Shown here: one piece after another, positions 1 to 64,000 of the stretch
Layout of the letters: the number at the start of each line of letters is the position of its first letter
Position numbering within the stretch: position 1 is the stretch's first letter
Assembly (NCBI RefSeq): GCF_019636075.1
Contig: NZ_JAHBYG010000007.1
Coordinates: forward strand, 1-64,000
Origin: Ferrovibrio sp.
GTDB taxonomy: Bacteria; Pseudomonadota; Alphaproteobacteria; Ferrovibrionales; Ferrovibrionaceae
DNA: 64,000 nt
Reading direction: 5' to 3'
The notes under the pieces: generated by a model
The model's database searches: none
What the model was told of the DNA's origin: nothing
Seen by the model: the letters and a program-made list of their open reading frames with translations, nothing else
Program-made: the position numbers and the translations under genes

Positions 1-871
1 TCTGCACATCCGCATGGCGGAGATTGCGGCTGTTCCAATAGGCATCGGAGGCCTGGGCGCCGTCCAGCTCCGGCTGCGTCCATTGATCGGGCGATTTCTC
101 CAACAGCCAGTTGAGGCTGACTTCGCGGCCCAATGGGAGGGCGGCCAGTTCAGCGGCATAGTTGCGGCCATTGTTGCCGCCGCCGGTGTCGATAGTGCCT
201 GTGTCGATGCCGCCAGTGTCGATGCCGCCAGTGTCGATGCCGGTGTCAGCATTGGCGTCGGCGAATTGCTGCTGCTGTGAAGCATCGCCGGCATCGCTGC
301 GTTGATCCGGCCCAGGTTGATCTGGTGCGGGCTGCTTTTGTTCCAAATCAAATGCGCTGTGAAAACCCTCGTATTCCATGCTGCCGGCTGTATCGAGATC
401 GCGCTCGATAGGATCAACCATTGTAAATTTGGCGAGGTTGAATTGCTCGTGTTGCTCGCCCGTCATGAAGTCGCGTGTCTTTGCCTTGACGCCAGAGGCG
501 TCGATCACCTCTTGCACGAACTCTTCGCAGTTGCGTCCGAACAACGAATATTGGCCGGGCTTGTCTTTCATCTTTTCCATATGCTGCCCCATCTTCTCAG
601 CCTGTTCGGCTGTGATGGGGACAGGCTTGGAAATCTGCTGATCTGAAAAATTGGCTTTGATTTTGTCATCTTCTCTAATTTCGGCGTTGGTACCGAACAG
701 CATGCCTAGCCCTTCTTTTTCAGGATAAAATCCATAATGAGTGGATTTCCCATCCGGCCGCATCAATTCGATGCTGAAATGCCCAACCGAACTGGAACCG
801 TCTTCCGCTTTGCCTCCTGTGGCATAGGAGTGGATACGAAAGGAAAAGCCGGAATTATATTCTTCAGCCAT
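1..871 (-). CDS. Partial protein with permuted NlpC/P60-like His...Cys signature (C-terminus outside window)
   Basis: This reading frame starts at ATG 871 on the minus strand and stays open to the left edge, giving about 290 residues with the C-terminus missing. There is no signal peptide. A His lies in GHFSIEL (about residue 31) and a Cys in GRNCEEFVQEVI (about residue 115). This His-before-Cys order is typical of circularly permuted papain-like (NlpC/P60, LRAT, PPPDE) hydrolases, so a peptidase or amidase role is inferred, not shown. A Q/D-rich linker and a GIDTG repeat (about residues 209-228) follow. It lies 51 bp downstream of a membrane-protein gene in the same direction and is less GC-rich than the housekeeping genes. 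It may be a secreted effector or toxin; identity is uncertain. Confidence 0.6.
   Translation of the reverse strand, partial: MAEEYNSGFSFRIHSYATGGKAEDGSSSVGHFSIELMRPDGKSTHYGFYPEKEGLGMLFGTNAEIREDDKIKANFSDQQISKPVPITAEQAEKMGQHMEKMKDKPGQYSLFGRNCEEFVQEVIDASGVKAKTRDFMTGEQHEQFNLAKFTMVDPIERDLDTAGSMEYEGFHSAFDLEQKQPAPDQPGPDQRSDAGDASQQQQFADANADTGIDTGGIDTGGIDTGTIDTGGGNNGRNYAAELAALPLGREVSLNWLLEKSPDQWTQPELDGAQASDAYWNSRNLRHADVQ
186..245. repeat. 15-bp tandem repeat, four units, coding for GIDTG-like pentapeptides
   Basis: Four consecutive 15-bp units are present; the middle two are identical (GTGTCGATGCCGCCA on the plus strand) and the outer two are variants. The unit length keeps the reading frame of the minus-strand gene, giving a Gly/Asp/Thr-rich spacer between its N-terminal putative catalytic region and a C-terminal region. 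It is likely a slippage-generated linker. Confidence 0.85.
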
Positions 872-922
872 GGGGTTGCTCGCTTTTTCGTTGTTGAGGT
901 TTTGCAGTTTTGCGCGGAGTGA

Positions 923-1639
923 TTATCGGGTCGGCACCATCAGGATGATCCTGTTGATGCCTTTGGAGGCATCAGCCGGGGTTTTTCCGAAGCTTAAAAA
1001 AACCAACTCGAACCTATATTCCGGGATTTGGCTTTTGCCGTCGCAGCCGGCGATCCGCCAGGATCGCAACAGCGATTCCACGTTAGAATCACCCGTCTTG
1101 GGTGAGCGCGCGATCCGCTCGGGCGATGGCAGGTAGCGGCAGGGCTCGGTGATGCCTGAGATCAGACGTTCAAGGCTGTGCGGATCATGAAACAGGTCAA
1201 TGTTGAAGACATAACGACGGCAAGGCGCTGCCCAAAGAATCTCGCCGGTACAGGTGCCGGAAAAAGGCTCGAAGCCATAAGCACCAAGGCAGAAATCGAT
1301 CAGACTATTTCCGGTGGCGAATTTTTTGTTCCGGGCCGCTTCCAAGCAGCGCGGTGGCAGGGGATAGACTGGCTCATGCGCAAGCGCGGAGACATCATCC
1401 TCGGTTTGAATGCGAATACCCGTTGAGTATTTCATCGACCACAGAATGGCACTTTGAACGTCAGACTTGCTCTCTGTAATCATAACCTTGATGACAAAAC
1501 TGACACTCTCCACCGCAGTCCAGCCGGCCACCGCGACGATGGCGAGGCGCAGCAGGCGGCCGGCGCGGTTGGTGCCGAGCGCATGCCACTGACGGCGGAT
1601 GTAGCCGGGTGGCTTGGGTGGGGATTGATCTGGCGACAT
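923..1639 (-). CDS. Membrane-anchored hypothetical protein with periplasmic Cys-containing domain
   Basis: This is a 238-residue protein I do not recognise. A basic, Pro-rich N-terminus is followed by one hydrophobic segment (about residues 31-51), then an exported-looking domain with seven or more Cys residues, including FCLGAYGFEPFSGTC and APCRRY, compatible with disulfides. It lies 18 bp downstream of another single-pass membrane protein gene and 51 bp upstream of the His...Cys protein, so the three probably form one leftward transcript. Topology and position would suit an immunity protein guarding the periplasm, but this is inference from context only. Confidence 0.65.
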   Translation of the reverse strand: MSPDQSPPKPPGYIRRQWHALGTNRAGRLLRLAIVAVAGWTAVESVSFVIKVMITESKSDVQSAILWSMKYSTGIRIQTEDDVSALAHEPVYPLPPRCLEAARNKKFATGNSLIDFCLGAYGFEPFSGTCTGEILWAAPCRRYVFNIDLFHDPHSLERLISGITEPCRYLPSPERIARSPKTGDSNVESLLRSWRIAGCDGKSQIPEYRFELVFLSFGKTPADASKGINRIILMVPTR

Positions 1640-1657
1640 ATCAAAACCTCGCTGCCG

Positions 1658-2554
1658 CTATAGCTGAATACGGGATGATTCTTGCGGGCATGGCGGCTTA
1701 GGCGCGCCATCGGCAGGGCCGAGATAGAAGCCGCAAATAAGGTCCGTCGTTTTGGCGATGATGCTTTCCGCCTCATTCAAGCGGCGGCGATCAAAGGAAA
1801 TTTTGGCGTGCAAATCATCTGTCAATTGAATGGATGGTCTGCAATGTGGTGTTGATGTGCCGTCCTCCGGCTCATGCAGATATGCTTTGCAGATAATGCC
1901 ACTGCCCAACAAATCGCTGCGAGCTGGATTGTACAAATACAAATCCGTGCTGACGGAGAGCCAATCGCTGCGCTTGTTCAGTGGACAGATGCGCCAGCCG
2001 GGCAATTCGCCGTCGCGGCACACGCCCAGGCCTTCCAACGCGCGGATATAGGCGGCGATACGTTCGGGCCGCCCGTAACTGCTGGCACGTTCAAGCACGA
2101 TGTTGATAAGTTGCTTCGGTGTATCGAGCGATCTACGCTTGCCATCGGCGTCGACGCTCTCATTCATGAAGCGCGGCCAGGTGTCGAGCGACCAGCCCTG
2201 CAAATCCGGCCAGACCACATCGAACAACAGCATTTCCACATGCCCGGGTGGCCGGCTGAGCCAGACCGGATAGACCATGTTGCGCGGAATGGCGAATTTC
2301 TGGCCTTCCACCACGTAAGGCCGGGGCGTCGGCTGCGAACGCCAGTGATCGACAAAGAAAAGCGGCGGCCGGGAGAATGGATCGCGCAGACTGCGGAAAT
2401 AGCTTTCGGCATAAAGCCCGGCCCCGCTGGCACAGAGCAGAAGCAAAGCCAGCAAGCCGCCGCCCAGCCGGCGCAGCAGGCGCCGTTTGGGTCGTTGCTC
2501 TGGAGTTTTCGGCTCAGACGAGCCTTTCAGATCGGGAACGGGGTCAATCGTCAT
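1658..2554 (-). CDS. Single-pass membrane hypothetical protein (Cys-containing periplasmic domain)
   Basis: This 298-residue protein has a cytoplasmic Pro/Arg-rich N-terminus and a strong Leu/Ala membrane segment (about residues 29-47), followed by a domain of about 250 residues. That domain contains PPGHVEMLLFDVVWPDL and several Cys residues (VCRDGELPGWRIC, IICKAY, HCRP, DLICGF). No family is recognised. It is the first gene of the three-gene leftward cluster at the left edge. Its N-terminus resembles the downstream 238-residue protein only in architecture, not clearly in sequence. It could be a structural or immunity partner of the His...Cys protein. Confidence 0.65.
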   Translation of the reverse strand: MTIDPVPDLKGSSEPKTPEQRPKRRLLRRLGGGLLALLLLCASGAGLYAESYFRSLRDPFSRPPLFFVDHWRSQPTPRPYVVEGQKFAIPRNMVYPVWLSRPPGHVEMLLFDVVWPDLQGWSLDTWPRFMNESVDADGKRRSLDTPKQLINIVLERASSYGRPERIAAYIRALEGLGVCRDGELPGWRICPLNKRSDWLSVSTDLYLYNPARSDLLGSGIICKAYLHEPEDGTSTPHCRPSIQLTDDLHAKISFDRRRLNEAESIIAKTTDLICGFYLGPADGAPKPPCPQESSRIQL

Positions 2555-2732
2555 GTAATAACGCCCTGCTGAGAATTATTATATTGCGCGCATAAAGCCG
2601 CGCCACTACTCGCAATTGAATGTGATCAATTAGAGAACATGTCAACGAAAAAAGAGCAACTATGAGTATTTTTCGCCATGGAAAAGCGCTGCAAAGCTGT
2701 GCGCCGTGCGAGCGGACCTGCCCGCCTCAAGC

Positions 2733-2777
2733 AGGCCGGTCCCGCCCAGGCCGGTCCCGCCCAGTCCGGTCCCACCC
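2733..2777. repeat. Three 15-bp GC-rich direct repeats in the intergenic region upstream of the left-edge cluster
   Basis: Units AGGCCGGTCCCGCCC (two identical copies) and a third variant sit head to tail. They lie in the 287-bp non-coding stretch (2555-2841) between the start of the leftward membrane-protein gene and the 3' end of recR. The rest of that stretch is AT-rich near 2570-2680, probably the promoter of the leftward cluster. I see no gene in it. Confidence 0.75.
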
Positions 2778-2841
2778 CGTGTGGTCCGGCGGCAGTGCAG
2801 CCTGGCCCTGTCTATGGCTGGTTGCCGATGAAATCCGGGAT

Positions 2842-3438
2842 TTAAAGCAGCCGCCTGGCCTTCAGCGCGGCGCCCAGCGTGCCGTCGTCGAGGTAATCCA
2901 GTTCGCCGCCCACCGGCACGCCATGGGCCAAGCGGGAAACCGTGAGGCCGGCAGGAGAAGCGGCGCGCAGGCGGTCGGTGATGTAATGCGCCGTGGTCTG
3001 GCCTTCCACCGTGGCATTGGTGGCGATGATGATTTCACGCGCGTCACTGGCGCGGGCGAGCAATCCATCGAGATTGAGATCGGCGGGGCCGCGCCCATCC
3101 AGTGCCGAGAGGCTGCCACCCAGCACATGATAGCGGCCCTTGAACACGCCGCTGCGTTCCAGTGCCCAGAGATCGGCCACGGTTTCCACCACGCAGATCT
3201 GCCCGGCATCGCGTTTGGGATCGGCGCAGATCGCGCAGGGCGATTGGCTGTCGAGATTGCCGCAGACCGAACAGGCCTTCACATCGCGGCCCATGGTGGC
3301 CAAGGCATCGGCCAGCGGCAGCAGCAGCGCATCGCGCTTTTTCAGCAGATGCAGGGCGGCGCGGCGGGCGGAGCGCGGGCCGAGGCCCGGCAGCCGCGCC
3401 AGCAACTGGATCACCCGCTCGATTTCGCTGCCAGCCAT
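2842..3438 (-). CDS. recR: Recombination protein RecR
   Basis: RecR works with RecF/RecO to load RecA at single-stranded gaps during DNA repair. The 198-residue length is normal for the family. Visible parts are the N-terminal helix-hairpin-helix ([11 protein letters not shown], about 16-26), the C4 zinc finger (C56, C59, C68, C71) and the Toprim domain with E85 in VVETVADL, ending in the conserved [17 protein letters not shown] stretch. It is the last gene of dnaX-ybaB-recR, 15 bp after ybaB, the common bacterial order. The start ATG at 3438 agrees with the family. Confidence 0.97.
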
Positions 3439-3453
3439 GATCGCGGTGCGATA

Positions 3454-3777
3454 TCAGAACGGCAGCTTGAAGCCCGGCGGCAGCGGCAGCCCGGCGGTGA
3501 GGCTTTGCATCTTTTCCTGAGATTCGCGCGCTGCCTTCGCCTTGGCATCGGCATGGGCGGCCTTGATCAGGTCTTCCAGCACTTCGGCCTCGCTGGGCGC
3601 AAGCAGGCTGGGATCCATGCGCAGGCCGCGTAGATCGCCCTTGCCGTTGAGCGTGACGATGACCATGCCGCCGCCGGCGCTGCCCTGCACTTCATGCTGT
3701 TCCAGCTCGGCCTGTATCGTGGCCATGCGTTCCTGCATTTCCTGCGCCTGTTTCAGCATCTGGCCGAGATTCTTCAT
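3454..3777 (-). CDS. ybaB: YbaB/EbfC family nucleoid-associated protein
   Basis: This 107-residue DNA-binding protein is of the YbaB/EbfC family, which forms dimers and binds DNA with little sequence specificity. The N-terminal helix (MKNLGQMLKQAQEMQERM) and the central strand region (MVIVTLNGKGDLRGLRMDPSLL) match the family. The gene lies 23 bp after dnaX and 15 bp before recR, the usual conserved cluster, so co-transcription is likely. Confidence 0.95.
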   Translation of the reverse strand: MKNLGQMLKQAQEMQERMATIQAELEQHEVQGSAGGGMVIVTLNGKGDLRGLRMDPSLLAPSEAEVLEDLIKAAHADAKAKAARESQEKMQSLTAGLPLPPGFKLPF

Positions 3778-3800
3778 GGGCTGTCCTTAATCGCGTTCGC

Positions 3801-5609
3801 TTAATCCAGCTCATCGAGCGGATCGATATCGTCGTCGCTCATATAGGCGGGGCCGTCCTCGGTTTCCAGCTCGTCCAGGATCGGCGCGGCTTCATGCACC
3901 TTGTCCAGCTTGGCATCGGGGAAAGCGCGCAGGATGGCCTGCACCAGCGGATCGGCCTGGGCCTCGGCAAAGCGCGCCGATACCGCTTGTTCGGCCTGTT
4001 CGGCCAAAGTGGGCTCGCCCGGCAGCTTGGACAAAGCGATGGTCCACAGCTTGCCGGTCCATTGGCGCAATTTCGCCGCCACGGCAATCGGCAGGTCGCG
4101 CGCCGCATCGGGTTGCTGGCGCCATTCGATACGGCCGACCTGGAAGGCCACCGCATGCACGTAATTCTCCAAATCGGCGGCGATCTGGCCCTCGCGCATA
4201 TCCTTGAACAATTTCACCAGGCCGGGAAAATTGATCGGATCGGCAGCCAGGGTAACAGCCTGGGTAACGCCTTGCGCCACCGGCTGGTTCATCGCAATGG
4301 CAGCAGGCTGCGCCATGGCGAAAGCTGTCGCGCCACCGCCAGGATTGCCGGCATTGGCAGGGCCGCGCGCCACCGCGGCATTGCCGCCGCCGCCAGGATT
4401 GCCACCCGCATTGCCACCCGCATTGCCGCCGCTATTCTGGTCGCGCCATTCGCGCACCAGGTCGCCCGGCGGCGGCAGGTCGGCGGCATAGCCCAGGCGC
4501 ACCAGCACCATCTCGGCCGCCGCCAGCGGAATCGGTGCGCCGCGCACTTCGTTCAGGCCCTTCAGCAGCATCTGCCAGCAGCGCGCCAGCACCGGCATGC
4601 TCAGCTTGGCGGCCAGCTCCTTGCCACGTGCGCGTTGTTCTTCAGGCAATGTCGGATCGTCGGCGCGGTCGCCGACGACCTTCAAGCGCGTGAGCCAATG
4701 GCTGAGTTCCAGCAGGTCTTGCAGCACCACGGCCGGATCGGCGCCCAGCGCATATTGTTCGGCCAGGTTATCCAGCGCCTCGGGCAGCTTGCCATGCAGC
4801 AATTGCTCCAGCAGCGCAAACACCCGGCCGCGATCGGCCAGGCCCAGCATGTCGCGCACCAAAGCCGCATCGGCGCGGCCGGCGCCATGCGCCAGCGCCT
4901 GATCCAGCAGGCTCAGGCCATCGCGCACCGAGCCTTCGGCGGCGCGGGCGATGAGCGTGAGCGCTTCATCGTCGATCTGCGCGTCTTCCTTGGCGGCGAT
5001 ATTTTTGAAATGCGCGGTCAGCGTGGCGATTTCCACGCGCTTGAGATCGAAACGCTGGCAGCGCGACAGCACCGTCACCGGCACCTTGCGGATTTCGGTG
5101 GTGGCGAACACGAATTTCACATGCGGCGGCGGCTCCTCCAAAGTCTTCAGCAGGCCGTTGAAGGCCGCCGTGGAGAGCATGTGCACTTCGTCGATGATAT
5201 AAACCTTGTAGCGCGCCATGGCCGGGGCGTAGCGCACCGCTTCGATGATCTCGCGGATATCGCTGATGCCGGTGCGCGAGGCGGCGTCCATTTCCAGGAT
5301 ATCGGGATGGCGGTCTTCGGCGATGGCGCGGCAATTGTCGCACACCCCGCAGGGTGTGACGGTCGGGCCGCCCTTGCCATCGGGCCCGGTGCAGTTCAGC
5401 GCGCGGGCGATGATGCGGGCGGTGGTGGTTTTGCCCACGCCGCGCACGCCGGTGAGGATGAAGGCCTGGGCGATGCGCCCGGTGGCGATGGCGTTGGACA
5501 GCGTGCGGACCAGGGCATCCTGGCCGATCACCTCGGCGAAGTCGCGCGGACGGTATTTGCGCGCCAGTACGCGATAGGGTGTGCCGGGGGCAGAAGCTTG
5601 ATCTGTCAT
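3801..5609 (-). CDS. dnaX: DNA polymerase III subunits gamma/tau
   Basis: The clamp-loader ATPase and tau scaffold of the replicative polymerase. I chose ATG 5609 (MTDQASAPGT), giving 602 residues. The longer frame upstream runs through the SRP RNA gene and is not conserved-looking. Walker A is GVRGVGKTTT (about 54-63), zinc ligands are C73, C87, C90 and C93, Walker B is DEVH (about 140-143), and sensor motif SRCQRFDL follows. A Gly/Asn-rich linker (about 425-455) separates the AAA+ part from the C-terminal tau region, which ends in an acidic tail. No obvious slippery heptamer for gamma production was noticed. It is the first gene of dnaX-ybaB-recR. Confidence 0.97.
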   Translation of the reverse strand: MTDQASAPGTPYRVLARKYRPRDFAEVIGQDALVRTLSNAIATGRIAQAFILTGVRGVGKTTTARIIARALNCTGPDGKGGPTVTPCGVCDNCRAIAEDRHPDILEMDAASRTGISDIREIIEAVRYAPAMARYKVYIIDEVHMLSTAAFNGLLKTLEEPPPHVKFVFATTEIRKVPVTVLSRCQRFDLKRVEIATLTAHFKNIAAKEDAQIDDEALTLIARAAEGSVRDGLSLLDQALAHGAGRADAALVRDMLGLADRGRVFALLEQLLHGKLPEALDNLAEQYALGADPAVVLQDLLELSHWLTRLKVVGDRADDPTLPEEQRARGKELAAKLSMPVLARCWQMLLKGLNEVRGAPIPLAAAEMVLVRLGYAADLPPPGDLVREWRDQNSGGNAGGNAGGNPGGGGNAAVARGPANAGNPGGGATAFAMAQPAAIAMNQPVAQGVTQAVTLAADPINFPGLVKLFKDMREGQIAADLENYVHAVAFQVGRIEWRQQPDAARDLPIAVAAKLRQWTGKLWTIALSKLPGEPTLAEQAEQAVSARFAEAQADPLVQAILRAFPDAKLDKVHEAAPILDELETEDGPAYMSDDDIDPLDELD

Positions 5610-5672
5610 TGGAACAGGTCTGTCATCTGCGGCGTACGATCCCCCGATTATCCGCCAAGGATGGAATGAGGT

Positions 5673-5768
5673 GGGAGGCTGGACAACGACCCGAACGGGA
5701 TCTCGTTGCGGCTGCTTCCTTCCGGACCTGACCGGGTTGGCGAGGCGTCCGTCCGCCGCCAACCTCCC
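5673..5768 (-). ncRNA. ffs: Signal recognition particle RNA (4.5S-like)
   Basis: Read on the minus strand, the 96-nt segment opens with GGGAGG and closes with CCTCCC, which pair to form the base of a long hairpin. The apical part contains the near-universal SRP loop motif (TCCGGAAGGAAGCAG, within 5711-5734), which binds Ffh. Its position just upstream of dnaX in the same direction is common in Alphaproteobacteria. The ends are set by the terminal helix and could be off by a few bases. Confidence 0.95.
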
Positions 5769-5873
5769 GGGGCGAGTTATCCCCTATCGCGCCGGCCGTT
5801 GCAACCGGCAGAGCGGCCAGGAAACCACAGCCTGGCAATTGCCGATAGCGACAGAATATGCCAGCTTTCCGCC

Positions 5874-6839
5874 ATGCTTGGCATTTCCCCGCAGTTTTCC
5901 GGCATCACCTTTTCCGGCTCGCCCTTGGATCGCCTCGGCAACCATCGCCGCGATGCCGCCTGGCTGGCCGCCCGGCGCCAGGATGCAAGCACCCGCTATC
6001 TGCTGTTGCATGAATTGAAGCCGCTGGTGAAACTGACGGAAGCGGGCGCCGCGCTGGTCTGGTTTCCGGCGCAATTCGTCACCGCCGGCGCCCAGGATAC
6101 CAATGCCCTGGCGGATGCGCCTTGCGTGCTGCTGGGCCAGGTGGATGGGGCTACCTATTTCGCGCTGGATGCCGATGGCCTGGAGGGCATCGCCGGCCTG
6201 GCGGACGAGACGCATAAATTCATCGACGTGCGCTCCATCGCGCCGCAGCTTGCGCCCGGCGAGGCGGCCGTGTTGGCCCAGGCGCGCAGCATGATCGACT
6301 GGCACAAGCGCCATGGCTTCTGCGCGCAATGCGGCAGCCGGTCTGCCATGGAAGATGCCGGCTATAGCCGGCGCTGCGGCAACGAGGCCTGCAAGGCGCA
6401 GCATTTTCCGCGCACCGATCCGGTGGTGATCATGCTGGCGGTGCATGACGGCAATCTGCTGCTGGGCCGGCAGCCGCAATTCATGCCCGGCATGTATTCC
6501 GCCCTGGCCGGCTTCATGGAGCCGGGCGAAAGCATCGAAGAAGCCGTGCGCCGCGAATTGCATGAAGAAGCCGGCGTGCGGGTGGGCGATGTGCGCTATA
6601 TCGCCTCGCAGCCCTGGCCGTTTCCCTCCTCGCTGATGATCGGCTGCATCGCCGAGGTGACCGATCCCACGATTGCGGTGGATCGCCACGAACTGGAAGA
6701 TGCGCGCTGGTTCTCGCGCGAGCAGGCCGAGAAGATGCTGGCCGCCAGTACCGACCTGAACGCGCCGCTGCGGCTGCCGCCGCCGATCGGCCTGGCGCAT
6801 CACATCGTGAAGCATTACCTGCAGGGCAATCCGCGTTAG
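5874..6839 (+). CDS. nudC: NADH pyrophosphatase NudC (Nudix hydrolase)
   Basis: Hydrolyses NADH/NAD to NMN(H) and AMP, and in E. coli can remove NAD caps from RNA. ATG 5874 gives 321 residues; an in-frame upstream extension would overlap the SRP RNA gene and was rejected. A C4 zinc ribbon (C150, C153, C168, C173) precedes the Nudix box (GFMEPGESIEEAVRRELHEE, about 213-232). The NudC signature SQPWPFPSS follows at about 245-253. It is divergent from ffs/dnaX. Confidence 0.95.
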   Translation: MLGISPQFSGITFSGSPLDRLGNHRRDAAWLAARRQDASTRYLLLHELKPLVKLTEAGAALVWFPAQFVTAGAQDTNALADAPCVLLGQVDGATYFALDADGLEGIAGLADETHKFIDVRSIAPQLAPGEAAVLAQARSMIDWHKRHGFCAQCGSRSAMEDAGYSRRCGNEACKAQHFPRTDPVVIMLAVHDGNLLLGRQPQFMPGMYSALAGFMEPGESIEEAVRRELHEEAGVRVGDVRYIASQPWPFPSSLMIGCIAEVTDPTIAVDRHELEDARWFSREQAEKMLAASTDLNAPLRLPPPIGLAHHIVKHYLQGNPR

Positions 6840-7025
6840 GGATCGCTGCCGCAGGCCGGCATGGCAATCCTCACGCGTGCATCCGCATTGCCAATTCGCC
6901 ATGGTTTTTTATCGTTCGGGCATGATTTGAATACCGCCCTTGCACAAGACCGGCTATTTTTCCGCCAAGCGATAAACCTGCCGGGGGATTGGGCCTGCGT
7001 GGATCATGGCCCTAGAGGATTGCGA

Positions 7026-8135
7026 ATGAGTATTGGCGATGGCAAGTCGGCAGCCCTGGTGGCGCGGCTGGCGGAAGAAGACGAAAGCCTTCTCGACAAT
7101 CGCTCGCCGATTGCCGAAGGCATGCTGATCGAGCGGCTGTATCAATACAGCATTCCCTCGCGCCATATTCCATACATGGTGCTGTTCGGCGCCTGCGCGC
7201 TGTTCTTCCCGTATACCAACTGGTTCGAGATCATCGCGCTCACCGTTGCCTATACCGCCGGCACCGCTTGGCTGGACCGCCAGCGCAAAGGGTTTGCGGA
7301 AGACGATAGCCGGCTGGAGAATTCGGTATTCTGGGCCAACCGTTTCGCCATCGGCTCGGCGATCACCGGCACCACCTGGGGCGTGATGTTCTGGCTGTTC
7401 GGCGTCGAGGGCAATCATGAATTGCAGGCGGCGCTGGCGGTGGCCTGGTCCGGGCTTTCGCTGGCCAATCTGAATACCCGCGCGCCGCATCTGGTGTCGT
7501 ATTACGCCTTCCAGCTGCCGATGTCGCTGCTGTTGCTGGCGCGCGGCCTGGTGATTGCCGATCGGGCCACGTATTTCATGCTGCTATTCGGCTTCGTGCT
7601 CACCGTTGCGCTGGCCCGCCGCGCCCATGTGGCCAACCATAACGAGCGGCTGGCCATCGCGCTGCGGCTGCGCAATGCCGAATTGGTTGCCGGTATGGAC
7701 AAGGCGCGCGCCGAAGCCAGCAACAGCCTGGTGCAAACCGAACAATTGCTGGCGGCACGCATGATGCGATCCAACGTGGCGGAACGGCTGGCCGGCACCG
7801 GCAGCTGGATGTGGCATCTCAACGACGATGCGCAAACCTGGTCCGACAACATGTTCCGCCTGCTCGGCCTGTCGCCGGTGAATGCACCGGCGGAATTGCC
7901 GGTGCTGCTGGATGCCTGCCATCCCGATGACCGTGCCAATGTGCAGGCCTATTTCGATCGGATGCGCGAAAAGGGCGAAGCGCCGGCCCTGACCTTCCGG
8001 ATCGCGCGCGGCAAGGATGCCTGGCACAGCCTGCGCCTGTCCGGCGAGGCCAAGCGCGATACCACCGGCATGCCCTATCTGCTCACTGGCCTGCTGCAAA
8101 GCCTGCCGCAGGAAACCGCGCAGCCGGCGGAATAG
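7026..8135 (+). CDS. Membrane protein with C-terminal PAS domain
   Basis: ATG 7026 is preceded by AGAGGA six bases upstream, giving 369 residues. The N-terminal half is hydrophobic with about five or six membrane segments (from about residue 47 to 190). A coiled-coil-like linker follows, then a PAS domain (about 250-355) with WMWHLNDDAQTWSDNMFRLLGL and a PAC-like end. No kinase, GGDEF or EAL output domain follows, so this is a sensor without a visible effector. It may signal through a partner or be a remnant of a longer sensor. Confidence 0.75.
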   Translation: MSIGDGKSAALVARLAEEDESLLDNRSPIAEGMLIERLYQYSIPSRHIPYMVLFGACALFFPYTNWFEIIALTVAYTAGTAWLDRQRKGFAEDDSRLENSVFWANRFAIGSAITGTTWGVMFWLFGVEGNHELQAALAVAWSGLSLANLNTRAPHLVSYYAFQLPMSLLLLARGLVIADRATYFMLLFGFVLTVALARRAHVANHNERLAIALRLRNAELVAGMDKARAEASNSLVQTEQLLAARMMRSNVAERLAGTGSWMWHLNDDAQTWSDNMFRLLGLSPVNAPAELPVLLDACHPDDRANVQAYFDRMREKGEAPALTFRIARGKDAWHSLRLSGEAKRDTTGMPYLLTGLLQSLPQETAQPAE

Positions 8136-8185
8136 GCGCTTGCGCCAGGGGGCTATCCCCAATGGGTCCGGAATGGGTTCGGGCG

Positions 8186-8980
8186 CTAGACGCTGACATC
8201 GATACCGGTCGCGCCGAGCGAGGCCGCGTTCAGGCCGGCCAGCGCCTGCTCGGCCTGGCGGAAATCGTCGTGAGCGTTGGCGGCATCCTGCTTTTTGGCC
8301 AGCGGATTATACAGTGCCAAACGCGCCTGTTCGAGAATCTTGCGCATCTGCGCCAGCAGGCTGCGCGCCTCGCCCTTCAAATCGTCCGCGCCCTTGGCGG
8401 CTTCCGCCTTGTCTTTCTCCTCGGCCTTTTGCGGCGCGGCCTGCAGAGCGGTTTCCGCCTGCTTGATTTTCAGCAGCGCGGTGGCACGGCCTTCCGCATC
8501 GGCCTTGCGGCCTTCCGCCAGGGTGCCGCCATTGAGCTGCGCCACATGGTCGGGGTTATCGGCATCCATTTCCTTGATGGCGGCAAGCTGGGAGGATTGC
8601 GCAGAAGCATCGCCGACGCCCGGGGTAATATTGGCGCTGCCTGCGCCCCCGGAGCCGCTCCCGGCGCCCCGCAGGGCATCGGCCATCTCCTTGGCGGCCT
8701 GCTGAATCTGCCGCGCCACGGCGCGGGCGGCCTTGGCATCGCCGCTGGCGGCGGCCGAACCAGCCGCCAGTTCCAGCATTTTCAGCTTGGCCTTGATGCG
8801 CTCCAGCTTTTGCCGCGCGGCTTCGGCGCCGCCATTCTCGGCTGACCGCTTCATCGCGCTGAGCACTTCGTCGAGCTTGGTTTCCGCCTCGGTTTTTTCG
8901 CGCGGCTTGCGCAGCTTTTCCAAGGCCGTTTGCATGGCGGGCAGATGCGGATTGCCGCCGGCTGCGATGTTCGTGACCAT
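8186..8980 (-). CDS. Helix-rich hypothetical protein
   Basis: A 264-residue Ala/Lys/Glu-rich protein with no signal peptide. ATG 8980 is preceded by GGAGG at good spacing; an ATG 75 bp upstream is less likely. Residues about 15-110 and 165-250 look like long amphipathic helices (KLERIKAKLKMLELAAGS, LLAQMRKILEQARLAL). A Gly/Ser-rich middle (GSGSGGAGS) separates them. I recognise no family. The composition could suit a coiled-coil structural or secretion-associated protein, but function is unknown. Confidence 0.7.
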   Translation of the reverse strand: MVTNIAAGGNPHLPAMQTALEKLRKPREKTEAETKLDEVLSAMKRSAENGGAEAARQKLERIKAKLKMLELAAGSAAASGDAKAARAVARQIQQAAKEMADALRGAGSGSGGAGSANITPGVGDASAQSSQLAAIKEMDADNPDHVAQLNGGTLAEGRKADAEGRATALLKIKQAETALQAAPQKAEEKDKAEAAKGADDLKGEARSLLAQMRKILEQARLALYNPLAKKQDAANAHDDFRQAEQALAGLNAASLGATGIDVSV

Positions 8981-9097
8981 TCTGGCCTCCATCGGATTGG
9001 GTTCGATATGATCGGGTTCGATATCGAACGTCGCGAGCCTTCTGGCCCGCGTCATGCCGAAACTATAGCCGATTTGTTAAAATATTGCAGCCAGCCA

Positions 9098-9134
9098 TAA
9101 AAAAATGGCGTGGCCGGTAAAACCGTACCACGCC
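9098..9134 (-). terminator. Rho-independent terminator after the glycine-zipper lipoprotein gene
   Basis: On the minus strand a GGCGTGG / CCACGCC stem (9107-9134) is followed directly by a run of seven T. It lies about 110 bp past the stop of the leftward lipoprotein gene and upstream of the next leftward gene. Confidence 0.8.
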
Positions 9135-9241
9135 GAGGCTGGGGGAACCAAAAAAGAGGAACGCAACTAAACGAAACTAAACGTCAACCAACGATACGCA
9201 CGGGACTTAAAAGACGACCGGGACTTAAAAAGTCGCGGAGC

Positions 9242-9775
9242 TTAAGACTGGATCTTCCAGCTGCCATCGGGCTGGCGGCAGGCGGTGCCGAAGGCCTGTT
9301 CGCTCTTGCCCTGCACGATGATGGTCTGCTGGAATTCGCGGCAATACTGGCCGCTGGGTGCCTGGTAGGCGGGCTGCGGCACCACGGTGCCGGCATTGCC
9401 GCTATCGGGGTTGCGCCAGCTCACGGCGGTGCCGGAGCGCGCGGTTTCAAAAGCCTGCTGGTTGGCGCGGGCTGCATATTGCTGGTCGGCACGATCGAGC
9501 GACTTGCCGGCTTCCGAGCCCAGCAGGGCGCCCAGCAGGGTGCCGGCGGCCACGCCCACGAGCTGGCCGGTGCCCTTGCCGAATTGCGCGCCGGCCACGG
9601 CGCCGCCGACACCGCCCAGAACGGTGCCCACATTCTGCTTCGGGCCCTGCTCGGCGCAGGCGGTCAGCCCGAGCGCCAATGCCGCCACCGCCAGCAGCGG
9701 GGCACGGCCTGCTTTGAAGGCCTGGCCCGACCGGAAGGATTTGGCGGGACTGGCAGGAAGCGTGATGGCGCGCAT
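9242..9775 (-). CDS. Glycine-zipper 2TM-domain outer-membrane lipoprotein (17 kDa surface antigen family)
   Basis: A 177-residue predicted lipoprotein. A hydrophobic signal ends in the lipobox LGLTAC (about residues 35-40). A Gly-rich zipper follows (VGTVLGGVGGAVAGAQFGKG, TLLGALLGSEAG, about 49-91), then a C-terminal domain with Cys residues in YCREFQQTIIV and TACRQPDGSW. This arrangement matches the rickettsial 17 kDa surface antigen/RT0821 type. The N-terminal 20 residues before the hydrophobic core are longer than usual, so a later start is possible. It ends in a clear terminator. Confidence 0.85.
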   Translation of the reverse strand: MRAITLPASPAKSFRSGQAFKAGRAPLLAVAALALGLTACAEQGPKQNVGTVLGGVGGAVAGAQFGKGTGQLVGVAAGTLLGALLGSEAGKSLDRADQQYAARANQQAFETARSGTAVSWRNPDSGNAGTVVPQPAYQAPSGQYCREFQQTIIVQGKSEQAFGTACRQPDGSWKIQS

Positions 9776-10065
9776 TCTGGCGGCTCCTAAGGTTAAGAAA
9801 CCTGGACCAAAGGGTCTGGGATCAAACGGTTTGGCGTCCCGGGCGATGCTCCCGATCCGCGCTTCCGCCCACAGGACTTGGGGGAAGTCTCCCGGGGGAG
9901 GGGAGAGGGAAGAAGCAGCGGAAAAGGCGCATCGCCCGTTCGGCCATGGTGAAAGGATGGGCGGCGAATAGGGCGGGAATGCGGCAAGGGTTGGGAATTA
10001 TGGGGGCATGATGTATACCCGCCGTTACGGTATTTCCGCCGTTAACATGGTAAAGATATCCGCCA
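9776..10065. other. Divergent intergenic region, no gene seen
   Basis: These 290 bp lie between the leftward lipoprotein gene and rightward pdxH and must hold both promoters. A G-rich tract lies around 9885-9915. I found no convincing ORF, RNA gene or clear promoter hexamers. Confidence 0.5.
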
Positions 10066-10653
10066 ATGGATGCCTATTCAGACCCCTTCGCGCATTTCGA
10101 GGCCTGGTTTGCCGAGGCGAGCCGGACCGAGCCCAACGACCCCAATGCCATGGCCATTGCCACGGTGGACGGCGATGGCCTGCCCAATCTGCGCATGGTG
10201 CTGCTGAAGGGCCATGACGGCGACGGCTTCGTGTTCTACACCAATTTCGAAAGCGCCAAGGGCCGCGAATTGCTGAGCCATCCCAAGACGGCGGCGCTGT
10301 TCCACTGGAAAAGCCTGCGCCGCCAGGTGCGTATCCGCGGCCCGGTGAGCCAGGTGAGCGACGCCGAAGCCGATGCCTATTTCGCTTCGCGCCCGCGCGA
10401 CAGCCGGATCGGCGCCTGGGCCTCGGCGCAATCGCGGCCGCTGCAGGGCCGTTTCGAGCTGGAAGCCAGCGTGGCGAAATACGCCGCCAAATACGCCATC
10501 GGCGAGGTGCCGCGGCCGCCGCATTGGTCTGGCTTCCGCATCGCGCCGCAGAGCATCGAATTCTGGGCCGACCGGCCGTTCCGCCTGCATGACCGCCTGG
10601 TCTACAGCCGCAGCCAGGATGGCGGCTGGACCACCGAGCGGCTGTATCCGTAA
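10066..10653 (+). CDS. pdxH: Pyridoxamine/pyridoxine 5'-phosphate oxidase
   Basis: FMN-dependent enzyme that makes pyridoxal 5'-phosphate (vitamin B6) from PNP or PMP. The 195-residue length is normal. Family features seen are [21 protein letters not shown] (start of the FMN-binding fold), [23 protein letters not shown] and the C-terminal [16 protein letters not shown] plus RLHDRLVY. No good ribosome-binding site precedes ATG 10066. The next gene starts 8 bp after the stop, suggesting coupling with the metal exporter. Confidence 0.97.
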
Positions 10654-10661
10654 GCAGCCCG

Positions 10662-11603
10662 ATGGCCACCGCCGACACCGAACGGCTGATGCGCCAGGCC
10701 ACCTATGCCTCGGTGGCGGTGGCCGGCGTGCTGATCGTGACCAAGCTGGGCGCCTGGCTGTATTCGGATTCCGTGGCCCTGCTGGCCAGCCTGATCGATT
10801 CGACCCTGGATGCCTTCGCCTCGCTGCTCAATCTGCTGGCGGTGCGCCATGCCCTGGTGCCGGCGGATTCCGATCACCGTTTCGGCCATGGCAAGGCCGA
10901 GGCGCTGGCCGGGCTGGGGCAATCGGCTTTCGTATTCGGATCGGCGCTGTTTCTGGGCTTCGAGGCGATCCATCGCCTGATCCAGCCGCAACCGCTGGAA
11001 GGCGGCCCCATCGCATTGGGCGTGATGGGCATTTCGATTGCCCTCACCCTGGCGCTGGTGCTGTTCCAGCGCCATGTGGTGGCGCGCACGCGTTCGGTGG
11101 CGATCACCGCCGACCGGCTGCATTACCTGGGCGACCTGCTCAGCAACATGGTGGTGATCCTGGCCTTGGTGGGCGCCTGGCTGGGCGGTCCGCTCTGGCT
11201 GGATCCGTTGGGCGGCCTGGCGGTGGCGCTGATCATCCTGAAAGGTGCGGTGGATATCCTGCGGCATTCCTTCAATCAGTTGATGGACCGCGAACTCGCC
11301 GATGGCGAACAGGACGACATCCGCAAGACCGTGCTGGCGCAGCCCGATGTGCGCGGCATGCACGATCTGCGCACCCGGCGCTCGGGCACGCATATCTTCA
11401 TCCAGTTCCATCTCGAACTCGATCCCGATATCACGTTGCGCGCCGCCCATCGCATCGCGGTGGATGTGTTGAACGTGCTTAAACTGCGTTATCCCGATGC
11501 CGATATCATCATCCATGAAGATCCCGGCCCCGACCAGATCGTGCCCGATAGCGTGGTATCCGGCACGCAGCGTTCAGACGACACGAAACACTCCCCGTCG
11601 TAA
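10662..11603 (+). CDS. fieF: Cation diffusion facilitator (FieF/YiiP-type metal exporter)
   Basis: A 313-residue CDF transporter exchanging divalent metal (Fe2+/Zn2+ type) for protons at the inner membrane. Six membrane helices fall in about residues 15-210. The metal site residues appear as DSTLD in TM2 (about 46-50) and HYLGD in TM5 (about 155-159), the DxxxD/HxxxD pair of YiiP. A cytoplasmic C-terminal domain carries HDLRTRRSGTHIFIQFHLELD. Metal specificity is not decided by sequence alone. Confidence 0.93.
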   Translation: MATADTERLMRQATYASVAVAGVLIVTKLGAWLYSDSVALLASLIDSTLDAFASLLNLLAVRHALVPADSDHRFGHGKAEALAGLGQSAFVFGSALFLGFEAIHRLIQPQPLEGGPIALGVMGISIALTLALVLFQRHVVARTRSVAITADRLHYLGDLLSNMVVILALVGAWLGGPLWLDPLGGLAVALIILKGAVDILRHSFNQLMDRELADGEQDDIRKTVLAQPDVRGMHDLRTRRSGTHIFIQFHLELDPDITLRAAHRIAVDVLNVLKLRYPDADIIIHEDPGPDQIVPDSVVSGTQRSDDTKHSPS

Positions 11604-11629
11604 CGGGATCATAACAGGATGCTTGGCCC

Positions 11630-13036
11630 ATGCGCGTGATTGCCGGTTTCGTTTTCGCTTTGCTGGGTGCGATGATCGCACCGCCTGCCTTCGCGGCCTC
11701 CATCAACGGCGCGGAACTCGGCATCCTCTGGGCGCTGCCATTCGCCGGCATCCTGCTGTCGATCGCTTTGCTGCCGCTGCTGGCGCCGGCTGTGTGGCAT
11801 CATCATTACGGCAAGATCACGGCGGCCTGGGCGCTGGCCTTCCTGCTGCCTTTCGCCGCCAGCCATGGCGCCGGCAATGCCGCCCATGCGCTGTTGGAAG
11901 TGGCCTTGCATGAATATATCCCCTTCATCATCCTTTTGCTGGCGCTGTTCACGGTTGCCGGCGGCGTGCGTCTGCTCGGCAACCTGCATGGTTCGCCCAG
12001 CCTCAACACCACGCTGCTGCTGATCGGCACGGTGATCGCAAGCTGGATGGGCACCACCGGCGCTTCGATGCTGCTGATCCGCCCGCTGATCCGCGCCAAC
12101 GACAACCGCAAGCATAATGTGCATGTGGTGGTGTTCTTCATCTTCCTGGTTTCCAATATCGGCGGCGCGCTCACGCCGCTGGGCGACCCGCCGCTTTTCC
12201 TGGGCTTCCTGAAGGGTGTGGATTTCTTCTGGACCACGCAGCATCTGTTCGCGCCCACCCTGCTGGTGGCGGTGATCCTGCTGGGCCTGTTCTATGCCAT
12301 CGACAGCTACTATTACCGCAAGGAAGGCATCACGCCGTCCGATCCCTCGCCCGACAGCCCGATCGGCATGGAGGGCGGCATCAACCTGGTGCTGCTGGTG
12401 GCGATCATCCTGGCGGTGCTGATGTCTGGCATGTGGAAGCCGGGCGTCACCCTGTCGGTTTTCGGCATTGCCGTGGAATTGCAGAATCTGGCGCGCGATC
12501 TGCTGCTGCTGGTCATCACCGGGCTGTCGCTGAAGCTGACCGCCAAGGAAAGCCGCGATGGCAACGGGTTCTCCTGGGGCCCGATCGTGGAAGTGGCCAA
12601 GCTGTTCGCCGGCATCTTCGTCACCATCATTCCCGCCATCGCCATCCTGCGCGCCGGCCAGGATGGCGCGCTCAGCGGCCTGGTGATGCTGGCCTCGAAT
12701 GCCGATGGCAGCCCCAACAACGCGATGTATTTCTGGCTCGCCGGCGGATTGTCCAGCTTCCTGGATAACGCGCCCACCTATCTGGTGTTCTTCAACATGG
12801 CCAGCGGCGATGCCGCCACCATGATGGGGCAGCTGGGCACCACGCTGCTGGCGGTATCGGCCGGCGCGGTGTTCATGGGCGCCAACACCTATATCGGCAA
12901 CGCGCCGAATTTCATGGTGAAGGCGATTGCCGAGGAAATGCAGGTGAAGATGCCCAGCTTTTTCGGCTACATGGCCTGGAGCTGCCTGATCCTGCTGCCC
13001 TGCTTCGCGCTGGTCACAATCGTGTTTTTCCGCTGA
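11630..13036 (+). CDS. NhaD/CitMHS-like sodium:proton antiporter family permease (copy 1)
   Basis: A 468-residue inner-membrane protein of the ion-transporter superfamily (NhaD/ArsB/CitMHS_2 type). It has an N-terminal signal-like segment ending AFAA and about 11-12 further membrane helices. Conserved stretches include NLHGSPSLNT, GTTGASMLLIRPLIRAN and GGALTPLGDPPLFLGFL, the last typical of NhaD-like transporters. SNDAxx-like motif at the end reads FLDNAPTYLVFFNMA. Substrate (Na+/H+ or a dicarboxylate) is not decided. A close paralogue follows 74 bp downstream. Confidence 0.88.
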   Translation: MRVIAGFVFALLGAMIAPPAFAASINGAELGILWALPFAGILLSIALLPLLAPAVWHHHYGKITAAWALAFLLPFAASHGAGNAAHALLEVALHEYIPFIILLLALFTVAGGVRLLGNLHGSPSLNTTLLLIGTVIASWMGTTGASMLLIRPLIRANDNRKHNVHVVVFFIFLVSNIGGALTPLGDPPLFLGFLKGVDFFWTTQHLFAPTLLVAVILLGLFYAIDSYYYRKEGITPSDPSPDSPIGMEGGINLVLLVAIILAVLMSGMWKPGVTLSVFGIAVELQNLARDLLLLVITGLSLKLTAKESRDGNGFSWGPIVEVAKLFAGIFVTIIPAIAILRAGQDGALSGLVMLASNADGSPNNAMYFWLAGGLSSFLDNAPTYLVFFNMASGDAATMMGQLGTTLLAVSAGAVFMGANTYIGNAPNFMVKAIAEEMQVKMPSFFGYMAWSCLILLPCFALVTIVFFR

Positions 13037-13110
13037 GATCGGCCACGGGCGGGGTTGCAATCTCCGCCGCCGATTGCCATTTAACCCGGATATTTTGGTA
13101 AATAACGGGG

Positions 13111-14538
13111 ATGGCAATGCATATGGGAAAAATCCGCGCCGCAGCGGCTGGCGCGGCATTGGTTGGATATCTGTGTCTGCTCGGAGCGCCGGCCTTTGCC
13201 GCCGATATCGATGGCGCCTCGCTGTCGCTGCTCTGGGGTTTGCCTTTCATGGGCATCCTGCTCTCGATCGCGCTAATGCCGCTGCTGGTGCCGGATTTCT
13301 GGCATCACCATTACGGCAAGGTGGCGGCCTTCTGGGCGCTGGCCTTCCTGCTGCCCTTCGCGCTTTATGCCGATATCGCCACGGCCGCGACTGCCGTGCT
13401 CAGCGTGGCTTTGCATGAATATATCCCCTTCGTGATCCTGCTCGGCGCGCTGTTCACCATCGCCGGCGGCGTGCGCTTAGTCGGCAACCTGCATGGTTCG
13501 CCCAGCCTGAATACTGGCCTGCTGGCCGCCGGCACGGTGCTGGCGAGTTGGATGGGCACCACGGGTGCGGCGATGCTGTTGATCCGGCCGCTGATCCGCG
13601 CCAACGACGACCGGCCGCATAATGTGCATGTGATCGTGTTCTTCATCTTCCTGGTGGGCAATGTGGGCGGTGCGCTCACGCCGCTGGGCGATCCGCCGCT
13701 GTTTCTCGGCTTCCTGCTCGGCGTGCGCTTTTTCTGGACGGCGGAGGCGATGCTGCTGCCGATGCTGCTGATCAGCATGATTCTGCTGGCGATGTTCTAT
13801 TTCCTGGATCTGCATTACTACAACAAGGAAGGCCGCACGCCCGACAAGTCGCCGGATTCCAATATCGGCCTGGAAGGCGGCATCAACATTCCGCTGCTGG
13901 GCGGCGTGGTGGCCGCCGTGCTGATGTCTGGCACCTGGAAGCCGGGTTTCGAATGGAGCCTGTTCGGCGTATCGGTGGCGCCGCAGAATGTGGCGCGCGA
14001 TGTGATCCTGGTGGGCCTGGCGGTGGCCTCGATGCTGCTCACCCGCACGGAATCGCGCCAGGCCAACGGCTTTTCCTGGGAGCCGATCCTGGAAGTGGCC
14101 AAGCTGTTTGCCGGCATTTTCCTCACCATCGTGCCGGTGATCGCCATCCTGCGTGCCGGCGAACAGGGGCAATTGGCCGAGATCATCCGCCTGGTCACCC
14201 AGCCCGATGGCAGCCCGCATAACGCGATGTATTTCTGGCTCACCGGCATCTTGTCGGCCTTCCTCGACAACGCCCCCACCTATCTGGTGTTCTTCAACAT
14301 GGCGGGCGGCGATGCGCAGCGATTGATGGGCCCGCTGGCCGATACCCTGCTGGCGATTTCGGCCGGCGCGGTGTTTTTCGGTGCGCTCAGCTATATCGGC
14401 AACGCGCCGAATTTCATGGTGAAGGCGATTGCCGAGCAATCCGGCATCAAGATGCCCAGCTTTTTCGGCTATATGGCCTGGTCGGTGCCGATCCTGCTGC
14501 CGGTCTTTGCGCTGGTGACGGTGTTTTTCTTTCTGTGA
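13111..14538 (+). CDS. NhaD/CitMHS-like sodium:proton antiporter family permease (copy 2)
   Basis: A 475-residue paralogue of the preceding permease, alignable over its whole length with blocks of near identity (NLHGSPSLNTGLL, GGALTPLGDPPLFLGFL, FLDNAPTYLVFFNMA, YIGNAPNFMVKAIAE). The signal-like N-terminus ends GAPAFAAD. It is a tandem duplicate that has diverged in the N-terminus and the loop around residues 215-245. The pair may form separate transporters with different ion affinity or a heterodimer. A second ATG (MGKIRAA) 12 bp in is an alternative start. Confidence 0.88.
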   Translation: MAMHMGKIRAAAAGAALVGYLCLLGAPAFAADIDGASLSLLWGLPFMGILLSIALMPLLVPDFWHHHYGKVAAFWALAFLLPFALYADIATAATAVLSVALHEYIPFVILLGALFTIAGGVRLVGNLHGSPSLNTGLLAAGTVLASWMGTTGAAMLLIRPLIRANDDRPHNVHVIVFFIFLVGNVGGALTPLGDPPLFLGFLLGVRFFWTAEAMLLPMLLISMILLAMFYFLDLHYYNKEGRTPDKSPDSNIGLEGGINIPLLGGVVAAVLMSGTWKPGFEWSLFGVSVAPQNVARDVILVGLAVASMLLTRTESRQANGFSWEPILEVAKLFAGIFLTIVPVIAILRAGEQGQLAEIIRLVTQPDGSPHNAMYFWLTGILSAFLDNAPTYLVFFNMAGGDAQRLMGPLADTLLAISAGAVFFGALSYIGNAPNFMVKAIAEQSGIKMPSFFGYMAWSVPILLPVFALVTVFFFL

Positions 14539-14659
14539 CGCTTCGTTTAAGGCGGCGCAAGCCGAATTGAGAAATGGCCCGAATCGGAGTAGTGTGACAC
14601 CGATTCGGGCCGCATGCTTTCAGATCATGGCCTAGGCCCGTCATCAGGAGGGCCGCGCC

Positions 14660-15247
14660 ATCGCTACCGCATCGAAAAACACCGCATCGAAAAACACTGC
14701 ACCGAAAAAGACCGCCGCAAAGAAGCCTGCCGCGAAAAAACCTGCCGCGAAAAAGCCAGTAGCCAAGAAACCGGCAGCCAAGAAACTGGCAGCCAGGGCA
14801 CCGGTAGCCAGGACACCGGCCATTGCCAAGGCCAAGAAGCCGGTTCTCAAGCAGGCGGCGGCCAAGAAGGCGAAGGCCGCAGCGCCGCTCGGCGCGGTCG
14901 AAAAGCTGCATCAACTGATCCTGAAATCGCTGGACGACGACAAGGCCGAAGAGGTGGTGTCGATCCCGCTGGCCGGCAAATCCTCGGTGGCGGATTACAT
15001 CGTGGTGGCCTCGGGCCGCTCCTCGCGCCAGGTTTCCGCCATCGCCGAGCATCTGGTGCAGCGCGTGGCCCAGGCCACCGGCCACAAGGCGCGGGTGGAA
15101 GGCAAGGGCGTGGGCGACTGGGTGCTGATCGATGCCGGCGATATCGTGGTGCATATCTTCCGGCCGGAAGTGCGCGGCTTCTACAAGCTGGAAAAGATGT
15201 GGGGCACCGATATTCCCGATATCGAGATCGGCGAACCGGCGGCCTGA
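14660..15247 (+). CDS. rsfS: Ribosomal silencing factor RsfS with long Ala/Lys repeat extension; probable ATC start
   Basis: RsfS binds ribosomal protein uL14 and blocks subunit joining in starvation. The conserved domain runs VEKLHQLILKSLDDD ... IVVASGRSSRQV ... GDWVLIDAGDIVVHIF ... LEKMWG. Its frame continues upstream through ten Ala/Lys pentapeptides to an in-frame TAG at 14633, with no ATG, GTG or TTG between that stop and GTG 14954, which would cut into the domain. AGGAGG at 14646 sits eight bases before ATC 14660, and the product would then read (M)ATASKNT. So ATC is the best start (195 residues). A sequence error or strain-specific ATG loss is the alternative. rlmH follows directly. 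Confidence 0.85.
   Translation: MATASKNTASKNTAPKKTAAKKPAAKKPAAKKPVAKKPAAKKLAARAPVARTPAIAKAKKPVLKQAAAKKAKAAAPLGAVEKLHQLILKSLDDDKAEEVVSIPLAGKSSVADYIVVASGRSSRQVSAIAEHLVQRVAQATGHKARVEGKGVGDWVLIDAGDIVVHIFRPEVRGFYKLEKMWGTDIPDIEIGEPAA
14669..14818 (+). repeat. Ten 15-bp tandem units encoding Ala/Lys/Pro pentapeptides in rsfS
   Basis: Exactly ten 5-codon units (ASKNT, ASKNT, APKKT, AAKKP three times, VAKKP, AAKKL, AARAP, VARTP) encode a basic disordered tail before the RsfS domain, resembling histone H1-like AAKKP repeats. It could add RNA or ribosome affinity; this is inference. Confidence 0.9.
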
Positions 15248-15253
15248 GGCGCC

Positions 15254-15745
15254 GTGCGCATCATCGTTGCCTGTGTGGGCAAGGCCGGCCGGGCCAAGCA
15301 TGATGCGGTGGCCAGCCTGATCGAGGAGTATCGCAGCCGGCTGCCCTGGCCGGTGGATATCCGCGAGGTGGAAGACAAGCGGCCAGGCAGCGTGGCGGAA
15401 AAGAAGGCCCGTGAGGCCACGCTGTTGCGCGCTGCCCTGCAGGCCCATGGCGGGACCGGCCTGCCGCCCGGCGCCCCCATCGTGGCGCTGGACGAGCATG
15501 GCAAAAACCTCAGCAGCCGGGATTTCGCCGGCCAGATCGGTGCCTGGCGCGATGAAGGCTCGGGCGGCATCGGTTTCGTGATCGGCGGCGCCGATGGCCT
15601 GGATGCCGGGCTTTTGGCCGAAACCCGCTTGAAAATCGCCTTCGGCGCCATGACTTGGCCGCATTTGCTGGCCAGGATGCTGCTGCTGGAACAGCTTTAT
15701 CGTGCCTGGAGCCTGCTGAATAACCATCCCTATCACCGGGATTGA
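15254..15745 (+). CDS. rlmH: 23S rRNA (pseudouridine1915-N3) methyltransferase RlmH
   Basis: SPOUT-class methyltransferase acting on helix 69 of 23S rRNA in assembled 70S ribosomes. The 163 residues include LDEHGKNLSSRDFA, the SAM-binding trefoil knot FVIGGADGLDAGLL and the C-terminal TWPHLLARMLLLEQLYRAWSLLNNHPYHRD block, all typical. The start is GTG 15254, six bases after the rsfS stop; rsfS-rlmH is a common pair. Confidence 0.97.
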   Translation: MRIIVACVGKAGRAKHDAVASLIEEYRSRLPWPVDIREVEDKRPGSVAEKKAREATLLRAALQAHGGTGLPPGAPIVALDEHGKNLSSRDFAGQIGAWRDEGSGGIGFVIGGADGLDAGLLAETRLKIAFGAMTWPHLLARMLLLEQLYRAWSLLNNHPYHRD

Positions 15746-15826
15746 TCCAGCCGGCATCGTGACTAAGCCGCGTCCCTGCGCTATGTAATCCTGGAATCCC
15801 GCAACTTTTTCCCGTTTTGACCTGCC

Positions 15827-17410
15827 ATGACCGAAGCCAAACGCATTCCGAAACCTGTCGTTCTCTGCATCCTGGATGGCTGGGGCTTGCGCGACGACCC
15901 GACCGACAATGCCATCGCCCAGGCCCGGCTGCCCAATTGGCGCCGTCTGATCGGCAGCCGGCCGTTTGCCAAGGTGGGCACCTCTGGCCGCGATGTCGGG
16001 CTACCCGATGGCCAGATGGGCAATTCCGAGGTAGGCCACATGAATATCGGCGCCGGCCGCATCGCCGTGCCCGATCTCGGCCGGTTGGATAACGCCGTGG
16101 CCGATGGCTCGCTCAAGGATAATCCGGCGCTCAAGGCTTTCATCGCCAAGCTGAAGGCATCCGGCGGCGCGCTGCATCTGCTGGGCCTGCTGTCGCCCGG
16201 CGGCGTGCATTCGCATCAGGATCACATGGCCGCCCTGGCCCGCATCATGGATGCCGAAGGCATCACGGTGTGGGTGCATGCCTTCACCGATGGCCGCGAT
16301 ACGCCGCCGCGTTCGGCGCTGGAATACCTGGCGCAATTCCGCGCCGACATCGCCGGCACCACGCGGGTGCGCTTCGGCACGCTCAGCGGCCGCTTCTATG
16401 CCATGGACCGCGACAAGCGCTGGGATCGCGTGGCGCGCGCCTATGCCGCCCTGGTGCTGGCCGAAGGCGAGCAAGCCGCCAGCGCGGAAGCCGCCGTGCA
16501 GCAGGGTTATGGCGCCGAATTGTCGGATGAGTTCATCCTGCCCAGCGTGCTGCAGGATTATCCCGGCATGCAAGACGGCGATGGCCTGCTGATGGCGAAT
16601 TTCCGTGCCGACCGCGCGCGCGAAATCCTGCTCGGCCTGCTGGATCCGCATTTCGACGGCTTTCCGCGCCCCAGCCTGCCGAAATTCGCGGCGGCTTTAG
16701 GTGTGACGGAATATTCCACGCAGTTGAACGAATTCATGGCCACGGCGTTTCCGCCCATGCGCTATCCCAATACGCTGGGCGAATGGCTGGCCAAGCATGG
16801 CCGCACGCAATTGCGCATCGCCGAGACCGAGAAATACGCCCATGTGACATTCTTCATGAATGGCGGCGAAGAAACCCCCAATGCGGGCGAAGACCGTATC
16901 CTGGTGCCCAGCCCCAAGGTTGCCACCTACGATCTGCAGCCGGAAATGTCGGCCGCCGAAGTGACCGACAAACTCACCGCTGCCGTTCTGTCGGGGCAAT
17001 ACGATCTGGCCATCGTGAATTTCGCCAACCCCGATATGGTGGGCCATAGCGGCTCGTTGCCGGCGGCGGTGAAGGCTGCGGAAGCGGTGGATGCCTGCCT
17101 CGGCCGGCTGGAAGCGGCGGTGGAAAAAGCCGGCGGCATCCTGCTGATCACCGCCGATCACGGCAATCTGGAACAGATGCGCGACCCCGCCACCCATCAG
17201 GCCCATACCCAGCATACCACCAATCCGGTGCCGCTGGTGCTGACCGGACCGGGCGCGGAAAACTATCGCCTCAGCGATGGCCGGCTGTGCGATATCGCGC
17301 CCACCCTGCTGTATTTCCTGCAATTGCCGCAGCCCGCCGAGATGACCGGCCATAGCCTGGCGCAGCTTGCCGCCGCCGCCGATGCACATGCCGATCGGCG
17401 CCTTGCGTAA
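15827..17410 (+). CDS. gpmI: 2,3-bisphosphoglycerate-independent phosphoglycerate mutase
   Basis: Mn-dependent glycolytic enzyme converting 3-phosphoglycerate to 2-phosphoglycerate. It is 527 residues long, slightly more than usual. The metal/nucleophile residues are visible as ILDGWG (D17) and the catalytic Ser in QMGNSEVGHMNIGAGR (S67). Further markers are HSHQDHM, HAFTDGRDTPPRSA, NFRADRAREI, FFNGGEE-like FFMNGGEE and NFANPDMVGHSG ... TADHGN. It overlaps the start of the envC-like gene by about 30 bp. Confidence 0.97.
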   Translation: MTEAKRIPKPVVLCILDGWGLRDDPTDNAIAQARLPNWRRLIGSRPFAKVGTSGRDVGLPDGQMGNSEVGHMNIGAGRIAVPDLGRLDNAVADGSLKDNPALKAFIAKLKASGGALHLLGLLSPGGVHSHQDHMAALARIMDAEGITVWVHAFTDGRDTPPRSALEYLAQFRADIAGTTRVRFGTLSGRFYAMDRDKRWDRVARAYAALVLAEGEQAASAEAAVQQGYGAELSDEFILPSVLQDYPGMQDGDGLLMANFRADRAREILLGLLDPHFDGFPRPSLPKFAAALGVTEYSTQLNEFMATAFPPMRYPNTLGEWLAKHGRTQLRIAETEKYAHVTFFMNGGEETPNAGEDRILVPSPKVATYDLQPEMSAAEVTDKLTAAVLSGQYDLAIVNFANPDMVGHSGSLPAAVKAAEAVDACLGRLEAAVEKAGGILLITADHGNLEQMRDPATHQAHTQHTTNPVPLVLTGPGAENYRLSDGRLCDIAPTLLYFLQLPQPAEMTGHSLAQLAAAADAHADRRLA

Positions 17411-18698
17411 GGCATCGGCATATCTGCTGACGGCAGCGGTTTTGCTGCCCGGCAGCCTGCTGTCGGCCGACCTGCGGGCGAATGACAGCGCCAGCCAGCG
17501 GCAGCAATTGGAAGACGTGCAGAAGCAATTGCGCGAAAGCCAGTCGCGCGAACGCGATCTGGCCCGCGAGGCGGCGCAGCTCACCCGCAAGCAGCAGGAT
17601 CTGCAGCGCCGCCTGGTGCAGGCCGCGCGCAAATTGCAGGCCCAGGAAGACCTGGTCAGCAAAAGCGAAGAGCAGCTTGCCCGTCTGATCCAGGATGAAG
17701 GCGAGGCGACGAAGCAACTGGATGCCCGGCGCGCCGAATTGTCGGCCACCCTGGCCAGCCTGGCCAAGCTGAGCCGGCAGCCGCCCGAAGCCATGGTGCT
17801 GGCGCCCGGTTCGGCGCTGGACATGGTGCGCGCCAGCCAGTTGATCGCCGCCCTGGTGCCCGAGATCGAACAGCGCGCCGCCGCGCTGAAGCAGGAACTG
17901 GAACGGCTGAGCGGATTGCGCCGCGGCATCGCCCAGGAGCAGGAAAAGCTCGGCCGGGCCATCGCCGCCCTGGATGGCGAACGCCGCGACCTGGAAATGC
18001 TGCAGGCCGAAACCGCCCAGGCCATGGCGCAGACCAAGGAAGAACGCGAGGCCGAACGCGGCCGGTCGGTGAAGCTGGCCGAACAGGCCAAGGATTTGCG
18101 CGCCCTGCTGGATCGCCTGCTGGAGCAGGAACGCCGCGAACGCGAGGCCCAGGCTCGCGAACTGGCCCGCCGCGAAGCCGAAAGGCGCGGCGGCACGGCT
18201 GGCACGGGTTCGGCCAGTGGCAGTGGCGGTGGCAGTGGTGGCGGCAGCGCTGGGCGCCATCCGCCGCAGGATTATGCTGCCCTGGAGGGTAGCGGCGCCC
18301 TGCCGGCGCGCGGCCGGGTGGTGGGCCGGTATGGTGAATCCGATGAAAACGGCGCGCCGCTGCGCGGTATCCGCATCGAAACCCGCTCGGGCGGCCAGGT
18401 TGTGGCGCCGGCTGACGGCAAAGTGATGTTTGCCGGCCCGTTCAAGGGCTACGGTCAACTCTTGATCATCGCGCATGGCGGCGGATATCATTCGTTGCTC
18501 GCGGGATTTGGACGGATCGACCGGGCGGTCGGGCAATATGTGCTGGCAGGCGAGCCTGTCGGCCTGATGGCCACCGATACTTCGGAAAAGAGCGGGACTT
18601 CGGGAAAACCCGTCCTATATCTTGAATTGCGGCGCAGAGGCGACACGGTGAATCCGTTGCCCTGGCTGGCCGCAGGCGACAGAAAGGTGAGCGGCTGA
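17382..18698 (+). CDS. envC: EnvC-like murein hydrolase activator (coiled coil plus degenerate LytM domain)
   Basis: Periplasmic protein likely activating amidases at cell division. After a hydrophobic signal (about 15-30, LLTAAVLLPGSLLSA) comes a long coiled coil (about 35-290) rich in Gln/Glu/Arg, then a Gly/Ser linker and an M23/LytM-type domain (about 310-430). The zinc ligands of active M23 peptidases are not conserved: the first His-containing motif reads RGIRIE and the last reads LYLELR where HFE/HxH is expected. This is the hallmark of EnvC activators. ATG 17382 or 17388 are both possible starts; neither has a strong ribosome-binding site. It overlaps gpmI, and ctpA follows after 1 bp. 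Confidence 0.9.
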   Translation: MHMPIGALRKASAYLLTAAVLLPGSLLSADLRANDSASQRQQLEDVQKQLRESQSRERDLAREAAQLTRKQQDLQRRLVQAARKLQAQEDLVSKSEEQLARLIQDEGEATKQLDARRAELSATLASLAKLSRQPPEAMVLAPGSALDMVRASQLIAALVPEIEQRAAALKQELERLSGLRRGIAQEQEKLGRAIAALDGERRDLEMLQAETAQAMAQTKEEREAERGRSVKLAEQAKDLRALLDRLLEQERREREAQARELARREAERRGGTAGTGSASGSGGGSGGGSAGRHPPQDYAALEGSGALPARGRVVGRYGESDENGAPLRGIRIETRSGGQVVAPADGKVMFAGPFKGYGQLLIIAHGGGYHSLLAGFGRIDRAVGQYVLAGEPVGLMATDTSEKSGTSGKPVLYLELRRRGDTVNPLPWLAAGDRKVSG

Positions 18699-18699
18699 C

Positions 18700-20067
18700 A
18701 TGCGCAATTTCCTCCTCGGCGGTGTGTGTGCTTTTGCCCTGATGGGTTCGGTGGCCCTGTTCGCCGCCCCCAACCGGGTAAGCGCGTTGCAAACCTCGGA
18801 CACCTACAAGCAGCTCGATCTCTTCGGCGAGATCTTCGAGCGGGTGCGCAACGATTATTACAAAGAGACCAAGGATGCCGACCTGATGGAGAATGCCATC
18901 AACGGCATGCTCTCCGCGCTCGATCCCTATTCGGTCTACATGCCGCCGCGCAGCTTCCAGGAGGCCCGCGTGCAGACGCGCGGCGAATTCGGCGGCCTCG
19001 GCCTGGAAGTGACCCAGGAAAACGGCCTGGTGAAGGTGGTGTCGCCGATCGACGACACGCCGGCCCAGCGCGCCGGCCTGCTGCCGGGCGATCTGATCAC
19101 CCATCTGGATGGCGACGCGGTGCTGGGCAAGACCCTGCAGGAATCCATCGAGAAGATGCGCGGCGCGCCCAATACCGATCTCACCCTCACCATCCGCCGC
19201 GGCAGCGATCCGGCGGCCAAGCCGTTCGATGTGAAGATCACCCGCGCGGTGATCAAGACCCGCGTGGTGCGCAGCCGCCGCGAAGGCGACTTCGCCTATC
19301 TGCGCATCTCGTCGTTCAACGAGCATACCGAGCAGGACATGGTGGCGGCGATCCAGAAGCTGAAGGCCGAGATCGGCCCGCAGCTCGCCGGCTATATCAT
19401 CGATCTGCGCGACAATCCCGGCGGCCTGCTGGATCAGGCGATCAAGGTGTCCGACTCCTTCCTGAACCAGGGCGAGATCGTGTCCACCCGCTCGCTGCGC
19501 CCCAATGCCGATGAAGGCCAGCGCTTCAATGCGCGGCCCGGCGATGTGGCCGATGGCAAGCCGATGGCGGTGCTGATCAATGGCGGCTCGGCTTCGGCCT
19601 CCGAGATCGTGGCCGGCGCGTTGCAGGATCATCGCCGCGCCGTGCTGGTGGGCAACACCACGTTCGGCAAGGGCCTGGTGCAGACCATGATTCCGCTGGG
19701 CGAATTCGGCGGCATGAAGCTGACCACGGCGGGCTATTTCACGCCGTCTGGCCGCTCGATCGACAAGACCGGCGTAACCCCGGATGTGGAAGTGTGGAGC
19801 GACCGCGATCGCCAGATCGCCGCGGCGCTGAAGGCGCGGCGCGAGATGACCGGCCATCGCGACACCGAGGAGGAGGAGGCGCCCAAGACTCCGGCCGCAA
19901 CGCCCACTCCCCCGGCTGGTACTAACCCGGCTGGTACTAACCCGGCTGCTACGCCCGACAACAACAGCTCGGCCGCGCCCAAGCCGGCGGCGGAAGGCCC
20001 CGATGTGGTGTTGCAGGCCGCGATGGACGTGTTGCGCGCCCAGCCCAAACCGACCGCGAAGAAGTAA
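18700..20067 (+). CDS. ctpA: Carboxy-terminal processing protease CtpA (S41 family)
   Basis: Periplasmic Ser/Lys protease of 455 residues. An N-terminal signal/anchor (about 1-20) is followed by a PDZ domain (about 85-170, GLGLEVTQENGLVKVVSPI) and the S41 core. The catalytic Ser lies in NGGSASASEIVAGAL (about 294-308) and the Lys in TTFGKGLVQ (about 322). A Pro/Thr/Ala-rich tail contains a duplicated PAGTN unit (15-bp tandem repeat at 19912-19941). It starts 1 bp after the envC-like gene, a common alphaproteobacterial pairing in cell-wall maintenance. Confidence 0.96.
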   Translation: MRNFLLGGVCAFALMGSVALFAAPNRVSALQTSDTYKQLDLFGEIFERVRNDYYKETKDADLMENAINGMLSALDPYSVYMPPRSFQEARVQTRGEFGGLGLEVTQENGLVKVVSPIDDTPAQRAGLLPGDLITHLDGDAVLGKTLQESIEKMRGAPNTDLTLTIRRGSDPAAKPFDVKITRAVIKTRVVRSRREGDFAYLRISSFNEHTEQDMVAAIQKLKAEIGPQLAGYIIDLRDNPGGLLDQAIKVSDSFLNQGEIVSTRSLRPNADEGQRFNARPGDVADGKPMAVLINGGSASASEIVAGALQDHRRAVLVGNTTFGKGLVQTMIPLGEFGGMKLTTAGYFTPSGRSIDKTGVTPDVEVWSDRDRQIAAALKARREMTGHRDTEEEEAPKTPAATPTPPAGTNPAGTNPAATPDNNSSAAPKPAAEGPDVVLQAAMDVLRAQPKPTAKK

Positions 20068-20106
20068 GCGTCGGGCATGCCACCGATCAGCGGATAGCAG
20101 CGCCGC

Positions 20107-21498
20107 ATGTCGACGCTGCAAGCCGATCCCGAAGACAGGATTGCCGCACCGGCCGGTCGCGCCGGCATGATGGCGCGTCTGCTGGGTCCGTTGGCCCGCC
20201 TGCGCCGGCGCAAAAAAACCGCGCCGCATGATGATGCGGCTGATCACGGGCCGGATCACGGGGCTGCTGGCCTTGATGGCGGCGAGGACCAGGTCGGTGA
20301 AGACCGGCCTGGCGAGGATCGCGCCGGCGATTTTGCCGGGCAGGATGCCGGCGGCCAGGATTACGAACCCCGCCGTATGGGCTTCAAGCATAAGCTGCTG
20401 GGCGTTTTGTATCTGCTGGGTCTGGTGCTGTGGCCGCCCTTCCTGCGCGGCAATCTTTCCACTTTGGGGCGCCGGTTGCTGGCGCCGGCCTGGCTGCTGC
20501 TGTTGCTGGCGCTGATCGGCGGCGGCGGCTATATCGCGGTCACCGGCCAGTCGCTCACCGTGCTGCCGGGATCGGAAGTGGTGATCGGCGTATCCAAGCT
20601 GGCGCTGCCGCCGGAAGCCAAGCTGGAAGGCGATCAGAAGCGCGCCGAGCAGGCACAGAAAACCGTTGAGGGCATCGGCCGCTATCCCAGCGGCCTGCTG
20701 ATGGCGCCGGATCCGGCATTGGTGGAATCCAGTGCCATCGGTCAGATGCCGAAGATCGGCAGCGATGGCCGCCAGCCCTGGCGCGCCTATGCGCGGCCCT
20801 ATGACGAGCCCGCCGACCGCCCGCGCATGGCCATCGTGCTCACCAATCTGGGGCTGAATGAAAGCCTCACTGCCAAGGCCGCCGAATTGCTGCCGCCGGC
20901 CATCACCTTCGCCTTCAATCCCTATGCCCCCAATCTGCGTGCGCAGATCGAGAATGCGCGCATGCTGGGCCACGAGGTGCTGCTGCAATTGCCGATGGAG
21001 CCGTTCGATTATCCGATGAGCGATCCCGGCCCCAACACATTGCTGACCAGCCTGACCGAACAGGAAAATCTGCGGCGGCTGGATTGGCTGCTGTCGCGCG
21101 CGCCGGGTTATGTCGGGTTCACCAATCTGATGGGCGCGAAATTCACCTCCTCGCCCGAGCATATGCGGTTTCTGGCCCAGCAGTTGAAGCAGCGCGGTTT
21201 GATGTTCGTGGATGCGCGCACCGCGCCGCGCAGCGTGGGCGCCCGCCTGGTGCAGGAAAACGGCGGTGTGTATGCCATCGGCAATCGCTGGATCGACCAG
21301 CAGCCCACCGGCCCGGTGATCGAATCCCGCCTCGACGAACTGGAGCGCCTGGCGCGCGGCGGCGGCGTGGCGGTGGGCTTCGCCACGCCCTATCCGATCA
21401 CGCTGGATCGTCTGGTGCAGTGGAGCAAATCGCTGGCCGGCAAAAGCTTCGCGCTGGCGCCGGTTTCCGCCCTCGTCAATCGTCAACCGCTCGAGTGA
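20107..21498 (+). CDS. yibQ: Divergent polysaccharide deacetylase family protein (YibQ/DUF610)
   Basis: A 463-residue protein: an N-terminal cytoplasmic Asp/Gly-rich part, a membrane segment (about 125-145, WLLLLLALIGGGGYIAV), then the periplasmic YibQ domain from about residue 240. Family landmarks are PRMAIVLTNLGLN, FAFNPYAPNL, GHEVLLQLPMEPFDYP, GPNTLLTSL and GLMFVDARTA. Metal-binding residues of true deacetylases are partly lost in this family. The order envC-ctpA-yibQ-rppH is typical. Confidence 0.92.
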   Translation: MSTLQADPEDRIAAPAGRAGMMARLLGPLARLRRRKKTAPHDDAADHGPDHGAAGLDGGEDQVGEDRPGEDRAGDFAGQDAGGQDYEPRRMGFKHKLLGVLYLLGLVLWPPFLRGNLSTLGRRLLAPAWLLLLLALIGGGGYIAVTGQSLTVLPGSEVVIGVSKLALPPEAKLEGDQKRAEQAQKTVEGIGRYPSGLLMAPDPALVESSAIGQMPKIGSDGRQPWRAYARPYDEPADRPRMAIVLTNLGLNESLTAKAAELLPPAITFAFNPYAPNLRAQIENARMLGHEVLLQLPMEPFDYPMSDPGPNTLLTSLTEQENLRRLDWLLSRAPGYVGFTNLMGAKFTSSPEHMRFLAQQLKQRGLMFVDARTAPRSVGARLVQENGGVYAIGNRWIDQQPTGPVIESRLDELERLARGGGVAVGFATPYPITLDRLVQWSKSLAGKSFALAPVSALVNRQPLE

Positions 21499-21509
21499 TC
21501 GCAATCCGA

Positions 21510-22001
21510 ATGACCGCCATGGATTTTGAACAGCGCCCCTATCGTTTGGGCGTGGGCGTGGCCCTGCTGAATGCCGACGACATGGTGTTTGTCGCCCGCC
21601 GCATCGACCAGACCGCCGAAGCCTGGCAGATGCCGCAGGGTGGCATCGACGAGGGCGAAGATCCGCGCGCCGCCGCCTTCCGCGAATTGGAGGAAGAGAT
21701 CGGCGTGAAGCCGGGCCAGACCGAGATGCTGGCCGAAAGCCGCGACTGGCTGAGCTATGACCTGCCCGCCGATCTGGCCGACAAGGTGTGGAAGGGCCGC
21801 TATCGCGGGCAGAAGCAGAAATGGTATCTGGCCCGCCTGCTGGCCGATGAAAGCGCGATCAACATCGCCACCGAACATCCTGAATTCGATGCCTGGCGCT
21901 GGGCGCGCTTCGGCGATCTGCCCAACCTGATCGTGCCGTTCAAGCGGCCGATCTATCAAGCCATCGTGGCCGAATTCGCCGGCCGCGTGCGCACCAGCTG
22001 A
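21510..22001 (+). CDS. rppH: RNA pyrophosphohydrolase RppH (Nudix)
   Basis: Removes pyrophosphate from 5'-triphosphate mRNA, starting decay. ATG 21510 gives 163 residues. The sequence shows YRLGVGVALLNADDMVFVARR, WQMPQGG, and the Nudix box GGIDEGEDPRAAAFRELEEE followed by IGV (about 41-63), then KWYLARL and EFDAWRWARF as in RppH. An in-frame GTG 21495 overlapping the yibQ stop is an alternative start. Confidence 0.96.
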   Translation: MTAMDFEQRPYRLGVGVALLNADDMVFVARRIDQTAEAWQMPQGGIDEGEDPRAAAFRELEEEIGVKPGQTEMLAESRDWLSYDLPADLADKVWKGRYRGQKQKWYLARLLADESAINIATEHPEFDAWRWARFGDLPNLIVPFKRPIYQAIVAEFAGRVRTS

Positions 22002-22011
22002 GCGGTCGGCC

Positions 22012-22830
22012 ATGAGCAGGGGCGACATCCTTCTGCTGCATGGCGCTTTCGTGGGTGGCTGGGTGTTCGAACGCCTGCGCGGCCATCTCAGCCATCGCGG
22101 CTGGCGCACCCATGCGCCCGACCTGCCATTCCATGGCCCCGATCATGCCGCCAGGGATGCCAATGGGCAGCCACCCGATCCACGCTTGGCCGAGCTTGGC
22201 CTGCGCGATTATCGCCGCGCGATGAAGGCCGAAATCGCCAAGCTGAATGGCAAGCCGGTGTTGATCGGCCATTCCCTGGGCGGCCTGCTGGCCCAGCAAT
22301 TGGCGGCGCGCGAGCTGTGCCGCGCGGCGATCCTGTTGGCGCCGGTGGCGCCGTGGGGCGTGCTGGGGGGTGTGCTGCCCCATAGCTGGCAGGAGATGGC
22401 CGGCGGCCCATTGATGCAGGGATTGGGTCTGATGTGGAAGGGCGGCACCTTCTGGAACAAGGCGCTGCCGCCGGATCGGCAGCTCGCGCTGGATTATGCC
22501 ATGGCGCATCTGCCGCCCTCGTTGCAGCGCGATGCGCTCAACCGCCTGGTGCCGGAATCCGGCCGCGCGCTGTTTGAATCCCTGATGTGGTGGCTGGATT
22601 GGCAGGCCGCTTCGCATGTGAAATTCCACGACCTGAAATGCCCGCTGCTGATCCTGGTGGGCGAGGATGACCGGGTAACCCCGCCATCCTCCTGCCGCGC
22701 CATCGCACGCCATTACCCCGGCCGCGCGGTGTATCGCGAATTGCCCGGCATGGGGCATTTCCTGTTCGGCGAAAGCAACGAGGCGCTGCTGTTTCAGGAA
22801 TGCGCCGATTGGCTGGAGGCGCTGCCATAG
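22012..22830 (+). CDS. Alpha/beta hydrolase
   Basis: A 272-residue alpha/beta-hydrolase fold protein, 10 bp after rppH. The oxyanion motif LHGAFVGGW is at the N-terminus. The nucleophile elbow is GHSLGG (about 85-90), the acid is in GEDDRVTP (about 223) and the His in GMGHFLF (about 249). The substrate is unknown: esterase, lipase or thioesterase are all possible. A strong terminator follows at once, closing the gpmI-to-hydrolase block. Confidence 0.85.
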   Translation: MSRGDILLLHGAFVGGWVFERLRGHLSHRGWRTHAPDLPFHGPDHAARDANGQPPDPRLAELGLRDYRRAMKAEIAKLNGKPVLIGHSLGGLLAQQLAARELCRAAILLAPVAPWGVLGGVLPHSWQEMAGGPLMQGLGLMWKGGTFWNKALPPDRQLALDYAMAHLPPSLQRDALNRLVPESGRALFESLMWWLDWQAASHVKFHDLKCPLLILVGEDDRVTPPSSCRAIARHYPGRAVYRELPGMGHFLFGESNEALLFQECADWLEALP

Positions 22831-22833
22831 GCC

Positions 22834-22874
22834 GGCCGGGAATTAGCTAAAAGTAAGAATCCCGGCCTTGTTTT
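22834..22874 (+). terminator. Rho-independent terminator after the alpha/beta hydrolase
   Basis: GGCCGGGA (22834-22841) pairs perfectly with TCCCGGCC (22860-22867) and is followed by TTGTTTT. It lies 4 bp after the stop codon and separates this transcript from the stator genes. Confidence 0.9.
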
Positions 22875-22953
22875 ACCGCTGGTTGCTATAACATACAGGG
22901 GAGAAACCTGATTCCCCTCCCTGGCCCCGCAAAACCAAGGCTACGCTTCTCCC

Positions 22954-23808
22954 ATGGCCCCTGAGCAGACCACGACCGCCGCTGTCCGCCGGCCGACCGA
23001 ACGCCATGCGCCCAGACCCCGTAAAACCGCCAGCGGCGGGGTGAATGTCACCACCGTGGTGGGCCTGCTGGGGGCGCTGCTGCTGCTCGGCTTCGTGGCC
23101 ATTCATGAAGGCGATATCTTCAACTATCTCAACCTGGTGGGTTTCATCATCGTGTTCGGCGGCGTTTGCGTCGGCGCGCTGATTGCCTTCCAGGGGCGCG
23201 AGATCATGGCCGCCCTGCGGGCCTTCGGCGCCATTTTCAGCCGCGATGCCGGCATCCGCACCGAAATCGCCGAACTGGTGGAAGTGGCGCGCCAGTTGAG
23301 CGGCCGGAATATCCATCAGGCGGAAGAGCGCATCGCGCGCATCACCAGCCCGTTTCTCAAACTGGGCCTGCAACTGGTGATCGACGGCACGCCGGTGGAC
23401 GACCTGATGCACATCATGAACTGGCGCATCCGCAAGATGGCCGAGATCGAATCCGCCCAGGCGCGGTTTTTCCGCACGCTGGCCACCCTGGCGCCCGGCT
23501 TCGGCCTGCTCGGCACGCTGGCTGGCATGGTGGCGATGCTGCGCGAATTGGGCAATGGCGATATCGAGCGGGTGGGCAGCGGTATGGCGGTGGCGATGCT
23601 GGCCACGCTGTATGGCGTTGTGTTGTCCAACCTGATCTTCAAGCCCATTGCGATCAAGATCGAACAGCGCACCCAGCGCCGCGTGGCGATGCTGAACATT
23701 CTGCTGGAAGGCATTCTGCTGGTATCGCTGGGCCGCTCGGCCGGCGTGGTGAGCGATGCGATGGAAGCTTTCCTGAACGAAACCCGCGACGAGATTTCCG
23801 ATGTCTGA
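22954..23808 (+). CDS. motA: MotA/PomA-like stator subunit
   Basis: A 284-residue proton-channel protein. Two membrane helices fall at about 34-52 and 60-78, a cytoplasmic loop at about 79-168 contains the charged region interacting with a rotor, and two more helices lie at about 172-196 and 204-226. The conserved Pro lies in TLAPGFGLLGTLAGMV. An N-terminal basic extension of about 30 residues precedes TM1. The stop overlaps the start of motB by 8 bp. No flagellar genes are visible in the window, so a flagellar rather than other energised (ExbB-like) role is likely but not proven. Confidence 0.88.
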   Translation: MAPEQTTTAAVRRPTERHAPRPRKTASGGVNVTTVVGLLGALLLLGFVAIHEGDIFNYLNLVGFIIVFGGVCVGALIAFQGREIMAALRAFGAIFSRDAGIRTEIAELVEVARQLSGRNIHQAEERIARITSPFLKLGLQLVIDGTPVDDLMHIMNWRIRKMAEIESAQARFFRTLATLAPGFGLLGTLAGMVAMLRELGNGDIERVGSGMAVAMLATLYGVVLSNLIFKPIAIKIEQRTQRRVAMLNILLEGILLVSLGRSAGVVSDAMEAFLNETRDEISDV

Positions 23809-24694
23809 ACACGGGCCGGGAACCAGCGCCTTCGAGATACGCCAGGCGTTGCAACGGCGCGCGGCGCAGAAGGCCGGCGACCGCAGCGGCCATAGCGGCC
23901 TGTCGCGCCGCGCGCTATCGCAGGATAGCGGCTATGCCGTGTCGCAGGATAACGGCTATGCCGGGCCGGCCCGGATCGCCGATGAGGCCGAGGATTGGGT
24001 GATCAGCTATATGGACATGGTCACCCTGCTGATGATCGTGTTCCTCACCCTGGTGGGCATGCTGTGGGTGGATAAGAAAACCCGCCCCACCGTGGTGAAT
24101 GTGCTGCAGATCGAAACCGGCCAAATGCCGCGCCAGGATTTTTCCGATGCGGCGATACCGGCGCCGTTTCCGCAGCAACAGGCCGCCCAGCAGCAGCCGG
24201 CACAGCAACAGGCGGCGAACCTGCCGCCCTATGCAACGATCAGCCCCGGCACGCAGATGGCGGTGGATCATTGGGTGCAGGCGATCCGTCAGAACGGGCT
24301 GGACCAGCAGGTACAGTTGCAGGTGCAGGAAAACCGCGTGAGCATCGCCATCCGCGACCGGCTGCTGTTCGGCTCTGGCCAAAGCGATATCCAGGATGCC
24401 GGGCAATCGGTGATCCGCCGGCTGGCCAGCCTGCTGCGCGACATGCCGGGCACCATATCGGTGGAAGGCCATACCGATACCGTGCCGATCCAGACCGAGC
24501 GTTATCCGTCGAACTGGGAATTGTCGGCCGGGCGCGCCGCCGCCGTGGTGCGCGCATTGGCCGAAACCGGCCTGCCGGCAAACCGCCTGCGTGCCATCGG
24601 CTATGGCGATTCGCGCCCCGTGGCGCGCGGCAACGACGAAGCCAGCCGGGCGCAGAATCGCCGCGTGACGCTGGTTGTGGAAGATCAGCGCTGA
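23801..24694 (+). CDS. motB: MotB-like stator subunit with OmpA domain
   Basis: A 297-residue protein with one membrane helix (about 67-87, WVISYMDMVTLLMIVFLTLV) carrying the proton-accepting Asp in SYMDMVTLL, then a Gln-rich linker and an OmpA/MotB peptidoglycan-binding domain (about 170-295, SVEGHTDTVPIQ, NWELSAGRAAAVVRAL, RAQNRRV). The cytoplasmic N-terminus of about 65 residues is longer than in classical MotB. It includes a duplicated SQDSGYAV/SQDNGYAG unit from a 24-bp tandem repeat. It is translated coupled to motA and followed 19 bp later by a degenerate EAL gene. Confidence 0.9.
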   Translation: MSEHGPGTSAFEIRQALQRRAAQKAGDRSGHSGLSRRALSQDSGYAVSQDNGYAGPARIADEAEDWVISYMDMVTLLMIVFLTLVGMLWVDKKTRPTVVNVLQIETGQMPRQDFSDAAIPAPFPQQQAAQQQPAQQQAANLPPYATISPGTQMAVDHWVQAIRQNGLDQQVQLQVQENRVSIAIRDRLLFGSGQSDIQDAGQSVIRRLASLLRDMPGTISVEGHTDTVPIQTERYPSNWELSAGRAAAVVRALAETGLPANRLRAIGYGDSRPVARGNDEASRAQNRRVTLVVEDQR

Positions 24695-24713
24695 AGCGCA
24701 AGGATACCGTGGC

Positions 24714-25949
24714 ATGACCTCCGATTCCGCCAAAACCATATCGCTGCAACGCCTGGCCATGCGGCTGAGCCAGCAGCATGCCGGCAACACCGCCATCCTG
24801 GTGGATCTGTCGGCGGTTCCGGCAATTCATAACCGCATCATGTTTCGCAGCTTCGCCCGCTTCATCGAGGAACGCACCATCGATGAACCGATCGACGCAT
24901 TGCCGCTGGCACGCAATATCCTGGTGCTGATGGCGCCGCATGCGGTGGCGCAGCGCATTCTGGCCAAGCTGGAAAAGCTGAACCAGCAATTGCAGGAAGA
25001 TCGCCATGGCGCTCTGGGCCTGCGCAGCTTCGATCTCGACAAGCAGGCGGCGCGTTTCACCGATACCGCCCGGCGGTTGATGGAGCAGGCGCCGGCGCCG
25101 GGCTCCGAGCGCAGCATCCCGGTGCGCGACGAGGCGCCGCCCAGCGCCGATGCGCTGACCGATGTGATCACCCTGCATCGGATTCTCTGGCAGGCCGATC
25201 TGTCGAACCAGACCCGGCGCCAGGCGATCTGGCAGCTGGTGCGCGATACGGCGCCGAAAATCCTGGCCGAGGAAGTCTGGATTTCGATTGCCGCCATCGA
25301 GCGCGCCACCGGGATTCCGCTCGGCAACGATATCTGGCTGCTGGCCAAGGCCACCGAATTGCTGGATCAGCGCGTGCTGTCGCATTTCCTGTCCGATACG
25401 GCGATGCTGACTCTGCCGCTGTCGATCAACCTGCATCTCACCACGCTGATCGGCGCCACGTTCCGCAAGCTGCTGCAAGACAAGCCGGTGGCCGATGTGG
25501 AAAAGCTGTTGGTGGAAGTGCCGCTGCTGGAATGGCGGGTGAACAGCACGCTCAGCCAGGCCGCGTTGCGCATCCTCAAGCAGCATGGCATCCGGCTGGC
25601 GCTGGATGGCATCCTGCCCGATGTGCTGGCCGGGCTGAGCGATGCGGAAATCGCCGCTGCCGGTTTTCTGAAACTGGATGCGGCCGGTGCGCTGGCGGTG
25701 CGTCAGGTCGAAGCCTTGCAGGCTTTGCCCGCCGAAAAGCGCGCGGCGATTCTCGACAAGGCGATTTTCTGCCATTGCGACAATTCGCAGGCGGTGATCG
25801 CCGGCATCGAGGGCGGGGTGCGCAATTTCCAGGGCCGCGGGCTTACCCCGCTGCTGGAGGATACCGATGCCATCGAACGCCTGCTCGGCTATGAAGCGGC
25901 GGAAGGCGTGGTGGCGGCGCTGAAAGGCCTGCCGGCGCGCCCGGCCTGA
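24714..25949 (+). CDS. Degenerate EAL-domain-like protein linked to motAB
   Basis: A 411-residue protein with no membrane segment. The C-terminal half aligns by eye with EAL phosphodiesterases. SINLHLTTLIGATFRKLL matches the NVS..QL....F block, and LKQHGIRLALDGILP matches the LGVRLAIDDFGTG block. FLKLDAAG matches LKIDRSF, and AVIAGIEGGVRNFQGRGLTPLL matches the VVAEGVE...GYL block. The EAL motif, the second Asp of DDFG and the Arg of KIDR are missing, so it is unlikely to cleave c-di-GMP. It may bind it or act as a protein partner. Its position in the motAB operon suggests control of motor function (inference). Confidence 0.7.
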   Translation: MTSDSAKTISLQRLAMRLSQQHAGNTAILVDLSAVPAIHNRIMFRSFARFIEERTIDEPIDALPLARNILVLMAPHAVAQRILAKLEKLNQQLQEDRHGALGLRSFDLDKQAARFTDTARRLMEQAPAPGSERSIPVRDEAPPSADALTDVITLHRILWQADLSNQTRRQAIWQLVRDTAPKILAEEVWISIAAIERATGIPLGNDIWLLAKATELLDQRVLSHFLSDTAMLTLPLSINLHLTTLIGATFRKLLQDKPVADVEKLLVEVPLLEWRVNSTLSQAALRILKQHGIRLALDGILPDVLAGLSDAEIAAAGFLKLDAAGALAVRQVEALQALPAEKRAAILDKAIFCHCDNSQAVIAGIEGGVRNFQGRGLTPLLEDTDAIERLLGYEAAEGVVAALKGLPARPA

Positions 25950-25952
25950 ACG

Positions 25953-26738
25953 CTAACCCTTGAAGCTATCCTTCGCCTTGCGCGCGGCGGCAAACACCGC
26001 CGTGTCGTCGGCGCCGGCGGCAATTCCGGCAGCCGAAAGGCTGGCGCGGATCTCGGCGCTCATCGGGCGCAGGAAGGGATTGCAGGCGCGCTCCTGATCC
26101 AGCCGCGAGGGCACGGTGGGTTTGCCGGCGCCGCGCAGGACCTGGATATCCTGCCAACGCTGTTGCAGGGCGGCATTGCCGGGTTCCAGGCTCAGCGCGA
26201 AGCGCGCATTGCTTTCGGTATATTCATGGGCGCAATAGATGCGGGTTTCGCCGGGCAGCGCGGCCAGCTTGGACAGCGAGGCCCACATCTGCGCCGCCGT
26301 GCCCTCGAACAACCGGCCGCAGCCCAGCGAAAACAGCGTGTCGCCGCAAAACAGCGCGGCATCCTGGGCAAACCAATAGGCGATATGCCCGGCGGTATGG
26401 CCCGGCACATCGAATACCTGCGCCACCGCGCCGCCCAGTGCCACGCTGTCGCCATCGCCCACCGCACGCCGCAGGCCGGGAATCCTGGCGGCTTCGTTGC
26501 GCGGGCCGATCACGTCGCAGCCGGTGGCTTCCATCAAGGCGCGGTTGCCGCCCACATGGTCGGGATGGTGATGCGTGTTGAAAATATGATCGAGCCGCCA
26601 GCCGCGGCGCTGCAATTCGGCCAGCACCGGCTCATGCACGGCGGGATCCACCACGGCCGTGCGGTTTTCCGCCGGATCGTGCAGCAGATAGATGTAATTG
26701 TCGGACAGGACGGGGATTTGTACGATTTCCAGGGGCAT
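25953..26738 (-). CDS. gloB: Hydroxyacylglutathione hydrolase (glyoxalase II)
   Basis: A 261-residue metallo-beta-lactamase-fold enzyme hydrolysing S-lactoylglutathione to lactate and glutathione. Metal ligands are visible in THHHPDHVGG (about 55-64), PGHTAGHI (about 113-120), GDTLFSLGCGRLFEG (about 135) and CAHEYTESNARFA (about 172). The C-terminal HAGH domain carries PSRLDQERACNPFLR. It is divergent from the methyltransferase gene with a 35-bp gap, a common alphaproteobacterial arrangement, and convergent with the EAL-like gene with only 3 bp between stops. Confidence 0.96.
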   Translation of the reverse strand: MPLEIVQIPVLSDNYIYLLHDPAENRTAVVDPAVHEPVLAELQRRGWRLDHIFNTHHHPDHVGGNRALMEATGCDVIGPRNEAARIPGLRRAVGDGDSVALGGAVAQVFDVPGHTAGHIAYWFAQDAALFCGDTLFSLGCGRLFEGTAAQMWASLSKLAALPGETRIYCAHEYTESNARFALSLEPGNAALQQRWQDIQVLRGAGKPTVPSRLDQERACNPFLRPMSAEIRASLSAAGIAAGADDTAVFAAARKAKDSFKG

Positions 26739-26773
26739 GGCTGGCAGTTTAGCCGATGTGCTAGACTATCGCC

Positions 26774-27565
26774 ATGCTGCGCCCGGATGTGATCGACCTG
26801 CGCGAATTCTACAACGGCCGCCTCGGCATGGCGGTGCGCCGCATGCTGCGGCTGCGGTTGCGCGCGATATGGCCCGATCTGCATGGCCTGCGGGTGCTGG
26901 GCCTGGGCTATGCCACGCCCTATCTGCGGATTTTCGAAACCGAGACCGAGCGTGTGCTGGCCGCCATGCCGGCCCAGCAGGGCGTGTCGCGCTGGCCGCG
27001 TGGCAAACCCGGTCGGGTGATGCTGGTGGACGAAGGCGACCTGCCGCTGCCCGATGCCTCGGTGGATCGCATCCTGCTGGTGCATGCGCTGGAAAATTCC
27101 GATGCGGTACGGCAATTGCTGCAGGAAGTGTGGCGCGTGCTCACGCCCCAGGGCCGCATCCTGGTGGTGGTGCCCAACCGGCGCGGCCTGTGGGCGCATA
27201 TCGAAACCACGCCGTTCGGCTATGGCCGGCCCTATACGCCGCCGCAATTGACCAGTCTGATGCGGGATTCCGGTTTCTCGCCGCTGCAAACCCAATCGGC
27301 GCTATGGCTGCCGCCCTGGGATCGCGGCTTCGTGCTGCGCGCCGCCGCGGCCTGGGAACGCACCGGCGAATGGCTGTGGTCGCGGTTTTCCGGCGTGCTG
27401 CTGCTGGAAGCGGAAAAACAGGTCTATGGCGTTACGCCGCTGAAACCGCAGCGCGCCAGGCAGCGCGCTTTCGTGATGCGCCCGCAGGTGGCCGGCCGGC
27501 TTTTGCCCAAAAGCCTGCCCGAGGCTTTACAGCCCGGCCCCGGCCATGGGATCAAGGCGCCATGA
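26774..27565 (+). CDS. SAM-dependent methyltransferase (class I)
   Basis: A 263-residue protein beginning VIDLREFYNGRLGMAVRRML, a start typical of the methyltransferases placed next to gloB in Alphaproteobacteria. Motif I is the degenerate VLGLGYATPYL (about 41-51). A later block reads LPLPDASVDRILLVHALENSDAVRQLLQEVWRVLTPQGRILVVVPNRRG, as in class I enzymes. The substrate is unknown. The stop overlaps the start of gmhA (ATGA). Confidence 0.85.
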   Translation: MLRPDVIDLREFYNGRLGMAVRRMLRLRLRAIWPDLHGLRVLGLGYATPYLRIFETETERVLAAMPAQQGVSRWPRGKPGRVMLVDEGDLPLPDASVDRILLVHALENSDAVRQLLQEVWRVLTPQGRILVVVPNRRGLWAHIETTPFGYGRPYTPPQLTSLMRDSGFSPLQTQSALWLPPWDRGFVLRAAAAWERTGEWLWSRFSGVLLLEAEKQVYGVTPLKPQRARQRAFVMRPQVAGRLLPKSLPEALQPGPGHGIKAP

Positions 27566-28128
27566 GCGGATTAAACGACTATCTCACCCTTTCTGCCGAT
27601 ATCTTGCGCCAGGCTGCCAATCCGGCATTGGCGCAGGGCGCGGAGCAAGCGGTGGCGGCCATCGTTGCGGCGCTGAAGGCCGACAAGCCGCTGCTGGTTT
27701 GCGGCAATGGCGGTTCGGCCGCCGATGCCATGCATATCGCCGGCGAGCTGGTGGGTCGCTTCCTCAAGGAGCGCCCGGCGCTGCGCTGCATCTGCCTGTC
27801 GGATAACGCCGCCATCCTCACCGCCTGGTCCAACGATTACAGCTACGACACGGCATTCGCCCGCCAGGTGCAGGCCTATGGCCAGGCCGGCGGGGTGTTT
27901 TGGGGGATCTCCACCTCGGGCAATTCGGCCAATGTGGTGAATGCCGCCCAGGCCGCCCGCGCGATGGGCATGACGGTGCTGTCGCTCACCGGCGAAGGCG
28001 GCGGCAAGCTGGCCGCCCATAGCGATATCCTGCTGGCCGCGCCCTCGCGCCACACCCCGCTGATCCAGCAGGTGCATATCTGCCTGTATCACTATATCTG
28101 CGAAAAGATCGAAGCCGCTTTCGCCTGA
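27562..28128 (+). CDS. gmhA: Phosphoheptose isomerase (SIS domain)
   Basis: Converts sedoheptulose 7-phosphate to D-glycero-D-manno-heptose 7-phosphate for lipopolysaccharide or other heptosides. The 188 residues show the SIS domain with LLVCGNGGSAADAMHIAGELVGRF (about 46-69), WGISTSGNSANVV (about 115) and HTPLIQQVHICLYHYICE at the C-terminus, as in GmhA. DiaA is a related alternative, but the His/Glu-rich active-site features favour GmhA. It is translated coupled to the methyltransferase. Confidence 0.9.
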   Translation: MSGLNDYLTLSADILRQAANPALAQGAEQAVAAIVAALKADKPLLVCGNGGSAADAMHIAGELVGRFLKERPALRCICLSDNAAILTAWSNDYSYDTAFARQVQAYGQAGGVFWGISTSGNSANVVNAAQAARAMGMTVLSLTGEGGGKLAAHSDILLAAPSRHTPLIQQVHICLYHYICEKIEAAFA

Positions 28129-28161
28129 TTCCGGCTGCGACAATAATCCGCATATCCCTTG

Positions 28162-28205
28162 TTGACATTTATATTAGAAATTACTAAATTAGATTTATCT
28201 AATAT
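28162..28205 (+). promoter_or_regulatory. Promoter and overlapping palindromic operator of the sulfur operon
   Basis: A consensus -35 (TTGACA, 28162-28167) is followed after 17 bp by TAAATT (28185-28190). The same AT-rich stretch holds an outer inverted repeat ATATTAGA (28171-28178) / TCTAATAT (28198-28205) and an inner perfect palindrome TTAGAT-TT-ATCTAA (28189-28202). An operator overlapping the core promoter fits autorepression by the ArsR-family regulator encoded just downstream. Confidence 0.75.
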
Positions 28206-28220
28206 ATGGAGTGCGCGGCG

Positions 28221-28526
28221 ATGAAGGCCGTCGATCTTGACCGCATGCAGGCCAGCGCATCTGCGGCCAGCGAATTCCTCAGCAACCTGGCCAACGAAAA
28301 GCGGCTGCTGACGCTGTGCCGTCTGATGGAGGCGGAATCCTCGGTGGGCGAACTGGCCGAGGCGGTGGGCCTGAGCCAATCGGCGCTGTCGCAGCATCTC
28401 ACCCGTCTGCGCAAGGATGGCCTGGTGGAAACCCGGCGCGATGGCCAGACCATCTATTACCGCATTGCCGATCCACGCGTGAAAAAACTGATCCGCGTGC
28501 TCTACGACACCTTCTGCAAAGTTTAA
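28221..28526 (+). CDS. bigR: ArsR-family persulfide-responsive repressor (BigR/SqrR-like)
   Basis: A 101-residue winged-helix repressor (HTH about 42-66: SVGELAEAVGLSQSALSQHLTRL). ATG 28221 is favoured because GGAG lies about ten bases upstream; ATG 28206 has no such site. Two Cys, C33 (LLTLCRLM) and C99 (YDTFCKV), are 66 residues apart, the same spacing as the redox pair of BigR/SqrR, which forms a disulfide or tetrasulfide with reactive sulfur. It heads the rhodanese-persulfide dioxygenase-SulP operon, which it probably represses until sulfide or persulfide appears. Confidence 0.9.
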   Translation: MKAVDLDRMQASASAASEFLSNLANEKRLLTLCRLMEAESSVGELAEAVGLSQSALSQHLTRLRKDGLVETRRDGQTIYYRIADPRVKKLIRVLYDTFCKV

Positions 28527-28544
28527 AAAGACAGGAACAGCATC

Positions 28545-29081
28545 ATGAGCCAGATCAACAAAATCACCCCGGCCGAATTGCAGGCGCGCCTGCAGCAGGG
28601 CGATGCGCCGCTGCTGATCGATATCCGCGAGCCATCGGAATATGCCCGCGAGCATATCCAGGGCGCCCGCCTGGTGCCGCTGAATGCCATCGACAGTCAT
28701 GACTTCGATGCCGAACGCAACCGCGTGGCGGTATTTACCTGCCGCTCTGGCAATCGCACCGCCATGCATGCGGCGCGCCTGCTGGCCAAGGGTTTCAAGG
28801 AAGCCTATGCTTTGCAGGGCGGGTTGGATGCCTGGAAGGCCGCCGGCCTGCCGGTGCATTTCAATCCCAAGGCACCGATCGATTTGCAGCGTCAGGTGCA
28901 GATCACGGCGGGCGGACTGGCGCTGATCGGTGCCGTGCTGGCCTGGTTCGTGGATCCGCGTTTCATCCTGCTGTCTGGCTTCATCGGCGCGGGGCTGGCC
29001 TTTGCCGGCGTCACCGGCTTTTGCGGCATGGCGCGGGTGTTGGCGGTTATGCCGTGGAACCGCCGGGCGCTCGGCATTTAA
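28545..29081 (+). CDS. Rhodanese-like sulfurtransferase with C-terminal DUF2892 membrane hairpin
   Basis: A 178-residue protein. The rhodanese domain (about 1-108) has the active-site loop CRSGNRT with the persulfide-forming Cys at about residue 66. It is followed by a two-helix membrane part (about 124-165, GLALIGAVLAWFVDPRFILLSGFIGAGLAFAG). This fusion is known from bacterial sulfide-oxidation loci. It probably passes sulfane sulfur at the membrane to or from the persulfide dioxygenase-like enzyme encoded 18 bp downstream. Confidence 0.93.
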   Translation: MSQINKITPAELQARLQQGDAPLLIDIREPSEYAREHIQGARLVPLNAIDSHDFDAERNRVAVFTCRSGNRTAMHAARLLAKGFKEAYALQGGLDAWKAAGLPVHFNPKAPIDLQRQVQITAGGLALIGAVLAWFVDPRFILLSGFIGAGLAFAGVTGFCGMARVLAVMPWNRRALGI

Positions 29082-29099
29082 CAATCGGGGAGTAGGAAC

Positions 29100-29981
29100 A
29101 TGCAGACGTCAGAGACTATCCAACCAGACGTAAAAGGCTTTTTCGATCCCGATACTTTCACGGTGTCGTATGTGGTGGTCGATCCGGCCAGCAAGCGCGC
29201 CGCATTGGTGGATTCGGTGCTGGATTACGATCCGGCTTCCGGTCGCACCAAAACCGCATCCGCCGATGCGCTGATCAAGGATGTGCAGGCGCGCGGCCTC
29301 ACCGTGGATTGGATCCTGGAAACCCATGTGCATGCCGATCATCTTTCGGCGGCGCCTTACTTGCGCCAAAAGCTGGGCGGCCGGATCGGCATCGGCGGCA
29401 GCGTGGTGCAGGTGCAGCAGGGCTTCGGCAAGCTGTTCAATGCGGAAGCCGGCTTCGCCCGCGATGGCAGCCAGTTCGATCATCTGTTCAAGGATGGCGA
29501 AAGCTTTTCCATCGGCGGCCTGAAAGCGCAGGTTCTGCACACGCCCGGCCATACGCCGGCCTGCATGACCTATGTGATCAATGATGCCGCCTTCGTGGGC
29601 GATACATTGTTCATGCCCGATTACGGCACCGCGCGCTGCGATTTTCCCGGCGGCGATGCAGCGCAGCTTTATCGGTCGATCCAGCGCATCTTCGCGCTGC
29701 CGCCGCAAACCCGGCTGTTCATGTGTCATGATTACAAGGCGCCGGGGCGCGACGAATACCGCTGGGAAACCACCGTGGCGGCCGAAAAGGCCGGCAATGT
29801 GCATGTGCATGACGGCATTTCGGAAGCGCAATTCGTGGCCATGCGCCAGGCGCGCGATGCCACGCTCAGCATGCCGCGGCTGATTCTGCCCAGCGTGCAG
29901 GTGAACATGCGTGCGGGCCATATGCCGCCGCCGGAAGCCAATGGCGTGCGCTATCTGAAAATTCCGGTGGATGCGCTTTAA
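29100..29981 (+). CDS. blh: MBL-fold persulfide dioxygenase-like protein (ETHE1/Blh type)
   Basis: A 293-residue iron-type metallo-beta-lactamase-fold protein. Motifs are ETHVHADHLSAAPYLR (about 75-90), HTPGHTPACMTYV (about 147), GDTLFMPDYGTARCDFPGGD (about 167) and MCHDY (about 204). These fit the Blh/ETHE1 group, which oxidises glutathione persulfide to sulfite. In Agrobacterium and Xylella the BigR-controlled blh gene has the same neighbours. Sulfite made here could be further handled or exported, possibly with the SulP protein encoded 3 bp downstream. Confidence 0.92.
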   Translation: MQTSETIQPDVKGFFDPDTFTVSYVVVDPASKRAALVDSVLDYDPASGRTKTASADALIKDVQARGLTVDWILETHVHADHLSAAPYLRQKLGGRIGIGGSVVQVQQGFGKLFNAEAGFARDGSQFDHLFKDGESFSIGGLKAQVLHTPGHTPACMTYVINDAAFVGDTLFMPDYGTARCDFPGGDAAQLYRSIQRIFALPPQTRLFMCHDYKAPGRDEYRWETTVAAEKAGNVHVHDGISEAQFVAMRQARDATLSMPRLILPSVQVNMRAGHMPPPEANGVRYLKIPVDAL

Positions 29982-29984
29982 CCT

Positions 29985-31754
29985 ATGCGTTTCGATATGA
30001 GCGGCCTGCGCGGCCTGTTCCCGATCCTGGATTGGGGCCGTCGTTATGATCGTGCGCAGGCCATCAGCGATCTGCTGGCGGCGGTGATCGTCACCATCAT
30101 GCTGATCCCGCAAAGCCTGGCCTATGCCATGCTTGCCGGTCTGCCGCCGCATATCGGATTGTATGCGTCCATCGCGCCGCTGGTGGCCTATACGATTTTC
30201 GGCGGCAGCCGCGCACTGGCGGTGGGGCCGGTGGCGGTGGTGTCGCTGATGACGGCCTCTGCCGCCGGCGCGGTGGCCGAACCGGGCAGTGCGGCCTTCG
30301 TGCAGGCGGCGCTGGCGCTGGCGCTGCTGTCTGGCCTGGTGCTGCTGGTGATGGCGGCGTTGCGGTTGGGCTTCCTGGCGAATTTTCTCAGCCATCCGGT
30401 GATCTCGGGCTTCATCAGCGCATCCGGCATCCTGATCGCCTTCAGCCAGTTGAAGCATCTGCTGGGCATCGATGCCGGCGGCGAAACCTTGCCGCAGATG
30501 TTGCAGGCGCTGTTGCCGCGTCTGCAGCAGATCAACCTGCCCACCCTGCTGATCGGCGGGCTGGCATTGGGCTTTCTGTTCTGGGCCCGCAAGCGCATGA
30601 AGCCGCTGCTGCTGCGGCTGGGCTGTAAGCCGTTGCTGGCCGATATGCTGGCCAAGGCCGGCCCGATCCTGGCGGTGATCGGCAGCATCCTGGCGGTGAA
30701 GGCGTTCGATCTGGCACAGGCCGGCGTGAAACTGGTGGGTGCGATACCGGCCGGCCTGCCGCCCTTCACATTGCCGGATTGGGCGCCGCAATTGTGGCTG
30801 CAATTGCTGCCGGCGGCTTTGCTGATCGCGCTGGTGGGGTTCGTGGAATCGGTTTCGGTGGCGCAAACCCTGGCGGCCAAGAAGCGCCAGCGCATCCTGC
30901 CCAATCAGGAATTGGTGGGCCTGGGCAGCGCCAATATCGCGGCGGCCTTCACCGGCGGCTTTCCGGTCACCGGCGGGTTCGCCCGTTCGGTGGTGAATTT
31001 CGATGCCGGTGCCGCCACGCCGCTGGCCGGCGGCTTCACCGCCATCGGCATCGCCGTGGCAACGTTGTTTTTCACCCCGCTGTTTCAGGAATTGCCGCGC
31101 GCCGTGCTGGCTGCCACCATCATCGTGGCGGTGCTGTCGCTGGTGGATCTCGGCGCGTTGAAGCGGGTCTGGCGCTATTCCAAGGGCGATTTCATGGCCA
31201 TGGCGGCCACCATGCTGCTGGTGCTGGGCGTGGGCGTGGAAACCGGCATCGCGGCCGGCGTGGCGCTGTCGCTGCTGATGCTGCTGGCGCGCATCGCGCG
31301 GCCGCATATGGCGATTGTGGGCCAGGTGCCGGGCAGCCAGCATTTCCGCAATATCCGTCGCCACGAGGTGGCCACCAGCCCGCATGTGCTGAGCCTGCGC
31401 ATCGATGAAAGCCTGTATTTCGCCAATGCCCGGCAGATGGAGGATTGGATTCTGGCCGAAGCGGCCGCGCGGCCCAAGCTGCGCCATGTGGTGCTGATGT
31501 GCCCGGCGGTGAACATGATCGACGCCAGCGCGCTGGAAAGCCTGGAAGCGATCGATGCCCGTTTGCGCGATGGCGGCATCACGCTGCATCTCTCCGAGGT
31601 GAAGGGCCCGGTGATGGACCGGCTGCGGCGTTCGGATTTTTTCGCGCATTTCAGCGGAAAGGTGTATCTCAGCCAGTATGACGCGATCTGCGATCTGGAC
31701 CCCGATTGCGCCAGCCGCGCGCTGCAGCCGCAAACCGCAATAAAACCCGCATGA
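29985..31754 (+). CDS. SulP family anion permease with STAS domain
   Basis: A 589-residue transporter with about 11-14 membrane helices. Landmarks are SDLLAAVIVTIMLIPQSLAYAMLAGLPPHIGLYAS at the N-terminus and the SulP motif region NQELVGLGSANIAAAFTGGFPVTGGFARS. A C-terminal STAS domain spans about 450-570 (NMIDASALESLEAIDARL). SulP proteins carry sulfate, bicarbonate or other anions. The operon suggests movement of sulfate or sulfite, by inference. Confidence 0.93.
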   Translation: MRFDMSGLRGLFPILDWGRRYDRAQAISDLLAAVIVTIMLIPQSLAYAMLAGLPPHIGLYASIAPLVAYTIFGGSRALAVGPVAVVSLMTASAAGAVAEPGSAAFVQAALALALLSGLVLLVMAALRLGFLANFLSHPVISGFISASGILIAFSQLKHLLGIDAGGETLPQMLQALLPRLQQINLPTLLIGGLALGFLFWARKRMKPLLLRLGCKPLLADMLAKAGPILAVIGSILAVKAFDLAQAGVKLVGAIPAGLPPFTLPDWAPQLWLQLLPAALLIALVGFVESVSVAQTLAAKKRQRILPNQELVGLGSANIAAAFTGGFPVTGGFARSVVNFDAGAATPLAGGFTAIGIAVATLFFTPLFQELPRAVLAATIIVAVLSLVDLGALKRVWRYSKGDFMAMAATMLLVLGVGVETGIAAGVALSLLMLLARIARPHMAIVGQVPGSQHFRNIRRHEVATSPHVLSLRIDESLYFANARQMEDWILAEAAARPKLRHVVLMCPAVNMIDASALESLEAIDARLRDGGITLHLSEVKGPVMDRLRRSDFFAHFSGKVYLSQYDAICDLDPDCASRALQPQTAIKPA

Positions 31755-31825
31755 ATCCGCTTGCCAGGGCGGCGTTAAATCCGCTATCACGCGCATAACT
31801 GCTGATTGATTTTCGCAGGTGCGAC

Positions 31826-32155
31826 GTGGCTATGACCGATCTACAGCGGGCCGCCATTCTTGGGGGCGTTGTGCTGGGCGTCATTGCGGTAGCCGGCGTG
31901 ATCGGCGCCACCGCGGTGTCGAGCTACAAGGCCCAACAGGAAGCCCAGATCCACTACCGCTCCGGCAGCAATGGCGGCGTGATGGATCGGCGCGACTGCC
32001 TGAACAACCACCTCGCCACGATGAACCGGCTGGACCGCCAGCAGATCTATAACAAGATCGTCGATTGCGAGCAGAATATCCAATCCCTGGAAGGCCATAT
32101 GAACCGCGAGCGCGTGCGTGCGCCCGGCGAGGCGGGATCGGACCAGCAGCAATAG
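31826..32155 (+). CDS. Small membrane-anchored hypothetical protein
   Basis: A 109-residue protein (from GTG 31826; ATG 31832 would give 107). One N-terminal membrane helix (about 9-31, AAILGGVVLGVIAVAGVIGATAV) is followed by a polar domain with two Cys (RDCLNN, VDCEQN) that could form a disulfide in the periplasm. No family recognised. It lies 71 bp after the SulP gene, and possible co-transcription is not clear. The region after its stop carries a short duplicated CAGCAATAGTC. Confidence 0.6.
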   Translation: MAMTDLQRAAILGGVVLGVIAVAGVIGATAVSSYKAQQEAQIHYRSGSNGGVMDRRDCLNNHLATMNRLDRQQIYNKIVDCEQNIQSLEGHMNRERVRAPGEAGSDQQQ

Positions 32156-32199
32156 TCCAGCAATAGTCCAGGGAGCGGCGAGGCCGGCAGCCAGGCCGC

Positions 32200-33159
32200 T
32201 CAGCGCAAATCCTCGGCCATATGGCGCAAGGCGTCGCGCAGGCGGTTGAGCGCCGGCGAGGCCGGCCGGTCGGCCCGGGTGGTCATGCCAACCGCACCGG
32301 TGGGCCGGTCGATGCGCAGCGGCAATGCCGCCAGCATGGCCTGTTCCAGGTCGTCGGCCACCACGCCGCGCGAGATGATCCAAACCGCATCGGAAATCCG
32401 CGTATAGCGCCGGCCGAAGCTGGGCGAGACGGTTTCGATCACATCGGCAAACCCGGTCACGCCCTGGCCCAGCATCAGCCGCTCCACATCGGGGCGGATG
32501 ATCGCACCGGGCATGGGAAACAACACGGTGTAGGCCGCGATATCGTGTAAAGTGAGGCTGCGCGCGCCGGATCGTGCCAGGGCCTGGATCAGCGGATGCT
32601 GCGGCCGCACCACGAAAACGATCTCGTCGGTATAAAGCGGCTCGAAGCTCAGCCCCTGCATCAGCTTGGGTTCGGATAGCCGGCCCACAACGATATCCAG
32701 CTGGCCGCCATTGAGCAGGCCGAGCAGATAATCATTGGGCCCGGTCAGCACGCGGATGGTGGCATTCAGGCCCTGATTTTCTTGGCCCCCCTGTCCTGGG
32801 CGCTTGGCATGCAGCAAGGCCGCCGGCACCAGCCGGGTTGCCACCGTGGGCAGCGCGCCGATGGCCAGAAAGCCGCCTTCGCCCCGGGCCGTCTGGCCGA
32901 TACTGGCAAAGCCCTCGCGCAAGGCGGCCATGCCGGTTTCGGCATAGCGGCGGAAGGCCTCGCCGGCCGGTGTGAGAAAAACCCCGGCCCGGCTGCGCTG
33001 CAGCAGGCTGCCGCCCAGAATCTCCTCCAGCTCGGCAATCGCCTTGGATACCGCCGGCTGGCTCAGCCCAAGCCGCCCGGCGGCCTGGCCGAAGCTGCGT
33101 TGGGCCGAAACCTCCAGGAAGCAGGAAAGATGGCGCAGCTTGATTCGGCTATCGAGCAT
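32200..33159 (-). CDS. pcaQ: LysR-family regulator of protocatechuate genes (PcaQ-like)
   Basis: A 319-residue LysR regulator. The N-terminal HTH (about 5-65) reads KLRHLSCFLEVSAQRSFGQAAGRLGLSQPAVSKAIAELEE in two consecutive parts, and the effector domain continues to the C-terminus with the PcaQ-type start MLDSRIKLRHLSCF. It is divergent from pcaC-H-G-B-D, as pcaQ is in rhizobia, where it activates with beta-carboxymuconate-type inducers. The effector here is inferred from that family. Confidence 0.92.
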   Translation of the reverse strand: MLDSRIKLRHLSCFLEVSAQRSFGQAAGRLGLSQPAVSKAIAELEEILGGSLLQRSRAGVFLTPAGEAFRRYAETGMAALREGFASIGQTARGEGGFLAIGALPTVATRLVPAALLHAKRPGQGGQENQGLNATIRVLTGPNDYLLGLLNGGQLDIVVGRLSEPKLMQGLSFEPLYTDEIVFVVRPQHPLIQALARSGARSLTLHDIAAYTVLFPMPGAIIRPDVERLMLGQGVTGFADVIETVSPSFGRRYTRISDAVWIISRGVVADDLEQAMLAALPLRIDRPTGAVGMTTRADRPASPALNRLRDALRHMAEDLR

Positions 33160-33271
33160 CGGGTTAATATATATCTATTTCGATATGAATATATCACAGA
33201 ATATCATTTTACATTCCATATGGATAAGTGTGAGATCGCGCCGGGTGGAAATAGCAGTCGGCAGGGAAGCC
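33160..33271. promoter_or_regulatory. pcaQ-pcaC divergent promoter region with a GATAT-4-ATATC palindrome
   Basis: This AT-rich 112-bp gap between divergent genes holds GATAT (33182-33186), a 4-bp spacer and ATATC (33191-33195), an inverted repeat of the LysR-box kind, close to the pcaQ start. Further AT-rich half-sites (GAATATC, ATATATC) are nearby. I did not find the ATAACC-N4-GGTTAA box reported for rhizobial PcaQ. Confidence 0.5.
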
Positions 33272-33680
33272 ATGGCGGAGAATCCGAGCAAATACGAATC
33301 CGGCATGGCGGTGCGCCGCAAGGTGCTGGGCGATGCCCATGTGGATCGTGCCGAAGCGGCCAAAACCGATTTCGACCGGGATTTTCAAACCTTCATCACC
33401 GAAACCGCCTGGGGCTCGCTCTGGGCGCGGCCGCATTGGCCGGCGCGGCAGCGGTCGATCATCACCATCACCTTGTTGGCCGCCCTGGGCCAGGACGAGG
33501 AATTGGCCATGCATGTGCGGGCCACCCGCAATACCGGCGCCACCGAAGACGACCTGCGCGAGGCGATGCTGCATGTGGCGGTGTATGCCGGCGTGCCGGT
33601 TGCCAATCACGCCATCAAGATCATCAAGCAGACCTATGACGGAATCCGCGCCGGCGAAAGCCAGGCCGGCATCAAACAGC

Positions 33681-33685
<5 letters not shown>
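33272..33685 (+). CDS. pcaC: 4-carboxymuconolactone decarboxylase
   Basis: Converts 4-carboxymuconolactone to beta-ketoadipate enol-lactone. ATG 33272 has AGGGA upstream and gives 137 residues. The CMD fold is seen in YESGMAVRRKVLGDAHVDRA, TDFDRDFQTFITETAWGSLWARP and ARTCMxx-like HVRATRNTGATEDDLREAMLHVAVYAGVPVANHA, characteristic of PcaC. First gene of the pca operon. Confidence 0.96.
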
Positions 33686-34475
<790 letters not shown>

Positions 34476-34489
34476 GGCGGGAGGACATC

Positions 34490-35113
34490 ATGAGCAGCTA
34501 TCTCGACGAAACCGCTTCGCAGACCGCCGGCCCCTATGTGCATATCGGGTTGATCCCCGCGCAGGCCGGCTTCGATATCTTCCAGAACAATTTCAGCAAC
34601 CAACTGGCCGGTGCCGAAACCAAGGGCGAGCGTATCCGCATCGAGGGCTATGTGATCGATGGCACCGGCGCGCCGATCCGCGATGCGTTGCTGGAAATCT
34701 GGCAGGCCAATGCCGCCGGCCGCTACAATCATCCGGAGGATAAGGCTTCCCCGGATGCGCCGCTGGATCCGAATTTCCGTGGCTGGGGCAGGGGCGGCAC
34801 GGATTTCCGCACCGCGCTGTATCACTTCGATACCATCAAGCCCGGCGCATTGCCCATGCTGGATGGCCGCATGCAGGCGCCGCATGTGAATTTCTGGATC
34901 ACCGCGCGCGGCATCAATATCGGCTTGCAGACCCGGATGTATTTCGCCGATGAAAGCGCCGCCAATGCCGCCGATCCGCTGCTGCGGCTGATCGAACAGG
35001 ATAGCCGGCGGCAAACCCTGATCGCGCCGCGCGAGGCCCGCGATGGCACCATCGTCTACCGTTTCGATATCCGCTTGCAGGGCGATGGCGAAACGGTGTT
35101 TCTGGATGTGTAG
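34490..35113 (+). CDS. pcaG: Protocatechuate 3,4-dioxygenase, alpha subunit
   Basis: Non-metal-binding partner of PcaH in the dioxygenase complex. The 207 residues contain TASQTAGPYVHIGLIP, EIWQANAAGRYNHPED and DPNFRGWGRGGTDF. The sequence HVNFWITARGIN is where PcaH has its two His; here only one remains, as expected for the alpha chain. GGAGG precedes ATG 34490. Confidence 0.97.
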   Translation: MSSYLDETASQTAGPYVHIGLIPAQAGFDIFQNNFSNQLAGAETKGERIRIEGYVIDGTGAPIRDALLEIWQANAAGRYNHPEDKASPDAPLDPNFRGWGRGGTDFRTALYHFDTIKPGALPMLDGRMQAPHVNFWITARGINIGLQTRMYFADESAANAADPLLRLIEQDSRRQTLIAPREARDGTIVYRFDIRLQGDGETVFLDV

Positions 35114-35248
35114 CATCCGGATGCGCTTGATCGCGCCGCGGGTTGGGATGAATGTAGGCATCGTCAACCAACCGGCGAAGGGCCAGTCGATGCATGAGAT
35201 AGGGCCGATGCATGAGATGATTAGGGCCATGGCGTTTGGCTTGGGCGG

Positions 35249-36637
35249 ATGGCAGCCGCGATGACACCGCCAACCCTGACACTGCCAACCCTGACACTGC
35301 CTGCCTCACCACTGGCCGCGATGTTCGGCAGCGCGGCGATGGAGGCGTTGTTCACGCCCGAGGCCGGCTTGCAGGCCATGCTGGATGTGGAAGCGGCCCT
35401 GGCGCGGGCCGAAGCGAAATGCGGCATCATCCCCAAACGCGCCGCCGCGCCGATTGCCAGGGCCTGCGATGCCGCGCGCTACGATCTTGCCGCCCTGGGC
35501 CAGGCCGCACGGCTGGCCGGCAATCTGGCGATACCGATGGTGAAGGCACTCACCGCCGAAGTGGCCCGGCGCGACAGCCAGGCCGCGCGCTATGTGCATT
35601 GGGGCGCCACCAGCCAGGATATCATCGATACCGGCCTGCTGTTGCAACTGCGCCAGGCGTTGCTGCTGATCGAGGTCGATCTGGCCGGCTTGGATCGTGC
35701 GCTGGCCGGCTTGGCGCGGCGGCATAAAAAAACCCTGATGGCCGGCCGCACATGGTTGCAGCAGGCCGCGCCGATTCCGTTCGGCCTCAAGCTCGGCGGC
35801 TGGCTGGGCGCGATCCGGCGCGACCGCGCGCGGCTGCGCCAGATCAAGCCGCGCCTGCTGGTGCTGCAATTCGGCGGCGCGGTGGGCAGCCTGGCCAGCC
35901 TGGGCGATGCGGGCCTCAAGGTCAGTGCGGCACTGGCGAAGGAATTGCAGCTTGGCCTGCCGCCGCAGCCCTGGCATGGCCAGCGCGACCGCATGGTGGA
36001 AATCGCCGGCTGGCTCGGCTTGCTCACCGGCAATCTGGCCAAGATGGCGCGGGATATCTCGCTGCTGATGCAGACCGAACTGGGCGAGGTGTATGAACCG
36101 GCCGGCGCCGGCAAGGGCGGGTCTTCCACCATGCCGCATAAGCGCAATCCGGTGGGCTGCGCGGCGGTGCTGGCGGCGCATGCGCAGGTGCCGGGATTGC
36201 TGGCCGGGCTGTATGGCGGCATGGCGCTGGAACATGAACGCGGCCTGGGCGGCTGGCAGGCGGAATGGCAAAGCCTGCCCATGCTGTGCAAGCTGACCGC
36301 CGGTGCGCTGGGCCAGATGCGCGAGATCGCCGAAGGCCTGGAGGTGGATACCCGGCGCATGCGGCGCAATCTGGATATCACCGATGGCCTGATCATGGCC
36401 GAAGCGGTGTCGCTGGGCCTGGCGCGTTTCATCGGCAAGGCAGCCGCCCATGGCATCGTGGAAGCCGCCAGCAAACAGGCCGTGGCGCAGCGGCGCGGTC
36501 TGCGCGAAGTGCTGGCGGAAAATCCCGCAGTCACCAGGCATCTGGATAAATCCGCGCTGGATAGGCTGTTCGATCCGGCGCGCTATACCGGCATGAGCGA
36601 GGCATTCATCCGCCGCAGCCTGGCCGACAAAGGATAA
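35249..36637 (+). CDS. pcaB: 3-carboxy-cis,cis-muconate cycloisomerase
   Basis: Fumarase/aspartase-superfamily enzyme forming 4-carboxymuconolactone. 462 residues with VHWGATSQDIIDTGL (about 110-124) and the signature GSSTMPHKRNPVGC (about 291-304). The first 20 residues contain a duplicated LTLPTLTLP from a short tandem repeat (35270-35300). The 135-bp gap from pcaG holds a repeated CGATGCATGAGAT; I see no gene in it. Confidence 0.95.
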   Translation: MAAAMTPPTLTLPTLTLPASPLAAMFGSAAMEALFTPEAGLQAMLDVEAALARAEAKCGIIPKRAAAPIARACDAARYDLAALGQAARLAGNLAIPMVKALTAEVARRDSQAARYVHWGATSQDIIDTGLLLQLRQALLLIEVDLAGLDRALAGLARRHKKTLMAGRTWLQQAAPIPFGLKLGGWLGAIRRDRARLRQIKPRLLVLQFGGAVGSLASLGDAGLKVSAALAKELQLGLPPQPWHGQRDRMVEIAGWLGLLTGNLAKMARDISLLMQTELGEVYEPAGAGKGGSSTMPHKRNPVGCAAVLAAHAQVPGLLAGLYGGMALEHERGLGGWQAEWQSLPMLCKLTAGALGQMREIAEGLEVDTRRMRRNLDITDGLIMAEAVSLGLARFIGKAAAHGIVEAASKQAVAQRRGLREVLAENPAVTRHLDKSALDRLFDPARYTGMSEAFIRRSLADKG

Positions 36638-36642
36638 CCGGC

Positions 36643-37422
36643 ATGGATCGTTTCAATCTGCCCGATGGCTCTCTGCACTATCGCCTGGAAGGCGATGCCG
36701 GCAAGCCGGTGCTGCTGCTGAGCAATTCGCTGGGCACCGACATGACCATGTGGGAACCGCAGATCGAGGCGCTGCTCGGGCATTTCCGCGTGCTGCGCTA
36801 CGATACCCGCGGGCATGGCGGCTCGCTGGTAACGCCCGGGCCCTACACGATGGATCAACTGGGCGGCGATGCGCTGATGCTGATCGAAGGCCTGGGCATC
36901 GAACGCGTGCATGTGGCCGGCGTTTCGCTGGGCGGCATGACGGCGCTGTGGCTGGCCGCCAATGCGCCGGCGAAAGTGGGCCGGATCCTGCCCAGCTTTA
37001 CCTCGGCCCATATCGGCATGCCGGAAATCTGGAACCAGCGTATCGCAACGGCCGAAAGCCAGGGCATGCAGCCCTTGCTGGATGGCGTGCTGGCGCGTTG
37101 GTTCACGCCGCAATTCCATGCCGCCGCACCGGCCACGCTGGCGCGGTTTCGCGCCATGCTGGGCGGGCAGAATCCGGCCGGCTATGCGGCGGCCTGCGCG
37201 GCGGTGCGGGATATGGATCTGCGCGCGCGGCTGAAGGATATCTCCGCGCCCAGCCTGGTGGTGATCGGCCAGCACGATCTGGCCACCCCGCCGGCCATGG
37301 GACACGCCATCGCAGCCGGTATCGCCGATGCGAAGACAGCCGAATTGCCGTGTGCGCATATCGGAAATGTAGAGGCCCGCGACGCCTATACCAGTTTGCT
37401 GCTGGATTTCCTCGCCGCCTGA
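36643..37422 (+). CDS. pcaD: 3-oxoadipate enol-lactonase
   Basis: Hydrolyses beta-ketoadipate enol-lactone to beta-ketoadipate. An alpha/beta hydrolase of 259 residues: LLLSNSLGTDMTMWEPQ, nucleophile in GVSLGGM (about 93), acid in GQHDLATPP (about 205) and His in CAHIGNVEARDAY (about 236), all typical of PcaD. It starts 5 bp after pcaB and ends the operon. The thiolase/CoA-transferase steps (pcaIJF) are not in the window. Confidence 0.95.
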   Translation: MDRFNLPDGSLHYRLEGDAGKPVLLLSNSLGTDMTMWEPQIEALLGHFRVLRYDTRGHGGSLVTPGPYTMDQLGGDALMLIEGLGIERVHVAGVSLGGMTALWLAANAPAKVGRILPSFTSAHIGMPEIWNQRIATAESQGMQPLLDGVLARWFTPQFHAAAPATLARFRAMLGGQNPAGYAAACAAVRDMDLRARLKDISAPSLVVIGQHDLATPPAMGHAIAAGIADAKTAELPCAHIGNVEARDAYTSLLLDFLAA

Positions 37423-37542
37423 CGAAAGCGGCGATTGCACGGGGCTGGCTTTTCCGCCCCGGGAGAAGAATAATGCCCGCCGGTTGAACGGGGGCGACTG
37501 AATGCAGCGATATCTGCGGCGGATCCGGGGGGCGCATTAGGC

Positions 37543-39084
37543 ATGGCGGAAGCTGAGCCATCGCGCCTGCGCGAGATTCGCCAAGGCATCGGCATACGCC
37601 TGCTGGCGCTGATCCTGCTGGTTTCCTCGGCAGCCACATTGCTGGCCACCGGGCTGCAACTCTATCTCGATTACCGCAGCGATGTGGCGATGATCCAGAC
37701 CCGTCTGGACGATATCGAACGCTCCAGCCTGGTCAGCCTCGCCGATGGCCTGTGGCGCCTGGAACAGACCCAATTGCGCTTGCAGCTTGAAGGCATGTTG
37801 CGGCTGCCCGATATGCGGGCCCTGCAATTGGATGAAATTTCCGGCGATGGCCGGCAGCGCAATCTGATCAGCCTGGGCGAACCCGATACGCAGGCCAGCC
37901 CGTCGTCTCGCATCCTGCGCGAGATGGCGATCCATCATACCGATCGCGGGCAACAGCGCCTGATCGGCCATCTGCGGGTGGAAGCCACGCTGGATGGCGT
38001 GTATCGCCGCCTGGCAGACAAAGCGGTGGTGATTCTCGCCACCCAGGGCGTGAAGACGTTTCTGGTTTCGCTGTTCATCCTGTTCATCGTGCATCGGCTG
38101 GTAACGCGGCATCTGGCCGATATCGCGCGCTATGTGGATAGCTTCAAGATCGAATTCCCGCAGCCGTTGCTGGAATTGCGCCGGCCGCCGCGCAATCCGC
38201 CAGACGAGCTGGACCGGATGGTTTCCAGCTTCAATGCCATGTGCGAGACTCTGCGCCAAGCCTATATGAGTTTGCAGGAGGCGCATGCCGAACTGGAGCG
38301 CGATATCGAAGCGCGCCGCGCCGCGGAAGCCGAAGTGACGCGGCTGAACGAAGCGCTGGAAACCCGCGTGCAGCAACGCACCGCCGAACTGGAAGCCGCC
38401 AATCGCGAATTGGCCGCCTTCAGCTATTCGGTATCCCACGATCTGCGCGCGCCGCTGCGCCGCATCGAGGGTTTCGGCAAGGCGCTGGAGGAAGACGGCG
38501 GGCCGGCGCTGGATGAACGCGGCCGGCATTATCTCTCGCGCATCCGCAATGCTGCGCGCGACATGACCGAGATGGTGGATAGCTTCCTGCGGCTGTCGCG
38601 CGCTGCCGCCGGCTCGCTCACCATCGAAAGCGTCGATCTCTCGCGCCTGGCCCGCCTGGCCGCCGAGAAGCAGCAGGAAAAAGACCCACAGCGCCGCGTG
38701 GCGGTGAGCGTGATGACCGGGCTGAGCGTGGAAGGCGACCGCCGCCTGCTCACCGCGCTTTTGGAAAACCTGTTCGAGAATGCCTGGAAATATACCCGCG
38801 ACACCGAGGCGGCGGCGGTGAGTTTTTCGGCCGGCCCGATGGATGGCCGCATGGTCTATACGGTGCGCGACAACGGCGCCGGTTTCGACATGGAACAGGC
38901 CGATCTGCTGTTCACCCCGTTCACCCGCCTGCATGGCGGCGAAGAATTCGAGGGCACCGGCATCGGCCTGGCCACTGTGCAGCGCATTCTCGCGCGCCAT
39001 GGCGGCCGGGTTTGGGCCGAAGCCGTGCCGGGCCAGGGCGCGGCGTTTCATTTCACGTTCTGGGAAAATGGGCGCAATGCCTGA
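37543..39084 (+). CDS. Membrane sensor histidine kinase
   Basis: A 513-residue kinase. Two membrane helices (about 19-41 and 168-188) flank a periplasmic sensor region of about 125 residues. A HAMP-like linker follows, then a coiled coil, then the H-box SVSHDLRAPLRRIEGF with H299 as phospho-acceptor. The ATPase has an N box in LLENLFENAWKYT, a G1 box in DNGAGFD and a G2 box in GTGIGLATVQ. The output domain resembles phytochrome-type kinases. It lies 30 bp upstream of a receiver-GGDEF-EAL gene, its likely partner. Confidence 0.93.
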   Translation: MAEAEPSRLREIRQGIGIRLLALILLVSSAATLLATGLQLYLDYRSDVAMIQTRLDDIERSSLVSLADGLWRLEQTQLRLQLEGMLRLPDMRALQLDEISGDGRQRNLISLGEPDTQASPSSRILREMAIHHTDRGQQRLIGHLRVEATLDGVYRRLADKAVVILATQGVKTFLVSLFILFIVHRLVTRHLADIARYVDSFKIEFPQPLLELRRPPRNPPDELDRMVSSFNAMCETLRQAYMSLQEAHAELERDIEARRAAEAEVTRLNEALETRVQQRTAELEAANRELAAFSYSVSHDLRAPLRRIEGFGKALEEDGGPALDERGRHYLSRIRNAARDMTEMVDSFLRLSRAAAGSLTIESVDLSRLARLAAEKQQEKDPQRRVAVSVMTGLSVEGDRRLLTALLENLFENAWKYTRDTEAAAVSFSAGPMDGRMVYTVRDNGAGFDMEQADLLFTPFTRLHGGEEFEGTGIGLATVQRILARHGGRVWAEAVPGQGAAFHFTFWENGRNA

Positions 39085-39114
39085 TCTGCGTGGCTTGGGG
39101 TGTAGGGTTCAGGT

Positions 39115-41193
39115 ATGAAAGTGCCGATTTCTTTGTTGCTTGTGGAAGATTCGGAGGACGACGCCGAATTGGTTGTGATGGAGCTGGTGCGTAGCGGCTA
39201 TTCGCCCAGCTTCCGCCGCGTGGAATCCGCTGCCGCGCTGCGCGCCGCGCTGGAGGAAACCGAATGGGATGCCGTGCTGTCGGATTTCCGACTGCCCGGC
39301 TTCGGCGCCGAACAGGCGCTGGCCATCCTGCATGAAAGCGGCAAGGATTTGCCTTTCATCATCCTGTCTGGCGTGGTGGGCGCCGAGGAAGCCGTGCAAT
39401 TGCTCAAGCGCGGCGCGCATGATTTCCTCAACAAGGATTCGCTGGCGCGGCTGATCCCGGCATTGGAGCGCGAATTGCGCGAGGCCAAGGAACGCCGCCA
39501 GCGCCGCCGCGCGGAAGAGGAATTGCGCATCCTCTCGCTGGCCGTACAGCAAAGCCCGATCAGCGTGATGATCACCGATCGCAACGGCATCATCAGCTAT
39601 GTGAATCCGAAATTCGAGGAAGTGAGCGGCTATCGCTCCGACGAGGCGCTGGGCCAGCGGCTGGATTTCATCCGCTTCGACCAGCAGGAGGAAAATCCCT
39701 ATCAGGATCTCTGGGCCACCGTGCGCAGCGGTGTGGAATGGCGCGGCGAATGCTGCAACCAGCGCGCCGATGGGCAGATTTTCTGGGAATACATCACGGT
39801 GTCGCCGCTGAAGAACGCGCTCGGCGCGGTCACGCATTTCGTGGCGGTGAAAGAGGATATCACCGTGCGCCGCTCGTATGAGGAATATCTGCGGCGGCAG
39901 GCGCATTTCGATCCGCTCACCGGGCTGCCCAACCGCATGCTGCTGCTGGACCGGGTGGATCAGGCCATCGTGCAGGCACAGCGCAATCGCGGCAAGGCGG
40001 CGGTGCTTTGCGTGGATCTCGACCGCTTCAAGCATGTGAACGACACGCTGGGCCATGCCGCCGGCGACGCGCTGTTGAAGGAGGCCGCCAACCGCCTGGC
40101 CGGTTGCGCGCGGGAAAGCGACACCATCGCGCGGCTGGCCGGCGATGAATTCGTGCTGCTGCTGCCCGGCGTGGATGGTTCGGTGGGCGCGCAACGCGTG
40201 GCGCAGCGCGTGGTGGATGCCTTCGCCTTGCCTTTCGGCCTGGAAGGGCAGGAGCATTTCGTTACCGCCAGCATCGGCATCGCACTGTTTCCCGATGATG
40301 GCGTGGAACGGCAATTGCTGCTGCGCAATGCCGATCTGGCGATGTACAAGGCCAAGGAACTGGGCCGCAACGGCTATCAGTTCTTCACCGCCGATATCAA
40401 TATCCGCATGCAGGAGCGGCTGGCGCTGGAGGCGCGGCTGCGCAATGCGCTGCGGCGGCAGGAATTGCATCTGCATTTCCAGCCGATCATGGATTTGCGC
40501 AATGGCCAGGCGATTGCCCTGGAAGCCTTGCTGCGCTGGATAACGGCCGATGGCATCAGCGTGCCGCCCGATCAATTCGTGCCGGTGGCGGAAGAGATCG
40601 GGCTGATCCGCGAAATCGGCGACTGGGCGGCGCGCAAGGCCTGCGAATTGCTGCGCGACCGGCCGGAGATTCCGCGCGTGGCGTTGAATGTATCGCCGCG
40701 GCAATTGCGCGTGGCGGGGTTTGCCGACCGGATGGGCGAATTGCTGGCCGAACATGGCCTGCCGGCCGAACGGCTGGAACTGGAAATCACCGAAAGCGTG
40801 CTGATGGACGATGCCTCGGAAGCCGAAGCCAATCTGCGGCGGCTGAACGAGATCGGCATCCGCCTGGTGGTGGATGATTTCGGCACCGGCTATTCATCGC
40901 TGGCCTATCTGCGGCGCTATCCATTCAAGGCGCTGAAGATCGACCGCTCGTTCGTGAATGCCGCGCCGCGCGATGCCAATGCGGCGCGCCTGGTGGAGGC
41001 GGTGCTGGCGATGGCACGCGGGCTTGGCCTGGATGCGGTGGCGGAAGGCGTGGAAACCGCCGAACAGCTCAACTTCCTGCGCCGACGCGGCTGCGAGATG
41101 GCGCAAGGCTTTCTGCTTGGCCGTCCGCAACCGGTGGAAAAACTGCCGGCGACGCTGGAAGCCGCCGGCAGGATGCTGCGCGATACGCTTTAG
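39115..41193 (+). CDS. Receiver-PAS-GGDEF-EAL response regulator (c-di-GMP turnover)
   Basis: A 692-residue cytoplasmic regulator. The receiver (about 5-120) has phospho-acceptor D57 (LSDFRLPG) and K107. A PAS domain follows (about 145-255). The GGDEF domain (about 260-425) has AGDEF (342-346) in place of GGDEF, which may or may not be active. The EAL domain (about 440-690) keeps EALLRW, LNVSPRQL, ITESVLMDD, DDFGTGYSSL, KIDRSF and AEGVET, so it should be an active phosphodiesterase. It is probably controlled by the kinase encoded upstream. Confidence 0.95.
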   Translation: MKVPISLLLVEDSEDDAELVVMELVRSGYSPSFRRVESAAALRAALEETEWDAVLSDFRLPGFGAEQALAILHESGKDLPFIILSGVVGAEEAVQLLKRGAHDFLNKDSLARLIPALERELREAKERRQRRRAEEELRILSLAVQQSPISVMITDRNGIISYVNPKFEEVSGYRSDEALGQRLDFIRFDQQEENPYQDLWATVRSGVEWRGECCNQRADGQIFWEYITVSPLKNALGAVTHFVAVKEDITVRRSYEEYLRRQAHFDPLTGLPNRMLLLDRVDQAIVQAQRNRGKAAVLCVDLDRFKHVNDTLGHAAGDALLKEAANRLAGCARESDTIARLAGDEFVLLLPGVDGSVGAQRVAQRVVDAFALPFGLEGQEHFVTASIGIALFPDDGVERQLLLRNADLAMYKAKELGRNGYQFFTADINIRMQERLALEARLRNALRRQELHLHFQPIMDLRNGQAIALEALLRWITADGISVPPDQFVPVAEEIGLIREIGDWAARKACELLRDRPEIPRVALNVSPRQLRVAGFADRMGELLAEHGLPAERLELEITESVLMDDASEAEANLRRLNEIGIRLVVDDFGTGYSSLAYLRRYPFKALKIDRSFVNAAPRDANAARLVEAVLAMARGLGLDAVAEGVETAEQLNFLRRRGCEMAQGFLLGRPQPVEKLPATLEAAGRMLRDTL

Positions 41194-41225
41194 CTTTTAT
41201 CTTAAGCTGCGATTCAAGCCACTGC

Positions 41226-42008
41226 TTAAGCTACTGCGGCCAGATCGCCGGCTTCCGCGCCGCGCTGTGCGGCCAGGCCGCCCTGCAGGGCTTCCATCGC
41301 CTGCATGCCTTCCTGGCGGCTGACCAGCCCGGCCTCGAAGATCGAGAAGGAAAAGCTGAAGAAGGCAGCCTGCACGCCGGTCTGCTCCACCGCGAGATCG
41401 CCGGCAAAGCGGAAGCGGCTGCCCTTGCGGGTTTCCTTTTCGCGCACGGTGTAGCGCAGCCGCGCATCCAGCGGGAAGGCGAAGCGGTTATACTTGATGT
41501 TCATATCGTTGAAGACGAAGGAGAACTTGCGGTCCTTCGGCAGGTAGAAGGCTTCCGTCACCGCCATCGGGCCCTGGCGGGCCGCCTCGATCAGGATCAT
41601 GCCCTGCACATGCTGGCCGCTTTGATGGTCGCGCATCAATTCGCCGCGCTCGTCGATCATCAGATGCATCTCGAATACATCCTCGGCGATTTGCCGGGGT
41701 TCCGAGATCAGCGTGTTATGCGGATCCTGCTTGTGGCTCAGATGGCTGCTGGCGCGCTTCGGGCGGTTATACCAGGGGCCGAAATCATACAGCCCGGCAT
41801 TGGGCGCCCGGGGCGCCATATCCAGAATCTCCGCCACCATGTCGTCGCCCAACCCCTGGCCCGGCACCAGCACCATGCGGCCCTGGCTGAAAAGCGGGGT
41901 CTGTTCTCCGCTCAGCCATTGCCGCAATTGCGAAATGGTGATCGCGTCTTTTCCGGCACAGAATGCCGAGAACTTATCGCTTACTACGAGCATAATTTGT
42001 TCGCGCAT
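41226..42008 (-). CDS. AfsA-type (A-factor biosynthesis) hotdog-domain protein
   Basis: A 260-residue protein. ATG 42008 has AGAGGG eight bases upstream. The central block HNTLISEPRQIAEDVFEMHL and DHQSGQHVQGMILIEAARQG (about 131-185) matches the AfsA hotdog repeat, in which actinobacterial AfsA joins a beta-ketoacyl chain to dihydroxyacetone phosphate for gamma-butyrolactone signals. Here only one clear repeat is seen, with an N-terminal region (residues 1-110) I do not recognise. A lipid-signal or fatty-acyl role is possible. No acyl carrier or lactone-receptor gene is visible nearby. Confidence 0.7.
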   Translation of the reverse strand: MREQIMLVVSDKFSAFCAGKDAITISQLRQWLSGEQTPLFSQGRMVLVPGQGLGDDMVAEILDMAPRAPNAGLYDFGPWYNRPKRASSHLSHKQDPHNTLISEPRQIAEDVFEMHLMIDERGELMRDHQSGQHVQGMILIEAARQGPMAVTEAFYLPKDRKFSFVFNDMNIKYNRFAFPLDARLRYTVREKETRKGSRFRFAGDLAVEQTGVQAAFFSFSFSIFEAGLVSRQEGMQAMEALQGGLAAQRGAEAGDLAAVA

Positions 42009-42042
42009 CTCTGAATCCCTCTTCGTGATACTACCCAGCCAA

Positions 42043-42065
42043 GGCCTGCGGGTTCTGCGCAGGCC
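42043..42065. repeat. Perfect 8-bp inverted repeat in the AfsA-like gene leader
   Basis: GGCCTGCG and CGCAGGCC are separated by 7 bp, 35 bp before the AfsA-like start codon. It could be an operator or a leader hairpin on the leftward transcript; no function is known. Confidence 0.5.
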
Positions 42066-42182
42066 ACGAGGCAAACCTAAAAGGGAAAGAGTGCACAAAG
42101 AGTTAGCTGCCGGGTGCGGCTGCGGTAATCCCGTTGTCACGGCGCTGTAACAGCCCGCGCCCTATACCAGAAGGTGAATTTG

Positions 42183-42338
42183 ATGACACTTATTGGCATC
42201 GTCAGTAAGTGGTTTGGAAAAATAGAAATACTCTTATTGATTTGCGCTCCTACAACAAAAAGGCGTGCTGCATTGCGTCAAACCGCCGGCGAGACAATCT
42301 GCAATCCGGTTAAATTGTTCATTTCAGAAGAATTTTAG
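42183..42338 (+). CDS. Possible 51-residue small protein
   Basis: In the 430-bp gap (42009-42438), which is otherwise AT-rich and without an evident gene, a plus-strand frame starts at ATG 42183 after GAAGGTGA, at fair spacing. It encodes 51 residues with a short hydrophobic stretch (IEILLLICAP) and a basic middle (TTKRRAALRQ). No family recognised. Base composition differs from the neighbours. It may be chance; the rest of the gap probably holds promoters of the two leftward and divergent units. Confidence 0.25.
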   Translation: MTLIGIVSKWFGKIEILLLICAPTTKRRAALRQTAGETICNPVKLFISEEF

Positions 42339-42438
42339 ACACAACCCCTCGAATCGTGAGGCGGCATCGCATCACAATCAAAAGAAGAATTTATACGTTG
42401 GGTGGAAACGTGCCGCGGCATTTCGCCGCAGCAAGTGA

Positions 42439-43221
42439 TCAATCGAGGTATTTCGATGCCAGCGCGGCATAGAGCCGCTCGCGTTCGCGCGCCAGGCAAT
42501 CCCAGAAACGGTTCACCAGCGGGCCATTGGCCTCGAAGAATTGCCGCGAGGTGGCGATGTAGTAATCGCCGGTGGCCAACGGCGGCTGCAGCTTTTCGAT
42601 CCGTCCGCTGCTGTTGCTGCGTTCGATGTAATAGTCGCCGATATTCTCCAGCGTGGCCACGGCGCCCACACGGCCGCGCTCCAACATGGGGAAAAGCTGG
42701 CGGTCGTATTGCACCTCTTCAACATCCACGCCGCGCGCGCGCAAGGTATTGGCCATCACGAAACCGGAATTCACGCCCAGCGGGCCATTCAGGCCGGTGA
42801 TGCTTTTGCCGTTCCAGGCCACGGGATTGCCGCGCAGGCGATACAGCATGTAGCTGATCGTGGCGCCGCGCCGGCTGGCATCGGGTTTGCCATCCTGCAT
42901 CGGATAGGCCAGATATTCGGTACGCTCGGGCGTGAAGGTGAGGCCAAGCATGGCATCGAGCTGGCCGGCGCGCACTTCCTCATGCAGACGGCGCACCGGC
43001 AAGCGGATGAAAACCGGCTTCGCACCCACGGCTATGGTGCAATCGCGCACCAACTCCACCGACAGGCCAGGCTTCTCCGGCAGTTCCGGCCCGTTGCCGA
43101 GGAAATACGGAGAAACATCGTGGTCGCCATACCCAAAGCGGATATCAAGCGCAAAAGCCGGAAGCGACAGCGCGACAAAAACAACGACAGACATAGCGCG
43201 CAATATCGGCATGCAGCGCAT
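42439..43221 (-). CDS. Periplasmic solute-binding protein, family 3-like (orphan)
   Basis: A 260-residue exported protein: signal peptide (about 1-24, cleavage after AFA) and an SBP_bac_3-type fold (VELVRDCTIAVGAKPVFIRLP, MLGLTFTPERTEYLAYPM, NSGFVMANTLRARG). No ABC permease or ATPase gene is nearby, so it could be a stand-alone sensor or supply a distant transporter. A TTTCTGATACGTG sequence is repeated twice just upstream (about 43247-43280), possibly regulatory. Confidence 0.8.
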   Translation of the reverse strand: MRCMPILRAMSVVVFVALSLPAFALDIRFGYGDHDVSPYFLGNGPELPEKPGLSVELVRDCTIAVGAKPVFIRLPVRRLHEEVRAGQLDAMLGLTFTPERTEYLAYPMQDGKPDASRRGATISYMLYRLRGNPVAWNGKSITGLNGPLGVNSGFVMANTLRARGVDVEEVQYDRQLFPMLERGRVGAVATLENIGDYYIERSNSSGRIEKLQPPLATGDYYIATSRQFFEANGPLVNRFWDCLARERERLYAALASKYLD

Positions 43222-43385
43222 GCTCCAGCTTCCTCCGCAAAATGTATTTCTGATACGTGCGATGTGTTTCTGATACGTGGAATGCGCATAGTGTAATCAA
43301 TAAACATGGCAAGACAATGAAATTGTCCCGACCGCGTAGTAATTATGCAAACCACATAAAGAAGGCTCCATAAACCGCACGTTAT

Positions 43386-44408
43386 TCAATGTATCCGTGC
43401 GATAATGCGTCCGATCCTGTTGCTGTGTGCGAACAAATCGGCGAAAGCCGTGGGCAATGCTTCCAGGCCGTCGCGCATATCCTCGCGATGTTTCAAACGG
43501 CCCTGCAAAATCCAATCGCCAAGCTGTGTAATCGCTTTGTCATATTCGCCATGATGCGCATGCGAGGCAACGCCAAGCAAGCGCAACCGGCGCGTGATCA
43601 CGAATCCGGTTTGCGTGATTCCATGACGCATGCCGGGCGCGAGATTATAGTCGCCCACCTGGCCGCAAAGCAGCACGCGGCCATTCATGCGCATGCAGGG
43701 CAGCACGGCATCGATCAGCGCATTGCCCACATTATCGAACATTATGTCGATCCCATCGGGGCAGAGCCCACGGATGGCCGCGGTGAGATCGGCTTCACGC
43801 GTGTGGTCGATGGCGCCGGCAAAGCCGAGATCGCCGGTCAGCCATGCGCATTTTTCCGCGCCGCCGGCAATGCCGATGGCGCGCGCACCGAGAATGCCGG
43901 CAATCTGCCCCGCCGCCGAACCAACGCCGCCGGCCGCCGATGAGATCAGCACGGTTTCATTCGGTTTCACGTCGCCATAAGCGGTGAGGCCGAAATACGC
44001 GGTCAGTCCCGCGCTGCCGAGGATGCCGGCATATAATTCCGGTGCCAGGCGAGACACATTCAGCTTGCGCAGCGCCGCCGCCGGCAGCGCATGCGCCTCG
44101 CGCCAGCCGAGATTGCCGCTCACCCAATCGCCAGCGGCGAAATCCGGGCTGCGCGACGCCAGCACTATGCCCACGCCGTTGCCCTCGATGGGATCATCGG
44201 GCGCCAATGGCGGCGCGAAACTGGCATTGCCATCCAGCCGTGTCCGCAAGGCCGGACTGACCGGAATGAAGCGGGCCGCCACCAGCACCATGCCTTCGCC
44301 CAGCGGCGGCAATGGCCGCGTCTCGATGCGGAAATCGTCAGGCCTGGGGGCGCCATCCGGGCGGCGCGCCAGAACCACCAGCCGTGTCGTATCCGTCATC
44401 TCCGCCAT
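43386..44408 (-). CDS. NADP-dependent oxidoreductase, MDR family (CurA/PTGR-like)
   Basis: A 340-residue zinc-independent medium-chain dehydrogenase/reductase. The Rossmann motif is SSAAGGVGSAAGQIA (about 155-169). NxGG-like regions and the C-terminal HREDMRDGLEALPTAFADLF are typical of 2-alkenal or prostaglandin reductases (curA/PTGR). It likely reduces activated C=C bonds with NADPH. An internal ATG (44399) is an alternative start. It is divergent from the acyl-CoA carboxylase gene with a 154-bp gap. Confidence 0.9.
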   Translation of the reverse strand: MAEMTDTTRLVVLARRPDGAPRPDDFRIETRPLPPLGEGMVLVAARFIPVSPALRTRLDGNASFAPPLAPDDPIEGNGVGIVLASRSPDFAAGDWVSGNLGWREAHALPAAALRKLNVSRLAPELYAGILGSAGLTAYFGLTAYGDVKPNETVLISSAAGGVGSAAGQIAGILGARAIGIAGGAEKCAWLTGDLGFAGAIDHTREADLTAAIRGLCPDGIDIMFDNVGNALIDAVLPCMRMNGRVLLCGQVGDYNLAPGMRHGITQTGFVITRRLRLLGVASHAHHGEYDKAITQLGDWILQGRLKHREDMRDGLEALPTAFADLFAHSNRIGRIIARIH

Positions 44409-44562
44409 CCCGCTGCTGCTGCCTGGGATTAGTCATGCCCACAGCGATGGCGGTAAGGCAAGTCTCTTGGCGAACCGGCGCTTGCCGCCACGGCAATATG
44501 CCAGGGGCATTGACCATGCCTGCCACGCTCCACGACAATCGGCGCAAGACCCGGGAGGATGC

Positions 44563-47500
44563 ATGTTCAGAACCCTGCTGATTGCCAATCGCGGCGAGAT
44601 TGCCATCCGCATCGCGCGCAGCGCCGCCGAATTGGGGATCGAAAGCATTGCCATCCATGCCGCCGACGAGGCCGAGGGCGGCCAGCGTCCCAATCACGCA
44701 TTGAAGGCCGATCGCGCCGTTGCATTGCCGGGCAACGGCGTTAGCGCCTATCTGGATAGCGCGGCAATCATCGCGGCGGCCAAGGCTGCGGGCGCCCAGG
44801 CGGTGCATCCGGGCTATGGTTTTCTGTCCGAACATGCCGGCTTCGCGCGGGCCTGCGCGGCGGCGGGGCTGATCTTCGTCGGTCCTGCGCCGGAGCAGTT
44901 GGATATCCTCGGCGACAAGGCGCGCGCCCGCTTGCTGGCGCAGCAATGCGGCGTGCCGCTGCTGGCCGGCACCGCAGGCGACACACCGCAGGGCACCAGC
45001 CTTGCGGAAGCCTTGCTGTTTCTGGAATCGCTCGGGCCGGGCGGCGCCGTGATGGTGAAGGCGCGGGCCGGCGGCGGCGGGCGCGGCATGCGGCCGGTAT
45101 ATGGCGTGGCCGAACTGGAGCCGGCTTATATCCTGTGCGCCGCTGAAGCGCGCAAGGCGTTCGGCGATGGCGCGCTGTATGTGGAACGCCTGATGCCGGG
45201 TGCGCGCCATATAGAAGTGCAGGTGCTGGGCGATGGCAGCGGCGCGGTGAATCATCTGTGGGAGCGCGAATGCAGCCTGCAGCGCCAGCGCCAGAAGCTG
45301 ATCGAGATCGCGCCGGCCCCTGGATTGGACCCGGCCTTGCGCGCCCGGCTGATCGAAGATGCCCTCACCATGGCCGCCGCGCTGCGCTATCGCGGCCTGG
45401 GCACGGTTGAATTCCTGGTCGGCGCCGATGGCAGCCATGCTTTCATCGAGGCCAATCCGCGCCTGCAGGTGGAGCATACGGTGACCGAAGCCATCACCGG
45501 ACTCGATCTGGTGGCGCTGCAACTGCATATCGCCGCCGGCGCCAGCCTTGCCGATCTCGGTTTGGCGCCGCAGCAGGCGGTGATTCCGCGCGGCATGGCG
45601 ATGCAGCTGCGCATCAATGCCGAAACCCTGCTGCCCGATGGCGGCATCAAGCCGGCGGCCGGGCGGATCGGCGTGTTCGAGCCGGCGGCCGGGCGCGGCA
45701 TCCGCGTGGACAGCGCCGCCCATGCCGGCTATCGGGTGAGCGGCGCGTATGATTCGCTGCTGGCCAAGCTGATCGTGCATAGCGATGCCGAGGATTTTTC
45801 CGCGCTGGCCGCCAAGGCTTTGCGGGCCTTGCGCGAAACCCGCATCGCAGGCGTGGCGCATAACATGGCATTGCTCGGCGCCTTGCTGCGCCACCCGCGC
45901 ATCCTGGCCGGCGGCATGGATACCGGTTTCGTGGAGCGCCATCTGGCCGCGTTGCTGACCGCGCCGGATCCAGCGCCGCTGCATGCAGCGCTGGCGGCAA
46001 TACCGCAGGCCGAGGACACCGCGCCGCTGCAAAACATTGCCATCCCCGATGGCTGCATCCCCGATGGCTGCATCGCCGTGCTGGCGCCATTGCAGGGCAA
46101 GCTGGCAGCCTTGCCGATCGCAGCCGGCCAGCCCGTGGCCAAGGGCCAGGTGGTGGCGGTGCTGGAAGCCATGAAGATGGAGCATGCGCTCACGGCAAGC
46201 CAGGGCGGCGTGCTGCGCGCGATTCTGTTGCAGTCCGGCGATGTAGCGCGCGAGGGCGAAGCCGTGCTGCTGATCGCGGTGGATGAATCTGCCGCAGCCG
46301 CCGATGCGGCAGCGGCCGGTTTCGATCCCGATCATATCCGGCCCGATCTGAGCGAGGTGATCGCACGCCATGCGCTCACATCGGATGCCGCGCGGCCAGA
46401 AGCCGTGGCGCGGCGCCATGGCAAGGATATGCGCACGGCACGCGAAAATATCGCAGCCTTGTGCGACGAGGGCAGTTTCATCGAATACGGCGCGCTGGCC
46501 GTGGCGGCGCAGCGCCGGCGGCGAGACCTCGACGACCTGATGCGCAACACGCCGGCCGATGGCTTCATCTGCGGCATCGGCGCGGTGAATGGCGATGCCT
46601 ACCCTGAACAGGCGGCCCGCTGCGCGGTGATGGCCTATGATTTCACCGTACTGGCCGGCACCCAGGGCATGATGGGCCACAAGAAGCTGGATCGCATGTT
46701 GGATGTGGCTCTGCATTTGCGCCTGCCCACGGTGCTGTTCGCGGAAGGCGGCGGCGGCAGGCCCGGCGATACCGATGCCAATACGCCGGCCGGGCTGGAT
46801 TTGCACAGCTTTCGCCGCTTCGCGCAATTGAGCGGCGATGTGCCGTTGCTCGGCATCGTGGCCGGGCGCTGCTTTGCCGGCAACGCGGCCTTGCTGGGTT
46901 GCTGCGACACCATCATCGCCACGCAAGATGCCAATATCGGCATGGGCGGCCCGGCGATGATCGAAGGCGGTGGGCTTGGCGTGTATCCGCCCGAGGCAGT
47001 GGGCCCGGTTTCCGTGCAGCGCAAGAATGGCGTGGTGGATATCGCGGTGCGCGACGAGGCCGAGGCGGTCAGCGTGGCCAAAAAATATCTGAGCTATTTC
47101 CAGGGTGCGCGCAGCGACTGGCAGGCCGGCGACCCGCGCCTGCTGCGCGGCCTGATCCCGGAAAACCGCCTGCGGGTATACGATATCCGCGCGGTGATCG
47201 ATGCTCTGGCGGATACGGATTCGGTGCTGGAACTGCGCCGCGATTTCGGCTGTGGCATGGTTACGGCGCTGATCCGCATCGAAGGCCGGCCGATGGGCCT
47301 GATCGCCAACGATCCGCGCCATCTGGGCGGCGCCATCGATGCCGACGCAGCCGACAAGGCAGCGCGCTTCCTGCAGCTTTGCGCCATGCATGGCCTGCCG
47401 ATCCTGTCGCTCTGCGATACGCCCGGCTTCATGGTGGGGCCGGAGATCGAAACCAAGGCACAGGTGCGCCATGTCAGCCGCATGTTCGTGGTGGGCGCCA

Positions 47501-47889
47501 ATATCGATGTGCCGATCTTCGCGCTGGTGCTGCGCAAGGGCTATGGGCTGGGCGCCATGGCGATGACCGGCGGCGGGTTCCATGCCTCGGTTTTCACCGC
47601 AAGCTGGCCCACCGGCGAATTCGGCGGCATGGGCCTGGAAGGCGCGGTGCGGCTGGGCTATCGCAAGGAACTGGAAGCCGCGCCTGACGATGCGGCGCGC
47701 GAAGCGCTGTACCGGAAATTGCTGGAGAAGCAATACGAACAGGGCAAGGCCACCAGCATGGCGTCTTTCCTGGAGATCGACGCGGTGATCGACCCGGCCG
47801 AAAGCCGCAGCTGGATTATCCGTGGCCTGCGCGCGCTGCCGCCCGATGCCTTGCAAGGCGGCACGCGGCGCTTCGTGGATACCTGGTAG
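44563..47889 (+). CDS. Single-chain biotin-dependent acyl-CoA carboxylase (BC-BCCP-CT fusion)
   Basis: 1108 residues joining all three activities on one chain. The biotin carboxylase part (about 1-450) starts FRTLLIANRGEIAIRIARSA and has the ATP-grasp loop KARAGGGGRGMRPV and ENPRLQVEHTVTE-like EANPRLQVEHTVTEAITG. The biotin domain has EAMKMEHAL with biotinyl Lys at about 538. The carboxyltransferase (about 600-1108) has GTQGMMGHKKLDRM and DTPGFMVGPEIE. This matches the LCC type described from Rhodopseudomonas and Mycobacterium. A 15-bp duplication gives IPDGCIPDGC before the biotin domain. ATG 44563 follows GGGAGGA. Acyl specificity is unknown. Confidence 0.92.
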   Translation: MFRTLLIANRGEIAIRIARSAAELGIESIAIHAADEAEGGQRPNHALKADRAVALPGNGVSAYLDSAAIIAAAKAAGAQAVHPGYGFLSEHAGFARACAAAGLIFVGPAPEQLDILGDKARARLLAQQCGVPLLAGTAGDTPQGTSLAEALLFLESLGPGGAVMVKARAGGGGRGMRPVYGVAELEPAYILCAAEARKAFGDGALYVERLMPGARHIEVQVLGDGSGAVNHLWERECSLQRQRQKLIEIAPAPGLDPALRARLIEDALTMAAALRYRGLGTVEFLVGADGSHAFIEANPRLQVEHTVTEAITGLDLVALQLHIAAGASLADLGLAPQQAVIPRGMAMQLRINAETLLPDGGIKPAAGRIGVFEPAAGRGIRVDSAAHAGYRVSGAYDSLLAKLIVHSDAEDFSALAAKALRALRETRIAGVAHNMALLGALLRHPRILAGGMDTGFVERHLAALLTAPDPAPLHAALAAIPQAEDTAPLQNIAIPDGCIPDGCIAVLAPLQGKLAALPIAAGQPVAKGQVVAVLEAMKMEHALTASQGGVLRAILLQSGDVAREGEAVLLIAVDESAAAADAAAAGFDPDHIRPDLSEVIARHALTSDAARPEAVARRHGKDMRTARENIAALCDEGSFIEYGALAVAAQRRRRDLDDLMRNTPADGFICGIGAVNGDAYPEQAARCAVMAYDFTVLAGTQGMMGHKKLDRMLDVALHLRLPTVLFAEGGGGRPGDTDANTPAGLDLHSFRRFAQLSGDVPLLGIVAGRCFAGNAALLGCCDTIIATQDANIGMGGPAMIEGGGLGVYPPEAVGPVSVQRKNGVVDIAVRDEAEAVSVAKKYLSYFQGARSDWQAGDPRLLRGLIPENRLRVYDIRAVIDALADTDSVLELRRDFGCGMVTALIRIEGRPMGLIANDPRHLGGAIDADAADKAARFLQLCAMHGLPILSLCDTPGFMVGPEIETKAQVRHVSRMFVVGANIDVPIFALVLRKGYGLGAMAMTGGGFHASVFTASWPTGEFGGMGLEGAVRLGYRKELEAAPDDAAREALYRKLLEKQYEQGKATSMASFLEIDAVIDPAESRSWIIRGLRALPPDALQGGTRRFVDTW

Positions 47890-47973
47890 ATCGAATTATT
47901 CATGGCCGGCCGTTGTATTTTCATGCGGCCATAGCAATGTGATGCTTGAAACAGCCATTGCGGGGAGGCGGGC

Positions 47974-48924
47974 ATGTCGGTTGGTCTGATTATATCCTTG
48001 GTCATTCTGGCCATTGTGCTGGCCACGATATTCGCCGGCGTGAAAACCGTGCCGCAGGGCCAGCAATGGACCGTGGAACGCCTGGGCAAATATGTCCGCA
48101 CCCTCACGCCGGGGCTTTCCGTCATCATCCCCTATATCGACCGCATCGGCCGCAAGCTGTCGCTGATGGAAACCGTGCTGGATATTCCCAGCCAGGAAGT
48201 CATCACCCGCGACAACGCCACCGTCACCGCCGACGGCGTGGTGTTCTTCCAGGTGCTGGAACCGGTGAAGGCGGCCTATGAAGTGGAGAATCTGGTTTTC
48301 GCCTTGTCCAGCCTGGCGATGACCAATGTGCGTTCGGTGATCGGCGCGATGGACCTGGACGAAGTGCTGTCGCAGCGCGACCAGATCAATCGCCGCCTGC
48401 TCAGCGTGGTGGATCAGGCCACGTTGGCCTGGGGCATCAAGGCCACGCGCATCGAATTGCGCAATATCCAGCCGCCGCAGCATCTGCTCGATGCGATGGC
48501 CAAGCAGATGACCGCCGAACGCGAAAAGCGCGCGGAAATCCTCACTGCCGAAGGCGCCAAGCAATCCGCCATCCTGCGCGCCGAGGGCGAGAAGCAGGCT
48601 GCCGTGCTGGATGCCGAAGGCCGGCTGGAAGCCGCCAAGCGCGATGCCGAAGCGCGCGAGCGCCTGGCGGAAGCGGAAGCCAAGGCCACGGCGGTGGTGA
48701 GTGCGGCGATCGGCGAGGGCAATGTGGCGGCGCTGAATTATTTCGTGGCGCAGAAATACGTGGAGGCTTTCGGCACCCTGGCCGCCAGCCCGAACCAGAA
48801 ACTGGTGCTGATGCCGATGGAAGCCACCGGCGTGATTTCCTCGCTGGCCGGCATTGCCGAATTGGCCAAGGATGCGCAGGCGGCCGCGAAGAAGACCGGC
48901 CCCTGGGGCAACAAGGCCGAGTGA
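47974..48924 (+). CDS. qmcA: SPFH/band 7 membrane protein (QmcA-like)
   Basis: A 316-residue membrane scaffold protein. An N-terminal hairpin or anchor (about 2-22) is followed by the SPFH domain (VPQGQQWTVERLGKYVRTLTPGLSVIIPYIDRIGRKLSLMETVLDIPSQEVITRDNA, read in shorter blocks along residues 25-80). A long Ala/Glu/Lys helix lies at about 180-245. GGGGAGG precedes the start. It is paired with an nfeD gene 19 bp downstream, as in E. coli qmcA-ybbJ, where the pair acts in membrane protein quality control. Confidence 0.94.
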   Translation: MSVGLIISLVILAIVLATIFAGVKTVPQGQQWTVERLGKYVRTLTPGLSVIIPYIDRIGRKLSLMETVLDIPSQEVITRDNATVTADGVVFFQVLEPVKAAYEVENLVFALSSLAMTNVRSVIGAMDLDEVLSQRDQINRRLLSVVDQATLAWGIKATRIELRNIQPPQHLLDAMAKQMTAEREKRAEILTAEGAKQSAILRAEGEKQAAVLDAEGRLEAAKRDAEARERLAEAEAKATAVVSAAIGEGNVAALNYFVAQKYVEAFGTLAASPNQKLVLMPMEATGVISSLAGIAELAKDAQAAAKKTGPWGNKAE

Positions 48925-48943
48925 GCGCCCGGAGAATGAAACG

Positions 48944-49384
48944 ATGACCCTGCCCGATCTGCAACCCTGGCATTGGCTGGTTCTGGCGGCCATCCTGGGC
49001 GTGCTTGAAATCATCGTGCCCGGCGCGGTGCTGATCTGGTTCGCGCTGTCGGCGGCCTGCATGGCCGGGCTGCTGTTTCTGCTGCCCGGTCTGGCGGAAG
49101 GTTGGCAGGTGTTGATCTTCGCCGGGCTGGGCGCAGCCTGGCTGGCCGCCGCGATGATCTGGCGCCGCCGCCGCCCCAAGGACGAAGCCGATGCGCCGGT
49201 GAATATCGGCAGCGCGCGGCTGATCGGCCAGCGCGGCGTGCTGGAAACCGACCTGCGCAACGGTCGTGGCGAGATGCGGCTGGGCGACACGGTCTGGCCG
49301 GTCAGCGGCCCCGATCTGCCCGCCGGCAGCAACGTGGTGGTGGAAGCCGCCGAGGGCGCGCTGTTGATCGTCAGGCCGGTTTGA
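48944..49384 (+). CDS. nfeD: NfeD-family membrane protein (YbbJ-like)
   Basis: A 146-residue short-type NfeD protein. ATG 48944 follows GGAGAATGAAACG. Three or so membrane helices (about 9-80) precede a soluble OB-fold domain (about 90-146, SARLIGQRGVLETDLRNGRGEMRLGDTVWPV). It works with the preceding SPFH protein; the gene pair is conserved. It ends close to and convergent with gdx. Confidence 0.93.
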   Translation: MTLPDLQPWHWLVLAAILGVLEIIVPGAVLIWFALSAACMAGLLFLLPGLAEGWQVLIFAGLGAAWLAAAMIWRRRRPKDEADAPVNIGSARLIGQRGVLETDLRNGRGEMRLGDTVWPVSGPDLPAGSNVVVEAAEGALLIVRPV

Positions 49385-49404
49385 TCGTCAGGCTGTCTTG
49401 ATCA

Positions 49405-49725
49405 TCAGGCCGGCGTAGCCAGTTTCAGCCCGGCAATGCCGGCCACGATCAGCGCGATGCAGCCGAGCCGCAGCCAGTCGGCGCTTTCGCCGAACAGCGC
49501 GATGCCCAGGATCACCGTGCCGATGGTGCCGATGCCGGTCCACACCGCATAGGCGGTGCCCAGCGGCAGGGTTTTCAGCGCCCAGGCCAGCAGCCAGAAG
49601 CTGACGATCATTGCCGCCACGGTGAAAACGCTGGGCCAGAGTCTGGAAAAGCCCTCGGTGTATTTCAGGCCCACGGCCCAGCCGGTTTCGGCCAGACCGG
49701 CCACGAACAGAATCAGCCACGCCAT
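49405..49725 (-). CDS. gdx: Guanidinium exporter Gdx (SugE, SMR family)
   Basis: A 106-residue four-helix small multidrug resistance protein that exports guanidinium in exchange for protons. ATG 49725 is preceded by GGAGG. The essential Glu lies in [26 protein letters not shown] (E13), and the GLKYTEGF context is of the SugE/Gdx rather than the EmrE type. A guanidine-II riboswitch lies directly upstream, supporting the guanidinium role over general drug efflux. Confidence 0.95.
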
Positions 49726-49747
49726 CGCGTGCCTCCGCAATCGAGTG

Positions 49748-49805
49748 ATGACCGGGTCGTCCCGGCCGGGGAATAGGGGGGAGCAGCCGGGTCGTCCCGG
49801 CTGGT
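49748..49805 (-). promoter_or_regulatory. Guanidine-II (mini-ykkC) riboswitch
   Basis: On the minus strand two hairpins share the same ACGA tetraloop. P1 (49784-49803) is CAGCCGGG-ACGA-CCCGGCTG and P2 (49750-49767) is GGCCGGG-ACGA-CCCGGTC, including a G-U pair. They are joined by 16 nt. Two short stems with ACGR loops are the definition of mini-ykkC RNAs. Each loop helps bind one guanidinium, and the loops dock to each other. P2 ends about 13 nt before the GGAGG of gdx, so ligand-dependent docking probably exposes the ribosome-binding site. Confidence 0.92.
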
Positions 49806-49843
49806 TTTGATATGGCGTCAAACGCCGGCGGAATCAAGCCCGA

Positions 49844-50905
49844 TCAGGGGCTGTAGCTCACCTGCGCGCTCAACACCTTGTCGATGGTTTCGCCATCGCT
49901 GGATAGCGGGAGGATCAGCGCTTCCAGCCGATAGGGCAGGCCGATCTCGCTGGCCAGGTTGAGGCTGACCCAGAGCGGCTGGCGGGTTGCCAGCACCTGG
50001 GCATAGATGGCCGGCGCGGTTTTGGCGAAAGCGGGATCGGGATGCTCCTCAAGCAACCGGCCGGTGAGATCGAAGCCGCGATTCTGCACGATGTCGCTGC
50101 CCACCAGGCGAAAGCGCAGACGCGGCGGCTCGCCCGGTTCCAGATCCAGCAGCATCAGCCGACCCAGCAGATAGCCCAGCGTCTCGGGCCGGAAATCGTT
50201 GCGCGATGGCATATGGCGGTCGCCGCGCCAGTTTTCCCAATCCATCAGCAAGCGGCGCAAATCGGGATCGCTGGCGCATTCCTCCAGCAGGATGGCTGCC
50301 GGGGCGCAGGCATAGCTGGCCTCGCCGCGTCGCTGATTGGCTTGATCCACCGGGATGCGGGAATGATATTGCCCGCCGAGAAAATAGCGGATGCGGCCCT
50401 GCTCATCGGCCAGCGGCAGCACCAGCACTTCCAATTGCAGCGGCAGGCCGTATGTGTCGAGGATGGTGCGGCGCCCCAGCATGGCATAGGGCTTGTGCTG
50501 CATGATGCGATAGGCGTGGCGGGCATGCAGCGCGGCATGTTCGTCGGGATGCTCATCCAGATAGCGGCCGGTGAGATCGTAGCCGCGCCCGTCGATGAAG
50601 TTGCTGCCGAAGATGCGATAGCGATAACGCGCCGCCTCGCCTTCGCCTTCGATTTCCATCAGAAACAGATTGCCCAGGATATAGCGCAGCGCCTCCGGCG
50701 GAAATTGCGCGCGGCCGGGAATGCGCCCCAGGCTGTTGCGGTGGTGCAGCCATTCGGCCAGCAGGCGCCGCAGGTTGGGCAAGCCGATCAGCGCATCCAC
50801 GTTCTCGGGCCTGTCGCAGAACAACATGTCTACGGCAGGGTGGAAAAGCGGTCCCGGCTCAGCATCCCGATTTTGTGAGCCGCTATCCTGTGGCGTTATG
50901 CTCAT
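49844..50905 (-). CDS. Protein with two tandem PAS_5-type domains
   Basis: A 353-residue soluble protein made of two similar halves (about 35-190 and 205-350). Each has the pattern W..R......P.R..F.PE.L.Y.LG.L.L...E, then YRYRIFGSNFIDGRGYDLTGRYLDEHPD in the first half and RFRLVGSDIVQNRGFDLTGRLLEEHPD in the second. Single PAS_5 proteins are common in Rhodospirillales; a fused double copy is less usual. There is no output domain, so ligand and role are unknown. Confidence 0.8.
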   Translation of the reverse strand: MSITPQDSGSQNRDAEPGPLFHPAVDMLFCDRPENVDALIGLPNLRRLLAEWLHHRNSLGRIPGRAQFPPEALRYILGNLFLMEIEGEGEAARYRYRIFGSNFIDGRGYDLTGRYLDEHPDEHAALHARHAYRIMQHKPYAMLGRRTILDTYGLPLQLEVLVLPLADEQGRIRYFLGGQYHSRIPVDQANQRRGEASYACAPAAILLEECASDPDLRRLLMDWENWRGDRHMPSRNDFRPETLGYLLGRLMLLDLEPGEPPRLRFRLVGSDIVQNRGFDLTGRLLEEHPDPAFAKTAPAIYAQVLATRQPLWVSLNLASEIGLPYRLEALILPLSSDGETIDKVLSAQVSYSP

Positions 50906-51013
50906 GGGCGTATTGGGGCCAGCGCGGCTTGGCCCGTCAAGCCAGGGCGGTGGTGCGGACCGGGGGTTTTGCGATCACGGTCTCGTCATAAAAACAAGCA
51001 GACGAACCAGGCA

Positions 51014-51056
51014 GCAAAAAAACCGCCGCCGCGGATTGAATCCGAGGGCGGCGGTT
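51014..51056 (-). terminator. Rho-independent terminator after ahpD
   Basis: On the minus strand AACCGCCGCC (from 51056 leftward) pairs with GGCGGCGGTT ending at 51021, followed by a run of at least five further T. It lies 24 bp after the ahpD stop codon. Confidence 0.88.
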
Positions 51057-51080
51057 GCGTTGTGGTTGAATAGACGGAGA

Positions 51081-51638
51081 TCAAGCCGCGACTTGTGCGA
51101 TTTCCACGCCGGCAAGCGCCGCTTCGCCTTCAACGGTGGCGGCCACCGCATGCACGGTGGCGGCGATGCGGATGGCGGCCTGGATCGCATCGGCGCTCAG
51201 GTCTGCCTTGCGCAATTCATGCTCATGCGCCTCGATGCACATGCCGCAGCCATTCACAGCGGATACGGCCAGCGACCACAATTCGAAATCGGCCTTTTCC
51301 ACGCCGGGCTTGCCGATCACGTTCATGCGCAGCTTGGCCGGCATGGTCTTGTAGCTGCTGTCGCCCATCAGATGCACGAAGCGGTAATAGATGTTGTTCA
51401 TGCCCATGATGGCGGCGGCGGCCTTGGCGGCGGTCAGCGCCTCGGCGGAAAGCTGCGGGCCGAATTCGGCAACGATCGCCTGGATGGTGGCGGCATTGCG
51501 CGAGGCGAGTGCGCTGGCCACGAAAGTGCCGGCGCGCTGCTGCTGGGTCAGGCTGGCTTCGGTGGCCAGGCTGGACAGGTTCAGCTTCAGATCGCGGGCA
51601 TAGTCGGGCAGGGCATTCTTCAAAGTCTCAAGCGACAT
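51081..51638 (-). CDS. ahpD: Alkyl hydroperoxidase AhpD
   Basis: A 185-residue CMD-fold peroxidase and probable electron donor to AhpC. The active site CxxC lies in [15 protein letters not shown] (about 129-143) with the neighbouring Glu and His of the AhpD proton relay. ATG 51638 follows GGAGG. It is downstream of ahpC with a 79-bp gap in the same direction and ends at a clear terminator. Confidence 0.95.
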
Positions 51639-51717
51639 GATAATCCTCCGGAAATCGCGCTGGGCGGATTCCTGCCCCGGCCATGAATGGCGCGGGGCAG
51701 GCACCGCTGGTTGCGGC

Positions 51718-52257
51718 TTAAGCGGCCTTCAGAACGGCATCGCCCTTCTGCCAGTTGCAGGGGCAGAGTTCGTCGGTCTGCAGCGCGTCGAGCACACGCA
51801 GCACTTCGGCCGGGTTGCGGCCCACCGAAAGATCGTTCACCGACACGAAGCGGATCACGCCTTCCGGATCGACGATGAAGGTGGCGCGCAGGGCCACGCC
51901 TTCATTCTTGTCCAGCACGCCCAGATTCTGGCTCAGCTCGCGCTTGATATCGGCCAGCATCGGGAAGGGCAGATCCTTCAGGTCGGCATGATTCTGGCGC
52001 CAGGCCAGATGCACGAATTCGCTGTCGGTGGAAACGCCATAGACCACGGTGTCGCGGTCGTTGAAATCGCCGTTCAGCTTGCCGAAAGCGGCAATCTCGG
52101 TCGGGCAGACGAAGGTGAAGTCCTTCGGCCAGAAGAACACGACCTTCCATTTGCCGGCATTGGAGGCATTGGAAATATCGGTGAAAGCCTTGGCCGGATC
52201 GGTGGATACCACGGCCTTGAGGTTGAAGGCCGGGAAAGCGTCGCCAATGGTAAGCAT
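51718..52257 (-). CDS. ahpC: Peroxiredoxin AhpC
   Basis: A 179-residue two-Cys peroxiredoxin reducing H2O2 and organic peroxides. The peroxidatic Cys is in [10 protein letters not shown] (about 51) and the resolving Cys in DELCPCNW (about 164-166). AGGAG precedes ATG 52257. It is divergent from oxyR, the standard arrangement for OxyR control, and forms an operon with ahpD. Confidence 0.95.
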
Positions 52258-52386
52258 AAGTCTCATCTCCTGATCAGGGTTTTTTTCGGTCTGGGGCTGG
52301 GGGATCAACTCCCTTGACCGGCAAGATAGGCAGCGTTATCTAATCGATCAAACGGATAATTCCTGTCACTCTAATCGATAAAATCG
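52258..52386. promoter_or_regulatory. ahpC-oxyR divergent control region
   Basis: A 129-bp gap. CTAATCGAT occurs twice, at 52340-52348 and 52371-52379, 31 bp apart (three helical turns), with ATCGAT again at 52383. These spaced AT-rich half-sites are plausible contacts for an OxyR tetramer, although they do not match the ATAG-N7-CTAT consensus exactly. Confidence 0.55.
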
Positions 52387-53325
52387 ATGATAAATCTCCC
52401 CACCCCCCGGCAATTGCGCTATCTCACCGCCCTGGCCGAAAGCCGGCATTTCGGCCGCGCGGCGCTGGCCTGCAATGTCACGCAATCCACGCTGTCGGCC
52501 GGCATCCAGGAGCTGGAAAGCCTGCTCGGCGCGGCCTTGGTGGATCGCACGCGGCGCAAGACCGTGCTGACCCCGCTGGGCCAGGCCATGGCCGCCAAGG
52601 CCGCCGATCTGCTGCGCCAGGCCGAGGAGATGGTGCTGCTGGCGCGCACCCAGTCCGAGCCGCTGGCCGGACCGCTGCATCTTGGCGTGATCCCCACGGT
52701 CAGCCCGTTCCTGCTGCCGCGCGTGCTGCCGGCTTTGCGGCGCAAGTTGCCCAAGCTGAAGCTGTATCTGCGGGAAGACCTGACCGAACGGCTGGTCGAG
52801 CAATTGCAGGCCGGCAAGCTGGATCTGCTGTTGTTGGCGTTGCCGATCGAGGCGGCGGCGGTGCAAACCTGGCCGCTGTTTCCCGATGCTTTCCGCTTTG
52901 CCTGCCGCAAGGAGCATCCATTGGCCGGGCGCGGCAAGGTGGCGCTGCCGGCGCTGGCGCAGGAAAGCCTGCTGCTGTTGGAAGATGGCCATTGCCTGCG
53001 CGACCATGCGCTGGATGCCTGCCATCTGCCGCGCCCGGCCAAGCCGGAAAGCCTGGCCGCCACCAGCCTGCACACCCTGGTGCAGATGGTGGATAACGGC
53101 CTGGGCGTAACCCTGCTGCCAGATCTGGCGCTGGATGCCGGCATCCTGCGCGGCACCAATGTGGTGACGCGGCCGCTGGTCGAGCCGGCGGCGAAGAATC
53201 CGCCGTCGCGCACCATCGGCCTGGCCTGGCGTGCCGGCACCCAGCGTGCTAGCGAGTTCAAGCTGTTCGGCGAGGCCTTGCTGGCGGCGATGAGCAAACA
53301 GAAGATTCAAAAAACCGAAGGATGA
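52387..53325 (+). CDS. oxyR: Hydrogen-peroxide-sensing regulator OxyR
   Basis: A 312-residue LysR regulator. HTH: PTPRQLRYLTALAESRHFGRAA and CNVTQSTLSAGIQELE at about 6-45. The redox Cys pair is in LLLLEDGHCLRDHALDAC (about 199-208 in family terms), the spacing of OxyR C199/C208, so it should form a disulfide with H2O2. It is divergent from ahpC. The stop overlaps the start of the GNAT gene (ATGA). Confidence 0.95.
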   Translation: MINLPTPRQLRYLTALAESRHFGRAALACNVTQSTLSAGIQELESLLGAALVDRTRRKTVLTPLGQAMAAKAADLLRQAEEMVLLARTQSEPLAGPLHLGVIPTVSPFLLPRVLPALRRKLPKLKLYLREDLTERLVEQLQAGKLDLLLLALPIEAAAVQTWPLFPDAFRFACRKEHPLAGRGKVALPALAQESLLLLEDGHCLRDHALDACHLPRPAKPESLAATSLHTLVQMVDNGLGVTLLPDLALDAGILRGTNVVTRPLVEPAAKNPPSRTIGLAWRAGTQRASEFKLFGEALLAAMSKQKIQKTEG

Positions 53326-53855
53326 AGATCATGCAAGCAACCGTGCGCCCGGCTTCGGCGGAAGATGCCGCCACCATCGTTGCCCTGGTGCGTGGCCTGG
53401 CCGAATACGAACACGAGCCGATGAGCAGCGTGAAGATCACCGAGGCCGATGTGCTGCGCGATGGCTTCGGCCCCGAACGCCGCTTCGAGGCGCTGATCGC
53501 AGAGCTGGATGGCCGGCCGGTGGGCTTTGCGCTCTATCTCTACAATTACTCCACCTGGGAAGGCCGCGCCGGCCTGTTCATCGAAGACCTGTTCGTGCTG
53601 CCCGATGCACGCGGCCACGGCCTGGGGCGCAAGCTGATCACCGCCATCGCTGCCATCGCGGAGAAACGCGGCTGCCCGCGCGTGGATCTGAATGTGCTGG
53701 ATTGGAATCCCACGCGGGATTTCTATCACCGCCTCGATATCACCCATATGAAAGACGAACGGCAATCCTGGCTGCCTTACCGCATGCGCCGCCCGGCCAT
53801 CCAGGCCCTGGCACAACAGGCCGATGCAAGCTGGCTCACACTGCCCGGCGAATGA
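53322..53855 (+). CDS. GNAT-family N-acetyltransferase (SSAT-like)
   Basis: A 177-residue acetyltransferase with the acetyl-CoA loop VLPDARGHGLGRKLI (about 89-103) and YLYNYSTWEGRAGLFIEDLFV, the latter typical of spermidine/thialysine-type enzymes. Start ATG 53322 overlaps the oxyR stop; ATG 53331 is also possible. The substrate is probably an amine or amino acid analogue. Confidence 0.87.
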   Translation: MKIMQATVRPASAEDAATIVALVRGLAEYEHEPMSSVKITEADVLRDGFGPERRFEALIAELDGRPVGFALYLYNYSTWEGRAGLFIEDLFVLPDARGHGLGRKLITAIAAIAEKRGCPRVDLNVLDWNPTRDFYHRLDITHMKDERQSWLPYRMRRPAIQALAQQADASWLTLPGE

Positions 53856-53874
53856 GTGGGCAGCTGAACCATGG

Positions 53875-53897
53875 ATGCCCGGAACAAGTCCGGGCAT
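53875..53897. repeat. REP-like palindrome of the alphaproteobacterial 'PGLVPGIH' type
   Basis: ATGCCCGGA and TCCGGGCAT form a perfect 9-bp inverted repeat around ACAAG. The minus-strand translation gives MPGLVPGIH, a peptide string often seen as an artefact over dispersed extragenic palindromes in Alphaproteobacteria. Only this copy was noticed in the window. Confidence 0.7.
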
Positions 53898-53937
53898 GAC
53901 GGCGGGGTATGACGCTTGGAGGGCGATGCGGGCAAAG

Positions 53938-53966
53938 AAAAAGCCCGGTATCGCTACCGGGCTTTT
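53938..53966. terminator. Bidirectional Rho-independent terminator between the GNAT gene and mlaA
   Basis: A perfect stem GCCCGGTA-TCGC-TACCGGGC is flanked by A5 on one side and T4 on the other. It can stop both the rightward oxyR-GNAT and the leftward mlaA transcript, whose stop codon is 24 bp away. Confidence 0.93.
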
Positions 53967-53989
53967 GCAAGGCGATGAGTTCGGAAGGC

Positions 53990-54808
53990 TTACTGTGCAG
54001 CCTTTTTCTCGATCTCGTTGTCCGGCTTGGCGGCCATGCTGATGCTCGGCGCCACCGGCTTCTGGGTCGGCGTACGGTTGCGGATTTCATCGGCGCGGCG
54101 CTGGCGATAGATGGTGCGCAGCGAGGCGTAGAAATCCAGCGAAGTGCGTTCCAGCGCATCCAGGGTGTCGCCCACCTCGGTGCGGCTGTCGATCACGGTG
54201 AGGCCGAGGCGGGTGTAAATCCACTCATCCTCGTCGATGTTGCGCAGATACCAGTTCAGCGGATCGGCGGCCGAATCCACCGCCAGGCCGAAGGCATCGC
54301 GCGGATTGGACGGGCCGACCAGCGGCAGCACCAGATAGGGGCCTTCAGCCACGCCCCAGCTGGCCAGGGTCTGGCCGAAATCTTCCGAATGGCCCTGGAT
54401 GCCGAACCACTTGTCGGCGGCATCCCAGAAGCCCAGCAGGCCCACGGTGGAATTGATCGCGAAGCGGCTGACGGTGTTGCCGGCACGCTCGGTCTCGCCC
54501 TGCAGCAGGTCGTTGGCCAGAACCACCGGGCTGCGCAGGTTTTCCAGCGCGCTATGCACACCATCGCGCACCGGCGGCGGCACGATCTGGTAGACCAGCA
54601 TCACCGGCTTGAGCACGAAATGATCGACGATCTTGTTGAATTCCAGCATCGCGCGGTTGAACGGCTCGAGCGGATCGTTGATCGCCTCGGCAGCGGCGCG
54701 GGCCTGCGGATCGGCCGGCGCGGAGGCGCAACCGGCCAGCAGACCGACGGACAACAGGCAGGCAACGCCCAGGCTCTTCCAGCCGGAAACTCGGGACACG
54801 CCGTTCAT
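53990..54808 (-). CDS. mlaA: Outer-membrane lipid-asymmetry lipoprotein MlaA (VacJ)
   Basis: A 272-residue lipoprotein: signal and lipobox LAGCAS (about 21-26). The MlaA domain includes NDPLEPFNRAMLEFN, PVMLVYQIVPPPVRDGVHSALENLRSPVVLANDLLQG, and TLASWGVAEGPYLVLPLVGPSNPRDAFG in shorter conserved blocks. It removes phospholipids from the outer leaflet and hands them to the Mla system. The other mla genes are not in the window. Confidence 0.96.
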   Translation of the reverse strand: MNGVSRVSGWKSLGVACLLSVGLLAGCASAPADPQARAAAEAINDPLEPFNRAMLEFNKIVDHFVLKPVMLVYQIVPPPVRDGVHSALENLRSPVVLANDLLQGETERAGNTVSRFAINSTVGLLGFWDAADKWFGIQGHSEDFGQTLASWGVAEGPYLVLPLVGPSNPRDAFGLAVDSAADPLNWYLRNIDEDEWIYTRLGLTVIDSRTEVGDTLDALERTSLDFYASLRTIYRQRRADEIRNRTPTQKPVAPSISMAAKPDNEIEKKAAQ

Positions 54809-54824
54809 GGGGCTGAAACCTCTT

Positions 54825-54881
54825 TGTTCTACGCGGGCGGTACTGTTCTACGCGGGCGGTACTGTTCTACGCGGGCAGTAT
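54825..54881. repeat. Three 19-bp tandem repeats upstream of mlaA
   Basis: Units TGTTCTACGCGGGCGGTAC at 54825, 54844 and a variant at 54863 start 16 bp upstream of the mlaA start codon. The 277-bp gap up to yacG has no gene. The unit shares TGTTCTACGC(A/G)GG with the reverse complement of the pcaC-pcaH repeat. Confidence 0.88.
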
Positions 54882-55085
54882 TACTCGTACTCAGCAGCAT
54901 CACTAAGCTGCGGCCCTCAAGCTTACCCGGCGGCTACCGGGGGCTGGCAAGCCGAAATCGTGCAGGGGAAATTACCGCAGCCTTGCATGCAGAGCCATGG
55001 CGGCGGTGGAAGCCTGCCGCTTTTTGCCCTGTATGGTGCAAAAAAGCAACACATTTTCCGCTGCTTATCCCTCTTTCGGGGGAGC

Positions 55086-55313
55086 TTAATGCAGCGCCGG
55101 GTCGGCCTTCCGGCCGGGTGAAGGAGGGCTCGCCAGAGCGGGGTTGTCGCCATCCTCGTCTTCATGTTCAACGACGGGAATGGCGTAGCTTTCCGACAAC
55201 CAGCGGTGCAGGTCCACATCGGCACAGCGGCGCGAGCAGAACGGGGCTGATTCGCCGGCCCCGGAATTCTTAAGGTCCAGCGGCTTGGCGCAGATCGGGC
55301 AAAGTTTGGCCAT
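55086..55313 (-). CDS. yacG: DNA gyrase inhibitor YacG (zinc finger)
   Basis: A 75-residue zinc-binding protein. The four ligands are in LCPICAKPLD and FCSRRCADVDL (C-x2-C ... C-x3-C), the YacG pattern, followed by an acidic C-terminal tail. Start ATG 55313 lies 11 bp after rng. It is part of infA-maf-rng-yacG. Confidence 0.93.
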   Translation of the reverse strand: MAKLCPICAKPLDLKNSGAGESAPFCSRRCADVDLHRWLSESYAIPVVEHEDEDGDNPALASPPSPGRKADPALH

Positions 55314-55324
55314 GCGGAGCGCCC

Positions 55325-56911
55325 TCAAGCCTGCTGGCGGTCGATACTGAAGGCCTCGCGCTTGCGGCCGGCCTCGGCCTGCACGCTGAAACGGGCGCCC
55401 AGCCGGCGTTGCAACTGATCCAGCAACACGGCATCGAACAGGGCGGCCACATCGGGGGCGCAGGTGATGCGGAATGCGGTGCCGCGCGGGCTGGAATTCA
55501 CCTCGGATTGCGCCCGGCGCAGCAATTCGGCCTGCACGCTGGGCAGCGAGGGGATGCGGCCATCGCCATCGCATGAGGGGCAGGGATCGAACAGCCGCGT
55601 GCCCAGCGGTTCGCCGATGCGCTTGCGGGTCATCTCCACCAGGCCCAATGCCGACATGCCCAGCACCTTCACCGGCGCCGGATCGTCGGCCAGCGCCTTG
55701 CGCAGGGCATTCACCGCGCGGGCGCGGAAGGCGGCGCTGTCCATATGCAGGAAGTCGATCACCACGATGCCGCCGATGCCGCGCAGCCGCAATTGGCGCG
55801 CGATTTCCTCTGCGGCTTCCAGGTTCACCTTGATCGCCATCTCGTCGAAATCGCCGCGATTGCGGGCTGCCGAACCGGCATCCACATCGATGGCGGTCAA
55901 TGCCTCGGTTTCGCCGAACACGATGGCGCCGCCAGAGGGCAGGGCCACGCGTTTCGACAGCGCGCGGTCGATATCGTGTTCGATCTCGAACAGGTCGAAC
56001 AAAGGCTCGGGCGGATCATGGCGTTCCAGCCTGGCCACCAGTTCGGGCGCATGCTCGAACAGCCAGGCCCGCGCCTCGGCGAAGCCGCGCGCGTCATTCA
56101 CCCGGATATAGTCCAGCTTGGCGCCCACATGGTTGCGCAGGGCGCGGCCCACCGGGCCCATTTCGCGCCACAGCTCGGCCGGCGCCGTGGCCTTGGCGCG
56201 GCGTTCCTCGATGGCGATCCAGCGTGCCCGCAGGCGGTCCAGGTCGGCGGCCAGCACCTCCTGGTCGGCGCCCTCGGCGGCGTAATCCACCAGGCAGCCC
56301 ATCGGCTTGCCCTTCTTGCCATCGCGGCGATCCAGCGCCACGGCTACATTGCCCACCCGGCGTTCGCCCTCCCTGCGATCACCCAGGCGGCGCTGCACCC
56401 GCGTGGTCACCTGCACCGGCAGCTTGTCGGTCAATGCCAGCAGGCTCTGCATGATGGCGGCCAGCCGCATGCGTTCGGCATCCTCGGCGATGCGGCGCGA
56501 AACCCGCACCCGGCTGTCCCAGGGGGTCAGCGAAATGAAACGGCCGGGCAGGTTGGGCTGGCCGGTGAGTTTCACGCCCTTTTCGCCCACCGGGTCGCGG
56601 ATCACCTGCACCAGGATGGCTTCGCCTTCATGCAGGCGCTGCTCGATCGGGCGGCCTTTCGGATTGTCGGGACCGGCCAGCGGATCCGGCGGCAGGTCGG
56701 ATGTATTGAGGAAACCGTCGCGCGTCAGGCCGATATCGATATAGGCGGCCTGCAAACCCGGCTCGATCAGCCGCACCCGGCCCAGGAAAATGGCGCCCAG
56801 CGCGGTGTCGCGGTTGGGGCGTTCCAGGTCCAGATGCACCAGCCGGTCATTCTCCACCAGCGCAACGCGGGTTTCGGTGAGGCCGACATCGATCAGCAAT
56901 TCATTCGCCAT
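55325..56911 (-). CDS. rng: Ribonuclease E/G family protein
   Basis: A 528-residue endoribonuclease of the RNase G/CafA size. It starts MANELLIDVGLTETRVALVENDRL and has an S1-like region (about 38-120). The catalytic DNase I-like part carries TAIDVDAGSA (about 342-351) and VIDFLHMDS. The zinc-link-like LFDPCPSCDGDGRI is near 440. The lack of a long C-terminal degradosome scaffold favours RNase G. It is 6 bp downstream of maf. Confidence 0.93.
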   Translation of the reverse strand: MANELLIDVGLTETRVALVENDRLVHLDLERPNRDTALGAIFLGRVRLIEPGLQAAYIDIGLTRDGFLNTSDLPPDPLAGPDNPKGRPIEQRLHEGEAILVQVIRDPVGEKGVKLTGQPNLPGRFISLTPWDSRVRVSRRIAEDAERMRLAAIMQSLLALTDKLPVQVTTRVQRRLGDRREGERRVGNVAVALDRRDGKKGKPMGCLVDYAAEGADQEVLAADLDRLRARWIAIEERRAKATAPAELWREMGPVGRALRNHVGAKLDYIRVNDARGFAEARAWLFEHAPELVARLERHDPPEPLFDLFEIEHDIDRALSKRVALPSGGAIVFGETEALTAIDVDAGSAARNRGDFDEMAIKVNLEAAEEIARQLRLRGIGGIVVIDFLHMDSAAFRARAVNALRKALADDPAPVKVLGMSALGLVEMTRKRIGEPLGTRLFDPCPSCDGDGRIPSLPSVQAELLRRAQSEVNSSPRGTAFRITCAPDVAALFDAVLLDQLQRRLGARFSVQAEAGRKREAFSIDRQQA

Positions 56912-56917
56912 ACGGTT

Positions 56918-57583
56918 CTATATAACCGCAGATTCAGTCGGTTGCCATAAGGGATAACCGATGCCGGCCAGCAAGGCGGCGGTTTCGAACAGCGGCAGGC
57001 CCACCACGTTGGAATGGCTGCCCTGCAGCCAGGCCACGAATTGCGCGGCACGGCCCTGGATGGCATAGCCGCCGGCCTTGCCCTGGCCCTCGCCGCAGGC
57101 GGCATAGGCGGCGATCTCGGCCTTGGTAAGGCGTTTGAAGCGCAATTGGCTGATCACCAGGCGCTGATGCGGCTTGCGGCGGCCCGTGGCATCGGCCGGG
57201 CCCAGCAGGCATAGCCCGGTGATCACCCGATGCCGGCGGCCCGAAAGCAGGCTCAGGCATTGCACCACTTCGGCGGCGGTTTCGGCTTTCGGCAGGATGC
57301 GGCGGCCCAGCGCCACCACGGTATCGGCGGCCAGGATCAGGCTGGCGGCAGCGATCTCCGGCGTGCCGGCGGCAGCCAGGGTCGTACCGGCGGCAGCGTG
57401 CGCCTTGCCGGCGGCCAGGCGCTTGGCCAGCGCAGCCGGCAACTCGCCCTTCAAGGGCGTTTCGTCGATATCGGTGGCGAGGAGTCGGGTCGGCTGCAGG
57501 CCGATCTGCTGCAGCAGGGCCAGGCGGCGCGGCGAAGCTGAGGCCAGGATCAGTTCAGGCAACAATCCGGGCGCGCCCGTCAT
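56918..57583 (-). CDS. maf: Maf-family nucleoside triphosphate pyrophosphatase
   Basis: A 221-residue house-cleaning hydrolase of non-standard or methylated nucleotides. Motifs are LILASASPRRLALLQQIGL (about 11-29), ADTVVALGRRIL (about 90) and the GYAIQGRAAQFV ... GSHSNVVGLPLFE block. A short Ala/Gly/Thr-rich insertion with partial duplication (AAAGTTLAAAGTPEIAAAS) precedes ADTVV. It lies between infA and rng, as in many Alphaproteobacteria. Confidence 0.95.
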   Translation of the reverse strand: MTGAPGLLPELILASASPRRLALLQQIGLQPTRLLATDIDETPLKGELPAALAKRLAAGKAHAAAGTTLAAAGTPEIAAASLILAADTVVALGRRILPKAETAAEVVQCLSLLSGRRHRVITGLCLLGPADATGRRKPHQRLVISQLRFKRLTKAEIAAYAACGEGQGKAGGYAIQGRAAQFVAWLQGSHSNVVGLPLFETAALLAGIGYPLWQPTESAVI

Positions 57584-57602
57584 CAGCCAGGCCCGCGAGG
57601 GC

Positions 57603-57821
57603 TTACTTGAAGCGGAAAGTGATGCGGCCCTTGGTGAGGTCGTAGGGAGTCATCTCCACCATCACCTTGTCGCCAGCCAGCACGCGGATACGGTTCTTGC
57701 GCATCTTGCCCGAGGTATGCGCCAACACTTCGTGGCCATTCTCCAGCGTCACGCGGAAATGCGCGTTGGGCAGCAATTCGTGCACCACGCCGGGAAACTC
57801 CAATAATTCTTCCTTCGCCAT
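57603..57821 (-). CDS. infA: Translation initiation factor IF-1
   Basis: 72 residues covering the complete S1/OB-fold protein: [41 protein letters not shown] and [13 protein letters not shown]. The length and sequence are standard. It is the first gene of infA-maf-rng-yacG. Confidence 0.98.
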
Positions 57822-57910
57822 TCGGCCTCTTTGGTATGCGATTTATCGGGATTGGGTCGATCCGGGGCCAGAACATGCGTCCAAGCGGCCGGAAAAGCAA
57901 GGGACATGAA

Positions 57911-59191
57911 TTATGGCGTCAGGCGGTAGACGCGCACCCCAAGTGGCGGAAAATCCTCTTCAAATTGCCGGTTTCCGGCATTTAGCGCCGGCGCCGGGTC
58001 GGTATCGAACCAGCGTTCCAGGCGCTTTATGCCGCCTGGCAGGCTGATACGCAGCCGCCAGGGCCGGTGGCTCAGATTGGCCGCCAGTAGGGTGAGATGC
58101 CCCCCGATCTGCCCCCCGATCTGCCCCCCGATCTGTCCCCCGGGCTGCACTCCGTCCTGCTGTTTCAGCAGCAGGCGGATCGGGGTTTCGCCCTCCGCCA
58201 GGGGCGGGCCGTCATCCAGGGGCAAAAGCTCTGCCCGGGGTGGAGTCTGGGCTGTCGGGCTCAGCAAAGCCGGGCTCAGCCGCTCGATCTCGCGGTTCAG
58301 CCGTGCCACGGTCTGCCACAGCGCGCGGGCCTGGCCCACCTGCGCCGGCTCGGGCTTGAAGGGCGGGCCTTGCTCGGATTCCGGCAATTGCACGCCGTAA
58401 TCCAGCGGCAGCGCCGGTCCGATGCCCAGGGCGCCGCCGCTGCGCGAAACATAGGAATCCTCGCCCAGCCAGATCAGCCCGCTGGCGCCACCGATCAGTG
58501 CACCATAAGCCAGCGCCCGGGCCTCGGCGCTGCTGGGCAGCCGCAGGCCGATGGCCGGCGCGGCAAAGGCCTGCAATACGCTCCAGGCCGGATCGTTGGG
58601 CCGTTGCGCCACTGCCTGGCGCAAGGCGTTCAGGGCGCTGTCTATATCGGCCGGGCTGGCGATATCGGCGGGGCTGGACGCTTCCGGGCCGCGCGCGCTG
58701 AACGGCATGATGCGCACCAGCCGCACCGTGCGGGCATCCAGCAGGGCTTGCAGGTCGGCGCCGTCTTCCGCGCGTGCGGCAGCGGCTTCCTCGGGATTCA
58801 GCGCCAGCAGCAGCCGCGATCCGGCGGCGGCAGCAAGGGCTGCGTTGCGCGGCTGGCCAGACCATGGCGACACGGCGTTGAAGCCGGCTTCATAGGCGGC
58901 GGCGAAACCGAAGCGCAGGCCGCGGCTGTAATCCACCATGGCATTGTCGAGGATCAGCGGAAAAAACGAGCGCACCGGATCGAGCTGCCGGCGCGGTTGG
59001 CCCAGCCGGTCGGTATGGGGCAGGCCGTTGCGATGCTGGTCGGCAACAGCCGCCGGGCTGTCGCGCCAGGGCGGCGGCGCCGGCGGCGTGGCGCAGCCGG
59101 CCAGCACCAGCAGCAGCAGCAACGGCAGCAGCAGCAACGGCAGGACCAATGCGGATCGCGGCCAGATGGCAAAGGATCCGGCGCGCCGCAT
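57911..59191 (-). CDS. Hypothetical lipoprotein
   Basis: A 426-residue protein. ATG 59191 gives a signal with lipobox VLAGCAT (about 28-34). The rest has no recognised domain. Features include FFPLILDNAMVDYSRGLRFGFAAAYEAGFNAVSPW near the N-terminus, which recalls glycoside-hydrolase barrel starts. A triple GGQIGGQIGGQIG repeat (12-bp unit, about 58096-58140) and a C-terminal beta-rich part follow. A (beta/alpha)8 glycosidase-like fold is a guess. It lies 5 bp downstream of yqhA. Confidence 0.7.
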   Translation of the reverse strand: MRRAGSFAIWPRSALVLPLLLLPLLLLLVLAGCATPPAPPPWRDSPAAVADQHRNGLPHTDRLGQPRRQLDPVRSFFPLILDNAMVDYSRGLRFGFAAAYEAGFNAVSPWSGQPRNAALAAAAGSRLLLALNPEEAAAARAEDGADLQALLDARTVRLVRIMPFSARGPEASSPADIASPADIDSALNALRQAVAQRPNDPAWSVLQAFAAPAIGLRLPSSAEARALAYGALIGGASGLIWLGEDSYVSRSGGALGIGPALPLDYGVQLPESEQGPPFKPEPAQVGQARALWQTVARLNREIERLSPALLSPTAQTPPRAELLPLDDGPPLAEGETPIRLLLKQQDGVQPGGQIGGQIGGQIGGHLTLLAANLSHRPWRLRISLPGGIKRLERWFDTDPAPALNAGNRQFEEDFPPLGVRVYRLTP

Positions 59192-59196
59192 GGCTT

Positions 59197-59715
59197 TTAG
59201 TGTTTTTCCGCTTTGGCAGGCTTGTGGCTGGATTCGGTCAGCCGGTCCATCAGCGCCAGCAGCACGCCCGACAGCACGAAGCACATATGGATGCCCACCA
59301 GCCAGGCCAGTTCTTCGTTGGTCATCGACTTGATGTTCATGAAGGCGCGCAACAGCTGGATCGCCGAAATCGCCACGATGGAAGCCAGCAGCTTCAGCTT
59401 GAGGCCGGAATAATCCACCTTGCCCATCCAGTCGGGCCGATCCTTGTGGTTGCCCACATCGATCTTGGAAACGAAATTCTCATAGCCGGAGAAGATCACC
59501 AGCAACAGCAGATTGCCGGCCAGCGACAGGTCGATCAATGCCAGGATCGACAGCACCACGTCGCTCTCGCTCATGGTCAGCACGGCGGGCGCCACATGCA
59601 GCAATTCCTGGCCGAACTTCACCAGCAGCAGAACCAATGCCAGGCAGAGCCCCAGATAGAAGGGGGCCAGCAGCCAGCGGCTGGCGAAGATCACGCGTTC
59701 CAGCATGTGTTCCAT
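59197..59715 (-). CDS. yqhA: YqhA/UPF0114 family membrane protein
   Basis: A 172-residue inner-membrane protein with four helices (about 12-32, 52-76, 112-130, 138-158). MLERVIFASRWLLAPFYLGL, SDVVLSILALIDLSLAGNLLLLVIFSGYENFVS and NEELAWLVGIHMCFVLSGV in blocks match the UPF0114 family. Function unknown. It is upstream of the lipoprotein gene. Confidence 0.93.
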   Translation of the reverse strand: MEHMLERVIFASRWLLAPFYLGLCLALVLLLVKFGQELLHVAPAVLTMSESDVVLSILALIDLSLAGNLLLLVIFSGYENFVSKIDVGNHKDRPDWMGKVDYSGLKLKLLASIVAISAIQLLRAFMNIKSMTNEELAWLVGIHMCFVLSGVLLALMDRLTESSHKPAKAEKH

Positions 59716-59894
59716 GGTTTTTTCCGATTGGGATTTTCATCTGATGAGGCAGGCGGCAATGGCGGCCCGTTCAAACCTCGTGTCCGGGCCGGCCCGGCGC
59801 AATCTAGCCAAGCATTGGGGCATAGACCAGAGCCCGGCCTGTCTGCCACACTCCCGCACCCGGATTGAACAAGCATAAGGCAAGGGAGACGGCG

Positions 59895-60284
59895 ATGAGC
59901 ATGCAGGATTGGACAGCCTATCGTAAGGGCCTGGGCACGGCGGTGGGCAAGCTGGGCGAAATGAACCCGGAGATGATGGCCGCCTATCGTGCCTTGGCCA
60001 AATCCGGCAAGCAGACCGGCAATCTGGGCGAGAAGGTGCGCGAATTGATTGCGCTGGGCGTTGCGGTTACCGCGCGCTGCGATGGCTGCATCGCGGTGCA
60101 TACCGCCGCTGCGCGTAAAGCCGGCGCCACCGAAGGCGAAATCGCCGAAGCCCTGGGCGTGGCGATTGCAGTGAATGCCGGCGCCGCGCTGGTTTATTCC
60201 GCCCGCGCCGTGGAAGCCGCCGATCTGCTGGCCCCGGTTGCTGCACCGGTTGCCGCCCCGGCTGCCGCTGCCGATAAGGTGTAA
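59895..60284 (+). CDS. Carboxymuconolactone decarboxylase/AhpD-family protein
   Basis: A 129-residue CMD-fold protein; ATG 59895 follows AGGGAGA. It has [35 protein letters not shown] with the CxxC of AhpD-like peroxidases, and an Ala/Pro tail ([13 protein letters not shown]) with a small repeat. Likely a thiol-based peroxidase or reductase rather than a decarboxylase. It lies 4 bp upstream of the crotonase. Confidence 0.88.
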
Positions 60285-60288
60285 CATC

Positions 60289-61101
60289 ATGACCGACCGT
60301 TACGCCGCTTATGGCAGCCTGCGTTTCGAACGCCCGGCCGACCGCGTGTTGGAAGTGATCATGGGCCGCGACGATGGCCGCCTGAGCACCGCCGGCCATG
60401 ACCTGCACCGCGAACTGGCCGAGGTGTGGCGCGATATCGATGCCGATCCCGATGTGGCGGCGGTGATCCTGCGCGGCGCCGGCAAGGGCTTCTCGGCCGG
60501 CGGCGATTTTTCGCTGATCGAGGATATGACACAGGATTTCGATGCCCTCACCCGGGTTTGGAAGGAAGCCCGCGATCTGGTTTACAACGTGATCAACTGC
60601 TCCAAGCCGATCGTATCCGCCATGCATGGCCCGGCGGTGGGCGCCGGCCTGGTGGCCGGTCTGCTGGCGGATATTCCCATCGCGGCGAAAAGCGCCCGCA
60701 TCATCGATGGCCATACCAGGCTGGGCGTGGCGGCCGGCGATCATGCCGCCATCATCTGGCCGCTGCTCTGCGGCATGGCGAAGGCGAAATACCATCTGCT
60801 GCTCTGCGAGCCGGTGAGCGGCGAGGAAGCCGAGCGTATCGGCCTGGTGGCGCTCTGCACCGAGGAGGCCGATCTGCGGCCCAAGGCGCTGGAGGTTGCC
60901 ACCCGGCTGGCCAATGGTTCGCCCACCGCGCTGCGCTGGACCAAATATGCGCTCAACAGCTGGCTGCGCATGGCCGGCCCGGGCTTCGATACCTCGCTGG
61001 CGCTGGAAATGCTCGGCTTCCGCGGGCCCGATGTGCGCGAAGGCCTGGCCTCGCATCGCGAGAAACGCCCGCCATCCTTCGCCAAGACCGCGCCGTTGTA
61101 G
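60289..61101 (+). CDS. Crotonase-superfamily protein lacking the usual hydratase glutamates
   Basis: A 270-residue enoyl-CoA hydratase/isomerase-fold protein. The CoA/oxyanion regions [14 protein letters not shown] (about 63-76) and [18 protein letters not shown] (about 111-128) are clear. The two Glu of classical hydratases are absent: GAGLVAGL stands for GGGCELAM and [19 protein letters not shown] for PEIxLGxxPGxGG. The AGDxxAxIWP form is known in a branch with Asp at that site, so it may act on an unusual CoA ester. It sits 17 bp upstream of the first kinase. Confidence 0.85.
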
Positions 61102-61118
61102 AGCGATCGGAGGCATCG

Positions 61119-62570
61119 CTGTTCGCCCTGCTGGATATCCGCACGCTGTTCGTGATCACCTTCGTGGTCACGGTGGTGCAGGCGATTGCCTGGATGCTGA
61201 TGTGGCGCAGCAACCGCTCCATTCCCGGCCTCGGGCTATGGACCTGCGGCATCTACATATTGGCGGCTGCCTTCCTGCTTTACATCCTGCGCGGCACGAT
61301 CCCCGACATGCTGTCGATCACGGTGGGCAATGTCGGCGTGGTGCTGGGCCATGCCTTCATGATCATGGGGATTGCCGATCTGCTGGAACGCCCGCGCCCG
61401 CTTTTCATGGCCTGGTTTCCGGTGCCGCTGGTGGCGGTGCTGTGGAGCTACTGGATGGCCACCGATCCCACCAATCTGGGCTTGCGCGTCACCGTTTCCT
61501 CCTGCATGTCCACCATACAATACAGCGCCATGTGCTGGGTGATCCTGGGGGCCGACCGGCTTACCCTGGCGGTGCGCGGCCCGCTATCGACGGTGTATGG
61601 CATCCATGCCGGTTTGTCGCTGGTGCGTGCGGTGATGACGGCGCATGAACCGGTGTTCGGCGATTTCATGGCCTCCAGCAGCGGGCAATCCTTCTGGGTG
61701 CTGGAAATTCTGCTCGCCGGCATCGCGGTGGCGGTGTCTTTCTCGGTGTTGCTGGGCGGGCGGCTGGCGGTGGATCTGGCCGAACGCAATCTTAAACTGG
61801 CGGAGGAAGTGGCCGACCGCCGGCACTTGCAGCAAACGCTGTCGGAAGCGCTGATGCGCGAATCCGGCATGCGGCGCGAACAGCGGCAATTCATCGGCTT
61901 GATCGGCCGCGAATTCCAGCGGCCATTGCAGACGATTTCCGATGCCGGGCAGGAATTGCGCGGCCAGATCGGCGAGCAGCCGGTGATCCAGCCGCGCCTG
62001 GATGCGGTGGCCGATGCGGTGCGCCGCCTGCGGCTGTTGATCGATACCTTCCTGCTGGATGAAAAACTCGCCAGCGGCACTATGGAAATCCGCCAGGATG
62101 CCGTGGCGATCGGCGCGCTGCTGCGGCAGCAGGCGACCAGCCAGGCGCAACCGCGGGCGGAACAGCGGCTGCAACTCAGCCTGGCCGAACCCGATCTGGT
62201 GGTGGCTGGCGATGCCGCCATGCTGGGCGTGGTGTTCGGCAACCTGTTCGACAATGCGCTGAAATATTCGCCCACCGACCGCGCGGTGGATGTAACGCTG
62301 CGGCGCGAGGGCGACGAGGCGGTGGTGACGGTGCGCGATCATGGCATCGGCATTCCCGAACGCGAACTCAGTGCGGTGGGGCGCCGGTTCTATCGTGCCA
62401 GCAATGCCGCCGGCGTGCCGGGCACCGGCCTGGGCCTGTATGGCGCCGGCCGGCAGATCCAACTGCATGGTGGCCATTTCGATATCCAGAGCAAGCCCAA
62501 TGAAGGCACCCGCATCACCGTGCGCCTGCCGCTGCTATCGGCGCTTGCAGACCTGGATGGCGCGGCATGA
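61119..62570 (+). CDS. Membrane histidine-kinase paralogue A: intact ATPase, phospho-acceptor His replaced by Arg; probable CTG start
   Basis: A 483-residue protein. No ATG/GTG/TTG lies in frame near the conserved N-terminus; CTG 61119 has CGGAGG five bases upstream and aligns with the ATG of the following paralogue ([11 protein letters not shown] / [11 protein letters not shown]). Seven or so membrane helices (to about residue 215) precede a coiled coil. The H-box reads [16 protein letters not shown] with Arg (CGC) for His. The ATPase is intact: [13 protein letters not shown] (N), DHGIGIPE (G1), [11 protein letters not shown] (G2). It could phosphorylate a partner in trans. It overlaps the next gene (ATGA). 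Confidence 0.85.
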
Positions 62571-63943
62571 GCAATCTGGTGGATACCCGCACGTTGGTGG
62601 TGGTGCTCGGCTGCATGCTGTTGTTGCAGGTGATGGGCTGGCTGTTGATCTGGCGCATGCTGCCGCGCCTGCCGGGCATAAGGCTGGCGGTATCGGGTTC
62701 GCTGCTGCTGTTGCCGGCGATGGCGCTGGTTTCCACGCGCGGCGAATGGAGCGGCTGGTATTCGGTGGTGCTGTCGAATTATCTCGGCATCGGCGGGCTG
62801 GCGCTATCCAGCCTGGCGCTGTCGGCCATGCTGGGGCAGAAAACCCGGCCATGGCTGCCCCAGGCGGGCTTTCTGGCGGCGCTGCCGGTCTGGCCGCTAT
62901 ATATGCTGCTGCCGCTGGATCAGGGCGGCATGCTGTCGCTGCTGGCCGGGTTGTTCAGCGGCTATTTCGCTTTTGTGATGGCACGCGACTGCCTGCGCGC
63001 CAAGAACGTGCAGCGCGCGGTGGTCTGGCAGCTTGGCGGCCTCAACATATTTCATTGTCTGGTGCAGGCCCTGCGCGGTTGCGATGGCCTGGCGATGCTG
63101 CTGCGCGGCACGCCGTTGGTGCCCGCGCCGCTGCAAGGCCTGTGGTTCCTGGAACTGATTCTCTACGCGATCTTCTTTTTCATCGGCGTGATCGGTCTGA
63201 TCGGCGCCCGTATCGGCATCGAACTGACCGAGCAATACGAAACATTGCAGGAGGAAGCCGCGCTGCGCGGGCGGTTGCAGAACGAACTTACCGTGGCACT
63301 GGCGCAGGAAAGCACGGCACGGCGCGAGCAGCGCGACTTCCTCGACATGGTGGGCCATGAATTCCGCACGCCGTTGGCCATCGTGGACCGCGCCGCAGAA
63401 TTGATGGTGATGAAACTGCCGCCCGAGATGCGCCCCGCCACCGCGCCGCCGCGCCGCACCTTGCGTATCATGCGCAGCGCGGTGCGTCGCCTGCGGCTGT
63501 TGATCGATGGCTTTCTCACCGAGGAGCGCTTGCTGCGCGGCGACAGCGTGCCGCGCCAGGAAGTGTTGGCGCCGCTGGATTTCCTGCGCCAGATCCTGCG
63601 CGAATTGCCGCCCGAGGATCTCGAGATGATGGCAGCGCTGCCTTTCATCGAGCCGCCGCCGCGTGTCTTGGGCGATCCCGAATTGCTGCGGCCGGCGCTG
63701 GCCTATGCGGTGGATCTGGCGTTGTCGCCCGATAGCTGGCGCGGTCCGCCGGCACGGATCGAAATCGCGCCGGAAGCCGGCGGCCTCACCCTCAGCTTCG
63801 ATCTGCGCGATGCCGAGGCGGGGCGTTTCCAACTGTCCAGCGCGGCGCGGCTGATGCAGGCGCAGAAAGGTCGTTTCTCGGTGCGCGCCAATGCCGATGG
63901 CAGCCAGAAGATAATCCTCTGGTTGCCCAGACCGGCGCATTGA
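62567..63943 (+). CDS. Membrane histidine-kinase paralogue B: phospho-acceptor His present, ATPase degenerate
   Basis: A 458-residue paralogue of the preceding protein with the same layout: about seven membrane helices (to about 220), then a coiled coil with STARREQRDFLDMVG. The H-box is FLDMVGHEFRTPLAIV, a normal His site. The C-terminal domain (about 340-458) has no N box (LLRPALAYAVDLAL has no Asn), no DxGxG (DLRDAEAG instead) and no GxGxG, so it should not bind ATP. It is best read as the phospho-acceptor half of a split kinase with paralogue A. Start overlaps the paralogue A stop by 4 bp. Confidence 0.88.
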   Translation: MSNLVDTRTLVVVLGCMLLLQVMGWLLIWRMLPRLPGIRLAVSGSLLLLPAMALVSTRGEWSGWYSVVLSNYLGIGGLALSSLALSAMLGQKTRPWLPQAGFLAALPVWPLYMLLPLDQGGMLSLLAGLFSGYFAFVMARDCLRAKNVQRAVVWQLGGLNIFHCLVQALRGCDGLAMLLRGTPLVPAPLQGLWFLELILYAIFFFIGVIGLIGARIGIELTEQYETLQEEAALRGRLQNELTVALAQESTARREQRDFLDMVGHEFRTPLAIVDRAAELMVMKLPPEMRPATAPPRRTLRIMRSAVRRLRLLIDGFLTEERLLRGDSVPRQEVLAPLDFLRQILRELPPEDLEMMAALPFIEPPPRVLGDPELLRPALAYAVDLALSPDSWRGPPARIEIAPEAGGLTLSFDLRDAEAGRFQLSSAARLMQAQKGRFSVRANADGSQKIILWLPRPAH

Positions 63944-64000
63944 TCCAGGCGCGAAGCGCAGCTTCCTATGCGCTATATGCCGGGTCAATTTTGATAAAAT
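63944..64000. other. Right edge, no gene seen
   Basis: The last 57 bp contain GCGAAGCGC and CTATGCGCTATATG repeats but no gene. A cognate response regulator, if any, would lie beyond the window. Confidence 0.4.

Follow-up and report, generated by a model that had tools for sequence, protein, structure and literature searches.

Two overlapping genes at the end of the 64,000-nucleotide window (the whole stretch of Ferrovibrio sp. DNA analysed here) encode membrane sensors of the histidine-kinase type with reciprocal losses: protein A has an intact ATPase (CA) domain and no phospho-histidine, and protein B has the phospho-histidine and a degenerate CA domain (Table 1). Comparison with their relatives strongly indicates that two paralogues here divide one membrane histidine kinase between them, and that this division is real, natural and conserved. 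We consider it probable that A is the ATP-binding half and B the acceptor half of one kinase, such that A would phosphorylate His264 of B in trans and B would then phosphorylate a response regulator.

Table 1. Features of the A and B genes (positions in the window)
Feature	Position	Strand	Description or basis
GGAGG, ribosome-binding-site-like	61109..61113	+	5 nt 5' of the CTG at 61119
Gene A	61119..62570	+	membrane sensor with seven helices; DHp lacks the phospho-His, ATPase (CA) domain intact; start uncertain
A residue 264, Arg at the phospho-His site (GREFQRPL)	61908..61910	+	sequence, alignment
A N box FDNALKYS, intact	62247..62270	+	sequence, alignment
A G1 box DHGIGIP, intact	62337..62357	+	sequence, alignment
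A G2 box GTGLGL, intact	62421..62438	+	sequence, alignment
ATGA shared by the stop of A and the start of B	62567..62570	+	sequence
Gene B	62567..63943	+	membrane sensor with seven helices; DHp has the phospho-His, CA domain degenerate
B residue 264, conserved His (GHEFRTPL)	63356..63358	+	sequence, alignment
B CA-domain remnant, limits approximate	63662..63928	+	lacks the N and G2 residues and has DAEAG for G1

The sequence-only reading had described A and B as overlapping paralogues that encode multi-helix sensors of the same layout, and this was borne out. Both frames are open, the two proteins are about 30% identical over A residues 4-381, and their AlphaFold monomer models (mean pLDDT of 85.8 for A and 89.3 for B) each contain seven long N-terminal helices, the seventh of which continues into the DHp helix. 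Gene A had been taken to begin at position 61119, which stands for the open frame on the forward strand but is doubtful for the start codon. This position is a CTG codon, the next ordinary in-frame start in the codon listing is the GTG at 61152, and the frame contains no ATG, GTG or TTG from 90 bases upstream of 61119 up to 61152; the N-terminus of A is thus uncertain. A scan of the locus for promoters and terminators gave no excess over shuffled sequences (one promoter-like match versus 1.1 expected and four terminator-like matches versus 3.5). In Foldseek comparisons with solved histidine kinases the A model gave the stronger match (best E of 1.3e-11, compared with 7.1e-7 for the B model), and a PDB sequence search with B returned three weak matches, each of them a histidine-kinase-type sensor.

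The division between the two proteins is also seen in their Pfam scores. Protein A scored 92.9 bits for HATPase_c and only 14.6 bits for HisKA, below the cut-off of 26.9, with Arg at the phospho-site, while protein B scored 33.9 bits for HisKA (same cut-off) with the His present and had no HATPase_c match listed at E up to 1. Neither protein alone is therefore a both-domain HisKA sensor kinase, with HisKA failing in A and HATPase_c failing in B. In the alignment, the Asn, Lys and Tyr of the N box and the glycines of G2 are gone from the window's B, which keeps the N-box Asp and reads DAEAG where A has DHGIG; strands and helices are still predicted for this remnant in the AlphaFold monomer. The earlier assignment of the ATPase boxes to A, with Arg at its phospho-site, and of the His to B, with its ATPase boxes lost, thus holds, apart from these vestiges in B. 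All NCBIfam matches listed (the best 25 of 79 for A and 8 for B) fell under their cut-offs. Within the window's genome, B is the sole one of 39 HisKA matches without an HATPase_c match behind it. By contrast, A is one of 13 among 51 HATPase_c matches without a HisKA match in front, so the absence of HisKA alone is not rare.

Conservation of the two losses together among homologues had been named as a check on the pairing, with an A-type protein that has the His or a B-type protein that has an intact ATPase counting against it. No such protein was found among 20 A-type and 16 B-type rows, to which protein searches with candidates capped near 8000 each contributed (28 of 120 matches listed, 10 of 46 listed together with the window's own, and 3 new ones of 12 listed); the A-type rows include near-copies, with P0051 repeating the window's A from a later start, and the B-type rows include P0167, a partial of 283 residues. 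In a recount on the alignment the phospho-His was present in 0/20 A-type rows and 16/16 B-type rows, and the N-box Asn379 in 20/20 and 0/16, respectively. The His site of 15 non-redundant A rows is occupied by Arg (4), Ala (4), Gly (3), Gln (2), Asn (1) or Asp (1) and never by His, and that of 10 non-redundant B rows is His throughout. The key residues of the N, G1 and G2 boxes are found in all 20 A rows with the exception of P0061, which has Ile for the first N-box Asn, and every one keeps the glycines that were checked, two in G1 and three in G2. None of the 16 B-type rows keeps the N-box Asn, Lys and Tyr, although traces of the other boxes persist: five have Asp at the G1 site, among them P0008 and P0009 with a G1-like DPGAG, and P0011 retains a G2-like GAGLGL. 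These incomplete losses were counted against the split-kinase model. Next to the His, the Thr of the HExxT motif is present in 16/16 B rows and 0/20 A rows, HEFRT as a whole being kept in all 16 B rows. The DRAAE stretch that follows, which from known complexes we take to be where the regulator would dock, is kept in 10/10 B rows and largely in complete kinases and is lost in A. A phospho-His shifted to a nearby DHp position in A was also considered and rejected, as no such position is common to all A rows, and the DHp of 5 of the 15 A rows listed contains no His at all. By sequence, the A rows thus combine an ATPase with the lack of a phospho-His, and the B rows a phospho-His with the lack of a working ATPase, as is expected of a split kinase.

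Full-length homologues of A and B occur together in four of ten Ferrovibrio-genus genomes (G000, G003, G004 and G007) and neither occurs in the other six, in agreement with the proposed co-occurrence of the pair, although the co-absence rests partly on incomplete assemblies (G009 is 72% complete). The cluster consists of A and B only in the window's genome, of A, B and C in G004 and G007, and of five tandem paralogues (A1, A2, A3, B and C) in G003. Paralogue C, present in the cluster of three of the four A/B genomes and absent from the window's locus, is a complete kinase with HDFRTPV and the ATPase boxes. A second complete paralogue, S (HEFRTPL, intact ATPase), lies apart from the cluster next to a regulator frame of its own in seven of the ten genomes, including G000 and G003. 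A profile search of contigs with B recovered three loci, namely those of G004 and G007 and one distant match of 24%, and when 385 genomes of the class were searched with the B profile (only the four best candidates being scored in most), 12 genomes gave matches. Three full-length relatives outside the genus, from a second family, are complete kinases, each with an adjoining regulator; the matches in six other genomes were partial. Given that S and the out-of-genus relatives adjoin regulators, A, B and C would be a derived expansion of what was most likely, in the ancestor, a complete kinase with its regulator. For P0055 and P0060, which represent two A-type clusters with a common longest contig of 59,100 bases, no B cluster was found among the matches listed (longest contigs only, from capped candidates); A may therefore exist without B there, and this was counted against the model.

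In a tree of 52 proteins, the 16 His-less proteins form one clade and the 11 ATPase-less proteins another, each with 100/100 support, and the 25 complete kinases fall outside both; long branches were flagged, so that the branching among clades deserves less confidence than the A and B clades do. The tree left out the near-copies P0003, P0004, P0048, P0049, P0051 and P0052, the fragment P0083 and the distant P0148, and it included three out-of-genus loci; P0167-P0169 were found later. At the level of sequence, each loss, of the His in A and of the ATPase in B, evidently had a single origin. A comparison of mean identity by region took in 15 of the 20 A rows, 10 of the 13 B rows known at that point and 15 of the 24 complete rows (in sets of 7 and 8), with near-copies and distant rows set aside. 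From the His site to +19 it was 0.41 in the A lineage and 0.80 in the B lineage, in the second DHp helix 0.70 and 0.72, and in the CA domain 0.70 and 0.43, respectively, the CA domain of the complete relatives counted giving 0.50 and 0.66. Accordingly, A has lost the His, the HExxT motif and the would-be regulator-docking stretch and has kept the dimerisation helix and the ATPase, and B has kept the acceptor and the docking surface and has lost the ATP site. The dN/dS values between G004 and G007 were 0.15 (A), 0.19 (B) and 0.14 (C), with no stops; in the CA region the B remnant had 0.30, the highest of the cluster regions measured, compared with 0.18 for A and 0.24 for C, and this was counted against the model. 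For S, two pairs of copies were compared and had values of 0.06 and 0.34. An assembly error or frameshift as the source of the pattern was ruled out by its recurrence in other assemblies and species and by the stop-free copies of G004 and G007.

In all four A/B genomes the cluster is followed by a gene for a pentapeptide-repeat protein and then by a response regulator gene. In the window's genome these lie just past the window's end on contig C67, at 64205-65470 and 65504-66313, respectively; the sequence-only reading had proposed looking downstream for a receiver-only gene. Pfam identified the pentapeptide protein and a regulator with Response_reg plus Trans_reg_C (OmpR-type) in the window's genome, G003 and G004, and the two G007 copies align with those of G004. 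Regulators of the cluster type (66-75% identical where aligned) are confined to those four of the ten genus genomes. By contrast, S-type regulators, at 49-55% identity, occur in each of the seven genomes that have S, which include G000 and G003, and G008 has regulator matches of only about 32-35%. Between 39063 and 83348 on C67 there was no HATPase_c match at E up to 0.001 except A's own, so the locus is without a complete kinase in the window's genome.

The His site lies 51 residues from the last membrane helix in 15/15 A, 12/12 B and both sets of complete rows (7/7 and 8/8), and given that this spacing is constant in all rows counted, an A-B coiled coil could form in register. The co-occurrence of the pair, the linked response regulator and the equal helix-to-His spacing all fit a mixed A-B dimer. 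Counted against it was the length of the loop between the two DHp helices, since the stretch from the His site to L304 has 36-42 residues in A versus 43-47 in B (41-47 in complete rows), a difference that could disfavour a symmetric bundle. In the mechanism that we propose, A and B would dimerise via their second DHp helix, which is conserved, and a coiled coil in register, A would bind ATP and phosphorylate His264 of B within this mixed dimer, and B would hand the phosphoryl group to the OmpR-type regulator, the product of the second gene downstream, which it may also dephosphorylate through the HExxT motif lost in A. This model demands that A act in trans and would be defeated by a cis geometry. 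Because phosphorylation of B by A would take place in the mixed dimer, output would depend on the two sensors together, an AND-like input. One B could be shared by three A-type partners in G003, which would compete or cooperate for the acceptor, an unusual fan-in. Extending the model to an obligate combinatorial split kinase, in which one B acceptor serves one to three A sensors and output passes only via mixed dimers, is a more tentative step to which we would give slightly less than an even chance.

Two complete paralogues bear on whether A and B work with each other, and both were counted against the model: S, elsewhere in the window's genome with its own regulator, could cross-talk with A/B, and C, in the cluster of three of the four genomes, could be the partner of A or of B. 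The order A, B, C in those three genomes and a 51-residue register identical in all rows counted would suit a three-membered complex, with A phosphorylating C (or C phosphorylating B) and the window's A-B pair as a reduced version. However, the window's locus is without C, which is thus not needed for the A-B pair to be kept, and we regard such a complex as doubtful. The adjacency of C to A and B would also suit A as a regulatory pseudokinase that tunes a complete kinase (C or S) by heterodimerising, its ATP binding being structural or regulatory and B not being phosphorylated by it. DivL of Caulobacter, in which Tyr replaces the phospho-His, resembles A in having a histidine-kinase fold without that residue; it appears in the Foldseek list of the A model (rank 28, E of 4.4e-10), and RetS appears in the lists of both models. 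Interplay between kinase and pseudokinase has indeed been reported, in an article from which the portion cited here also gives the ATPase of DivL as dispensable, citing others (PMC9491836). Tyr occupies the His site in no A row. The ATPase boxes are kept in 20/20 A rows, which argues against a DivL-like dispensability. With the window's locus holding A and B and no C, and with the loss of the ATPase from B left unexplained, a DivL- or RetS-like role for A is unlikely.

B could instead serve the regulator solely as a phosphatase or as a sink for phosphate, with other kinases charging or opposing it and A unrelated to its phosphorylation. Such a role would accord with the HEFRT motif and the would-be regulator-docking helix, conserved throughout the B rows compared, but it fits poorly with a fixed His, given that HisKA kinases can act as phosphatases without a strict need for this residue, and under it the fully conserved ATPase of A would have no substrate; we consider it quite unlikely. 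Finally, the varied residues that replace the His in A and the variable CA domain of B might be taken as signs of relaxed duplicates, decaying paralogues of the complete S-type kinase. The single origin of each loss, the low dN/dS of both genes without stops or frameshifts, a CA domain in A that is better conserved than in complete relatives and the retention of cluster and regulator speak against this, and decay is largely refuted by tree, dN/dS and conservation and is highly improbable.

For the division of labour that we favour, with A phosphorylating B, the sequence-only reading knew of no described membrane kinase pair, a statement that has been overtaken by a 2025 report, cited here from part of its text, of a membrane heterodimer with a pseudokinase partner, FasB/FasC, from the fasBCA locus of group A Streptococcus (PMC12675982). 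There, the kinase domain of FasB is proposed to phosphorylate FasC, which is called a pseudokinase and of which the kinase domain is dispensable and His246 is required; the DHp and ATPase part of FasB is sufficient, and two-hybrid assays gave a FasB/FasC heterodimer and not a homodimer (PMC12675982). This is a very close precedent and the nearest to A/B: both pairs are membrane sensor-kinase-like proteins of one locus (four genes for Fas), and A and B, which by sequence have the gene adjacency and the His/ATPase pattern, are a candidate for the same type. The pairs differ in that FasB may keep a site of its own, H284, so that the portion of the report cited does not establish reciprocity, whereas the losses in A and B are reciprocal; in that the Fas regulator is ComE-like, not OmpR-type; and in that the His loss of A is fixed across a clade, one A/B genome having three A to one B. 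The CheA3/CheA4 pair of Rhodobacter sphaeroides, invoked earlier as a precedent for split activities, serves as such, since in the text cited neither protein autophosphorylates alone and the P4 domain of CheA4 phosphorylates the P1 domain of CheA3 (PMC3591291). However, it belongs to a cytoplasmic chemotaxis cluster without a membrane sensor, and whole domains are absent from it, where A has a point loss and B a remnant. A Pfam comparison of A and B at E up to 1 gave no match to a CheA or CheW domain, and without CheA P1/P4/P5 or CheW coupling they are not of the CheA3/CheA4 type. The same source gives 1556 of 42417 HisKA proteins in SMART as lacking HATPase and suggests that some could be split kinases (PMC3591291). 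In EnvZ, an H243A mutant and a G2-box mutant together restored phosphorylation in trans (PMC4734776). As described there, that pair is artificial and derived from one protein, whereas A and B would divide the labour in the same way as natural paralogues.

Other split or mixed kinases are less similar. In Mycobacterium tuberculosis HK1 carries the ATPase and HK2 the His, the two being one kinase cut into two domain-sized pieces, unlike the two full-length sensors A and B. With one regulator the two kinase genes are described as a single system, HK1-HK2-TcrA (Rv0600c-Rv0602c; PMC8965865, PMC9274095). Hik36-Hik43 of Synechocystis has been called a split histidine kinase, and its parts interact in two-hybrid assays (PMC7656254), but it is CheA-type, with an HPt on one part and genes that are distant where those of A and B adjoin. 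Heterodimers of two native kinases, with a truncated one giving no significant signal in the results cited, have been reported (PMC9491836), and it has been speculated that a Caulobacter hybrid kinase without the conserved His might heterodimerise (PMC11481889). In the literature on Ferrovibrio histidine kinases we found no paper on the A/B pair.

Histidine kinases are textbook homodimers. Evolution appears to have produced in A and B a broken pair of the EnvZ kind, kept in several species and with its ATPase-only half multiplied in one genome. Modelling predicts ultrasensitive or bistable responses from splitting kinase from phosphatase, according to the part of the study cited (PMC3591291). 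If true, the combinatorial arrangement of one B with one to three A sensors would mean AND/OR logic of paralogous sensors, kept in all species found carrying the pair. A and B thus represent a natural system in which kinase heterodimerisation, cis/trans geometry and two-input logic may be studied.

In the locus of genome G003 that carries five tandem paralogous sensors, three of the sensors lack the phospho-His while retaining an intact ATPase domain, one keeps the His only and one is complete. Reading frames resembling the two genes located upstream of the cluster in the window were likewise found upstream in this genome. Between the kinase cluster and the OmpR-type regulator gene, the four genomes that carry A and B encode a pentapeptide-repeat protein of roughly 410-440 residues. 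For the B-type proteins P0168 and P0169, the Pfam listing shows no domain whatever; HEFRTPL is intact in both, and their CA domain is degenerated even further.

Coordinates of the cluster-flanking genes and of the sensor array
Feature	Position	Remark
AhpD/carboxymuconolactone-decarboxylase-like gene	window 59865-60284	upstream of cluster; named by eye
Enoyl-CoA-hydratase-like gene	window 60175-61101	upstream of cluster; named by eye
Pentapeptide-repeat protein gene	C67:64205-65470 (= L064:9206-10471)	window's genome, contig C67; just beyond window end
Five tandem paralogous sensors	L061 (G003:C1:669700-676900)	one genome

No in-frame ATG, GTG or TTG was found for gene A from 90 bases upstream of 61119 up to 61152, and GGAGG followed by CTG at 61119 represents a candidate start (window 61102-61152). 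In its close homologues P0057, P0058 and P0059, too, the called N-terminus is shorter than in most other A proteins, which start with MLDIRTL or similar. It looks as if the clade of gene A and these three homologues had a non-standard start in common.
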